Shown here piece after piece: positions 1-37,923 of a stretch of 37,923 bases of DNA; positions within the stretch are counted from its first letter, which is position 1, and each line of letters starts with the position of its first letter. This DNA is from a virus. A model generated the notes under the pieces. The model was not told the origin of the DNA and ran no database searches. It saw only the letters and a list, made by a program, of their open reading frames with translations. The stretch is taken from positions 1 through 37,923 of the IMG/VR virus record IMGVR_UViG_3300011116_000197; one strand, 5' to 3'. The position numbers were made by a program, and so were the translations under genes.

Positions 1-127
1 AACTTCCTAGAGTCACAGGACCTTATTAACATTCCTTCTTTTGAAGATTACCTAGTTAAATTGCAGGTAGCCGTAGATAAAGAAAAATACTTTGGCGTAC
101 AGCAAGAACTAGAGAAGCGTCTTGCTA
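1..127. repeat. Terminal direct repeat, left copy
   Basis: The first 127 bases are identical to the last 127. The long coding frame entering from the right end continues here in frame. Exactly 127 is a common largest k-mer size of short-read assemblers, so I read this as the overlap left when a circular contig was cut open, not as a biological terminal repeat. The real molecule is therefore circular or circularly permuted, and the unique length is 37,796 bp. Confidence 0.93.
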
Positions 128-564
128 CTACTGGTATTACCCAGGAACGTAAAGAGTTAATTAACATTGCAGCCAAAACTAAAAAGGATATGACAACCGC
201 TAACCCATATTTGCAGGCTGAGGTTAATGGTTCTATCAATGAACAGGGTGCACTAAGAATTAAGTTTAAGGCTTTGTTTGAGGCTAATCAGGATAAGCGC
301 AATCCAGCCGATGCTAAGACTAAACAGGCTATGCAGATAGCCCTAGAAGAAGTTGCTAACTTTGTAGCCAATGCTACAGATGACTATAACTCTCGCCGTT
401 ATGACTTTAGTTCGCTAAAGGAACAGCAACGGGAAGAAGTGCAGTCAATTATTAATCAGTTAGCAAAGGCTTACCCAGCGGTTAATGAAGCAAACCGAGT
501 GGTATTTAGACCACTACTTAATTCATACTCACGAGATGCAGTTCAAGCAGGAGCAGGAAGGTAA
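1..564 (+). CDS. C-terminal 187 residues of the giant virion-associated protein
   Basis: This is the 3' end of the gene that starts at 33024 and crosses the ends of the window. The codon phase at base 1 matches the phase at base 37797, and the stop is TAA at 562-564. The complete protein is 1,778 residues. This tail end is mostly predicted helix, rich in Lys, Glu and Ala, and finishes in a Gly/Ala/Arg tail. A TTG at 61 could be mistaken for a start, but it lies inside the frame and has no ribosome site. The next gene starts two bases after the stop, which fits a tightly packed virion operon. No enzymatic motif was seen in this part. Confidence 0.88.
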   Translation, partial: NFLESQDLINIPSFEDYLVKLQVAVDKEKYFGVQQELEKRLATTGITQERKELINIAAKTKKDMTTANPYLQAEVNGSINEQGALRIKFKALFEANQDKRNPADAKTKQAMQIALEEVANFVANATDDYNSRRYDFSSLKEQQREEVQSIINQLAKAYPAVNEANRVVFRPLLNSYSRDAVQAGAGR

Positions 565-566
565 TA

Positions 567-1439
567 ATGCCAAATAGTACAGATGTTGCCGCACGTGCTA
601 AGTTGCGTCAGAGTGCTCAAAAGACAAAACAAAAAAGATTAGTTTCTCAACAAGGTGCTGTTGAGCAAAATAAATCTCTTGCTGCTGATTTTGGTGGTGC
701 TAAGCCTAAATTCTTTATATCTTTTGATACCTATGGCAATGTCCGACAGTTGCAAGAAATTGTTGGCAATGAGCCTGAACAACGATTTTTAATTGTTGCT
801 GATAATGGCGTGGACTATGACCTTGTTAATGGCGATGCAATAGTTAAACAAGTCCGTACTTATTTTAAGAACAATAAAGAAGGTCTGCGTAAGACTCTAT
901 TTGACCTTGGTTATATGTCGGAACGGGAATATACAACTCGTAGCGAACAGGCTATTACTAGTGCCATTCTTAAAGTAGCCAATGAGTACACTGTAGATAC
1001 GGTTGACTCATACCGTATTGACAATAAGACTAAGTTCCCTACATTTACTAGTTGGTTAAAGGGCATCCCTGCTTCTGGCAAAAAAGATGGCGGAGATATG
1101 TACCCACTCCGTGACGTTAACCTAATGGACCGTGATGTGGTAGAGGCTATTGTCAGAGATTCCTATACTGCTACAACAGATATGTCACCAACTGAAGCAG
1201 AAAACTTTATTAAGCAAAAAACAGATATGTATATGGACCAGATTAAAAAAGGTACCTTGACTACTATGAAAAAAGTAGGTGGAGTTACTGTCCGTGAGAC
1301 AAGTGTGCCGTTTAGCGAGGCTCAGATACGTGCTGAACTACCAGGTATGATTGAAAAAGAATTACCTGGTGCTACTAAGTATAAAAAGAATTTTGATTTC
1401 TTAGCATTTCTAGACGGATTAGGAGCACCAATAGTATAA
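567..1439 (+). CDS. Putative internal virion protein, 290 aa
   Basis: The product is a 290-residue soluble protein. Residues 1-35 are basic and Gln/Lys-rich. A mixed alpha/beta section follows (about 50-110), then a helical C-terminal half. I do not recognise a named family. Its place directly after the giant protein, with a two-base gap upstream and its stop sharing one base (TAATG) with the next start, argues that it is made with the other virion proteins. No signal peptide or membrane segment is visible. In short-tailed phages, proteins in such blocks are often ejected with the DNA; that role is inferred from context only. Confidence 0.75.
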   Translation: MPNSTDVAARAKLRQSAQKTKQKRLVSQQGAVEQNKSLAADFGGAKPKFFISFDTYGNVRQLQEIVGNEPEQRFLIVADNGVDYDLVNGDAIVKQVRTYFKNNKEGLRKTLFDLGYMSEREYTTRSEQAITSAILKVANEYTVDTVDSYRIDNKTKFPTFTSWLKGIPASGKKDGGDMYPLRDVNLMDRDVVEAIVRDSYTATTDMSPTEAENFIKQKTDMYMDQIKKGTLTTMKKVGGVTVRETSVPFSEAQIRAELPGMIEKELPGATKYKKNFDFLAFLDGLGAPIV

Positions 1440-2677
1440 TGGCTGAAACTAGTACACCCGAACAGATTGCTTACGACCAAGAGTTAGCACGCATTAAAAC
1501 TCTTACTGGTGCAGATAGAGAAAGAGCAGAGAATGCTCTTGCTGCAAAATACCCTAATGGTCGCCCTAGTGCAACTATTGCTAATGTTGCTCCCGTAACA
1601 GTAGCCAGCCAAGCAGCAGCAAATACATACGATTCAGAACTTGCTGCTATTGAGGCTATGCCTGAAGGTCGTGCCAAGATTGATGCGTTTGAAGCATTTA
1701 GAAAAAAGTACCCTAACGGTCGTCCGTCAACTGGTGCTACCTCTTGGGGTGCTACTACTGCTGCTGCTTCAGAAGCAGAAAAAGCAGCGGCTGCTGCTGC
1801 AGCAGAAAAGGCACGGCTAGAACTTTTAAAGAAAGAAGGAACTGCCGCTGCTCTTGCTTTAGGTATTACAGAAACAGTACTTAAAGCGTTTCCTGATTTG
1901 CAAGTAGTTTTTGATGAGTTTGTTAAGGGTAATATTGCAGCAGCCAGAATGCTGTACTTCAATACTAATTACTTTAAAAATCTAACAAGTAATGCTCAGT
2001 CCCGTCAGACAAAACAAAAGACCCAGCCTGGTGTATATGCTCAAGAATATGATGCTTGGAAACAAGCACAGAAAGTAAGACTCACACAAAAAGGTTTTAC
2101 TATTACTCCAGAAATAGAAGCCTTATTTGAGGCTTCCTATCTCAAAGGTGATTCTGACACACAACTTGAAATTACAATTCTTAACTCTGGTAAGTTAGGC
2201 AAAATTGGTGGAACAACCCTCGGTGCTGTTAATACCCTTAAAGAGTATGCCTATGACCAGGGTGTTAATAATATTTTGCCTAAAAATTATTGGGAAAAAG
2301 TTTCTACTGGATTACTATCTGGAACTCTAACTTCAGAATCTGTGGAAGAAGAACTTAAAGGTTTTGCCATCTCTGCATATCCTGCTTATGCCAAAGGCAT
2401 AGAGGCTGGTAGGTCATTTAATTTACAGACCTCAGCCACACGTCAACTATTGGCTAACTATCTTGAAAAAGATGCTGATGCAATCGGCAATGATGACCCT
2501 ACTTTCAAAAAAATTACTGGATATGTCAATCCTAAAACTCAAATGCCAGAAATTATGCCATTGTGGGAGCAAGAAAAGGCTATCAAGAGTACAGAAGAAT
2601 GGCTTTATACAAAGAATGCTAAGGCTTCATTAGATGCTATTGGTCGCAAAGTACTACAAGATTGGGAACTAATATAA
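1439..2677 (+). CDS. Virion protein with tandem KYPNGRPS repeat, 412 aa
   Basis: Residues 12-44 and 64-97 are two copies of one motif, each beginning with Tyr-Asp-x-Glu-Leu-Ala and ending in KYPNGRPS. An Ala-rich helical linker (about 105-135) follows. The C-terminal 270 residues resemble, from memory, a domain common in actinobacterial and other environmental phages that ends in a Trp-Thr-Lys-Asn-Ala plus Leu-Gln-Asp-Trp pattern; here the tail has LYTKNAKAS and VLQDWEL. It is translationally coupled to both neighbours by TAATG. A structural or ejection protein is the likely role. The repeats may be docking modules, which is inference. Confidence 0.8.
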   Translation: MAETSTPEQIAYDQELARIKTLTGADRERAENALAAKYPNGRPSATIANVAPVTVASQAAANTYDSELAAIEAMPEGRAKIDAFEAFRKKYPNGRPSTGATSWGATTAAASEAEKAAAAAAAEKARLELLKKEGTAAALALGITETVLKAFPDLQVVFDEFVKGNIAAARMLYFNTNYFKNLTSNAQSRQTKQKTQPGVYAQEYDAWKQAQKVRLTQKGFTITPEIEALFEASYLKGDSDTQLEITILNSGKLGKIGGTTLGAVNTLKEYAYDQGVNNILPKNYWEKVSTGLLSGTLTSESVEEELKGFAISAYPAYAKGIEAGRSFNLQTSATRQLLANYLEKDADAIGNDDPTFKKITGYVNPKTQMPEIMPLWEQEKAIKSTEEWLYTKNAKASLDAIGRKVLQDWELI

Positions 2678-4614
2678 TGGCTGATATAAAGTTTGGCGCA
2701 TACTCACAAGCAGTTTATGGAGAAGTACAAAAAGCCGATAGACCTAGAAGTACTGGGTTAACTTTAGTTCCTATTAATCGTTATAGTGGTAGACCAGTAC
2801 CTGATACTGATGTTGAGTATTACGGCAATAATCCAAAAGATATTGTTGAACGACTTTATTTAAATGGACAATTAGCCAATGGTCTTATTAATAATAAACT
2901 TTATGAAAATGGACAAGAGGTATCTAAGGAACAAGCCCAGGCTGCGCCTGTTCAGAATTATGCTGCTATTGCAGGAGAACTTGCTAGCCTTGGCATAAGA
3001 ACTCCAGTTGGTACAGGTGGCAAGCCATTTGAACGTGATGCTGCAGCGGAGAAAAAAGTTGTTGAAACAATCAGAGCAAACATCAAGGCTGGAAAACCTT
3101 TTGCAGAAGGCATTCTAGGTGCTGGAATACTTGGTACTAACGTTCAAGCAAAAGATTTGGCTAACGCATCTGATGCTGAAATCATTGCATTTGTTGGTGG
3201 CGTAAACAAAGAAGGTGTCATTGGTGCTAACTATGGTATAAATGCTCTTTATGACCCATACTCTGCTGGTCTTAGTACTGAAGCAAGTAAAAATTTAGGA
3301 TACGGCACAGGTATTTATGGCGGCTCAGGTCCAGGGCAATATGTCAGAGGTTCTCGTGCAATCACTGAATCAGATATTCTTGCACTTGGTAAAATAGTTG
3401 GTAATGCTGCCAACGACCCACAGGCTGCCGCTAACGCATCAAGACAACTTATATCTATTTTTGAAAATGATTCATCTTGGGTAAGACGTGAGCAAGCAAG
3501 AGATGCACTTTCTTACGGTCTTCCTGGTTATCCTGGTGGACCTGAAGTGACAAGTACTGCTGCACAAAATGCGGCAGGTGCTACAGGCGCTACAGATGTA
3601 GCAGGTACACAAAAAGTAGCAACTATTCCAACTAAAACCTATACTAGTAAAGATGGATTAGAGTTTACTGACCAGATGGCTTTTGCTACTTATCAAACTG
3701 GTTTAATGGCAGAAGCCAGAGCAAAGACTGAAGCCGAAAGATTAGCCGCAGAAGCCGAAGCAAAAGCAGCGCAGGCAGAATTTGAAAAGAAATTTAAAGC
3801 CGAGAATGCTGCAATTTCTTTGACTGCACTTTTTGAAAAGTATGGGCTAGGCACTTTGGCTCCCAAGGTAAAAGAACTTGCTATAGCAGGTTATAGTGAT
3901 GACACCATTACAATACAATTAGCAGAGACTCCAGAGTATAAACAACGTTTCCGTGCTAATGAAGACCGTCGCAAAAAAGGTTTATCGGTACTTAGCCCAA
4001 GCCAGTACATTGGTCTTGAGGATGATTACCGTCAGATACTTAGAGCATATGGTTTGAAATCATTTGATAATGATGATTATGTAACCCAGTTTATTAGCAA
4101 TGATATGTCCACTACAGAACTAACTAACCGTGTGGCTACTGCTGTAAACCGAGTACAGAATGCAGACCCTGCAGTTTTAGCAACCCTACGTTCTTATTAT
4201 AATATTGCTGATAATGATTTAGTTTCTTATGTACTAGACCCAGAAAAACAATTCCCTAAGATAGAACGTCAAGTACAGGCAGCAGAAATTGGAGCAGCAG
4301 CAGGTATACAAGGCTTGACTGCTGGTATTTCAGTTGCTGAACAACTAGCAGCACAGGGCGTAACTAAAGCCCAGGCTCAAAAGGGATATGCAACCATTGC
4401 AGAAGTCCTACCTACTACTGAAAAACTATCTGATATTTATAAAGGTACTTTAGATGAGTACCGTCAATTAGAGGCTGAACAAGAAGTATTTAATACTTTG
4501 GCTTCAGCGCAGCGCAAACGCCGTGCTTTAGTAGAGCGTGAAATAGCAACCTTTGGTGGTGCTAGTGGTTTAAGTAAAACATCATTAGACCAAGTATCCA
4601 GAGGTTCATTCTAG
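2677..4614 (+). CDS. Large structural/internal virion protein, 645 aa
   Basis: The start is ATG 2677, which shares a base with the upstream stop; a TTG fifteen bases earlier is unlikely. The N-terminal third is Gly/Ala/Asn-rich. A charged Ala/Glu helix lies near residues 345-385. From about 430 to 560 there is a domain beginning LSPSQYIGLEDDYRQ and containing a DMSTTEL segment and a YVLDPE segment. I recall similar sequences in proteins of actinobacterial phages, often annotated as minor tail or structural proteins. It is the last gene of the block between portal and scaffold. A virion or ejection function is inferred from position and length; no catalytic motif is apparent. Confidence 0.8.
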   Translation: MADIKFGAYSQAVYGEVQKADRPRSTGLTLVPINRYSGRPVPDTDVEYYGNNPKDIVERLYLNGQLANGLINNKLYENGQEVSKEQAQAAPVQNYAAIAGELASLGIRTPVGTGGKPFERDAAAEKKVVETIRANIKAGKPFAEGILGAGILGTNVQAKDLANASDAEIIAFVGGVNKEGVIGANYGINALYDPYSAGLSTEASKNLGYGTGIYGGSGPGQYVRGSRAITESDILALGKIVGNAANDPQAAANASRQLISIFENDSSWVRREQARDALSYGLPGYPGGPEVTSTAAQNAAGATGATDVAGTQKVATIPTKTYTSKDGLEFTDQMAFATYQTGLMAEARAKTEAERLAAEAEAKAAQAEFEKKFKAENAAISLTALFEKYGLGTLAPKVKELAIAGYSDDTITIQLAETPEYKQRFRANEDRRKKGLSVLSPSQYIGLEDDYRQILRAYGLKSFDNDDYVTQFISNDMSTTELTNRVATAVNRVQNADPAVLATLRSYYNIADNDLVSYVLDPEKQFPKIERQVQAAEIGAAAGIQGLTAGISVAEQLAAQGVTKAQAQKGYATIAEVLPTTEKLSDIYKGTLDEYRQLEAEQEVFNTLASAQRKRRALVEREIATFGGASGLSKTSLDQVSRGSF

Positions 4615-4734
4615 ATTCCCGACGTGGACCGACCAGCCCCACGCGGTGTACAAGACTGGTAGCAAGAGCCAGCCTGCTTACCCCTGAGCAGAACTGTGGC
4701 TTGCGACTAACTAACGATAGAAAGGGTGGTTGCT
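4615..4734 (+). promoter_or_regulatory. Structured leader ahead of scaffold and capsid
   Basis: This 120-base gap is the longest one between genes in the rightward arm. At 4662-4704 it can form a hairpin with arms GCAA-GCCA-CTGCT and AGCAG-TGGC-TTGC, with small internal loops and an 8-base end loop. A second short stem CGTGG/CCACG lies at about 4624-4643. No run of T follows, so it is not an obvious terminator. The scaffold ribosome site (AAAGGGTGG) lies downstream of the hairpin. It could be a late promoter region, an RNA-processing site or a translation switch. The structure is seen in the sequence; its function is not. Confidence 0.5.
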
Positions 4735-5205
4735 ATGAGCAACAACTACTGGGATGAAGAAGACGACGAACAAGATACACCAGACCATCAACTCTCTGGC
4801 GATGAATTAGTTAAAAAACTAAGAAAAGCCAAACGTGCCGATGAGAAGCGTATTAAGGAACTGTCCGAACAACTTGAAGGATTCCTCAAGGAGAAAAAGG
4901 AACAGACAGTCGCAGAAGTCCTAGCAAAAAAAGGAGTAAACGCTAAGGCTGCAAGACTTATTTTGAGAGATGTGCAAGAAGCAAATGAGGAGTCTATTGA
5001 CTCTTGGCTCCGTGATAATGGAGATTTAATTGGCTACAACCCACAGGTTCAAAATAATGATACGCAGCAGAATCTTGCAACATTACGTCAGCAAGACATT
5101 CTTACCCAAGGCGGAATTGCTCCAGACAAAGCCGTAGACCTAGAGCGACAACTAGAAAATGCCGACTCTATGGATGATTTAATGAATCTTCTACGCAATT
5201 CCTAA
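4735..5205 (+). CDS. Capsid assembly scaffold protein
   Basis: The product is 156 residues. The N-terminus is strongly acidic (WDEEDDEQD), followed by a Lys/Glu heptad-like helix (about 22-52) and a Gln/Leu-rich helical C-terminus. Small, acidic, helical composition directly before the major capsid gene is the usual signature of phage scaffolds, which guide procapsid assembly and are then lost. ATG 4735 is chosen over an in-frame GTG three codons earlier because it has AAAGGGTGG at good spacing. No protease signature is visible. Confidence 0.85.
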   Translation: MSNNYWDEEDDEQDTPDHQLSGDELVKKLRKAKRADEKRIKELSEQLEGFLKEKKEQTVAEVLAKKGVNAKAARLILRDVQEANEESIDSWLRDNGDLIGYNPQVQNNDTQQNLATLRQQDILTQGGIAPDKAVDLERQLENADSMDDLMNLLRNS

Positions 5206-5237
5206 TCCGTTCATAGTCACTTGGAGGTGACAACTCA

Positions 5238-6440
5238 ATGCCTAACGCATATACCGATACAGGCTCTACCTCTTTAGGTGGAACCGCTGGTGGTGCAGGT
5301 TTAGTACAGAAGGCGTATGACCGTCTTCTAGAGTTTGCTCTCCGTTCAGAACCACTACTTCGTTCTGTCGCAGACAAGCGTCCTGCTCGCCAAGCATTCC
5401 CAGGTTCAACCGTTGTTCTACAACGCTATGTTGACCTTGATGCAAAAACCTCTACTCTATCTGAGACAACAGACCCAGATGCAGTAGCACTCACAACCCC
5501 AACTTCCGTCACCATTACTCTCAATGAGTACGGTAACGCAGTTCTTGTAACCCGCGCTCTTGAGTTATTCTCACTCGCAGATGTAGACCCAGCGATTGCA
5601 AATATCATTGCATACAACCTTGCTGATTCTATTGACAACGTAGTGTCAACAACTCTCACTAACGGAACAAACGTAATTTATGGTGGTGCTCGTACCTCTA
5701 CAGCAACCATCACTGCATCTGACACAATTGACTCAGCAGACATCCGTAAGGCTGTTGCTAAGTTGCGTGCAAATAAGGCTAAGGCTCGCCGTGGCTCTTA
5801 TTACTGGTGCGGTATTCACCCAGAAGTTTCACACGACCTTCGTGCAGAATCTGGAAACCTAGGCTGGAACTTCGTTCACGCACAAACTGCACCTGCTGCA
5901 GATAAGATTTGGGCTGGCGAAATTGGAGATTACGAAGGTGCATTCTTTGTTGAATCTTCACGTATTCCATCTGCTAAGGATGGTGCAGACCAGACTGCTC
6001 TCACTACAACCGCTGTAACTGTTGCAGGTACTTCAGCAGGCTTCACCTTTGGTGTTGCTTCGTCTTCAGTAATTGCATCTCGTGCAGAAGTTGGCGATAA
6101 GATTGCTGGAACTGGTATCGCTTCAGGTGCCAAGATTTCTGCAATCAGCACAACTGGTTCTACAACTACAATTACTGTTGATACAGCAAACACCGCTGCA
6201 GTTACTGCAACGACAACTGTAACTGTAACTCCAGTTACCCGTGTATTTGATACTCTCCTCTGCGGACAGCAAGCACTTGCTGAGGCTGTTGCAGAAGAAC
6301 CACACATCGTTATCGGAAACGTAACCGATAAGTTGATGCGCTTCCGCCCAATGGGCTGGTACGGCGTACTCGGCTTTGCACGTTACCGTGAAGAAGCGTT
6401 GTATCGTATTGAAACTGGTTCTTCAATCGCTGCTAAGTAG
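5238..6440 (+). CDS. Major capsid protein, N4-gp56-like
   Basis: The 400-residue protein forms the head shell. From memory of the N4-gp56 capsid family (HK97 fold), the matching parts are FPGSTVVLQRYVDL near 54-67, the VTITLNEYGNAVLVTRALEL segment near 91-110, the helix ending in DADIRKAVAKLR-type residues near 167-177, and YYWCGIHPEVSHDLR near 188-202. Residues about 248-331 are a Thr/Ser/Ala/Val-rich beta insertion absent from the minimal fold, probably an Ig-like surface domain. TTGGAGGTGA gives a good ribosome site. It follows the scaffold by 32 bases. Confidence 0.93.
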   Translation: MPNAYTDTGSTSLGGTAGGAGLVQKAYDRLLEFALRSEPLLRSVADKRPARQAFPGSTVVLQRYVDLDAKTSTLSETTDPDAVALTTPTSVTITLNEYGNAVLVTRALELFSLADVDPAIANIIAYNLADSIDNVVSTTLTNGTNVIYGGARTSTATITASDTIDSADIRKAVAKLRANKAKARRGSYYWCGIHPEVSHDLRAESGNLGWNFVHAQTAPAADKIWAGEIGDYEGAFFVESSRIPSAKDGADQTALTTTAVTVAGTSAGFTFGVASSSVIASRAEVGDKIAGTGIASGAKISAISTTGSTTTITVDTANTAAVTATTTVTVTPVTRVFDTLLCGQQALAEAVAEEPHIVIGNVTDKLMRFRPMGWYGVLGFARYREEALYRIETGSSIAAK

Positions 6441-6452
6441 TTGATTGACTCT

Positions 6453-6482
6453 GTAGGACAGACCCTTGAAAGTCTGCCCTAC
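6453..6482 (+). terminator. Hairpin just after the capsid gene
   Basis: The arms GTAGGACAGAC and GTCTGCCCTAC pair over 11 positions with one A-C mismatch and an 8-base loop. No T-run follows; GGGGTGAG comes next, so simple Rho-independent termination is doubtful. A hairpin directly 3' of the most highly expressed gene commonly stabilises the upstream mRNA or partly attenuates downstream genes. That role is inferred. Confidence 0.5.
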
Positions 6483-6506
6483 GGGGTGAGTTCACTAGGA
6501 GGACTT

Positions 6507-6779
6507 ATGACTAATTGGTTGTTTAAAACACCAACCGTAGAAGAAGGACCTGCTGGTCAGGCTCGTCTATTTGAGTTCTACAAGATAGACCGCGGCATTA
6601 CTATCGTAAGAAATGTAGATGGTGACTATGCACAAGTTCGTTATCTGCAAGATAGTGACTATGCAACCTATCCAGAGATTTATCAGGGTGGATATAACCA
6701 CACTGTAGATGATGCTACTAAGGCAGCACTTATTGCTGGTGATGTTGGAGTAACAGAAAGTAACTTTACTGCACTATGA
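6507..6779 (+). CDS. Small head/connector-region protein, 90 aa
   Basis: ATG 6507 is preceded by a perfect AGGAGG six to nine bases upstream. An in-frame TTG at 6441 would give a longer form but would begin in the capsid 3' hairpin region. The 90-residue product has a mixed beta composition with many Tyr and Asp (for example YLQDSDYATYPEIYQGGYNHT). I do not recognise the family. Its place after the capsid and its ATGA overlap with the next gene suggest a head decoration or head-tail joining role. Confidence 0.78.
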   Translation: MTNWLFKTPTVEEGPAGQARLFEFYKIDRGITIVRNVDGDYAQVRYLQDSDYATYPEIYQGGYNHTVDDATKAALIAGDVGVTESNFTAL

Positions 6780-7087
6780 AGCACTGGGAATATCATCCTG
6801 AGTATGTAGACGGCTGCTTTGGATGCAAGGGGATGAGCGTTCAGATGAACGCAGGTGACGCTGATAGCCGAAGGGTTATGCCTACTAAAGCGTTTAATAA
6901 AGAATTGGATGCCTATAAAGAGGCGAGAGCCCAGGGTATCCAGCCTAATGGAACTTCTATGGCGAAGATTCAAGAGGCAGTCAAGGCTAGTGAGGTATTA
7001 GGCAAGCCGTATAACGGTAGCAAAATGCCACCAGCCAAGTCAATCAACAAACAAACAGCAGCAGTAATGAAAGAAATAGGAGCATAA
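6776..7087 (+). CDS. Conserved phage protein with CxxC motif, 103 aa
   Basis: The N-terminus reads HPEYVDGCFGCKG, a CxxC pair set among His residues. I recall this style from small post-capsid proteins of actinobacterial phages. The remainder is Lys/Ala-rich and helical. The two cysteines alone are too few for a full zinc knuckle unless the nearby His residues help. It starts by ATGA overlap with the previous gene. Function unknown; position suggests the head-neck region. Confidence 0.75.
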   Translation: MKHWEYHPEYVDGCFGCKGMSVQMNAGDADSRRVMPTKAFNKELDAYKEARAQGIQPNGTSMAKIQEAVKASEVLGKPYNGSKMPPAKSINKQTAAVMKEIGA

Positions 7088-7089
7088 CT

Positions 7090-7269
7090 ATGCCAATGGT
7101 AAATGGAAAGAAGTTCCCTTACACAGCAAAAGGTAAGAAGGCAGCCAAGTCCTACGCAATGGGCGAAAAGATGGAGTCCAAGGCTGAAAAGAAAATGGAA
7201 ATGAAAAAGGGTATGAAGAAGATGGCAGCCAAGAAGAAGATGACTGCTAAGAAAATGAAGAAGAAGTAA
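7090..7269 (+). CDS. Very basic Lys/Met-rich miniprotein, 59 aa
   Basis: It starts with MPMVNGKKFPYTAKGKKAAK and the second half is almost only Lys, Met, Ala, Glu and Gly (for example KKMAAKKKMTAKKMKKK). The start lies two bases after the upstream stop. Such composition resembles nucleic-acid-condensing tails. I recall proteins beginning like this in many marine and freshwater phages without known function. Binding to packaged DNA or host nucleic acid is an inference from charge. Confidence 0.72.
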   Translation: MPMVNGKKFPYTAKGKKAAKSYAMGEKMESKAEKKMEMKKGMKKMAAKKKMTAKKMKKK

Positions 7270-7271
7270 TT

Positions 7272-7469
7272 ATGGATTATTCAGTCAAGCGAAAGGCAGT
7301 TGCTGGTCCTGCTGCTCAGTCTAAAAAGGAAGATGCAGCCATTGCTAAAGCAGAGGCTATGTTCCAAAAGATGATTCAACAAGGCAAAGTAACTCCTGGC
7401 AATATCCGTCAGATTAAAGAACAGATTGCTAAGAAGACTGGTGCATATCCAATGGGAGGTACTAACTAA
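7272..7469 (+). CDS. Small basic protein, 65 aa
   Basis: The 65-residue protein starts MDYSVKRKAVAG, with a central Lys/Ala/Gln helix (about 17-57) and no membrane segment or Cys. It lies two bases after the upstream stop and shares its last base with the next start (TAATG). It is part of the basic miniprotein series; no family is recognised. Confidence 0.7.
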   Translation: MDYSVKRKAVAGPAAQSKKEDAAIAKAEAMFQKMIQQGKVTPGNIRQIKEQIAKKTGAYPMGGTN

Positions 7470-7654
7470 TGAAAGCAAAAAAAGGAATGGGATTCAAAAA
7501 AGCCCAATCACAAATTGCCAAAAAACAGGGTATCTCTATGGAACGTGCAGGAGCAATCCTTGCGGCTGGTGCTCGGAAAGCCTCACCAGCAGCCAAGAAG
7601 AAGAACCCAAACCTTAAGAAGGTTAAGGGTGCTATGAAGAAGGGCAAGAAATAA
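7469..7654 (+). CDS. Very basic miniprotein, 61 aa
   Basis: The product is Lys/Ala/Gly-rich. A central segment (IAKKQGISMERAGAILAAGARKAS) reads like a short helical hairpin with flanking basic arms. It overlaps both neighbours by one base, so it is probably translated by re-initiation. Non-specific nucleic acid binding is plausible from charge alone. No named family is assigned. Confidence 0.7.
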   Translation: MKAKKGMGFKKAQSQIAKKQGISMERAGAILAAGARKASPAAKKKNPNLKKVKGAMKKGKK

Positions 7655-7878
7655 TGGCTAAAAAAGTTACTAATCGTAATCTTGGTCCTGAAATGGCTAA
7701 AAAAGCATACGAAGCAAATCAGTATTGGGAAGGTGTTATTGACCCCTGGAAAGATAACAAGCAACAAAAACCAACTGGAGATAGCACAAAAGTAAAAGTA
7801 GTTCCAGGCAAAACCCGCGTCGGACCTTTAGCCCGCCGTGGTGGTGCTGGCGGAGCATTCATAGAAAATCTTAAGTAA
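7654..7878 (+). CDS. Small basic phage protein, 74 aa
   Basis: It starts MAKKVTNRNLGPEMAKKAYEANQYWEG, and the C-terminal half is Lys/Pro/Arg/Gly-rich and probably disordered. It begins and ends with one-base TAATG overlaps. It is more acidic and aromatic near residues 22-35 than the other members of the series, so it may carry a small folded core. Function unknown. Confidence 0.7.
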   Translation: MAKKVTNRNLGPEMAKKAYEANQYWEGVIDPWKDNKQQKPTGDSTKVKVVPGKTRVGPLARRGGAGGAFIENLK

Positions 7879-8030
7879 TGTCTTCAGGTAAATACAAACC
7901 GCACCGCGGGTTCAACTCTGTTCAAATCAAAGATGGCTATGTGGTGCGGTTAAATAAGAATGGAACAGTAAGAGCAACACTAGGAAAGTATGGGGAATAT
8001 GGCAAGCAAGAAAGACCCGCGGCTCGCTAG
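7878..8030 (+). CDS. Small protein of 50 aa overlapping the next gene
   Basis: ATG 7878 follows the upstream stop as TAATG, and the frame runs to TAG 8028-8030. The protein has a beta-like core (FNSVQIKDGYVVRLNKNGTVRATLG), unlike the Lys-rich helices around it. The last 41 bases overlap the following gene in another frame. Its coupling to the upstream stop and sensible composition support it; the short length keeps confidence moderate. Confidence 0.62.
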   Translation: MSSGKYKPHRGFNSVQIKDGYVVRLNKNGTVRATLGKYGEYGKQERPAAR

Positions 8031-8289
8031 AGCAGGTGTCTCTGGTTTTAACAAACCAAAGCGCACACCTAATCATCCTAAGAAATCACACATTGTTGTG
8101 GCTAAAGAGGGCAGTCAAGTTAAGACTATCCGCTTTGGCGAACAAGGTGCTAAGACTGCAGGCAAACCGAAGGCTGGGGAGTCTGACCGTATGAAGAAGA
8201 AGCGTGCATCTTTTAAAGCACGCCACTCTAAGAACATTGCCAAAGGAAAGATGTCTGCTGCTTACTGGGCAGACAAGGTGAAGTGGTGA
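7990..8289 (+). CDS. Conserved basic phage protein, DUF6321-like
   Basis: The protein carries the pattern NKPKRTPNHPKKSHIVVAKE, an IRFGEQG segment, and a C-terminus with SFKARHSKNIAKGKMSAAY followed by WADKVKW. From memory this matches DUF6321, a small basic family spread through marine and freshwater phages; I could not check it. ATG 7990 (99 aa) has AGGA at good spacing, while ATG 7999 (96 aa) would begin MASKKDPR as I recall family members doing; either is possible. The strong conservation I recall implies a real but unknown role. Confidence 0.82.
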   Translation: MGNMASKKDPRLARAGVSGFNKPKRTPNHPKKSHIVVAKEGSQVKTIRFGEQGAKTAGKPKAGESDRMKKKRASFKARHSKNIAKGKMSAAYWADKVKW

Positions 8290-8414
8290 AAAAATTAACT
8301 GCGGCACAAAAGTATGCTCAATTAAAACGACAGACTGAATCTGCTGGTATGAAAGTTGCCGAAAAGAATGGCAAGATTTTGGTCAGTAGAAAAAAGAAAG
8401 CAAAGAAAAAATAA
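8286..8414 (+). CDS. Lys-rich miniprotein, 42 aa
   Basis: GTG 8286 overlaps the preceding stop as GTGA, and the TAA shares its last base with the next ATG. The product is 42 residues: a short helix (KLTAAQKYAQLKRQTES), a beta-like piece (GMKVAEKNGKILVS) and a C-terminal RKKKAKKK. Both ends are coupled to neighbours, which is the main support. Confidence 0.62.
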   Translation: MKKLTAAQKYAQLKRQTESAGMKVAEKNGKILVSRKKKAKKK

Positions 8415-8809
8415 TGGCATACACCAAACCTGAACTCAGAGAGCGTATTAAGAACCGTGTAATGGCTGGCAGTAAGGGCGGTAAGCCTGGTCAATGGTCT
8501 GCTCGTAAAGCACAGATTGTGGCACAGGAATATAAAAAGGCTGGCGGTGGCTACTCTGGTAGCAAGACTAGTAAACAAAAGTCTTTATCTAAATGGACTA
8601 AAGAAAAATGGGGCACTAAATCAGGTAAGCCAAGTACTCAGGGTAGTAAGGCTACAGGGGAACGGTATCTACCTAAGAAGGCTAGAGAGAAACTTTCTGC
8701 TGCTGAATATGCAAAGACATCTGCTAAGAAGCGTGAAGATATGCGTAAAGGTAAGCAGTTTTCAAAACAACCTAAATCAATAGCAAAGAAAACGGCGAGG
8801 TATAGATAG
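8414..8809 (+). CDS. Conserved basic phage protein, DUF5872-like
   Basis: The product is 131 residues. It contains LRERIKNRVMAGSKGGKPGQ, a GGGYSGSK turn, SLSKWTKEKWGTKSGKPS, RYLPKKAREKLS and a C-terminal KGKQF. I recall this arrangement as DUF5872, common in aquatic phages and some host genomes, with unknown function. It is very basic with conserved Trp residues, compatible with DNA or RNA binding. It is coupled to the upstream stop by TAATG, and the next gene starts on its stop codon. Confidence 0.82.
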   Translation: MAYTKPELRERIKNRVMAGSKGGKPGQWSARKAQIVAQEYKKAGGGYSGSKTSKQKSLSKWTKEKWGTKSGKPSTQGSKATGERYLPKKAREKLSAAEYAKTSAKKREDMRKGKQFSKQPKSIAKKTARYR

Positions 8810-9084
8810 TGGCAACGGGCACAGCAGGTAGTTCATTTACCAGCGAACTCAATCGCTTGGCTAATGGTGGGACATATCCAGCAATTACTGCATACAAGAC
8901 AGCAACTCAGGCTGCTAATGATTATGCTGCCACAACAGGACTATCTCTTGTTGGTGCCTTAAACAAAAAAGCAGATGCTAACCGCCAACCAAATAACTAT
9001 AAAGCCCTTGGTGGTATCTGTAATGAACTTGCAGGAACTAGTGGGCTTTCCCCTACTGATGCTTTAAGGAGCATAAACCTATGA
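8809..9084 (+). CDS. Small helical protein before the connector gene, 91 aa
   Basis: GTG 8809 overlaps the upstream TAG by one base. The 91-residue product has Ala/Asn-rich helices, opening with MATGTAGSSFTSELNRLANG, and is near neutral, which marks the end of the basic series. I recall proteins with this style of opening in actinobacterial phages, unnamed. It overlaps the next start by four bases (ATGA). Position suggests head-tail joining. Confidence 0.72.
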   Translation: MATGTAGSSFTSELNRLANGGTYPAITAYKTATQAANDYAATTGLSLVGALNKKADANRQPNNYKALGGICNELAGTSGLSPTDALRSINL

Positions 9085-10004
9085 CATATACCTTGGCACA
9101 GATGATGAACGAAGTTCAGATTAATCTATCTGGATATACCTATCAACAAGACCGTTCTACTTATCTAACTACTGCTGTGACTACTCTTGTTTCTCCTAGT
9201 TCATCGCCATTAGTTCTTAGCGTCGGTTCAACTCAAGACCTAGGCAAGGGTGTTGTTGAAATTGATGATGAATTGTTATGGGTAGATAGTGTGGACCGCG
9301 TTGCTAACACTGCAACTATTTCACCATATGGTCGTGGTTATCTCGGTACTACCGCCTCTACTCACGCCGTAGATTCAAAGGTAACTGTTAGCCCAATTTT
9401 CCCGCGGGCAAGTATTCAAAAGGCTATTAATGACACTATCCACGCAGTTGGTGGTGCTGTCTATGCTACAAAACAGACTACATTTACATATAACGCTGCA
9501 GTTACTACATATGAATTTCAAGACCTAGCAATTGAAAATATCTTGTCTGTATCTTGGCAAGATATTGGTCCTACAAAAGAATGGATTAGAGTCAATCGCT
9601 GGTCATTTGATTCATTTGCTGATGTAGCAACTTGGGGTTCTGGCAGTCAAACTATCACTATTGGGGATGTCATTATTGCTGGTAGAACTGTCAAGGTTGT
9701 TTATGCAACTAGCCCATCTACATTTACTAGTACCAGCCAAGATTATTCAACACAAACTGGACTACCAGAAAGTACTAAAGATGTAGTTATTCTTGGTGCT
9801 GCATACAGATTATTGCAATATTTAGACCCAGCCCGTGCTGCTCAGTACAGTCCACAGGCTGATGAGATTGATGCTAAGCGTCCATTTGGCGCTAGTAATA
9901 CTGCTGTCCGTCAACTCTTTGCGCTATATACACAGCGTCTTAATGAGGAGCGGAGTAAGCAACAGAATCAGTATCCACCACGAGTTCACTACAGCGCCCG
10001 ATAG
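9081..10004 (+). CDS. Putative head-tail connector / neck protein, 307 aa
   Basis: The N-terminal MTYTLAQMMNEVQ helix is followed by a beta-rich section with a Gly-Arg-Gly-Tyr turn (SPYGRGYLGT near 91-100), then a FPRASIQKAINDTIHAVG helix (near 117-133) and a C-terminal helical Arg/Gln-rich tail. A beta insertion framed by helices is typical of connector or tail-tubular-A-like proteins of short-tailed phages, but no specific family match is claimed. It sits between the small head proteins and the fibre gene. Confidence 0.6.
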   Translation: MTYTLAQMMNEVQINLSGYTYQQDRSTYLTTAVTTLVSPSSSPLVLSVGSTQDLGKGVVEIDDELLWVDSVDRVANTATISPYGRGYLGTTASTHAVDSKVTVSPIFPRASIQKAINDTIHAVGGAVYATKQTTFTYNAAVTTYEFQDLAIENILSVSWQDIGPTKEWIRVNRWSFDSFADVATWGSGSQTITIGDVIIAGRTVKVVYATSPSTFTSTSQDYSTQTGLPESTKDVVILGAAYRLLQYLDPARAAQYSPQADEIDAKRPFGASNTAVRQLFALYTQRLNEERSKQQNQYPPRVHYSAR

Positions 10005-10012
10005 GAACATAA

Positions 10013-12673
10013 ATGACTACACGCCAATACTCATCCCGTTCACAGCAGACTACGCTGACAGGTGCCATTACATCTGGCGCTACTTCAATGACAGTAGTAT
10101 CTGGTACAGCACTACTAGGTGGTGTGACTATCCCATCTGGTCGTACCTTTACACTAGTAATTGATGTTGATACGGCGCTAGAAGAAATTGTAGATGCGAC
10201 TGCGGTATCAACCAACACCTTTACAATCACACGTGCAATAGACGGCTCAACAGCACAGGAGCACAGTGCTGGTGCAGTGGTCCGACATATGGCAATTGGT
10301 CGTGATTACCGTGATGCTAATCTCCACACAGAGGCAGATGCTTCTTATAATGATGGTGGCGGTAATGCTCATACTATGCACGGTATTGCTGCTGGTGAAG
10401 GTGTCGTTGTAGGAACTCTTAAGACACAGACCCTAACCAATAAGACTCTTACAAGCCCTACAATTTCTAACCCTACAATTACTGGAACATCTGGTGTTGA
10501 GACTAGTATTGTATTTGAAGGTGCTACACCTGACGCTTATGAAACTACCCTGACTGTAGTTGACCCAACTCAAGACAATACAATTACCCTACCTAATACA
10601 ACAGGTACGGTTGTCATTGTTGATGCTACCCAGACTCTGACTAACAAGACTTTGACTAGCCCTACTATCTCGGGCAGTCCAGTCATAACTGGTCTATCTA
10701 GCGCAGGTATGATTTCATCCTCTGCTACCCCTAAGGATTACGTAGATAGCATTTTGGGCTCAGCAACGGCTGCAGCAACCTCAGCAGCCAGTGCTGCTAC
10801 TAGTGCTGCTAGTGCTGCAACCAGCGCTACAAGTGCCTCTAATAGCGCTACAGCCTCGGCAACGAGTGCCTCAGCGGCTGCCACAAGCGCCACAAGTGCT
10901 GCCACCTCTGCTACTTCAGCAGCGGCTTCGGCTATAGCAGCGGCAACCAGCGCTACCAGCGCAGCAGCCAGTGCTACTACTGCTTCTAACTCGGCTGCAG
11001 CAGCAGCCACGTCGGCTACCTCTGCTTCTAATAGTGCTACTGCTTCTGCTACATCAGCATCTGCAGCAGCCACTAGCGCAACAAACGCTGCTGCTTCTGC
11101 AACATCTGCTGCTAACTCAGCCAGCGCTGCTGCTACTTCTGCGACTTCTGCTGCTGCTAGCGCAACCGCTGCAGCGACAAGTGCAACTAGCGCAGCAACG
11201 TCAGCCTCTAGCGCTTTAACTAGCGCTAATAGCGCTGCCACTTCTGCAGCCAGTGCTGCTGCAGCAGTTACATCAGCGGTTCAACTAAGCACGATTGACG
11301 CCAAGGGTGATTTAATTGTAGGTACTGCAAATGATACAGTTTCTCGTTTAGCATCAGCATCTACAAATGGATATATTTTAAGCGTAAACTCGGCAACCGC
11401 AACTGGGCTTGAATGGATTGCAGCACAGCCTGGAGACATTACTGGAGTAACTGCTGGTACTGGTTTATCTGGTGGCGGAACATCTGGTGATGTAACTCTA
11501 AACCTTGCTAATACTGCGGTAACTGCAGGAGCATATACATACACCTCATTAACAGTTGATGCTCAAGGACGTTTAACCGCAGCATCTAATGGTACTGCTC
11601 CAGTTACTAGCGTGTCGGCAGGTTCTGGTATCAGCGTAACTGGAACTACTACACCGACTGTGGCGATTGACTCAACAGTTGCTACTACGTCTGGAACTCA
11701 AACTCTTACCAATAAGACTATTGCACTTGGTAGTAATACAGTTTCTGGAACTATTGCTCAGTTTAATACGGCTCTTACTGATGGAGACTTTGCTACTCTC
11801 GCTGGTGCAGAAACCTTAACAAACAAGACGCTTACATTACCAGTAATTAGTGCAATTAGCAATACTGGAACAGTAACTCTACCAACAGCAACAGACACCC
11901 TAGTTGGTCGTGCCACAACAGACACTTTAACCAATAAGACAATTGCTTTAGGTAGCAATACTGTAAGCGGTACAATTGCACAATTCAACACTGCACTTAC
12001 GGATGGTGATTTTGCAACTTTAGCGGGCGCAGAAACATTAACTAATAAAACAATTTCTGGAGCAAGTAATACTTTAACTGTTCGTTTAGATAACACTGAT
12101 GTAACAGGAACACTAGTAGCAACTAAGGGTGGTACTGGACAATCTACATATGCTGCTGGAGATATTCTTTATGCTTCTGCTACAAACACTCTTGCTAAAT
12201 TAGCAAAGGGTACAGATGGACAAATTCTTACCCTTGCCTCTGGTGTGCCTTCTTGGGCAGCAGCATCGGGTCCAACAGATGTTTCTGTACGAGCATATAC
12301 TGGAACCACTGGAACATCTTTTACTACAACTTATACATCAATAAATTTTGATGCCGAAGATTTTGATACCGACTCAATGCACAGCACAACATCAAACAGC
12401 AGTCGCATAACCTTCAATACAGCAGGCAAATATATAGTAGGTTCATCTATTGCTACTGGTGGAAATATATCTATGGGTATTCGTATCTTGCTTAATGGAA
12501 CTACAAATATTGCAGAACACAGGGCAGGTAATGGTAGCGAAGACTGCCGTTCTGTATCAACAGTTTATAATTTTGCCGCAAATGACTATATTGAAGTTCA
12601 ATGTGTTTCTGGCGGCACAACGACAACTGTTCAAGTAGGTACAAAATCTAATTTCTGGGCAAAGAAGATATAG
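10013..12673 (+). CDS. Repetitive tail fibre with C1q-like tip, 886 aa
   Basis: This is the probable host-recognition fibre. Residues 1-115 look like a virion-attachment domain. LTNKTLTSPTIS-type repeats follow (about 140-225), then about two dozen Ala/Ser/Thr heptads (about 250-422). The shaft contains IDAKGDLIVGTA, GTGLSGGGTSGDVTLNLA and GGTGQS segments typical of phage fibres. Two 43-residue copies of the LTNKTIALGSNTVSG unit lie at about 564-606 and 638-680. The last 130 residues (from about 757) form a beta-sandwich resembling C1q/TNF-like trimer tips, with AGKYIVG and FAANDYIEVQ. AGGAACATAAATG gives the start. Confidence 0.9.
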   Translation: MTTRQYSSRSQQTTLTGAITSGATSMTVVSGTALLGGVTIPSGRTFTLVIDVDTALEEIVDATAVSTNTFTITRAIDGSTAQEHSAGAVVRHMAIGRDYRDANLHTEADASYNDGGGNAHTMHGIAAGEGVVVGTLKTQTLTNKTLTSPTISNPTITGTSGVETSIVFEGATPDAYETTLTVVDPTQDNTITLPNTTGTVVIVDATQTLTNKTLTSPTISGSPVITGLSSAGMISSSATPKDYVDSILGSATAAATSAASAATSAASAATSATSASNSATASATSASAAATSATSAATSATSAAASAIAAATSATSAAASATTASNSAAAAATSATSASNSATASATSASAAATSATNAAASATSAANSASAAATSATSAAASATAAATSATSAATSASSALTSANSAATSAASAAAAVTSAVQLSTIDAKGDLIVGTANDTVSRLASASTNGYILSVNSATATGLEWIAAQPGDITGVTAGTGLSGGGTSGDVTLNLANTAVTAGAYTYTSLTVDAQGRLTAASNGTAPVTSVSAGSGISVTGTTTPTVAIDSTVATTSGTQTLTNKTIALGSNTVSGTIAQFNTALTDGDFATLAGAETLTNKTLTLPVISAISNTGTVTLPTATDTLVGRATTDTLTNKTIALGSNTVSGTIAQFNTALTDGDFATLAGAETLTNKTISGASNTLTVRLDNTDVTGTLVATKGGTGQSTYAAGDILYASATNTLAKLAKGTDGQILTLASGVPSWAAASGPTDVSVRAYTGTTGTSFTTTYTSINFDAEDFDTDSMHSTTSNSSRITFNTAGKYIVGSSIATGGNISMGIRILLNGTTNIAEHRAGNGSEDCRSVSTVYNFAANDYIEVQCVSGGTTTTVQVGTKSNFWAKKI
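10759..11275 (+). repeat. In-frame Ala/Ser/Thr heptad repeats in the fibre
   Basis: About 24 seven-residue units of the form (A/S)(A/S)xSAxx follow each other, for example AATSATS and AAASATA. The codons vary widely for the same residues, so the repetition is at protein level more than at DNA level. The pattern resembles Pfam phage tail fibre repeats and should form a long trimeric rod. Confidence 0.88.
11702..11830 (+). repeat. 43-residue fibre unit, copy 1
   Basis: The unit begins TLTNKTIALGSNTVSG and ends AGAETLTNKT. It is identical in protein sequence to copy 2 at 11924-12052, yet 28 of the 43 codons differ, all synonymously. Confidence 0.9.
11924..12052 (+). repeat. 43-residue fibre unit, copy 2
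   Basis: This is the second copy of the unit at 11702-11830, identical over 43 residues with about 33 synonymous base differences out of 129. Confidence 0.9.
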
Positions 12674-12683
12674 GAGAATATAA

Positions 12684-12929
12684 ATGAAACAAACTTATGT
12701 TCCAATTCCTACTGAGTGGGATAATGCTAAATTTGAAAAAGACAATAACTGTATTGCTTATGCTGAGAATGGTATTCTTGTAGTATCTAGCGAAAATGGT
12801 GTTGATAATTTAGAAGAAAAAATACAAGCCAATATTGCCTATTACACAGGAATATTACAGCAAAAACAAAGTTTGATGAATCGTTTAGGACTAACTCAAG
12901 AAGATATTGAACTATTGCTAATACAATAG
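12684..12929 (+). CDS. Small post-fibre protein, 81 aa
   Basis: The product is acidic, with a beta-like N-terminal half (AYAENGILVVSSENG) and a helical C-terminal half ending LGLTQEDIELLLIQ. It starts after AGGAGAATATAA, ten bases behind the fibre. Small proteins with such C-termini often follow fibre genes and act as fibre assembly partners or minor fibre subunits; this role is inferred from position. Confidence 0.68.
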   Translation: MKQTYVPIPTEWDNAKFEKDNNCIAYAENGILVVSSENGVDNLEEKIQANIAYYTGILQQKQSLMNRLGLTQEDIELLLIQ

Positions 12930-12958
12930 TATAATAATAAATAATAGATAGGGGACAT

Positions 12959-13681
12959 ATGATAGGCAAGAGCGATACAGTTGCTATTGGATGGTGCGAT
13001 AACGGCACTACCGATGGTAAGTTTACTGAAGGATTGGCGACAGCACTAGTGGCTGGAGCACCGAATGGTATGCCAATACATACTACTATCCGAGTCCAAG
13101 GCAATCAGATTGGCAGACAACGTCAAGTACTTTTTGACCATTGGGCAGATAAGATTAAGACAGACTGGCTACTCTGGGTTGACTCAGACATAGTACTGAA
13201 CCTAGAGTCTATGAAGAAACTTTGGCAGACTGCTGACAAGATTAACAAACCAGTAGTTAGTGGTGTCTACTTTATTTCTAAGGAGAATGAGGGCAGTCTT
13301 ATGCGCCCATTTCCCGTGCTATTTAATGATGTATCTGAGTATCAGATTCAGTACGTACACCCACTACCAGAGAACCAAGTCATTAAAGTAGATAATGCTG
13401 GCTTCGGATTTGTTTTAATGCACAAGTCTATCGTACAAAAAATGCGTGAGGCTAATCCTGGCAAGGGTATGTTTACTGAGACTGGTGATGGCAACGATGA
13501 CCATTTCATAGGCGAAGATATTATTTTCTTCCGCCGAATGAAAGCAGCAGGCGTGCCGCTGCACGCTCACACTGGTGCATTAGTCAAGCATATTAAACGC
13601 TTTAGTCTTGACTTTGATTATTATGCACTGTATTGGGCTAACGAACATTTAAAAGAAAAACTTAAAGAACAACAAGGCTAG
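12959..13681 (+). CDS. GT-A-like glycosyltransferase, 240 aa
   Basis: The protein shows the GT-A nucleotide-sugar pattern: an N-terminal strand and helix with a QIGRQRQVLFDHW segment, then DWLLWVDSDIVL (DSD at 75-77, the metal-binding DxD). Further on are a VSGVYF segment near 100 and a GEDIIFFRRMKAAGVPLHAH segment near 199-218 that resembles the catalytic ED and His of GT2-like enzymes. It lies between fibre and tail protein genes and starts after ATAGGGGACAT. It may glycosylate virion proteins, cell surface sugars or modified DNA; the acceptor cannot be read from sequence. Confidence 0.82.
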   Translation: MIGKSDTVAIGWCDNGTTDGKFTEGLATALVAGAPNGMPIHTTIRVQGNQIGRQRQVLFDHWADKIKTDWLLWVDSDIVLNLESMKKLWQTADKINKPVVSGVYFISKENEGSLMRPFPVLFNDVSEYQIQYVHPLPENQVIKVDNAGFGFVLMHKSIVQKMREANPGKGMFTETGDGNDDHFIGEDIIFFRRMKAAGVPLHAHTGALVKHIKRFSLDFDYYALYWANEHLKEKLKEQQG

Positions 13682-13689
13682 GAGAATAA

Positions 13690-15672
13690 GTGGCTGGTCG
13701 TGACATTACCGAAGGTCGTTCTAGTAGAGCGATTGCTGTTGATGTAGGTGTCGTATCTGATACGTCTATCTGGCAAAACACTGATATTGCCTATGATGTA
13801 GCCCTTGGCGGTATGCCGTTTATCTATGCTATTTCTGACCAACGTCCCTATGTCCGCCAGACTGCGCCTTACCGAAAGGAACAGTTTGATAATCAGACTG
13901 AACCTGGTGAGCAGTCTCTTACTGGGTGGTGGATAAGAAGCCAGTCCTCGTTTCACGACGGGACTGGCATTACTTTTTATGACCCTGCTTTAATTTCTGG
14001 GGAAGGTACATTTCAGTTTGCCGACAGTAAAGGTGTAGATGTTTGGACTGAAGGACGTGTTACTTTACTTAAAAGAGTTAATGAAAACCATATAACTACT
14101 GGTCCTATTGCAAGCACTAATCGTCCTCAACAATTTTCTCGTTCTATTCAATGGAATAACACTAATGGTATTTTACTTCACGATGAATATGATGTAGATA
14201 AAGTAGCGTTAAATGGAACTGTTACTCATTTTGTTGACTATAATGCTGGAACTGACGATAAAGTTTATGGAATCTGTGATGATGGAACAACAGCATACTG
14301 GGTTACTAATGTAACAAGTGGTGGTACTACAAAGTTAACTGTATATAAAAAAGCATTAACTGGTGATTCTAGTACAGCAAATACAAAGATGTTTGATGTT
14401 GCTGGAACCACAGTAACTAATGCTATTATGGAATTTGTCAAAGAACGTATCATTACTTGTTTTGATAATAAAGTGTATGAGTTTACTGGTTCAGCATCAA
14501 CTTTGCCAACACCACTATACACACATCCATCAACTAGCCATAACTATACCAGTATTACAGCATCTGGAACAGCCATCTATATTGCAGGATATAATGGCAT
14601 ACAATCTACAATTCAGAAATTTACTTTATCAACTAATGGTACAATGCCAACCTTAACTTCGGCAATTGTAGCAGCAGAATTACCAGTTGGTGAGATTGTA
14701 TATAAAATTTATTACTATCTTGGGTATATGGCTATTGGCACCAACAAAGGTATTCGTATTGCCACGGTTTCAGACCAAGATGGTTCTATAACCTATGGTC
14801 CATTGATTGTTCAGACTAGTCAGCCTTGCTATGACTTTGCTGCTAGAGACCATTATATTTGGTGTGCAACTGGAGTGGATGGCAATCCTGGTCTTATTCG
14901 TATAAATCTTGGCAATGAGTTAAGCCCGTTATTGTTTGCGTATGCAAATGATGTTTACTATTCAGGAGTTACTGGACACGTAACAACGACTTGTGCTTTT
15001 TTCGGAACTACAAATCAAATAAGTTTTTCCACTGCTTACGCTAATTCAGCAAATGGACACGTATACCGAGAAGACCCAACTATATTAAACACTAATGGCT
15101 ATCTCACTACGGGTTATATCCGCTATAACACTCTTGAACCAAAGAACTTTAAGCGTCTTATAGGGCGCGGTGACTTTACTTACGGTTCTATGACTTTAGA
15201 AACTGTAGATGAAAATGGTATAGAGTATGACTTGGTTACATATGATATTTCAGTCCCGCCAGTAGAAGTAACTACTAGCCAGCCATCAGGCTCACAAGAA
15301 TATATCGGGTATAAATTCATCTTAACTAGAGATAGCACCGATACAACTAAAGGTCCAATCTTCAAGGGCTATCAGGCAAAGGCAACAATTGCAACGCCAC
15401 GTCAACGACTCATTAAGTTTCCTGTCTTTAATTACGACACTGAGACAGATAAATACAATGTAATGCTGGGCTATGAAGGACGTGCTATTGCACGTGTAGC
15501 ACAACTAGAAGACATTGAACAAAACGGTGACGTAATAACTTGGCAGGACCTACAAACTGGCGAATCACGCCAAGTTGTAGTTGAGCAAGTTACTTTTACC
15601 CGACAAACTCCACCAGACAGGGGGTTCTCTGGCTATGGTGGAATTATTGAGATACTTATAAGGACTGTATAA
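13690..15672 (+). CDS. Propeller-like tail protein, 660 aa
   Basis: GTG 13690 is preceded by AGGAGAATAA. The N-terminal 110 residues include PFIYAISDQRPYVRQTAPYR and a QSSFHDGTGITFYDP segment that I recall from tail proteins of actinobacterial phages. Residues about 150-470 are repeating four-strand blades (patterns such as GICDDGTTAYWVTN and GTAIYIAGYNGIQ) consistent with a beta-propeller. The last 190 residues are beta-rich. In short-tailed phages a protein of this size and order would be the tail nozzle or hub. No enzyme motif is seen. Confidence 0.75.
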   Translation: MAGRDITEGRSSRAIAVDVGVVSDTSIWQNTDIAYDVALGGMPFIYAISDQRPYVRQTAPYRKEQFDNQTEPGEQSLTGWWIRSQSSFHDGTGITFYDPALISGEGTFQFADSKGVDVWTEGRVTLLKRVNENHITTGPIASTNRPQQFSRSIQWNNTNGILLHDEYDVDKVALNGTVTHFVDYNAGTDDKVYGICDDGTTAYWVTNVTSGGTTKLTVYKKALTGDSSTANTKMFDVAGTTVTNAIMEFVKERIITCFDNKVYEFTGSASTLPTPLYTHPSTSHNYTSITASGTAIYIAGYNGIQSTIQKFTLSTNGTMPTLTSAIVAAELPVGEIVYKIYYYLGYMAIGTNKGIRIATVSDQDGSITYGPLIVQTSQPCYDFAARDHYIWCATGVDGNPGLIRINLGNELSPLLFAYANDVYYSGVTGHVTTTCAFFGTTNQISFSTAYANSANGHVYREDPTILNTNGYLTTGYIRYNTLEPKNFKRLIGRGDFTYGSMTLETVDENGIEYDLVTYDISVPPVEVTTSQPSGSQEYIGYKFILTRDSTDTTKGPIFKGYQAKATIATPRQRLIKFPVFNYDTETDKYNVMLGYEGRAIARVAQLEDIEQNGDVITWQDLQTGESRQVVVEQVTFTRQTPPDRGFSGYGGIIEILIRTV

Positions 15673-15673
15673 A

Positions 15674-15877
15674 ATGACTCCTGCTGACTGGGCTGGCTTA
15701 GCCGTTGCAATTACTACTCTCATAAGCGCATTAGCAATGGGAGTTAAACATCTAACTAAACATTACTTATCAGAACTTAAGCCCAACGGTGGCTCCAGTC
15801 TTAAGGATAAAGTTAATGGTTTAGAAACTAAAGTGGATTTATTAACAGAGTTAATTAAAGAAGCATTAAAGAGATGA
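15674..15877 (+). CDS. Holin-like single-TM protein, 67 aa
   Basis: Residues about 6-24 are one hydrophobic helix (AGLAVAITTLISALAMGV). A basic segment and a Leu/Val/Lys heptad helix (about 43-66) follow. It starts one base after the upstream stop and lies six bases before the endolysin, the usual place for a holin or lysis accessory protein. One membrane helix with a coiled coil also fits a spanin-like or holin-regulating role. Confidence 0.7.
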   Translation: MTPADWAGLAVAITTLISALAMGVKHLTKHYLSELKPNGGSSLKDKVNGLETKVDLLTELIKEALKR

Positions 15878-15883
15878 GGGACT

Positions 15884-16393
15884 ATGAAGAAACCTGTGGT
15901 AGGGAAAGCCACGCCTGCGGCTACTGCTGTTCTGAGACAGGCGACAGCATTATTTCCCAAGCGCAAGAAACTGTCCGACGGACTTTTACCATCGCAGGCT
16001 CACAGGAAAGCCAATCCGAATTCGGACCACAATACTGGGCTAGCAGTAGACCTTACCCACGACCCGAAGAACGGGGTTGATTGTTCAGTTATATTTGAAA
16101 AACTAAAGAAAGATAAACGTGTTTCGTATCTTATCTTTAATAAAAAGATTTGGTCACAGGAAAGAAAAAAAGAAGGCAATAGAAAATATACTGGTTCCAA
16201 TCCACATACTGCACACCTGCATATATCTATTAATCCTACTTATGCTAACGACACTAGCCCTTGGTTCCCGTGGTTAAATCAACCTTCAATAACAAACCAG
16301 GTTAAGTCACGACTACTATTGTTGAAGAAAAAGAAAGTTTCCCTTAAGGCTAAATGCAATAACTCTTGTGAGGTGCATTGTGCTACTTCCTGA
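15884..16393 (+). CDS. Endolysin, M15-type D,D/L-Ala peptidase
   Basis: The 169-residue enzyme probably cuts peptidoglycan cross-bridges at lysis. The zinc-binding pattern of the M15 (VanY/carboxypeptidase-like) family is visible: SDHNTGLAVDL supplies H49 and D56, and NPHTAHLHISI supplies H113 of the HLH motif. No signal peptide is present, so it needs a holin to reach the wall; TM protein genes flank it on both sides. The C-terminal 40 residues are Lys-rich with CNNSCEVHC, perhaps a small wall-binding or metal-binding tail. The start is ATG after GAGGGACT. Confidence 0.88.
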   Translation: MKKPVVGKATPAATAVLRQATALFPKRKKLSDGLLPSQAHRKANPNSDHNTGLAVDLTHDPKNGVDCSVIFEKLKKDKRVSYLIFNKKIWSQERKKEGNRKYTGSNPHTAHLHISINPTYANDTSPWFPWLNQPSITNQVKSRLLLLKKKKVSLKAKCNNSCEVHCATS

Positions 16394-16505
16394 GGGAGAG
16401 CCAAACCCATTACTAGATTGTGATGGTTGTGAGGCGCAAGGTGCCTACGTCTACAAGGGCTGGGTTTTTTTATGCGTTAAGTGCATAGAAGAAAGAGAGA
16501 GTTAA
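16380..16505 (+). CDS. Zn-ribbon miniprotein, 41 aa
   Basis: GTG 16380 has GAGGTG five bases upstream and overlaps the endolysin end by 14 bases. The 41 residues carry two CxxC knuckles, LDCDGCEAQG and FLCVKCIEE, spaced like a rubredoxin-type zinc ribbon. An in-frame GTG at 16368 lacks a ribosome site. It fills the gap before the last rightward gene. Function unknown. Confidence 0.65.
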   Translation: MLLPEGEPNPLLDCDGCEAQGAYVYKGWVFLCVKCIEERES

Positions 16506-16507
16506 AT

Positions 16508-16732
16508 ATGAAGAAGTTGAAAAAGAAACTACAGAGCAAAGCATTCAAGGCTGCATTTAAGTCTTATCTCCGCGCTGTCCTAGCATCGGCAGCAACTATG
16601 GGTATTGCTTTGCTTACCGATATTGCTCCTGAATACGCAATCCTCATCGGCGGTCTCACTGCCCCTATCGTTAAGTGGGCTGATAAGGCTGAAGCAGAGT
16701 TTGGATTGAAGTTTGATGAGGCTGCAGAGTAG
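16508..16732 (+). CDS. Holin candidate, 74 aa with two membrane segments
   Basis: A strongly basic start (MKKLKKKLQSKAFKAAFKSY) is followed by hydrophobic segments near 22-40 (AVLASAATMGIALLTDI) and 45-57 (AILIGGLTAPIVK), then an acidic tail ending FDEAAE. Two short membrane helices with a basic N-terminus fit small holins. ATG 16508 is chosen over an upstream GTG/ATG-like frame extension because it starts three bases after the previous stop. It is the last gene before the convergent terminator. Confidence 0.72.
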   Translation: MKKLKKKLQSKAFKAAFKSYLRAVLASAATMGIALLTDIAPEYAILIGGLTAPIVKWADKAEAEFGLKFDEAAE

Positions 16733-16741
16733 CCATTTAAA

Positions 16742-16755
16742 CGCCCATTAGGGCG
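16742..16755 (-). terminator. Short hairpin ending the leftward arm
   Basis: CGCCC-ATTA-GGGCG forms a 5-bp stem. On the minus strand it is followed by TTTAAAT, so it could terminate leftward transcripts that pass the last leftward stop at 16834. The stem is short, so confidence is limited. Confidence 0.4.
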
Positions 16756-16771
16756 GTTATTAGACACGAAT

Positions 16772-16812
16772 AGACCCCTTTACCTAGTCCGATATAGGTA
16801 GAGGGGTCTTTT
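16772..16812 (+). terminator. Strong Rho-independent terminator between convergent arms
   Basis: AGACCCCTTTACCTA pairs with TAGGTAGAGGGGTCT over 15 positions with one G-T wobble and an 8-base loop. TTTT follows at 16809-16812 on the plus strand. It ends the rightward structural and lysis arm; the minus-strand side lacks a T-run, although the stem could also slow leftward polymerase. Confidence 0.88.
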
Positions 16813-16833
16813 CTGCTTTCTACCAGTCTTCCC

Positions 16834-17355
16834 CTAACTGGAAGAAACCTCATTGATTATTAGATTGTGCCAATACTGTGGGTAGTCCGAGGCATTGACA
16901 AAGACTACTAGGTCCCGCTCCTTGGTATCCCAGCGTGTATGAAAGACTGGCTGTAGGTGGGCTATCTCTCTGGCTGGCACTACAAGTATGCCATCTGAAT
17001 ATCTAAAACAGATACGATGGTATGAGTAATCTGTATCTGTATATGGTGGTGCAATCATAATCTGCTGTAGTTTGTTGAATGGAAATATGGCTGGCTTGCT
17101 GCTATCTGTCTTCAGCCATTTGATTTCTAGGTCTCCGATATAGTTCTCTCTACCATTGCCGTGCAATACGGTGATGTGAAAGTCAGTAAAGAAGAAGCGT
17201 GGTGTTGGATATAACTTCCAGTTGCCAAAGTATTCAGTCAACGCCTTGCTTGCTATCTGTTCCCGTTTACCATCTCCTGCTACTTGCCGTATAGGTTCAA
17301 GCGCCACGTCTAGATAACTCCCATTCAGGTAGTAAAGGTCTGGCTGATTTGCCAA
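16834..17355 (-). CDS. Possible PD-(D/E)XK nuclease, 157-173 aa
   Basis: The core YIGDLEIKWLK looks like the D-x-E-x-K catalytic strand of the PD-(D/E)XK fold. It is followed by IFPFNKLQQIMIAPP and preceded by a REQIASKALTEYF helix whose Glu could complete the site. A beta-rich C-terminal half follows. The upstream start is TTG 17355 with GAGAAG spaced five bases; GTG 17307 would give 157 residues and a normal 11-base overlap with the WhiB gene. The nuclease call is tentative, from motif only. It is the last gene of the leftward arm. Confidence 0.6.
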   Translation of the reverse strand: MANQPDLYYLNGSYLDVALEPIRQVAGDGKREQIASKALTEYFGNWKLYPTPRFFFTDFHITVLHGNGRENYIGDLEIKWLKTDSSKPAIFPFNKLQQIMIAPPYTDTDYSYHRICFRYSDGILVVPAREIAHLQPVFHTRWDTKERDLVVFVNASDYPQYWHNLIINEVSSS

Positions 17356-17575
17356 GTTGTCTTCTCATTAGTTTGCGATGTCTATCTGTAGTACCTGCCC
17401 AATACCCATCTACATTCCACTCAAGTGCATACTCTAAACATTCTGCTTTGGCTGGGCAGCCATTGCAGATTCTAAATAATAATTGCATCTCTTTGTATTC
17501 ACCTTGTTTGTGTGGGAACCACATCTCATTATCGGTACCTTCACACGCTGGCTTGTTCTTAAATTTGGGAATCAT
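17297..17575 (-). CDS. WhiB-family iron-sulfur transcription regulator
   Basis: The four cluster-binding cysteines are C11, C37, C40 and C46, in the WhiB order with CNGC and CPAKAEC. The turn motif GYWAGTTDRHR at 57-67 and a basic C-terminus (RKLMRRQLGK) complete the family signature. WhiB-like proteins bind a 4Fe-4S cluster and the principal sigma factor of Actinobacteria. In mycobacteriophage TM4 a WhiB represses host whiB2, which is known precedent for host control. The start is ATG after GGAGGCTAA. Acidic FP and MWF residues at 18-21 are as in other members. Confidence 0.93.
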   Translation of the reverse strand: MIPKFKNKPACEGTDNEMWFPHKQGEYKEMQLLFRICNGCPAKAECLEYALEWNVDGYWAGTTDRHRKLMRRQLGKSARPLLPEWELSRRGA

Positions 17576-17743
17576 TTAGCCTCCTGTTTTATAGAACCCT
17601 GTACCTTTAAAGTGTACTGGGTTTACTGTCCAAATCCTAATCATTGTCTCACCGCATAATTGGCAAGGGATAGGAAGATTGCTGGTTGTTTCAGTAATGC
17701 TTCCACAAGACTTACATTTAAAATCATATGTCGGCACAACCAT
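17576..17743 (-). CDS. FmdB-like zinc-ribbon protein, 55 aa
   Basis: MVVPTYDFKCKSCG opens the protein, a second pair CQLC lies at 27-30, and the end reads MIRIWTVNPVHFKGTGFYKT. This closely follows the FmdB/CxxC-CxxC regulatory Zn-ribbon family, whose members end in FKGxGFYKT. ATG 17743 has AGGAGAGGAAG directly upstream. The gene overlaps the upstream gene by 20 bases, and its stop lies directly before the WhiB start region. It could act as a small transcription or ribosome-binding regulator; function unproven. Confidence 0.82.
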   Translation of the reverse strand: MVVPTYDFKCKSCGSITETTSNLPIPCQLCGETMIRIWTVNPVHFKGTGFYKTGG

Positions 17744-17963
17744 CTTCCTCTCCTATTGGCGCAGGTAGAGTTACCATACTGCCACAACTAGCACACTCTG
17801 CATCTAAAAAGTAAAAGGCTATCTCGCCATCTACAAATCCACCTAGCATTACAAAGACTTCACAACCACATACACATACTTCTGTTGGCTCACCACGTAA
17901 GTCCATTGACTTGCTGTAGTCCACTAGATGTAGCAGGTCACGGATGTCTTTACTCTGACTCAT
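17724..17963 (-). CDS. Cys-rich Zn-ribbon-like protein, 79 aa
   Basis: Residues about 29-34 carry VCVCGCE and residues about 57-60 carry CASC, making a probable zinc ribbon with a beta hairpin between (VFVMLGGFVDGEIAFYFLDAE). The first 25 residues are charged and helical. The gene overlaps the upstream sigma-like gene and the downstream FmdB-like gene. Small proteins of this type recur in actinobacterial phages, as I recall. Function unknown. Confidence 0.72.
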   Translation of the reverse strand: MSQSKDIRDLLHLVDYSKSMDLRGEPTEVCVCGCEVFVMLGGFVDGEIAFYFLDAECASCGSMVTLPAPIGEEDGCADI

Positions 17964-18600
17964 CGGCTACCTCTGTCACTGAGTCCTCATCTTGGTAGGG
18001 GCGGAATCCACCTAGGTTTCTGATGAGGGAGTTGATAGCCCGTTGTACTTTCATCCGTGCACCATCTGGACTGGTAGCCATATCTTTGGCTAGCACTGTC
18101 CAATCTGGGTTATCTATACTGAATCTAATCCGAAGGATATTCTGCTTTGCTTCTGTTAGTTTGAAGAAAGCATTGGCTATATCCGACCTTAAAACCAACC
18201 AGTTATTGCCATCATTACTTGCCTCTGACTTGCTGAACTTAAAGTTCAAGTCTTTAATCTTTACAGGTATCTCGTAGGATTCTGAGATGATGCTGGGTAG
18301 GAAGGCTTCTATGACTGTTGCGTCGTAGTAGTACAGGTCAAGCAACTCGTAACCGACTGTCTTTGCTTTTTCCTTTTCGCAGTACTTGACTGCTGCATTA
18401 CGCAATGACTTGGCTATTAATTTATCTTTATCTTTTTGGTCTAAGGCTGACCATTCTGCATATTTTGTGGGATGGGTAACGAACCATAGCCATAGCATTT
18501 GCTGTATATCCAAGGCATCTACCATTGGGTAGCGCCTGTGGTATTCCACGGCTAGTGAGGCTACAACTGAGTCGTACTCAGTTATGTACTCCTGATTCAT
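17950..18600 (-). CDS. Sigma-factor-like protein with C-terminal HTH, 216 aa
   Basis: Residues about 25-80 (ALDIQQMLWLWFVTHP, then a Lys/Asp helix and SLRNAAVKYCEKEKAK) resemble the region-2 helices of small sigma-70-type factors. Residues 147-197 (KLTEAKQNILRIRF, then WTVLAKDMATSPDGARMKVQRAI) read as a region-4-like helix-turn-helix. The C-terminus is acidic. The ribosome site is GGGAAGG. A role in redirecting host RNA polymerase is suggested, and WhiB, a sigma-binding family, lies three genes downstream. It could also be a plain DNA-binding protein; homology should be tested. Confidence 0.68.
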   Translation of the reverse strand: MNQEYITEYDSVVASLAVEYHRRYPMVDALDIQQMLWLWFVTHPTKYAEWSALDQKDKDKLIAKSLRNAAVKYCEKEKAKTVGYELLDLYYYDATVIEAFLPSIISESYEIPVKIKDLNFKFSKSEASNDGNNWLVLRSDIANAFFKLTEAKQNILRIRFSIDNPDWTVLAKDMATSPDGARMKVQRAINSLIRNLGGFRPYQDEDSVTEVADESE

Positions 18601-18880
18601 TAATCCCTTCCCATTGACCTCTTTGTACCAATAGTCCGATTATGGCATAGTTGGCTAGGTCTAGTAGAGTATCTTCAATAGATTCGTAATTCGGCGTGTC
18701 TATTTTTTTATAATATAAATGTTCAAGTCGTGTCATCTTGTCGTGCATCCGCACAACTATCCCATTCATAGCACCGCCTGGTGCTTGACCTATGTTGTTG
18801 GGACCGTAGTCTGCGTGCTTACGAACCATAGTAATCTTTAATTCTGACAGGATGTCATCAAAGTGTTTAATGTCCTTCAT
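18578..18880 (-). CDS. Nmad1 / DUF1599-like protein, 100 aa
   Basis: The family pattern is visible: KHADYGPNNIG near 21-31, then VVRMHDKMTRLEHL near 42-55, and SIEDTLLDLANYAIIGLLV near 67-85. Nmad1 (nucleotide modification associated domain 1) was proposed to be linked to phage nucleotide modification and looks like an all-helical MazG-like fold. It starts after GGAAGG and overlaps the upstream gene by 14 bases. No other base-modification enzyme was recognised here, so the role may be nucleotide pool cleaning. Confidence 0.8.
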   Translation of the reverse strand: MKDIKHFDDILSELKITMVRKHADYGPNNIGQAPGGAMNGIVVRMHDKMTRLEHLYYKKIDTPNYESIEDTLLDLANYAIIGLLVQRGQWEGINESGVHN

Positions 18881-19175
18881 CTAGCACCTTCCGTAGTTCT
18901 GTATCTAGGTCTGAGGTCAACTCTATAACGGTAACTTCGTCAATAAAATCCTGCGCTTCTCCCTGTGCTGATGCCACTAGGAAGTTGGCTAGGATTGTAA
19001 GTAGATTAAGCCCTACTTCTGGGTCTTGTTTGGTATGCACATAGACATCTCTAAGTGCTGATAGTAGGTCAATGCCTTTGCTATCTGTAATAGGCAGTCC
19101 TATGATTCTAGGATTCTGCTCAATGTAATCCCAAACATCCTCACTGCTCGTTGATGCATCGCTTGATTCGCTCAT
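18867..19175 (-). CDS. Hypothetical acidic helical protein, 102 aa
   Basis: The N-terminus is Ser/Asp/Glu-rich (MSESSDASTSSED) and probably disordered. Helices with Leu, Ala and Asp follow. There are no Cys clusters, membrane segments or catalytic motifs. It overlaps the primase TOPRIM gene by 35 bases and the Nmad1 gene by 14. Context suggests a replication-module accessory protein. Confidence 0.68.
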   Translation of the reverse strand: MSESSDASTSSEDVWDYIEQNPRIIGLPITDSKGIDLLSALRDVYVHTKQDPEVGLNLLTILANFLVASAQGEAQDFIDEVTVIELTSDLDTELRKVLDEGH

Positions 19176-19773
19176 CTAACCAGCCCGCCCCTTCCTGTAG
19201 AACAATACTGTTTACGTCGTGCCCTTCTGGCATCTGAACTATATTTACATTTCCTAACTCACGACTAATCTTCTTGCCGAACTCTAGTCCTGGACTGTCA
19301 CCATCTGCTAACACAATAACTATATCAAAGTCGTCAAGGATTTTGCTGTAGTAGGGCTTCCAGTTGTTAGCACCTGGCACACCTACTGCTGGGTGTCCTG
19401 TCTTGGTTACTACTGTGATGCAGTCAATCTCACCTTCGGTGACACAGATATAGCCATCTGCTGTGAGTACTGCCTGTGCATTAAACATTGTGGTCTTAGC
19501 CCCTGGCAAGCCTATGTACTTAGGGTCTTCACCATTAATGCTACGAAAGCGTAGGTCTACCACACCTGATGGAGTGATATATGGAATTGCTAATTTACCC
19601 TTGTAGCCTTCGTGTCCTGGTAATGGATTGTCCACTACTCCGATATGAAACTTCTTTGCTTCGTCTACCGACAGACCCCGTGTTGCTAGATAACTTGCTG
19701 CTTGAGGTATGTGCTGAGCGTACTCTGTCGCTGCCTGTAGGAGAAACTGTCTCTGCGTATTTGACAGCCTCAC
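19141..19773 (-). CDS. Primase TOPRIM-domain protein, 210 aa
   Basis: This is the catalytic half of a DnaG-like primase. It has FHIGVVDNP and LAIPYITPSGVVDLRFRSI in the N-terminal part, TEGEID with E113 and E115, VPGANNWKP, and the metal-binding LADGDSPG with D157/D159. The start is GTG 19773, with AGAAGGAGG ending eight bases upstream inside the coding sequence of the zinc-finger gene. The zinc-binding domain normally found in the same polypeptide is encoded by that overlapping gene in another frame. The product should make RNA primers for replication. Confidence 0.88.
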   Translation of the reverse strand: MRLSNTQRQFLLQAATEYAQHIPQAASYLATRGLSVDEAKKFHIGVVDNPLPGHEGYKGKLAIPYITPSGVVDLRFRSINGEDPKYIGLPGAKTTMFNAQAVLTADGYICVTEGEIDCITVVTKTGHPAVGVPGANNWKPYYSKILDDFDIVIVLADGDSPGLEFGKKISRELGNVNIVQMPEGHDVNSIVLQEGAGWLDERIKRCINEQ

Positions 19774-19987
19774 GATAGTTGCCTCCTTCTTTGTGCATAA
19801 TCAAATCGTATACATCTCCGCCGACGCCACATCCGTGGCATTTGAATCTGCCTTCATCATAGTTGATACCTGCTGATGCGTTTTTATCTGGGTGAAATGG
19901 GCATCGCATCTTGCGCCAGCCACTGCCCACTGCTGGCAGTCTGGCGCCTATATGTTCTAAATAGGCAGCGATACTATGTTTGTCCAT
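19595..19987 (-). CDS. Primase zinc-finger (CHC2) protein, 130 aa
   Basis: The CHC2 zinc motif is clear: CPFHPDKNAS gives C29 and H32, and FKCHGCGVGGD gives C50 and C53. This domain recognises template DNA in DnaG-type primases. The frame continues as a Ser/Arg-rich tail (after about residue 82) that shares 179 bases with the TOPRIM gene in a different frame. The tail looks less protein-like than the first 80 residues. Either the two proteins work as a pair or frameshifting joins them. It overlaps the upstream resolvase-like gene by 14 bases. Confidence 0.85.
   Translation of the reverse strand: MDKHSIAAYLEHIGARLPAVGSGWRKMRCPFHPDKNASAGINYDEGRFKCHGCGVGGDVYDLIMHKEGGNYREAVKYAETVSPTGSDRVRSAHTSSSKLSSNTGSVGRRSKEVSYRSSGQSITRTRRLQG
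19782..19790 (-). promoter_or_regulatory. Internal Shine-Dalgarno for the TOPRIM gene
   Basis: On the minus strand AGAAGGAGG lies eight bases before GTG 19773. The same bases encode Lys-Glu-Gly-Gly (about residues 66-69) of the zinc-finger protein. Its near-perfect match to the anti-Shine-Dalgarno argues for deliberate independent initiation and against a simple frameshift error. Confidence 0.75.
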
Positions 19988-20318
19988 CTGCTTTCTTTAG
20001 TAGTGCTAGCCATACCTGTGCAGGCATACTGGCATACCACTGACCAACATCTCCTTTGCCTTTGCGCTTGTGTAAGACTACTCCTGTCCAAGCATTGTCA
20101 TTCTTCATCTCTACTTCTAACTCTGCTGTCCAGCCTGCAAGGTCCATCTTTGCGTGGTTCTTAATCTCAATGGTAACTCCTGGCACACCGCTTATATCGC
20201 CTTTATCTAAGGTTGCTCCTGCGAGTCTGCGGTCTGCATACTGATAACCATTGGCTTTAAGCCAAGCAACTACATCACGTTCTGCTTGGCTGCCCTTGCG
20301 TTTGGCTGCGCTACTCAA
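19974..20318 (-). CDS. Holliday-junction-resolvase-like PD-(D/E)XK nuclease
   Basis: The order is that of small PD-(D/E)XK resolvases and VRR-like nucleases: KGSQAERDVVAWLKANGY with an early Glu (E13), LDKGDISGVPG with D41, and VTIEIKNHAK with the E-x-K at 51-53. The C-terminal half is helical and basic. TTG 20318 overlaps the upstream TAG and probably relies on translational coupling. It would resolve branched DNA before packaging or trim recombination intermediates. Confidence 0.83.
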   Translation of the reverse strand: MSSAAKRKGSQAERDVVAWLKANGYQYADRRLAGATLDKGDISGVPGVTIEIKNHAKMDLAGWTAELEVEMKNDNAWTGVVLHKRKGKGDVGQWYASMPAQVWLALLKKADGQT

Positions 20319-20487
20319 CTGCTGCTCTTGCTACCTTCAATACTTCTGTTTGTACTTTGTTGTAAAGATTATCATTGTTATATAACTCATCAACGATAAT
20401 GTTCCATTCACCATCTGATACTGCTGCTCCTAAAAGAACTTCAATATCTTCACGGCTAAATGACATATCCCATATCTTAGTTTCCAT
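20311..20487 (-). CDS. Small acidic helical protein, 58 aa
   Basis: ATG 20487 lies inside the end of the ATPase gene (11-base overlap) with AGGAGCAG upstream, and the frame ends in TAG at 20311-20313. The product, starting METKIWDMSFSREDIEVLLG, is acidic with two amphipathic helices. It fills an otherwise empty interval and its stop overlaps the next start. It may be a partner of the ATPase or resolvase; unknown. Confidence 0.68.
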   Translation of the reverse strand: METKIWDMSFSREDIEVLLGAAVSDGEWNIIVDELYNNDNLYNKVQTEVLKVARAAVE

Positions 20488-21295
20488 ACATCTGCTCCTG
20501 CATATACTTAACTTGAACGTCGTCTAGATACATACTATCTGGATTAAAAGCCAGGCTGACATAGTTGTTACCTGTCTGGTCTGCTCGCCCATATCTGTTC
20601 TTGACTGGGGCTACGCAGAGATAGGTCTCATCACCCTGCTTCATTTGTCCTATAGTCAATACCATTGCTGGAATCTGATTGACCAGACCCTGAATGGCTG
20701 ACCGTGGCTGGCAAGGATAGCCCTCAAAACCTTCCTTGGTATGGTGCAAGACCAGCACTGCTGCGTTGGTATCTCGTGCAAGATACTTTAACTCTTTCAT
20801 TGCTGCTCGCATACCTTGGAATTCTTCGTGACCATCCATCGCAATATCCATAAGGTTATCTACCACAATAAGCGTTGGACTTCTACCCCATACAGTTTCA
20901 AATGCACTGACCTCATCATCTAAATCTTTTAGAGTGGGAGTGGATTCAAAGGACCAGAACAAATGATTGTTTAGAGTAAGGATTTCTTCTGCTTGATTAG
21001 GCTCACGCTTGAGCAACTGTTCTGCTGCTGTCTGTGTCATACGACCTGACATTGCAACAAGACGCATTGCCATAGTGTGAGCATTGGTATCTGCGCTGAA
21101 GTACAGCGTAGGTACTTTGGATTTGGCTGCGATTGCCAGTGCAACTGATGACTTACCTGCACCTGGAGTGCCTGCAACCATCGTAATTTCTGCACGGCGC
21201 AGGATAATTCCTGCTCGTTCAAATGCCGCAAAAGCGGGCGGCAATGGTTCGCCGCCCACCTCTGCTTTGCTAATGCTGCGTCTGAGTGTACGCAT
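20477..21295 (-). CDS. RecA/DnaB-like ATPase (replicative helicase candidate)
   Basis: Walker A is GTPGAGKS at 42-49 and Walker B is LIVVD at 142-146. FSADTNAHTMAMRLVAMSG near 66-84, VLHHTKE near 186-192 and an APVKNRYG segment match the RecA-like core of DnaB/KaiC-type phage helicases. The DnaB N-terminal domain is missing, giving a 272-residue single-domain protein. It starts by a one-base TAATG overlap and sits beside the primase genes, so a DNA-unwinding or loading role at the phage fork is likely. Confidence 0.87.
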   Translation of the reverse strand: MRTLRRSISKAEVGGEPLPPAFAAFERAGIILRRAEITMVAGTPGAGKSSVALAIAAKSKVPTLYFSADTNAHTMAMRLVAMSGRMTQTAAEQLLKREPNQAEEILTLNNHLFWSFESTPTLKDLDDEVSAFETVWGRSPTLIVVDNLMDIAMDGHEEFQGMRAAMKELKYLARDTNAAVLVLHHTKEGFEGYPCQPRSAIQGLVNQIPAMVLTIGQMKQGDETYLCVAPVKNRYGRADQTGNNYVSLAFNPDSMYLDDVQVKYMQEQMYGN

Positions 21296-21753
21296 TACTT
21301 CACTTGTTCAGCGACAAATGTATTCCACTCAGGAGAACCTGCACGTACATACACGTTCTTGCACTTATCAAATGCACCCTTTGGTGCTGGACAGAAGTAA
21401 CCGCGGTATGTCTTGCCGTCTTTACCTGTGCCTTGGATAGCAGTCATCTTGCCGTGTGGACAGTTCTTACCACCGAGTGATGGTGCTGCTGACCAACCGC
21501 CATTATCTGCTGGTGTGTTGTCAATAATAGATGCGCCAAATGCTGCTGCTACTTGGGCTGGTGCCATTGGCTGTGCTGCTGGTGCAGACTGACCTCTGGC
21601 TGCTGCTTCAAGTTCTGTTACTGCTGACTTGATAGCGTCAAGTGCTGTTGCTACCAACTGGTCTAGTTCATCTCCGTGCTCTGCACGAACTGTTACTAGT
21701 GAACCTGCTGGTGTTTTTACTGTGATACTGATTGGTGCTTCAGTGCTAGCCAC
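21295..21753 (-). CDS. Putative single-strand DNA-binding protein, 152 aa
   Basis: GTG 21753 is preferred because GGAG lies seven bases upstream; a TTG 33 bases earlier overlaps the nuclease gene too far. The N-terminal 60 residues contain ITVKTPAGSLVTVRAE and a helix. An Ala/Pro-rich linker follows, then a C-terminal domain with CPHGKM, YRGYFCPAPKGAFDKC and WNTFV, probably a zinc site. I recall this C-terminal domain between nuclease and helicase genes of actinobacterial phages. The SSB-like role is inferred from context, not from a clear OB fold. Confidence 0.68.
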   Translation of the reverse strand: MASTEAPISITVKTPAGSLVTVRAEHGDELDQLVATALDAIKSAVTELEAAARGQSAPAAQPMAPAQVAAAFGASIIDNTPADNGGWSAAPSLGGKNCPHGKMTAIQGTGKDGKTYRGYFCPAPKGAFDKCKNVYVRAGSPEWNTFVAEQVK

Positions 21754-22531
21754 TGATTGTCTCCTGTTCCTGGAATGGTGTAGCAAGACCTTTCTTGTCT
21801 CGCCACTGTCTAACCTTCATTGCAAATTGTACTCCCTTCCAGCCCTCTGCTATGTCTATCCAAACTAATTTGCATAGACCAGTTCCTGCTGGCAAGTGAA
21901 TGATGATGGCTTTGTCTTTGTTGACATCGCCCCAACTACCACGGCGACCCGTAGCAATATCATACGGGGAGCCGTTAGCATAGATTGCTAACTGAATGGC
22001 AATGTTATTAGGATGGTCAATACGACCAGTCTTAATATCTGCAATGAATCTTTCACCTTTATATTCAACAACTCTGTCTGGAGTACCAGCAATTTTGAAC
22101 TTGTCTAGTACACAGAACTGTTCTATAAAGATTTTATTAAGTTGTTCTGTTGCTTTTTGGTAGGCAATTAAGTCCCCTGCCCACTCATCTGGAACTGGTC
22201 CTATGTCCTGTCCCAAATCTAGTTTCTCTGCGAATGAATGTAGTGCTGTGCCGATAGTTGCTGCACGACTAGCACCTGCTACTTCCATAGCATCTTCAAT
22301 ATATTTATTGATTGCCATTTTATCTTCTTGTGCTGCACTAATTGCTAGTAGCAAGTCACTACGCACAGTTAAACCAATGGCTGCCATACGCATCTTCCAA
22401 GCAGTGAGTGCTGCTGGGTCATCAAGACTGTTAGCAATAGTAGTAGCACGTGTATAAGCCACTGGCTTGCCACCTGCTTTGGGTACAACTAATGGACGAC
22501 CGTATCTATCTCGGTCAATTTCAACTCGCAT
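21746..22531 (-). CDS. RecB/Cas4-like PD-(D/E)XK exonuclease
   Basis: The RecB-type nuclease motifs are in order: GTALHSFAE with H98, AGTPDRVV with D152, and FIADIKTGR with D165 and K167, followed by an IAIQLAIYANG helix. No CxxC cluster of true Cas4 is apparent. The protein is 261 residues, close to phage Cas4/RecB-like exonucleases used in recombination and end processing. The ribosome region contains AAGGAGAC and AAGGA. The gene is preceded by two hairpins, one carrying an anti-Shine-Dalgarno loop, so it may be translationally regulated. Confidence 0.87.
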   Translation of the reverse strand: MRVEIDRDRYGRPLVVPKAGGKPVAYTRATTIANSLDDPAALTAWKMRMAAIGLTVRSDLLLAISAAQEDKMAINKYIEDAMEVAGASRAATIGTALHSFAEKLDLGQDIGPVPDEWAGDLIAYQKATEQLNKIFIEQFCVLDKFKIAGTPDRVVEYKGERFIADIKTGRIDHPNNIAIQLAIYANGSPYDIATGRRGSWGDVNKDKAIIIHLPAGTGLCKLVWIDIAEGWKGVQFAMKVRQWRDKKGLATPFQEQETISG

Positions 22532-22558
22532 TTGTCTGTCCTTGTCTCCTTGTTAAAA

Positions 22559-22600
22559 GAGTCAGACTGGAAAGGAGACTAATCAAAACCAGTCTGACTC
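22559..22600 (-). promoter_or_regulatory. Hairpin with anti-Shine-Dalgarno loop
   Basis: A perfect 12-bp inverted repeat, GAGTCAGACTGG and CCAGTCTGACTC, encloses an 18-base loop. On the minus strand (the transcribed sense) the loop contains AGTCTCCTT. This is complementary over 8 bases to AAGGAGAC directly downstream and before the nuclease start, allowing an H-type pseudoknot. TTTT follows the stem, so it could also act as an attenuator. Confidence 0.65.
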
Positions 22601-22606
22601 AGTAGG

Positions 22607-22646
22607 CAGAGTGTAGCAGGTAGAAAGGCAATACCTACTCACTCTG
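22607..22646 (-). promoter_or_regulatory. Second hairpin, overlapping the upstream stop codon
   Basis: CAGAGTG and CACTCTG pair, then eight further pairs (AGTAGGTA against TACCTGCT with a G-T wobble) follow after one bulged base, giving 15 bp around a 9-base loop. It overlaps the stop codon of the 50-residue Cys-rich gene and stands six bases from the anti-Shine-Dalgarno hairpin. Confidence 0.6.
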
Positions 22647-22791
22647 ATGCGGCGTGGCATTGGCAATCACAGGGTCTCCTGAGTGCGTGGATACTGATGA
22701 CCGCAGTACCTGTGCATTCACTGTGTTTGCCTGCCATACATTTGCCAGTACTTGCTGCCCCACTATAAGTGTGGTCTGCAATCTTGGGCAT
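22639..22791 (-). CDS. Cys/His-rich miniprotein, 50 aa
   Basis: ATG 22791 shares a base with the upstream stop (TAATG). The product begins MPKIADHTYSGAAST and carries GKCMAGKHSECTG and RPCDCQCH, five Cys and several His, a likely zinc-binding mini-domain. I recall such a CxCxCH ending in actinobacterial phage genes. It ends inside the second hairpin. Function unknown. Confidence 0.7.
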   Translation of the reverse strand: MPKIADHTYSGAASTGKCMAGKHSECTGTAVISIHALRRPCDCQCHAASE

Positions 22792-23207
22792 TACTGCTGA
22801 CTTACGTCTGAGACTTCAAGACTCCAGTCATCAACATTGCCGTCACCATTGAACTCAACTGTCAACCAGTTCTCTACAATGTCACGAGCATCATCTTCTG
22901 AGTCAGCCTCAATGTCTACGATTGTGAAATCAATCCGACCATTAACTGTAAATAAAGCCTTGAGTTTGTCTGAGCCAATAGACTCAAGCAAATCATTGAC
23001 ATCTTCTACTGTGCAGATAATCTCTGTATCACCTGTGTCGTAGCGGTCCTTGAAGAACTCATAGACTTTTTCTCTGAGTTGTGCTTTTTCTACCCAATAC
23101 TTATTAGCCTTGTCTTTTTGGTAGTCAAGGTCCTGGATAGTATTCTTAATCATTTCATCTGTGTATTTAATTGTATTACCGTCTTTATCTGTGTGTAAGT
23201 ATTCCAC
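22791..23207 (-). CDS. Conserved acidic phage protein, 138 aa
   Basis: GTG 23207 is preceded by GAAGGAGACTAAC. Residues about 16-55 are a charged helix (EMIKNTIQDLDYQKDKANKYW); the remainder is strongly acidic alpha/beta with DSEDDARDIVENWL. The opening MEYLHTDKDGNTIKYT is a beta hairpin. I recall unnamed relatives in actinobacterial phages. Acidic, DNA-mimic-like composition is noted, but no function can be assigned. Confidence 0.75.
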   Translation of the reverse strand: MEYLHTDKDGNTIKYTDEMIKNTIQDLDYQKDKANKYWVEKAQLREKVYEFFKDRYDTGDTEIICTVEDVNDLLESIGSDKLKALFTVNGRIDFTIVDIEADSEDDARDIVENWLTVEFNGDGNVDDWSLEVSDVSQQ

Positions 23208-23208
23208 G

Positions 23209-23571
23209 TTAGTCTCCTTCTGTCTGTGGTTCTACCGTTAATATGAACGATGCTCCGACTGGCTCATCGTGCGAGTATCTAATTACGGTTAAGTCATCAC
23301 CTTTTCGTGTAAGGACCAACCGAAATTCACCATTAATATAGAGTGGTTGTAAGCCATCATCTACGCTGGCATATACGTAGCCTGATGCTCTAGTCCAACC
23401 CATATTTTTCCCAGAAAACTTAACCATATAGTTATTATTATTATTAGTTACTTTATTAAACCAATCTACTAACAATAGGTCTATATCTTCTTTGGCTGCT
23501 GACCAACAAAAATCCCCATAGCAATCATCATCACAAGTACAATTGCTATTAAGTTCATATATCTCATACAT
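23209..23571 (-). CDS. Hypothetical protein with Cys cluster, 120 aa
   Basis: ATG 23571 is chosen: it overlaps the end of the DUF932 gene by eight bases and has TTGGAG eight bases upstream. The N-terminus has CTCDDDCYGDFCW, four Cys in twelve residues that could bind a metal. A VDWFNKVTNNNNNY segment with five Asn in a row follows, then a beta-rich half. It is one base from the next gene. No family recognised. Confidence 0.68.
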   Translation of the reverse strand: MYEIYELNSNCTCDDDCYGDFCWSAAKEDIDLLLVDWFNKVTNNNNNYMVKFSGKNMGWTRASGYVYASVDDGLQPLYINGEFRLVLTRKGDDLTVIRYSHDEPVGASFILTVEPQTEGD

Positions 23572-24568
23572 TAAGCAACTCCAAAGCACGTAACTTAATG
23601 TTATCGCTGGCACCAGACATCGTCCTGATGCCCAGCGATTTTGACTTGTTGGGTTTACCATGGTCGGCATACTCAACGACTGCTTGCCATAATCCGAACT
23701 GGGTGTTGCGGATATTTTCTTGCGTTGGGCTAGTGCTATAAATCTGCATAGCCCCGTGCCGTGCGGTCATTGCATTGGTGCGTTGCTTCTTCTCACCTTG
23801 TGATAGTAGGTGCAGTGGTGCATCTTCTATCTTGCTGGGTAGTGGAAAGACTTTCTTAAAGTAATCAACTGCATAACTGCGGGTAGCCTCACGCTCTATA
23901 AGCGTAGTTGCTAAGTCAGTATACTGTTGGATACTAGAGTAAGTAATATCCAAAATGGTGCGTACATTATTGACATCTAGCCTTGCGTTAGAGGTATGAC
24001 GTAGCGTGTATGTGTGCTGTTGGTGCTTAGCACGGAAGATTTTATTAATCTGATTCTTGCAGAATAACCGCTCAATGATTGGGCGGATAAGTACTGAGCC
24101 ACTGCCATCGTGTGTGGTTTTGGCTAGTAGGAATGCTGCGTGTGGGTCGCCTTTAATTTCCATCTCATTAGGTAGTTGCAATAGCATCCATACCTTTGCC
24201 CCTGCATCATACTCTCCTGCTGCTGCATAGCGAGCATCACCTGAATCAATCAGGGTATCTAGCACTGAGAATACTTCTGCATTTTGAAATGGTTTGTATT
24301 TCTTGCCAACAATACCGAGTGGTATTACCTCACCAGTTGGTGTTGTCTTGACAACTGCTTGCTTGTTGTTAACTGGAATGTGAACTGGCTGTCCCTGTCC
24401 AGGAATCTGGTAGGTAGTAGTCACATCGTGTAGTGATACTGTCCAGTCAAGTCCTGCTTGTCTGGATACATCACTGGCTGATGTTGCTGTTACTGCAACA
24501 CCTGATTTAATCCACGCTGACATATTTCTCAGCGGGACTTGCGGTCTATCTACAACTGTAGATGTCAT
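23564..24568 (-). CDS. DUF932 / phage-plasmid-like protein, 334 aa
   Basis: The layout matches the DUF932 (TIGR03299-type) family: a PLGIVGKKYKPFQNAEVFSV segment near 83-102, GAKVWMLLQLP near 122-132, a KTTHDGSGSVLIRPI region near 150-164, an ERLFCKNQIN segment near 166-175, and a helical C-terminal half. Members occur widely on phages and plasmids next to replication or recombination genes; their biochemistry is unknown. ATG after AAGGAGACCGT; it overlaps the upstream gene by ATGA. Confidence 0.83.
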   Translation of the reverse strand: MTSTVVDRPQVPLRNMSAWIKSGVAVTATSASDVSRQAGLDWTVSLHDVTTTYQIPGQGQPVHIPVNNKQAVVKTTPTGEVIPLGIVGKKYKPFQNAEVFSVLDTLIDSGDARYAAAGEYDAGAKVWMLLQLPNEMEIKGDPHAAFLLAKTTHDGSGSVLIRPIIERLFCKNQINKIFRAKHQQHTYTLRHTSNARLDVNNVRTILDITYSSIQQYTDLATTLIEREATRSYAVDYFKKVFPLPSKIEDAPLHLLSQGEKKQRTNAMTARHGAMQIYSTSPTQENIRNTQFGLWQAVVEYADHGKPNKSKSLGIRTMSGASDNIKLRALELLNV

Positions 24569-24750
24569 ACGGTCTCCTTGTTTCTATTGTCTATCATTGC
24601 TGCGATGACTCGGATATCATCACACCACGAGTCGGCACCTTGTCCGACGAGTGGGTGTTCTGAGTGTTGGTCAACTATAGCCATAGCCTCTGACATAGAT
24701 GAGGCTGCGACTATGTAGTCAACTTCTACTGTTACTCGGTATTGATTCAC
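24565..24750 (-). CDS. Small protein, 61 aa
   Basis: GTG 24750 starts the natural-looking sequence MNQYRVTVEVDYIVAASSMSE, five bases after the upstream stop. TTG 24780 would give 71 residues and an overlap. A beta strand followed by a helix and a second strand fits a small ferredoxin-like fold. It overlaps the DUF932 gene by four bases. Function unknown. Confidence 0.68.
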   Translation of the reverse strand: MNQYRVTVEVDYIVAASSMSEAMAIVDQHSEHPLVGQGADSWCDDIRVIAAMIDNRNKETV

Positions 24751-24755
24751 TTGGG

Positions 24756-24956
24756 TTATGCTACTCGTAGTAGTGCCCAAGTATTGCCTTCATTTACATT
24801 TGATTTCTCAAGCATATTGGCAATCATTTCTGTTCCTGCTACTTGGAAAAATGCATTACGCATTTCTTCTGACATAGCAAGAATTTGTTTTGCTGTTGGT
24901 TCTGGTGATTCTTCATTGATAACTGTTTCTAGTTCCACTAGATGTTTGATAATCAC
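24756..24956 (-). CDS. Small helical protein, 66 aa
   Basis: GTG 24956 has AAGGAGACAGCAA upstream, the leftward-arm consensus; ATG 24995 would add 13 residues but lacks a ribosome site. The product is an acidic helical protein (for example AKQILAMSEEMRNAFFQ). It may bind protein partners. No family recognised. Confidence 0.65.
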   Translation of the reverse strand: MIIKHLVELETVINEESPEPTAKQILAMSEEMRNAFFQVAGTEMIANMLEKSNVNEGNTWALLRVA

Positions 24957-25100
24957 TTGCTGTCTCCTTTGTTTGTTTATGGTGAGCAGTTTCATTAACC
25001 GTCATACTCAGGACGAAACGGGAGTTTGGTTTAAAGTCCTTACCCTTCTAATGGACTAATCCACGATTACGCTGGTTAGACCTGCATCTCTCGTGGAAAT
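24957..25100 (-). other. Short intergenic gap with weak hairpins
   Basis: No convincing gene is seen here. On the minus strand CCACGA/TCGTGG (25061-25096) and AGTCC/GGACT followed by TTAAA (25035-25057) can pair weakly. The second might be a poor terminator after the transglycosylase gene. A start-less extension of the 66-residue gene covers 24957-24995. Confidence 0.35.
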
Positions 25101-25535
25101 CTAATACCACCCGTGTTTGCGCCAATGCGCCCACGCTACTGATGGTTTGCCATACCGATGCTGGATGTACGCCAAGCCACGAGCAATCTGCTCGGGCGCA
25201 GGCGTGTTAGGTTTCATACCTAGCAACTGTGGTATGCCATAGGCTGTTGACTTGGGATTATCTGCAGTGTGGTCCCACGCAGATTCCTTGCCCCAAAGTT
25301 TTAACAGTGCTTTGTATTCTGAATGTCCCCACGTCTCATACTGTGCTGAGATGAGAGCCTTCGCATAAGATTTGCTCAATGGCTTTGTCCAGCGAATCTC
25401 TTTCTTTGTCAAAGACTTGTTGTCGTCCTTGTGCTGCAGCCTGTCGGCTACTGCTATTGCGTATGACTGACTGGGAAAGATTGCGCTGGATAGCGTCAAT
25501 GCCCAACTGAATAGCGCTGCTAATCTGGTCTTCAT
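25101..25535 (-). CDS. Secreted lytic transglycosylase (SLT/lysozyme-like), 144 aa
   Basis: Residues 1-26 are a signal peptide: MKTRLAALFSWALTLSSAIF, then polar PSQSYA with a plausible cut after A26 or A28. The C-terminal domain holds KALLKLWGKESAWDHTADNP with catalytic E84, STAYGIPQLLG, and HRYGKPSVAWAHWRKHGWY, the pattern of actinobacterial SLT-type glycosidases. It should be exported by the host and cleave peptidoglycan glycan strands. ATG 25535 follows TGGAGTACTAA and overlaps a 31-residue upstream frame by ATGA. It is unusual to find it in the leftward arm, far from the M15 endolysin. Confidence 0.87.
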   Translation of the reverse strand: MKTRLAALFSWALTLSSAIFPSQSYAIAVADRLQHKDDNKSLTKKEIRWTKPLSKSYAKALISAQYETWGHSEYKALLKLWGKESAWDHTADNPKSTAYGIPQLLGMKPNTPAPEQIARGLAYIQHRYGKPSVAWAHWRKHGWY

Positions 25536-25623
25536 TTAGTACTCCATCTGTATAGGCAATAGCCAATTGCAATGAGGTATAGCCAGGTGATTGCTGTTGA
25601 GATGTGTGGAATGATAACTTCAT
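25336..25623 (-). CDS. Helical protein overlapping the transglycosylase, 95 aa
   Basis: This frame starts at ATG 25623 and shares 200 bases with the transglycosylase signal and linker region. Residues 15-50 (YTSLQLAIAYTDGVLNEDQI onward) look like amphipathic helices; the later part is Gln/Arg/Ser-rich. The ribosome site AAGGAGGAG is nine bases upstream, but fits the alternative ATG 25627 better. It may be real, replaced by, or co-expressed with the 31-residue frame. Confidence 0.5.
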   Translation of the reverse strand: MKLSFHTSQQQSPGYTSLQLAIAYTDGVLNEDQISSAIQLGIDAIQRNLSQSVIRNSSSRQAAAQGRQQVFDKERDSLDKAIEQILCEGSHLSTV

Positions 25624-25627
25624 TCAT
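25532..25627 (-). CDS. TM miniprotein coupled to the transglycosylase, 31 aa
   Basis: ATG 25627 has AAGGAGGAG five bases upstream, one of the best ribosome sites in the genome. The product begins MNEVIIPHISTAITWLYLIA, has one hydrophobic helix (about 11-26) and ends RWSTK. Its stop overlaps the transglycosylase start as ATGA. This layout suits a small membrane lysis or leader peptide. It competes with the 95-residue frame for the same ribosome site. Confidence 0.5.
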   Translation of the reverse strand: MNEVIIPHISTAITWLYLIAIGYCLYRWSTK

Positions 25628-25637
25628 ACTCTCCTCC

Positions 25638-26111
25638 TTACCAAGATGCTTGGTAGTAGAACCGTAGGTTTTCTGGTAGAGATAGTACCCTATCTAGTTT
25701 ATTTACTGTATCTTTAATCTTGTCCCAATAATATTCATCTGTATTCGTTGACCCAAAAAAGAAACCACTTGCTGTCGGCAATAGGTCAGCATCTTTAGTA
25801 TTGATAGCCTGCTCGCATAAGTCACGTAGTTCTTGCAGATGTCCTCTTGGTACGTAGTATTCTTGGCAGTCATCTTCGCCATTGTTTAGGTTATCTACAA
25901 ACCACTTATGGACTGCATTGTTTTTGCGCCAATAGGCTACGTTTACTTCTACTGATACGCCAGTTCCTTCGGCTGCGATGTCTGTCATATCAGCAGCCGC
26001 AATTATTTCTTTCCATTTTGGACTTATAACTAACTGGTCTTGTTGCTCACTAGCATCATAGTCATACACATTAATATATTTTCTGGCTTGTAGATACATA
26101 TCTAGTCCCAC
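25638..26111 (-). CDS. Conserved phage protein MGLDMYL-type, 157 aa
   Basis: GTG 26111 lies behind AAAGGAGACTAAT. The product opens MGLDMYLQARKY and includes EVNVAYWRKNNAVHKWFVDN and a DCQEYYVPRGHLQELRDLCE segment, a pattern I recall in many phages and prophages without known function. It is alpha/beta, with aromatic-rich C-terminus. It is tightly packed between small genes of the leftward arm. Confidence 0.8.
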   Translation of the reverse strand: MGLDMYLQARKYINVYDYDASEQQDQLVISPKWKEIIAAADMTDIAAEGTGVSVEVNVAYWRKNNAVHKWFVDNLNNGEDDCQEYYVPRGHLQELRDLCEQAINTKDADLLPTASGFFFGSTNTDEYYWDKIKDTVNKLDRVLSLPENLRFYYQASW

Positions 26112-26112
26112 A

Positions 26113-26301
26113 TTAGTCTCCTTTGTTTAGGTCAGTTAATATACGGTCAAGTATTAGTCTTACTAGTTTCCATTGTTGTTCGTCTGTATCCCAAGTCTTT
26201 CCATAATAATAACGAACCCAATAGTCGGCTGTGTCCCTATAGTTTTGGACTATCTGAATAGCGGTCTGCATATCTGGCTGATAGGTCTTCAAGGGTTTCA
26301 T
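26113..26301 (-). CDS. Small helical protein, 62 aa
   Basis: The start ATG 26301 has GGGAGG twelve bases upstream, a loose spacing, within the overlapping 45-residue gene. The product has two amphipathic helices rich in Trp and Tyr (VQNYRDTADYWVRYYYGKTW) and no Cys. It stops one base before the next start. Function unknown. Confidence 0.62.
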   Translation of the reverse strand: MKPLKTYQPDMQTAIQIVQNYRDTADYWVRYYYGKTWDTDEQQWKLVRLILDRILTDLNKGD

Positions 26302-26374
26302 TGAACTTGTTTACCTCCCATATGATTTCATCTAGCCACTTGTTTATATCTTGTAGTTCTTTGAGTAGGCTCAT
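26237..26374 (-). CDS. Short coiled-coil protein, 45 aa
   Basis: ATG 26374 overlaps the upstream stop by ATGA, and the frame ends in TAG at 26237. MSLLKELQDINKWLDEIIWE reads as a heptad helix. Its end overlaps the next gene by 65 bases in another frame. The coupling is good evidence, but the length keeps confidence moderate. Confidence 0.55.
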   Translation of the reverse strand: MSLLKELQDINKWLDEIIWEVNKFNETLEDLSARYADRYSDSPKL

Positions 26375-26544
26375 ACATATTTTCCTATCAGGTCATTGGT
26401 GTGTCCTGTCTTTAAGCCAAATTCTTCTTCAAGAACTCGGGCATAGATAGCCTTGAATTCTTCTGGTCTTTTCTTGGCTAGCACCCTGAGTGCTATGCCG
26501 TATGCTCTTGTTCTGTTCTTTGCAATTTCTTCTTTGTCGGTCAC
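26371..26544 (-). CDS. Small basic helical protein, 57 aa
   Basis: GTG 26544 has GGAG seven bases upstream and follows the preceding stop by two bases. The product begins MTDKEEIAKNRTRAYGIALR and is a Lys/Glu/Arg-rich helix pair (RVLAKKRPEEFKAIYARVLEEE). No named family. Both ends fit tightly with neighbours. Confidence 0.65.
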   Translation of the reverse strand: MTDKEEIAKNRTRAYGIALRVLAKKRPEEFKAIYARVLEEEFGLKTGHTNDLIGKYV

Positions 26545-26546
26545 GG

Positions 26547-26675
26547 TTATGCTCCTATCTTGCTGAAGGCACAGGTCTGGCAGAGATAATAATCTTCATC
26601 GTTCTTGTCATAGACTGGAACTACTAGTGCCCAGCCACATTTGGTGCACTCGGCTTCAAAGTATTTGCTACTCAT
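26547..26675 (-). CDS. Zn-ribbon miniprotein, 42 aa
   Basis: ATG 26675 is preceded by GAGGAGACTTACA. The 42 residues carry CTKC and CQTC separated by a beta hairpin (WALVVPVYDKNDEDYYL), a complete minimal zinc ribbon. It overlaps the upstream gene by eight bases. Such single-ribbon proteins can bind nucleic acid or host transcription factors; function unknown. Confidence 0.72.
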   Translation of the reverse strand: MSSKYFEAECTKCGWALVVPVYDKNDEDYYLCQTCAFSKIGA

Positions 26676-26889
26676 TGTAAGTCTCCTCACGTTCTTGTCC
26701 GAACATTTCTTCCCAGCATTTGGGGTGAACACCACTAATTATCTGCTCTCTGAGTGGTACTGTCAATGATTTGAATGCGTTTTGTACATATTCACCGCGT
26801 AGATAGGCGAACAACTCGTTCTCGTCTACCATTATGGTGCCTGTCTTGTAGCAGACTGGGCAACGGCGGGTTGCGAATGCTGTCATCAT
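26668..26889 (-). CDS. Zinc-binding small protein, 73 aa
   Basis: MMTAFATRRCPVCYKTG supplies a CxxC knuckle and GVHPKCWEEMF supplies His and Cys to complete a site. The helix between (ELFAYLRGEYVQNAFKSL) is amphipathic. I recall RCPxCxxTG openings as common in actinobacterial phages. It overlaps the upstream gene by ATGA-type coupling. Confidence 0.74.
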   Translation of the reverse strand: MMTAFATRRCPVCYKTGTIMVDENELFAYLRGEYVQNAFKSLTVPLREQIISGVHPKCWEEMFGQEREETYNE

Positions 26890-27050
26890 AGGGCTTGGTT
26901 CCTTACTGCTCGTTCCTGTTTTAATAATCTGACTACATCACGGTACTTCTGCTCCCAGAAATATGATGAACGGAATAGAACTACATTCATAATAAACTGG
27001 CTAACTAGTGCTATACACGCTGCTATCAGTGTGCCTGTATCTAGATACAT
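26886..27050 (-). CDS. Single-TM small membrane protein, 54 aa
   Basis: ATG 27050 has AGGAG six bases upstream. Residues about 7-26 form a hydrophobic helix (TLIAACIALVSQFIMNVVLF), followed by a basic helix (VVRLLKQERAVRNQAL). N-out, C-in orientation is likely from the charges. It is the first gene after an internal terminator. It could act at the membrane, for example in superinfection exclusion, but nothing proves it. Confidence 0.66.
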   Translation of the reverse strand: MYLDTGTLIAACIALVSQFIMNVVLFRSSYFWEQKYRDVVRLLKQERAVRNQAL

Positions 27051-27113
27051 CTGTATCTCCTGTCTGAACTATTTGGACTTGTCTTAGACTGTTAATGTTG
27101 CTCCACCGCTGTG

Positions 27114-27158
27114 AAAAAAAAGAAAGACGGCTAGCCGAGCCGAAGCCCGACTAGCCGT
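27114..27158 (-). terminator. Rho-independent terminator with UUCG loop
   Basis: On the minus strand ACGGCTAG-TCGGGC and GCTCGG-CTAGCCGT form a continuous 14-bp stem with two wobbles, closed by TTCG. CTTTCTTTTTTTT follows. This is a textbook terminator for the two first leftward genes and separates them from the rest of the leftward arm. Confidence 0.9.
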
Positions 27159-27166
27159 GCTGGTTA

Positions 27167-27484
27167 CTACAGAACTTCTAAAGCGGTAACGATTTGATTG
27201 TCGTACCACTTGGTTTGTCCTTTGTCCTCACGGACTGTTGTGGTCATATAGCCACTGAGATTCACGAAGAACTCAGTCTTGTCTGTGATGAGCGGACGAA
27301 GTTGAGCGATGATGCTTGGGTCTGTGAATGTGACCTGACGGCTGGCGATGAAGCGAGCACGCATCTGACCGTCTGGTGTGTACTCAGTCTGACGTGATTG
27401 AACGATGCCCTTGACTACGTTGCCATAGTCACGGACTGACTTGAGTAGTGCATTGTTGAACTTGAACTCGTTTACTGTATTCAT
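27167..27484 (-). CDS. Small beta-rich protein, possible OB fold, 105 aa
   Basis: The start follows AAGGAGACTAACCA. Beta strands alternate through the protein (VVKGIVQSRQTEYTP, RARFIASRQVTFTD, EFFVNLSGYMTTTVRED, IVTALEVL), the strand pattern of an OB or SH3-like barrel. A phage single-strand-binding protein is one option. It is bounded by a leader hairpin upstream and a strong terminator downstream, so it is probably highly expressed as a short early transcript. Confidence 0.72.
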   Translation of the reverse strand: MNTVNEFKFNNALLKSVRDYGNVVKGIVQSRQTEYTPDGQMRARFIASRQVTFTDPSIIAQLRPLITDKTEFFVNLSGYMTTTVREDKGQTKWYDNQIVTALEVL

Positions 27485-27510
27485 TGGTTAGTCTCCTTAT
27501 ACTTTTTTTC

Positions 27511-27544
27511 GGGCGGGTACCCGTCACTTGTGACGGGCACGCCC
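27511..27544 (-). promoter_or_regulatory. Leader hairpin before the 105-residue gene
   Basis: CCCGTCA-CTTG-TGACGGG is a perfect 7-bp hairpin, extended by GGGCG/CGCCC after a small internal loop. On the minus strand it is followed by GAAAAAAAG and then the ribosome site. It is not terminator-like in that direction. A 5' mRNA-stabilising or RNase-processing hairpin is plausible. Confidence 0.55.
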
Positions 27545-27551
27545 TTGTTGG

Positions 27552-27905
27552 TTACTTGCAGTTTGGGCAGGCGATAGCCTTGTTGTGTAGATAGTGGCAG
27601 TCTTGGCATACGGTCTCGTTTGCCGTGACTGTGACCGACGTTTCTAGGTCATATAGACGGTCAGTGAGTAGAGCGATAGCGGGAAGATACTCATCACGTT
27701 CTGTCCAGTCGTGACCAGATACTGGCTCCGACTGGATAGACCAGACGTACTTGTACTGAAGATTGCCTTCATCAACTATCTGATGGGCAATATCTATGTC
27801 ACGACTGTCACGCAGTTCTTGGCAGTCGGGGCATAGTTCGGTTAACGCTTGGCATTGGTAGCACATAGTTTGGATTGAAATGCCATTGGTTTCTGTATTC
27901 ATCAT
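27552..27905 (-). CDS. Zinc-finger protein, first leftward gene, 117 aa
   Basis: Two zinc-like clusters are seen: MCYQCQALTELCPDCQ near 14-29 and VCQDCHYLHNKAIACPNC near 99-116. The middle is acidic and helical. ATG 27905 and ATG 27902 are adjacent; AGAAAGG suits the second slightly better. As the first gene of the leftward arm it is probably expressed early. Cys-pair modules at both ends suggest nucleic acid or protein binding. Confidence 0.75.
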   Translation of the reverse strand: MMNTETNGISIQTMCYQCQALTELCPDCQELRDSRDIDIAHQIVDEGNLQYKYVWSIQSEPVSGHDWTERDEYLPAIALLTDRLYDLETSVTVTANETVCQDCHYLHNKAIACPNCK

Positions 27906-27945
27906 TACCTTTCTGTCCTCAACCCAGCGTTGAAGATGCCGATAG

Positions 27946-28118
27946 CGTAAATCCCTCTGTCAACGAGGCAGCCCAGCCTGCGCTTATCAGGCGAAGCCTG
28001 ATGCAGGCATAGGGCGGGCGCACGGCGAGAGCGACGAAGGAGCGTCTGAGCGAAGCGAGGCGCCGACGCGCCCCGAGTTTAGCCTGAGCGTAGCGACGGC
28101 TTGACAGAGTGGATTACG
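27946..28118 (-). ncRNA. Candidate ~170-nt multibranched structured element
   Basis: A base stem of 17 pairs with two single-base bulges joins 27946-27963 to 28101-28118; the arms read TTGACAGAG outward on both strands. Inside, a long hairpin occupies 27971-28015 (GCCC, GCCTGC and ATCAGGC arms around a GAA loop). A second stem spans 28016-28073 (GGGCGC and CGGCG arms), and a weak hairpin lies at 28082-28100. It is far more GC-rich than its surroundings. It lies 41 bases ahead of the first leftward gene, so it may be its 5' leader RNA. A DNA cruciform is the alternative; strand is uncertain. Confidence 0.55.
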
Positions 28119-28262
28119 ATAGAGGCACCAACTGTAAATTAAAGGCAGCCTCAAAGGCTCTTGCTTGGTCTGGCACGGCGCGGCGATAGACGCGACAGCC
28201 AGACAGCCTTAGGCTGACGGTGCGTCCTGCACTGTCCACGCTTTTACCCGTGAGCCGAAGGC

Positions 28263-28286
28263 ATCGGCTTTGCCGATTAGGTTTTT
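28263..28286 (+). terminator. Weak possible rightward terminator
   Basis: ATCGGC-TTT-GCCGAT is a 6-bp hairpin. TAGG and then TTTTT follow. If functional it would end a plus-strand RNA coming from the GC-rich element. The stem is short and the T-run is displaced by four bases. Confidence 0.3.
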
Positions 28287-28365
28287 AGATTTTAGTTTAT
28301 TAGCCAGTGCTGTCAGATATATTTATAACAGAACTGGCGCGACTGGCAGGGAGCGCAGACTGTCT

Positions 28366-28410
28366 ACAGACCAGAACGCCCTGCTACAGAACAGAGCAGG
28401 ACTGGTCTGT
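28366..28410. repeat. Nested inverted repeat in the control region
   Basis: ACAGACCAG and CTGGTCTGT are perfect 9-bp arms. Within them CCTGCT and AGCAGG form a further 6-bp stem around a 9-base loop. Several CAGAC/GTCTG words occur on both sides. Possible protein-binding or origin structure. Confidence 0.6.
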
Positions 28411-28515
28411 GTCTGTGCTGAGTCTACGCAGACCCCAGACTTATTAAATTCGGGTTAAGCACAGTAGAGTATCTACCAGAACTATTTTCCCGTACAAAGC
28501 CTATGCCCCTATCCT

Positions 28516-28535
28516 GTCCTATTTTGTCCTATTTT
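28516..28535. repeat. Tandem 10-mer GTCCTATTTT
   Basis: GTCCTATTTT occurs twice in direct succession in an AT-rich stretch. An iteron-like or unwinding element is possible. Confidence 0.6.
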
Positions 28536-28616
28536 AGATAGTCTATTCTGTGAGTTACATTACACTTTGCTACAAAAACGTTCGTTTGGGCTGTTTGAAC
28601 GGATTAATAGATAGTA

Positions 28617-28670
28617 GGGACTATTTATAGTCCCGTCCTGTAGCAAGGTCTTCAGGACCTTGCGTTACAG
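28617..28670. repeat. Two adjacent hairpins upstream of terminase
   Basis: GGGACTA-TTTA-TAGTCCC (28617-28634) is perfect. GCAAGGTC-TTCAG-GACCTTGC (28643-28663) is perfect and is extended by CTGTA/TACAG. An alternative stem GTCCTG/CAGGAC (28635-28658) cannot form together with the second, so two states are possible. Confidence 0.65.
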
Positions 28671-28715
28671 ACTGTATCTACTGTCTGTTTCTAACTGTCT
28701 GTACTAACTGACAGT

Positions 28716-28727
28716 ATCTATATAGAT
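28716..28727. promoter_or_regulatory. Palindrome ATCTATATAGAT before terminase
   Basis: A perfect 12-base palindrome ends 11 bases before the terminase start. Two CTGTCTGT words (28681-28688 and 28695-28702) and TGTATCTA/AGTATCTA near-repeats lie just upstream. Together they look like an operator cluster for the rightward arm; the AT-rich core could also serve as a -10 region. Confidence 0.45.
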
Positions 28728-28738
28728 GGGACAGTTCT

Positions 28739-30625
28739 GTGACTTTTCAGAAAGGCAAAGCCAACCCTCGGACGGAGGCTATGGCTGGAGCAAAGGCTAA
28801 AGTAATAGCCCTTGTCTCTGAAGGCTGGGCGCCTCATAAGGCGATGGCTGAGGTGGGCAAGCAACCTGACACCATTCGCATTTGGATGATGCGGGATAAG
28901 AAGTTTGCCGCTGACCTAGCACAGGCAAAGGAAGACGCTAAAGAGCGTTCCTTGACCGCCTTGGGCATAGCCCGTGAAGATATAAGTTTTCCACAGTTCT
29001 CTGAGATGTTTTTAGAGCAGAAGGTCTTTCCCCACCATCAGGACTGGATTGACCTATTAGAGGGACGGGAGCCTAGTTGGCTCCATCCAAGTATGATTTA
29101 TGAGAAGGGCGACCCTAACCGCCTTCTTGTAAATGTGCCGCCTGAGCACGCTAAGTCCACCGTTATCACGGTGAACTACTCTACCTACCGCATCGCGCTA
29201 AATCCTAATGTCAGAATCATCGTAGTTTCTAAGACGTTAGTCAAAGCACGTGAGTTCGTGTATGCCATTAAACAAAGGTTAAGCCACCCGCGCTGGTTGA
29301 AGTTGCAGACAACTTTTGGACCAGAAGGGGGATGGAAAGAAGATTCCGATACCTGGCGTGTTGACACTGTCTATTTGGGAAGCGATGCCCGTAATTCATC
29401 TGAGAAGGACCCAACGATTCAGGCACTCGGTATGGGGGGTCAAATCTACGGTGCCCGTGCCGACCTCATCATCCTAGACGACTGTATTACCACTGCTAAC
29501 GCTCACGAGTATGAGAAGCAGATTAACTGGTTGCAAAAAGAAGTTATTACCCGTTTGGGTAAGAATGGCAAGTTGTTAGTAGTAGGAACCCGAATTGCGC
29601 CGACAGACTTTTATAAAGAACTTCGTGACCCGAAACATTGGTCGGGCGGTAAGAGCCCGTTCACTTACATGGGTATGCCTGCCGTGCTGGCGTATGCGGA
29701 TAAGCCAAAAGACTGGGAAACTCTCTGGGCTAAATCGGACGTTCCGTGGGATGGCGATGATGAGACACCTGACGAGCAAGGGCTCTACCCGAAATGGGAC
29801 GGTCCAACACTCGCCCGACGTAGGGGAGAGGTAACTCCATCTACGTGGGCGCTGGTCTACCAGCAAGAAGATGTTAACGAAGATTCTATTTTTCCCGCTG
29901 AACTGGTGCAAGGTTCGCTCAATGGAATGCGTAAGCGTGGTCCACTAAGACCAGGCGCTGTAGGACATCCAACACAGGTTGAGGGATATACCGTTGTAGG
30001 TTTTGACCCTGCTATGGCTGGCAATGCTGCGTTTGTAGCGATGACCTATAACAGGCACGATGGAAAAATTTATGTGTTGGACTGCTTGAATATGGCAGAA
30101 CCGACACCACAGAAGATTAGGCAGGCAATTGAGGAGTTTGTTCAAAGGTATAAACCACAAGAACTCCGCGTTGAAATTAACGCCCACCAAAAAGCCTATG
30201 CCCTTGACTCCGACTTACAGCAATGGCTCGCATCTTATGGTGTTCGCCTCAATGCTCACTTCACTGGAAAAAACAAGTGGGATACCAACTTCGGAGTCGC
30301 AGGAATGTCTACGCTCTTTGGAACCATCATCAATGGCAAGCACCAAAAAAACAACATCATTGAACTCCCTAGCACTGAAAATTCTGAAGGACTTAAGGCT
30401 TTAGTTCAACAACTTATTACGTGGAAACCCAACACCAGGGGCAAGACTGACTGTGTGATGGCTATGTGGTTTGCTATTTTAAGATGTCGTGAATTTATGC
30501 AACAAAACTCTTATGTGCAAAAGTATGCTCACAACCGTTGGGCTACTAGAGCACAGGCACAAAAACGTTACTCAGTAAATCTAGACGAAGCCATTGCAGA
30601 GCAGTGGCAACAGACATACGGATAG
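28739..30625 (+). CDS. terL: Terminase large subunit with N-terminal small-subunit-like HTH
   Basis: Residues about 18-75 form a TerS-like helix-turn-helix (VIALVSEGWAPHKAMAEVGK, then DTIRIWMMRDKKFAADLAQA). The large-subunit ATPase follows: degenerate Walker A VPPEHAKST at 133-141, Walker B LIILDD at 243-248, and VVGTR at 281-285. The RNase H-like nuclease has GFDPA with D423, VEIN with E479 and TDCVMAMWF near the end. It drives genome packaging through the portal. The start is GTG 28739 with a weak ribosome site; the next Met is residue 15. No separate small subunit gene is seen nearby. Confidence 0.93.
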   Translation: MTFQKGKANPRTEAMAGAKAKVIALVSEGWAPHKAMAEVGKQPDTIRIWMMRDKKFAADLAQAKEDAKERSLTALGIAREDISFPQFSEMFLEQKVFPHHQDWIDLLEGREPSWLHPSMIYEKGDPNRLLVNVPPEHAKSTVITVNYSTYRIALNPNVRIIVVSKTLVKAREFVYAIKQRLSHPRWLKLQTTFGPEGGWKEDSDTWRVDTVYLGSDARNSSEKDPTIQALGMGGQIYGARADLIILDDCITTANAHEYEKQINWLQKEVITRLGKNGKLLVVGTRIAPTDFYKELRDPKHWSGGKSPFTYMGMPAVLAYADKPKDWETLWAKSDVPWDGDDETPDEQGLYPKWDGPTLARRRGEVTPSTWALVYQQEDVNEDSIFPAELVQGSLNGMRKRGPLRPGAVGHPTQVEGYTVVGFDPAMAGNAAFVAMTYNRHDGKIYVLDCLNMAEPTPQKIRQAIEEFVQRYKPQELRVEINAHQKAYALDSDLQQWLASYGVRLNAHFTGKNKWDTNFGVAGMSTLFGTIINGKHQKNNIIELPSTENSEGLKALVQQLITWKPNTRGKTDCVMAMWFAILRCREFMQQNSYVQKYAHNRWATRAQAQKRYSVNLDEAIAEQWQQTYG

Positions 30626-30632
30626 GAACTAA

Positions 30633-32366
30633 ATGTTATCTATTGAGCAAATCTCAGCCCGCGTAGAAAACCTACGTGAGCGTTCTGCTGAGCGTGATGC
30701 ACGACAACAAGACGTGCTTGCTGTCCGTAAAGGTCAGATTGCAAGTGTATATCCTGATTTTTTTCCTGAAGGTGTAGATGCAAATGTCGTTGCAAATTTT
30801 ATTGACATTGTTGCACGTGACCTTTCAGAGGTTATGGCGCCTCTACCGTCGGTCAACTGTTCGGCAGCGAATCAGGCTAATGACCGCGCTCGTAAGTTTG
30901 CTGACACCCGCACTCGTATTGCTACTAATTATTTTGCTCATTCAGACCTTCAGGTCCAGATGTATACAGGCGCAGACCTATACATCACATTCGGTTTCGT
31001 TCCATTCATCATAGAATTGGACGAAGAAGCAGGGCTGCCGCGTATCCGCATAGAAAACCCAGTGGGCGCTTACCCAGAGTTTGACCGCTATGGTCGCTGC
31101 ATTGCCTTTGCAAAACGCTACTATATGGCTACTGGAGAACTTGCTTCGCAGTTCCCTGAGTATGCAAATATCTTGCTTGGCAGAGAAATGTACAAGTCAG
31201 ATATGAACTCACAGTTAGAGGTTATTCGTTATTATGACGACCAGCAATCTATTCTGTATGTACCAGAACGCAACAACCTAGTACTGTCACAGGCTAAAAA
31301 TCCTATTGGCAAGATGATGGTTGTAGTAGCACGCCGTCCTTCAGTTGATGGCGAGATGCGTGGACAGTTTGATGATGTACTCGGTATTCAGTTGCTTCGC
31401 AATAGGTTCGCATTACTTGCGATGGAAGCAGCGGAAAAGTCCGTTCAGTCTCCGATTGTTTTGCCATCAGATGTTAACGAACTGGAAATGGGTGGCGATG
31501 CTGTTATCCGTACTGCTAACCCTGCTGGTGTACGCCGTGTTGATTTAAATATTCCACCTGGAGCATTTACAGAACAAGCACTACTACAGCAAGAATTACG
31601 TACTGGAACACGTTATCCAGAGGGACGTACAGGAAACATTGATGCCAGCATCATCACGGGACAAGGTGTGCAGGCGCTTATGGGAGGCTTTGACACACAG
31701 GTCAAGTCTGCTCAGGCTATCTTTGCTTCATCATTACGTGATGTTATCTCCGTCTGCTTTGAAGTAGATGAGAAGTTTTTTGACTATGAGAAAACTATTC
31801 GTGGTGTAGATGCTGGTAGCCCATACCAGATTACATACAAGCCGTCTAAGGATATTAAGAAGGATTACTCAGCCGATGTCCGCTATGGAATGTTGGCAGG
31901 ACTTAACCCAGCACAGGGTCTTATTTTTATGTTGCAGGCACTTGGCGGCGGTTTAATTTCAACAGACCTTGCTATGCGTGAGTTGCCGTTTGGTATTAAC
32001 GTAACACAAGAACAAGAAAAGATTGAGATTGAGAATATGCGTAAGTCGCTAGTTCAATCTCTACAAGCCTATACACAAGCCATTCCGCAAATGGCAGTGC
32101 AAGGTGGGGACCCATCAATGGTAATTAAGAAGGTGGCTGATGTCATCAAGGCACGTCAGAAAGGTGTGCCGATTGAAGATGCAGTTGAAGAAGTCTTCGC
32201 ACCAGAATTACCTCCTGCTGGCGCTCCTCAGGTTGAGCAACCGTCCCCTGCTCCCGCTGCGCTGGCAGGAGGCGCTCCTCAACCACCATCACTACAAACA
32301 TTACTATCTAGCCTTTCGGCTGGTGGGACAGCAAGCGCTAGCGCCAGAACTGCTATACGGAGGTAG
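30633..32366 (+). CDS. Portal protein, 577 aa
   Basis: Placement directly after terminase, length and composition fit a portal. The N-terminus is helical (SIEQISARVENLRERSAERD), followed by VVANFIDIVARDLSEVMAP, YITFGFVPFIIELDEEAG and IRIENPVGAYPEFDRYGRC, as in portals of actinobacterial phages. A long helical section lies in the middle, and the C-terminal 60 residues are Pro/Ala-rich. It forms the dodecameric ring for DNA entry. TAGGAAC gives the ribosome site. GGAGG at the end of this gene serves the next gene. Confidence 0.88.
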   Translation: MLSIEQISARVENLRERSAERDARQQDVLAVRKGQIASVYPDFFPEGVDANVVANFIDIVARDLSEVMAPLPSVNCSAANQANDRARKFADTRTRIATNYFAHSDLQVQMYTGADLYITFGFVPFIIELDEEAGLPRIRIENPVGAYPEFDRYGRCIAFAKRYYMATGELASQFPEYANILLGREMYKSDMNSQLEVIRYYDDQQSILYVPERNNLVLSQAKNPIGKMMVVVARRPSVDGEMRGQFDDVLGIQLLRNRFALLAMEAAEKSVQSPIVLPSDVNELEMGGDAVIRTANPAGVRRVDLNIPPGAFTEQALLQQELRTGTRYPEGRTGNIDASIITGQGVQALMGGFDTQVKSAQAIFASSLRDVISVCFEVDEKFFDYEKTIRGVDAGSPYQITYKPSKDIKKDYSADVRYGMLAGLNPAQGLIFMLQALGGGLISTDLAMRELPFGINVTQEQEKIEIENMRKSLVQSLQAYTQAIPQMAVQGGDPSMVIKKVADVIKARQKGVPIEDAVEEVFAPELPPAGAPQVEQPSPAPAALAGGAPQPPSLQTLLSSLSAGGTASASARTAIRR

Positions 32367-32368
32367 TT

Positions 32369-32626
32369 ATGCCACCGCGTAAAAAAATTAACAAGGCTAA
32401 ACCACAGCCTAAGCGTAAGCGCACAACAAAAGAACCTGTACTAGTAAAGATTGATTTCTGGGCTATTGCAGCAAAAGAAGTTTATGACGCTTGTCTCCGT
32501 GCTGGTTTTGATGAAGGGACTGCAATGGCTTTTGCTATGGATAGGTCAAGTTATCCTGACTGGATAGTTGACCCGCTAGACCCAATTAAAAATCCGTTGG
32601 ATGATTTTGATGAGGATGATGACTAA
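32369..32626 (+). CDS. Small protein with basic head and acidic tail, 85 aa
   Basis: The first 22 residues are Lys/Arg/Pro-rich (MPPRKKINKAKPQPKRKRTT). The core FWAIAAKEVYDACLRAGFDE then AMAFAMDRSSYPDW is helical, and the end is acidic (DDFDEDDD). I recall similar small proteins after portal genes of actinobacterial phages. GGAGG overlaps the portal stop. Function unknown; it may assist portal or head assembly. Confidence 0.75.
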   Translation: MPPRKKINKAKPQPKRKRTTKEPVLVKIDFWAIAAKEVYDACLRAGFDEGTAMAFAMDRSSYPDWIVDPLDPIKNPLDDFDEDDD

Positions 32627-33024
32627 TGGCAATTAACGAAAAAATTTCTGGTATTGGTGCTATGTCTGAACGTACTGACCTTAACGTTTCTCAACAACCA
32701 ATTCGTTATATCTCTGGTCTACCTCAAGGTCAGGGACAAGCAACCTACGACCAACAGGCTGCTGCTCCTATGGCTGCTACTCCACAGATTGAATCAATCG
32801 GTATTGGTGCTTTAGATATTACTCCTATTACGGCTGAGACTAAATTTCCTGACCAAGATATTTTAACTGGTGCAAGTTTTAGCAACAAAGGTGATTCTGC
32901 GCTACTTAACCTGCCGTATCAACAACCTACAATTATGACTACCCTTGGCAAGATTAATCAAAACGACCCTACTGGAGACACAGAATTGTTTATGATGTTG
33001 TTTCAGAATAAAGGTCTTGGTTAA
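32626..33024 (+). CDS. Low-complexity small virion-region protein, 132 aa
   Basis: It starts and ends with one-base TAATG overlaps. The protein is Gln/Pro/Ala/Ile-rich with little predicted structure (for example SQQPIRYISGLPQGQGQATY). The C-terminal 20 residues (DTELFMMLFQNKGLG) could be a short helix. No family recognised. Its place before the giant protein suggests an assembly partner or chaperone for it. Confidence 0.7.
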   Translation: MAINEKISGIGAMSERTDLNVSQQPIRYISGLPQGQGQATYDQQAAAPMAATPQIESIGIGALDITPITAETKFPDQDILTGASFSNKGDSALLNLPYQQPTIMTTLGKINQNDPTGDTELFMMLFQNKGLG

Positions 33025-36000
33025 TGCCACGTAAACCATTACTTGACCCAGCCATTGCAGAGGTTAGTCCTAACTTTTACAACGCTGCTTTACAGTCGCA
33101 ACTTTCAACGAGTGAACAGCAATTAGTCACGCAAGCATCTTTAGCGTGGAAGACTGCTAATACACTAATGAAGTTGAGCAAAGATAAAGCCCGTAAGCAA
33201 TTTTTGGAATTGACTCCTGATGTGCAAAGCGCGATTAGATATATGTATCCTAGTCGTGAAGAATTTATGCCTGAGCAAAGTCTAGGGCAAAGACTTGCAC
33301 AGAATGTAATTAAAGGCGCAGGTGCAGTAGTTCAGGCTTTTGGTAGTCCAATTATTAACGCATTTAGAGCCGTAGAAACTTATGGTCGTGCAATTAATTT
33401 GCCATACCAGTTAGAGCAAAAACGTGAGCAAGGTATTAATATTCTTGATAAGCGTGTTCTTTCAGATACTTATTATGGCAAGAACAACTGGCGTCAAGAC
33501 CGTGTAGAAGAATACAACAAAAAGTATGGCGTTGCTATGACAACGTTAGCCCGTGCTATTGCGGAAGGTAGAACTCCTGGCGAAGCCATTGATTTATACG
33601 GCAAGTTTGATGAAGATATGTATACCGCCATTCAGTTTATGAATGACCAACCTAAGCGTTTTAATACGTTTATGGAATCTGTAAAGATAGATGCTCAGGT
33701 TTCTTGGGGTAGAGACATACTTAATAAATTTGTTCCTACAGAATCAGTTGCTGATAATCCAAAAGTAGACACTAATCATTGGGCGGTAAAATTCTCTAAA
33801 TTTCTTGGTCTTGATGTAACAACAAAAGAAGGCAGACTTAAAGCAAAAAAGTTTACATCTGGTGGACTAGATGGTATTTATCAAACTGCTATTGACCCAC
33901 TAAGTTATACAGGTATTTTTCCAGCGCTTAAAGGTGTAACTACGGGTATCCGTGGTGTTCAGATGACTGGCAAGGAAGCAAAGACTTTAGTCGGTCTTAA
34001 ACCTAAAGGACAGCGCCTTGCAGATATTTATCAAGTAATTGCTGAACGTAATGGCAATGCTTCTGATGCTATTAACTGGGCATTCCAGCAACCAGAAGTT
34101 ATAAAATTTTGGGATAATGAACTTGGTCCACTAATTAAAAACTATGCCGATGCTCCTAATGCTACAACCAAGGCTGCTGCATATAATGAGATTGCTCAAT
34201 CGTTTCCAGATTTTGCTAATAGAGAAATAATTAAAGAACTTGCTAGTCCAGAAGTAAAAGCATTTAATGCAAAAGGTGCAGAAAACTTTTTTGCTAATAT
34301 TGATGACTTCAATAGACTATTAACTAGTCGTGTAGATGGCACAAGTTATGTTCGCAATGGTATTCCTTCTGCAAGTTTTTCACGCAGAATTGCTACAACT
34401 GTAGAAAAAACAGCACGTGCTATCTTTAGTCCTACCATTACTGCTAAGACAAACCCCGAAGTTTTGGCTAAAGTAGATGAAGAACGCCAAGCGGCTATGG
34501 ATATTCTTAAATCTGTAGCAGATTCTGATGACACTCTTATCAATCCTAATATTGGTGAGATACTTACTCTTGGTAGAGATACTTCTAAAACTCAACGCCG
34601 TCTAGAAAAACTAGGTGCAGCCTTAGCACGTAGCCCAGGACGTATTCTTTTTGGTCCCGATGCAACTAAAACAGCACAAGATTTCCGTAATCTTGCTAAC
34701 GAAGTACTGCCAACTCGTATTGCAGATGCTTTAACACAGTCATACTTAGATGAAACTGCTGAAAATCAGTTGACTATGGTCCGCAATTTATATCAAGCCG
34801 TTATGTATAAGGCTGGTATGAATGGTTCTAATGGCGGTCAAGCGCATATGGCTAATATTCTAGCCAGTACGTTTAATGAACTTGGTATGGGTACCGCTAC
34901 TCGCACAGAGATACCTTTGGATTATGCGAATGTTGTGAATCCTAGTGCATTCCGTATGGAAAATGATGTTCCTTTAGTAACTGGTAAAGGAATTATTCAT
35001 TTAAGTCAAGCAGTAGAAGGCATTGCTCCACTGCCATATGACTTGATTTATCAGTATGGCGCAGGTTCTAAACTTTCTCAGAAGATTAACTTTATGAATC
35101 TTCTTGGCGGCGCTACACGAAATAATCTAGTCCGTATTTATACAGATTTTTGGGCTAACCAAACTTTGTTCCCACGTCTAGGTATTCGTTCTGCAATAGA
35201 TGAAGCCTGGTTTATGTATATGGCTGTACCGTGGTACAACGTTCGCCAGTACTTAACAGGTGCTGCGGTTAAACCTACCCGTGTTCTTGAGACCATCACT
35301 GGTAGTAAGAGTGCTATGGGTATGTATCGCCGTGGACTTTATAAAATTCCTGGTGTTGGTAAGTTATTAGACCCTACCCAAAAGATAACACCTATTGACC
35401 GCTATGAGTCGGTTAAGCGTTTGGCTAAAATTGAATCTAAACGACGCGGGTATGATGTTCCAGAATCTGAAATTGCTATGTCTCTTATTCGTGAGGATGT
35501 AGTACGTCAGGCTAAAGAAATATACGGAGATACTCTCAGCCCAGAAATGTGGGAAAACATCCGTAAGTTGATGAAACACAATCCGCAGGTTATGGATTCA
35601 GTAGTTAACTCTCTTGCCGCACGTTCTTCTATTTCTGGCAAGATTGACGTTGATTATGTAGACACAATGTTTACACCTAGCAATCTAAGCAAGATGTATG
35701 AAGACTATGGTCTTATTGCTTCTAAAAACTTTAGACCTATTCAAGTCAGCAAGATGACTGAAAAACAAGTAGCCATTGCACATTATCGCAATTACTCTTT
35801 GCGTTTTCCTTATAATGGCAAGACAGTTGCTGAAGGTATTTATATTTCACCTGCTACTGCTTTCTTTAAACATAATGCTTTAAGACCTAACCATCCAGAA
35901 GATTTAGTTGCAGCACGTAATGAACTACTAGAAAAAGTAGGCGTTAAGTATTCTGATGAAATAGGCGGCTATGCTATAACTAATGAGAAAGCCGTCAAGG

Positions 36001-37923
36001 CTTTTAATAGCAAGTTTTCATCTTCTGTTTATAGCCGTCAACAAGGTCTACCAGAAGAACAGATTGCTTGGCTACACATAGACCGTATGTTGCTGGATAT
36101 GAGAGCGACATTCCACGGTGGACCTAACGCATATAACAAAAAATTATACGATGCTTTTGTGCAGAAACATAAAGAAGTAGTTGACTTCCGTACTAAAGCA
36201 AATAAAGATTTAGATGGTGCTTGGGAAAGCGCTGCTGCTAATATGACGTTTAAGGAGTTTGAAGACCTTACTATCAATATGCACCCTATTGGGGAAATCA
36301 ATACTGACTTAGTTAGCCGTGGCGAGGTCAAAGATATGAAAATTTTTGAAGAAGAAGGCGGTTTGCCTATGATTCTTCAAAAGTGGCAGAACTGGTCTAT
36401 GGAAGTTATGGATGCTCAGGTAACAGGTTTCTATCGCCAGAAGGCTTTGTGGATTGCATACGATGCTAACCAAGGCAGACTTAAGCCATATCAAAATATG
36501 CTTGCCAAAAGATACGAAAAGTCTTTGGTAGAGCAAGGTATGAACCCTGGCAAGGCTAAAGAAGTTGGCAAACTACACGCTGAAAAGCGTGTCACTGAAT
36601 TGGCTTGGAAACAGGCTGGTGAAGAAGTATTGCAGTATGTAGATAATCCAAACGTGCGAAGCAATCTGGCTATTTCTGTTCGTTCTGTAGCCCGATTCTA
36701 CCGAGCAACTGAAGATTTTTACCGTCGCTTGTACCGCGTTTATGGCAAGCAACCATTGCGCTCTATCTACAGAATGCGTCTACTTAACACAGGGCTAGAT
36801 GCTGCTGGAGATATTTATGAAGATGACCAAGGCGAGAAGTACATTATCTTCCCTACAGATACAATCATTAATTCTGCCGTAGAACCAGTAGTTAGAGCAC
36901 TGACTGGTAAAGAAGATTTTAATATACCTACATTTAATGACCTATCTTTAAAGTTAAGATTGGTTAACCCATCTTTTGCTCCTGATGCTGGTTATCCAGC
37001 GCTATCAGGACCTATTGGTTCTTTTAGTACATTAGTGCTTAAGGCTGTTGTAGGTAATGTAGTTCCATTTGCTGAACGTCTAGGTATTATTTCAGAAGAA
37101 ACAGCCGATGAATTGCAGGCTAAAGCACTTAAAGGTACGGATATTATTGGCAAGGTTGGTTTAGGAAACTTTGCTGATACAACCAACTTTAAGAACTTTT
37201 TAGTTCCAATGCTTCAAAGTACATTCTTCCAGGCTGCTGGTACTCTTATTGATAATCCAGCCCTTAACGAAAAAGAATGGGACCGCCAACAAACAACTGC
37301 AGTTATGCAGGCTATGCGTTACTTCCAAGCATTTGGTATGGGTATTGATGAATCTGCTACTGAACAAGAAAAGTATGCTTATCAAAAGAAACTAAAGATT
37401 TCCACCAGCAATATTATTATTGCTAGAACACTTCTTGGTTATGTAAGCCCAGGTATGCCTACCTTTAAAGAAAGTAAAGACCTGCCTGATTTCCTAAAGA
37501 AAGTTGGCATTACAGGATTTAAGTCTGAGTTTTGGGATATTTATAACGGCATACTTCGCAATGAAGGCGAGGATGTAGGTAATGTGTTTGATGTTGCTGT
37601 AGCCACATTTGTGGGCAAGTATCCAGATAAAGCAATCTATACAGTTCCTGCCACTGAAAAAGAGTGGAAAGTTATTATTGCTATGACTGGCGATATGAAG
37701 GACTGGATTCGTAAGAACGAACGCTTTGTAGAAACTTACAAGGAAATGGGTTATGTTTATGCACCCAAGACTGGTGAGTTTAATGCTGATGTCTATAACT
37801 TCCTAGAGTCACAGGACCTTATTAACATTCCTTCTTTTGAAGATTACCTAGTTAAATTGCAGGTAGCCGTAGATAAAGAAAAATACTTTGGCGTACAGCA
37901 AGAACTAGAGAAGCGTCTTGCTA
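33024..37923 (+). CDS. Giant virion-associated protein, N-terminal part (1,778 aa in total)
   Basis: ATG 33024 overlaps the upstream stop (TAATG). The frame is open to the window end and continues at base 1, ending at 564; the whole protein has 1,778 residues, of which 1,591 are encoded before the repeat. It is mainly helical, with Tyr/Arg-rich stretches (FYRATEDFYRRLYRVYGKQP) and a hydrophobic patch near WANQTLFPRLGIRSA. No polymerase, protease or lysozyme motif was seen. Size and place next to portal and other large proteins fit an internal ejection protein or a large polyvalent protein; possible relation to LPD-type domains needs a profile search. It is the longest gene of the genome. Confidence 0.87.
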   Translation, partial: MPRKPLLDPAIAEVSPNFYNAALQSQLSTSEQQLVTQASLAWKTANTLMKLSKDKARKQFLELTPDVQSAIRYMYPSREEFMPEQSLGQRLAQNVIKGAGAVVQAFGSPIINAFRAVETYGRAINLPYQLEQKREQGINILDKRVLSDTYYGKNNWRQDRVEEYNKKYGVAMTTLARAIAEGRTPGEAIDLYGKFDEDMYTAIQFMNDQPKRFNTFMESVKIDAQVSWGRDILNKFVPTESVADNPKVDTNHWAVKFSKFLGLDVTTKEGRLKAKKFTSGGLDGIYQTAIDPLSYTGIFPALKGVTTGIRGVQMTGKEAKTLVGLKPKGQRLADIYQVIAERNGNASDAINWAFQQPEVIKFWDNELGPLIKNYADAPNATTKAAAYNEIAQSFPDFANREIIKELASPEVKAFNAKGAENFFANIDDFNRLLTSRVDGTSYVRNGIPSASFSRRIATTVEKTARAIFSPTITAKTNPEVLAKVDEERQAAMDILKSVADSDDTLINPNIGEILTLGRDTSKTQRRLEKLGAALARSPGRILFGPDATKTAQDFRNLANEVLPTRIADALTQSYLDETAENQLTMVRNLYQAVMYKAGMNGSNGGQAHMANILASTFNELGMGTATRTEIPLDYANVVNPSAFRMENDVPLVTGKGIIHLSQAVEGIAPLPYDLIYQYGAGSKLSQKINFMNLLGGATRNNLVRIYTDFWANQTLFPRLGIRSAIDEAWFMYMAVPWYNVRQYLTGAAVKPTRVLETITGSKSAMGMYRRGLYKIPGVGKLLDPTQKITPIDRYESVKRLAKIESKRRGYDVPESEIAMSLIREDVVRQAKEIYGDTLSPEMWENIRKLMKHNPQVMDSVVNSLAARSSISGKIDVDYVDTMFTPSNLSKMYEDYGLIASKNFRPIQVSKMTEKQVAIAHYRNYSLRFPYNGKTVAEGIYISPATAFFKHNALRPNHPEDLVAARNELLEKVGVKYSDEIGGYAITNEKAVKAFNSKFSSSVYSRQQGLPEEQIAWLHIDRMLLDMRATFHGGPNAYNKKLYDAFVQKHKEVVDFRTKANKDLDGAWESAAANMTFKEFEDLTINMHPIGEINTDLVSRGEVKDMKIFEEEGGLPMILQKWQNWSMEVMDAQVTGFYRQKALWIAYDANQGRLKPYQNMLAKRYEKSLVEQGMNPGKAKEVGKLHAEKRVTELAWKQAGEEVLQYVDNPNVRSNLAISVRSVARFYRATEDFYRRLYRVYGKQPLRSIYRMRLLNTGLDAAGDIYEDDQGEKYIIFPTDTIINSAVEPVVRALTGKEDFNIPTFNDLSLKLRLVNPSFAPDAGYPALSGPIGSFSTLVLKAVVGNVVPFAERLGIISEETADELQAKALKGTDIIGKVGLGNFADTTNFKNFLVPMLQSTFFQAAGTLIDNPALNEKEWDRQQTTAVMQAMRYFQAFGMGIDESATEQEKYAYQKKLKISTSNIIIARTLLGYVSPGMPTFKESKDLPDFLKKVGITGFKSEFWDIYNGILRNEGEDVGNVFDVAVATFVGKYPDKAIYTVPATEKEWKVIIAMTGDMKDWIRKNERFVETYKEMGYVYAPKTGEFNADVYNFLESQDLINIPSFEDYLVKLQVAVDKEKYFGVQQELEKRLA
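37797..37923. repeat. Terminal direct repeat, right copy
   Basis: Identical to bases 1-127. It lies inside the giant gene, whose frame continues from the left copy, so one copy should be removed when the genome is closed. Confidence 0.93.

Follow-up and report, generated by a model that had tools for sequence, protein, structure and literature searches.

A probable conserved structured RNA with exchangeable parts in front of the terminase gene in a group of related phages

What does a phage keep in a long divergent region directly before its terminase gene, and does it have the marks of a structured RNA? We asked this of IMG/VR record IMGVR_UViG_3300011116_000197, a virus record of 37,923 nt (37.9 kb) that was analyzed whole and is called the window below. 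In it, 833 bases separate a leftward gene for a 117-aa protein from the gene for the large terminase subunit, and the original prediction had placed a candidate undescribed structured RNA within them, at 27946-28118. We conclude that a conserved structured RNA very likely exists here on the plus strand. The prediction largely holds but needs extending: a rightward RNA of about 300-370 nt appears to have the segment first described as its 5' domain. This RNA is absent from RNA catalogues, and many relatives keep it just before terminase. The features are as follows.

27552..27905, minus strand: leftward flanking gene, 117 aa, with CxxC pairs
27919..27933, plus strand: P0, a small hairpin (TCAAC-CCAGC-GTTGA) read in the sequence, between the ribosome-binding site of the leftward gene and P1
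27946..27963, plus strand: 5' arm of the closing stem P1, core TGTCA, from the fold and from covariation with 28101-28118 in 13 distinct arm pairs
27971..28015, plus strand: hairpin A inside P1 (helix P2 of relatives), from the fold and partly aligned to model R1
28016..28072, plus strand: hairpin B inside P1, from the fold
28081..28101, plus strand: P3, a weak helix (AGCC/GGCT) stacked directly on TTGACA, from the fold, position conserved
28101..28118, plus strand: 3' arm of P1, core TTGACA, with a one-base bulge at 28110, from covariation and the R1 match
28124..28224, plus strand: D2, a rod-like second domain of nested helices in which GCACC (28125-28129) pairs with GGTGC (28219-28223)
28179..28194, plus strand: apical hairpin of D2, CGCGGC-GATA-GACGCG, of the recurrent type GYGGC-N3/4-GACRC
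28263..28287, plus strand: terminator-like hairpin ATCGGCTTTGCCGAT (ATCGGC-TTT-GCCGAT), then a T-rich run
28290..28738: right half of the divergent region, conserved (it aligns in nearly all relatives) and outside the RNA as described
28739..30625, plus strand: large terminase subunit gene (phrog_38, E 6e-67)

The phage itself most likely infects Ca. Nanopelagicales or close actinobacteria and is lytic. We infer this host and lifestyle because the window carries a WhiB gene and a sigma-factor-like gene, because its terminase DNA is related to that of the cultivated Ca. Planktophila phages E7 and F5 (OX376640 and OX376641; 65% identity over 44% of the query), and because no relatives were found in bacterial genome contigs, so that there is no host or prophage copy. 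Phages of Ca. Nanopelagicales have been cultivated only recently (PMC10202952). These bacteria rank among the most abundant in freshwater, and an uncatalogued and widely kept phage RNA would offer a concrete non-coding target in their infections.

Folding of the segment recovered the architecture that had been described: a stem in which 27946-27963 pairs with 28101-28118, each side having a bulge of one base, closes off a pair of long hairpins, at 27971-28015 and at about 28016-28072, and a third, weak one at 28081-28101. This complementarity was rightly thought to exceed chance, with the plus strand folding at -81.9 kcal/mol (z -4.2, none of 200 shuffles as good) and the minus strand at -81.2 kcal/mol (z -4.8, 1 of 200 as good). 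The GC-richness (0.60 in the first 300 intergenic bases against 0.45 in the remainder) and the distance of 41 bases to the leftward gene were likewise as reported, whereas the start-to-start spacing of the two GAGCGWAGCGA copies is 38 bases rather than 36; these copies were not seen in relatives. No ORF of at least 60 aa lies between 27906 and 28269, and we therefore rejected protein coding inside the element. No tRNA or tmRNA was found in the window, and the leftward 117-aa gene has no Pfam or PHROG match. The claim that the RNA is undescribed also stands: Rfam 15 gave no family at curated gathering thresholds for the window and 16 relatives, and relaxing the limit to E 5 added only matches of chance level that lay outside the element. 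No description was found in the open-access literature, which is weak evidence of absence.

BLAST searches of relatives with the nucleotide sequence of the element were unproductive, so the family is visible only through structure; the whole left half of the divergent region, which holds the element, gives no BLAST alignment among relatives. Reading these left halves, we saw in many of them complementary arms that carry TGTCA and TTGACA at their ends. Scanning for such arms gave 16 distinct plus-strand copies against 2 in block-shuffled sequence, and 6 matches on the reverse strand that stem partly from the near-symmetry of the helix. In a later tally, the P1 pattern was found in 42 of 86 distinct intergenic regions, compared with 3 of 86 after block shuffling and 0 of 60 downstream stretches; the reverse complement gave 17 of 86, as expected for a near-symmetric stem. 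P1 recurs at the same place, between the leftward gene and terminase, with differing arm sequences and kept complementarity. The scan found nothing in 44 of the 86 relatives, a count that includes some diverged copies it missed, and phages E7 and F5 have no convincing P1. In six relatives without P1 (L038, L046, L059, L063, L065 and L107), we observed another small hairpin there, TCAGACYTGCG..CGC, with a changing stem.

The covariation check among homologous phages was strongly positive for the closing stem and for the domain that adjoins it, with compensatory changes exceeding those of shuffled controls. For P1, arms were aligned by hand from 18 loci, 13 of them distinct over ten pairs. Pairs 1-5 and 7-9 are standard in all 13, with up to five pair types per position, and the exceptions to Watson-Crick pairing comprise six G-U and no A-C. 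Since hand-placed bulges favor pairing, the control that matters is one in which 3' arms are swapped among sequences and the bulge is re-optimized; none of 3000 such shuffles was as well paired as observed. In 12 of the 18 loci, one or two bases, usually A, bulge out on the 3' side. A ten-sequence alignment of the short form had 98.7% of cells paired and 14 compensatory cells (0 of 500 shuffles as good). We also considered the TTGACA of P1 as a -35 box and rejected it because neither strand has a consistently spaced -10.

The closing stem thus proved to be the conserved part, whereas the internal hairpins stressed in the original prediction are the variable part. The loop enclosed by P1 spans 57 to 171 nt in the large forms, the common short form holds two helices (P2 and P3), and in other phages the TGTCAAG core is kept in one long hairpin whose loop region measures about 20 nt. 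Hairpins A and B are the window's own version of this interior. Hairpin A aligns to P2 in the model match; hairpin B has no counterpart seen in relatives, and at the P3 position many relatives carry AATCSC..GSGATT instead. Model R1 of the first domain matches window 27943-28124 weakly (E 0.017 in the window alone, 0.27 in a larger search). Behind the same P1 stand different second domains, a pattern of modular exchange.

The structured-RNA reading of the segment stood, but its extent did not. D2, at about 28124-28224, follows P1 immediately and was missed by the boundary at 28118, and conserved structure runs on to about 28224, possibly to the terminator at 28287. Window 28124-28224 is homologous to stretches in four other phages (L223, L202, L026 and L082), and the five together support 29 pairs in five helices with 141 of 145 cells paired, the gaps being hand-placed. 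Nine of these pairs are compensatory, with both sides changed, and the window itself carries two (Pb 30-114 and Pe 83-94). R2, a covariance model of the rod built from 19 other loci with the window left out, matches window 28153-28222 at 36.6 bits (E 3.8e-9), on the plus strand only. Two of 500 shuffles reached the covariation score of the R2 alignment and none its paired percentage; its lower helix is only 66% paired, the register differing between loci. The first domain and D2 probably belong to one molecule.

Among the intergenic regions of relatives, the apical hairpin of D2, GYGGC-N3/4-GACRC, has 16 distinct candidate forms on the plus strand and none on the minus strand. An exact search of 2.9 million viral contigs for the commonest form returned 38 stretches: 30 lie 479-780 nt before a window-related terminase on the same strand, six are on contigs cut before terminase with flanks of the same kind, and two (L274 and L290) are unrelated and without flanking complementarity. 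Separately, we observed that the D2 rod (28146-28246) matches the first-domain model R1 at 16.1 bits and that the rod and the L217-type P2 both hold CTCTTGC..GTCTGGC..GCCAGAC; this likeness suggests that the rod and the first-domain P2 may be copied modules. GGCACC (28124-28129) has two possible pairing partners, TGCC (27937-27940) and GGTGC (28219-28223), and pairing with one excludes the other.

Several kinds of evidence indicate that the RNA reads rightward, namely an excess of G-U pairs, better folding of the plus strand and an apical hairpin found only there. Across all candidate stems under GU-neutral selection, we counted 41 GT/TG against 9 AC/CA, a tally without a P value because some candidates are chance stems and the sequences are related. 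An 11-sequence alignment folded at -216.7 on the plus and -182.9 on the minus strand with alifold, and in some relatives the P3 loops are GNRA-like (GTAA), which also fits a rightward reading. An early, crude strand test on all hairpins of the region had taken in coding sequence and chance stems. No convincing plus-strand promoter was seen near 27900 or left of P0 in the window or in the relatives read; at the place of P0, just ahead of the leftward gene's ribosome-binding site, nearly all relatives read have a hairpin with a 3-5 nt loop and a changing stem. Terminator-like hairpins similar to that at 28263-28287 occur in L009, L013, L032, L049 and L053, the stem being changed in L053 (AATTGGC/GCCAATT). 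Such sites follow P1 in 7 of 28 large-form regions on the plus strand, 1 of 28 on the minus strand and 0 of 28 shuffled ones; the scan found no compact terminator in the other 21 of the 28. In L217-type phages, the bases just 5' of P1 could pair with bases after D2 and so close the whole RNA. For the right half, RNAalifold showed several hairpins to be conserved but little strand difference (-85.0 against -78.2), and we therefore do not count this half within the RNA.

We propose that the RNA would be read rightward, starting at about 27910-27945 and with its 3' end in the interval from about 28224 to 28287. P1 would close a multi-branched 5' domain, the inner part of which phages exchange, and the rod-like D2, with its conserved apical loop (GGC-N4-GAC), would form the 3' domain. 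The molecule may be transcribed, released and act in trans as a stand-alone RNA during infection; we consider the chances of this evenly balanced, and favor it because modules exchange fast, because the element was not found in about half of the relatives while the conserved half remains, and because a terminator-like site follows. Given the rapid exchange at one locus, its role may face the host, with a host protein or RNA as the target that it binds or decoys, and not lie in core replication or packaging. That P1 was not found in 44 of 86 relatives, nor convincingly in E7 and F5, suggests a role that is dispensable or replaceable. Such swapping of RNA modules before terminase would resemble that of protein cassettes at counter-defence loci.

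The main alternative, possible though somewhat unlikely, is that the element is a cis-acting leader, the 5' end of a rightward late transcript that controls the terminase operon, at the level of elongation or expression, as an attenuator or put-type antiterminator would. The put antiterminator RNA of phage HK022 has about 65-70 nt and two hairpins. Like put, the element is a structured phage RNA with bulged stems near a possible transcript start; it differs in being longer and in being followed by a terminator-like hairpin. A leader would explain why the element always lies on the sense strand of terminase, a few hundred bases before it, why a terminator-like hairpin stands between the two and why minimal relatives keep a single hairpin there. 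It fits poorly with the conserved right half (28290-28738), which stands between the element and the gene and persists in phages that lack the element, and with a second domain and a first-domain interior that vary far more than control of an essential operon would suggest.

We regard an RNA-based replication origin, in which a primer or R-loop starts DNA synthesis, as unlikely. Actinophage intergenic RNAs can serve replication, and RNA-based prophage origins have been proposed for mycobacteriophages Alma, LadyBird and RedRock (PMC7157519). Those, too, are intergenic non-coding RNA regions of several hundred bases, and by analogy the structured divergent region, a GC skew that changes sign near the element and the presence of primase and DnaB-like helicase genes with no replication initiator recognized among the genes examined would suit an origin. 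However, the sign change of the skew goes with gene direction as well, about half of the relatives keep the right half but yielded no P1, and the known cases serve extrachromosomal prophages and lie beside parA, whereas no parABS or integrase was seen among the window genes examined. R1 and the P1 motif, the two queries compared, had no match in the Alma and RedRock regions.

Still less probable is a DNA-level element, with GC-rich palindromic units moving or multiplying as DNA (REP/MITE-like) or forming a cruciform and no functional RNA. Nested GC-rich hairpin units do recur, and the first-domain P2 resembles the D2 rod as if one unit had been copied; yet G-U over A-C, folding and the apical hairpin are all strand-asymmetric, covarying helices join distant, non-adjacent arms, and exact unit copies in this phage group sit at one locus wherever terminase is in view. 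A packaging RNA working with the adjacent terminase, by analogy with the folded prohead RNA of phi29, suits the constant position before that gene but is most improbable, as the element is missing from close relatives with near-identical terminases (L004, for example, at 97% identity) and the phi29-type pRNA model of Rfam does not match it.

A stand-alone RNA of this kind would resemble the ornate GOLLD and ROOL RNAs that phages and prophages carry, many GOLLD RNAs exceeding 800 nt (PMC12286853). All are phage-borne and elaborate; unlike those RNAs, which span several hundred to more than 800 nt and often lie near tRNA islands, this one has about 300-370 nt and lies beside terminase in a window without tRNA genes, and the Rfam covariance models of GOLLD and ROOL do not match it. 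Tentatively, we suggest a fast-evolving modular class of phage RNA in which a constant scaffold (P1 and the 3' rod) carries swapped modules, down to a single hairpin, and in which a shape switch through GGCACC might occur. If true, RNA-module exchange at a fixed place would offer an unusual chance to see large phage RNAs emerge from hairpins.

Three further observations concern the surroundings. Directly before terminase, 28560-28738 contains conserved hairpins (of the type CGTTCG..TGAACG, GGGACTATTTATAGTCCC and GCAAGGTCTTCAGGACCTTGC) and tandem CTGTCTGTA-like repeats, which could be packaging or late-promoter sites. Between two leftward genes, a nested inverted repeat, GGGCGGGTACCCGTCACTTGTGACGGGCACGCCC, spans 27511-27545; L138 has GGGCGAATACCCGTCACTTGTGACGGGTTCGCCC there, still largely complementary. 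The N-terminus of the terminase (28739-28960) looks like a helix-turn-helix and is possibly a fused small subunit.
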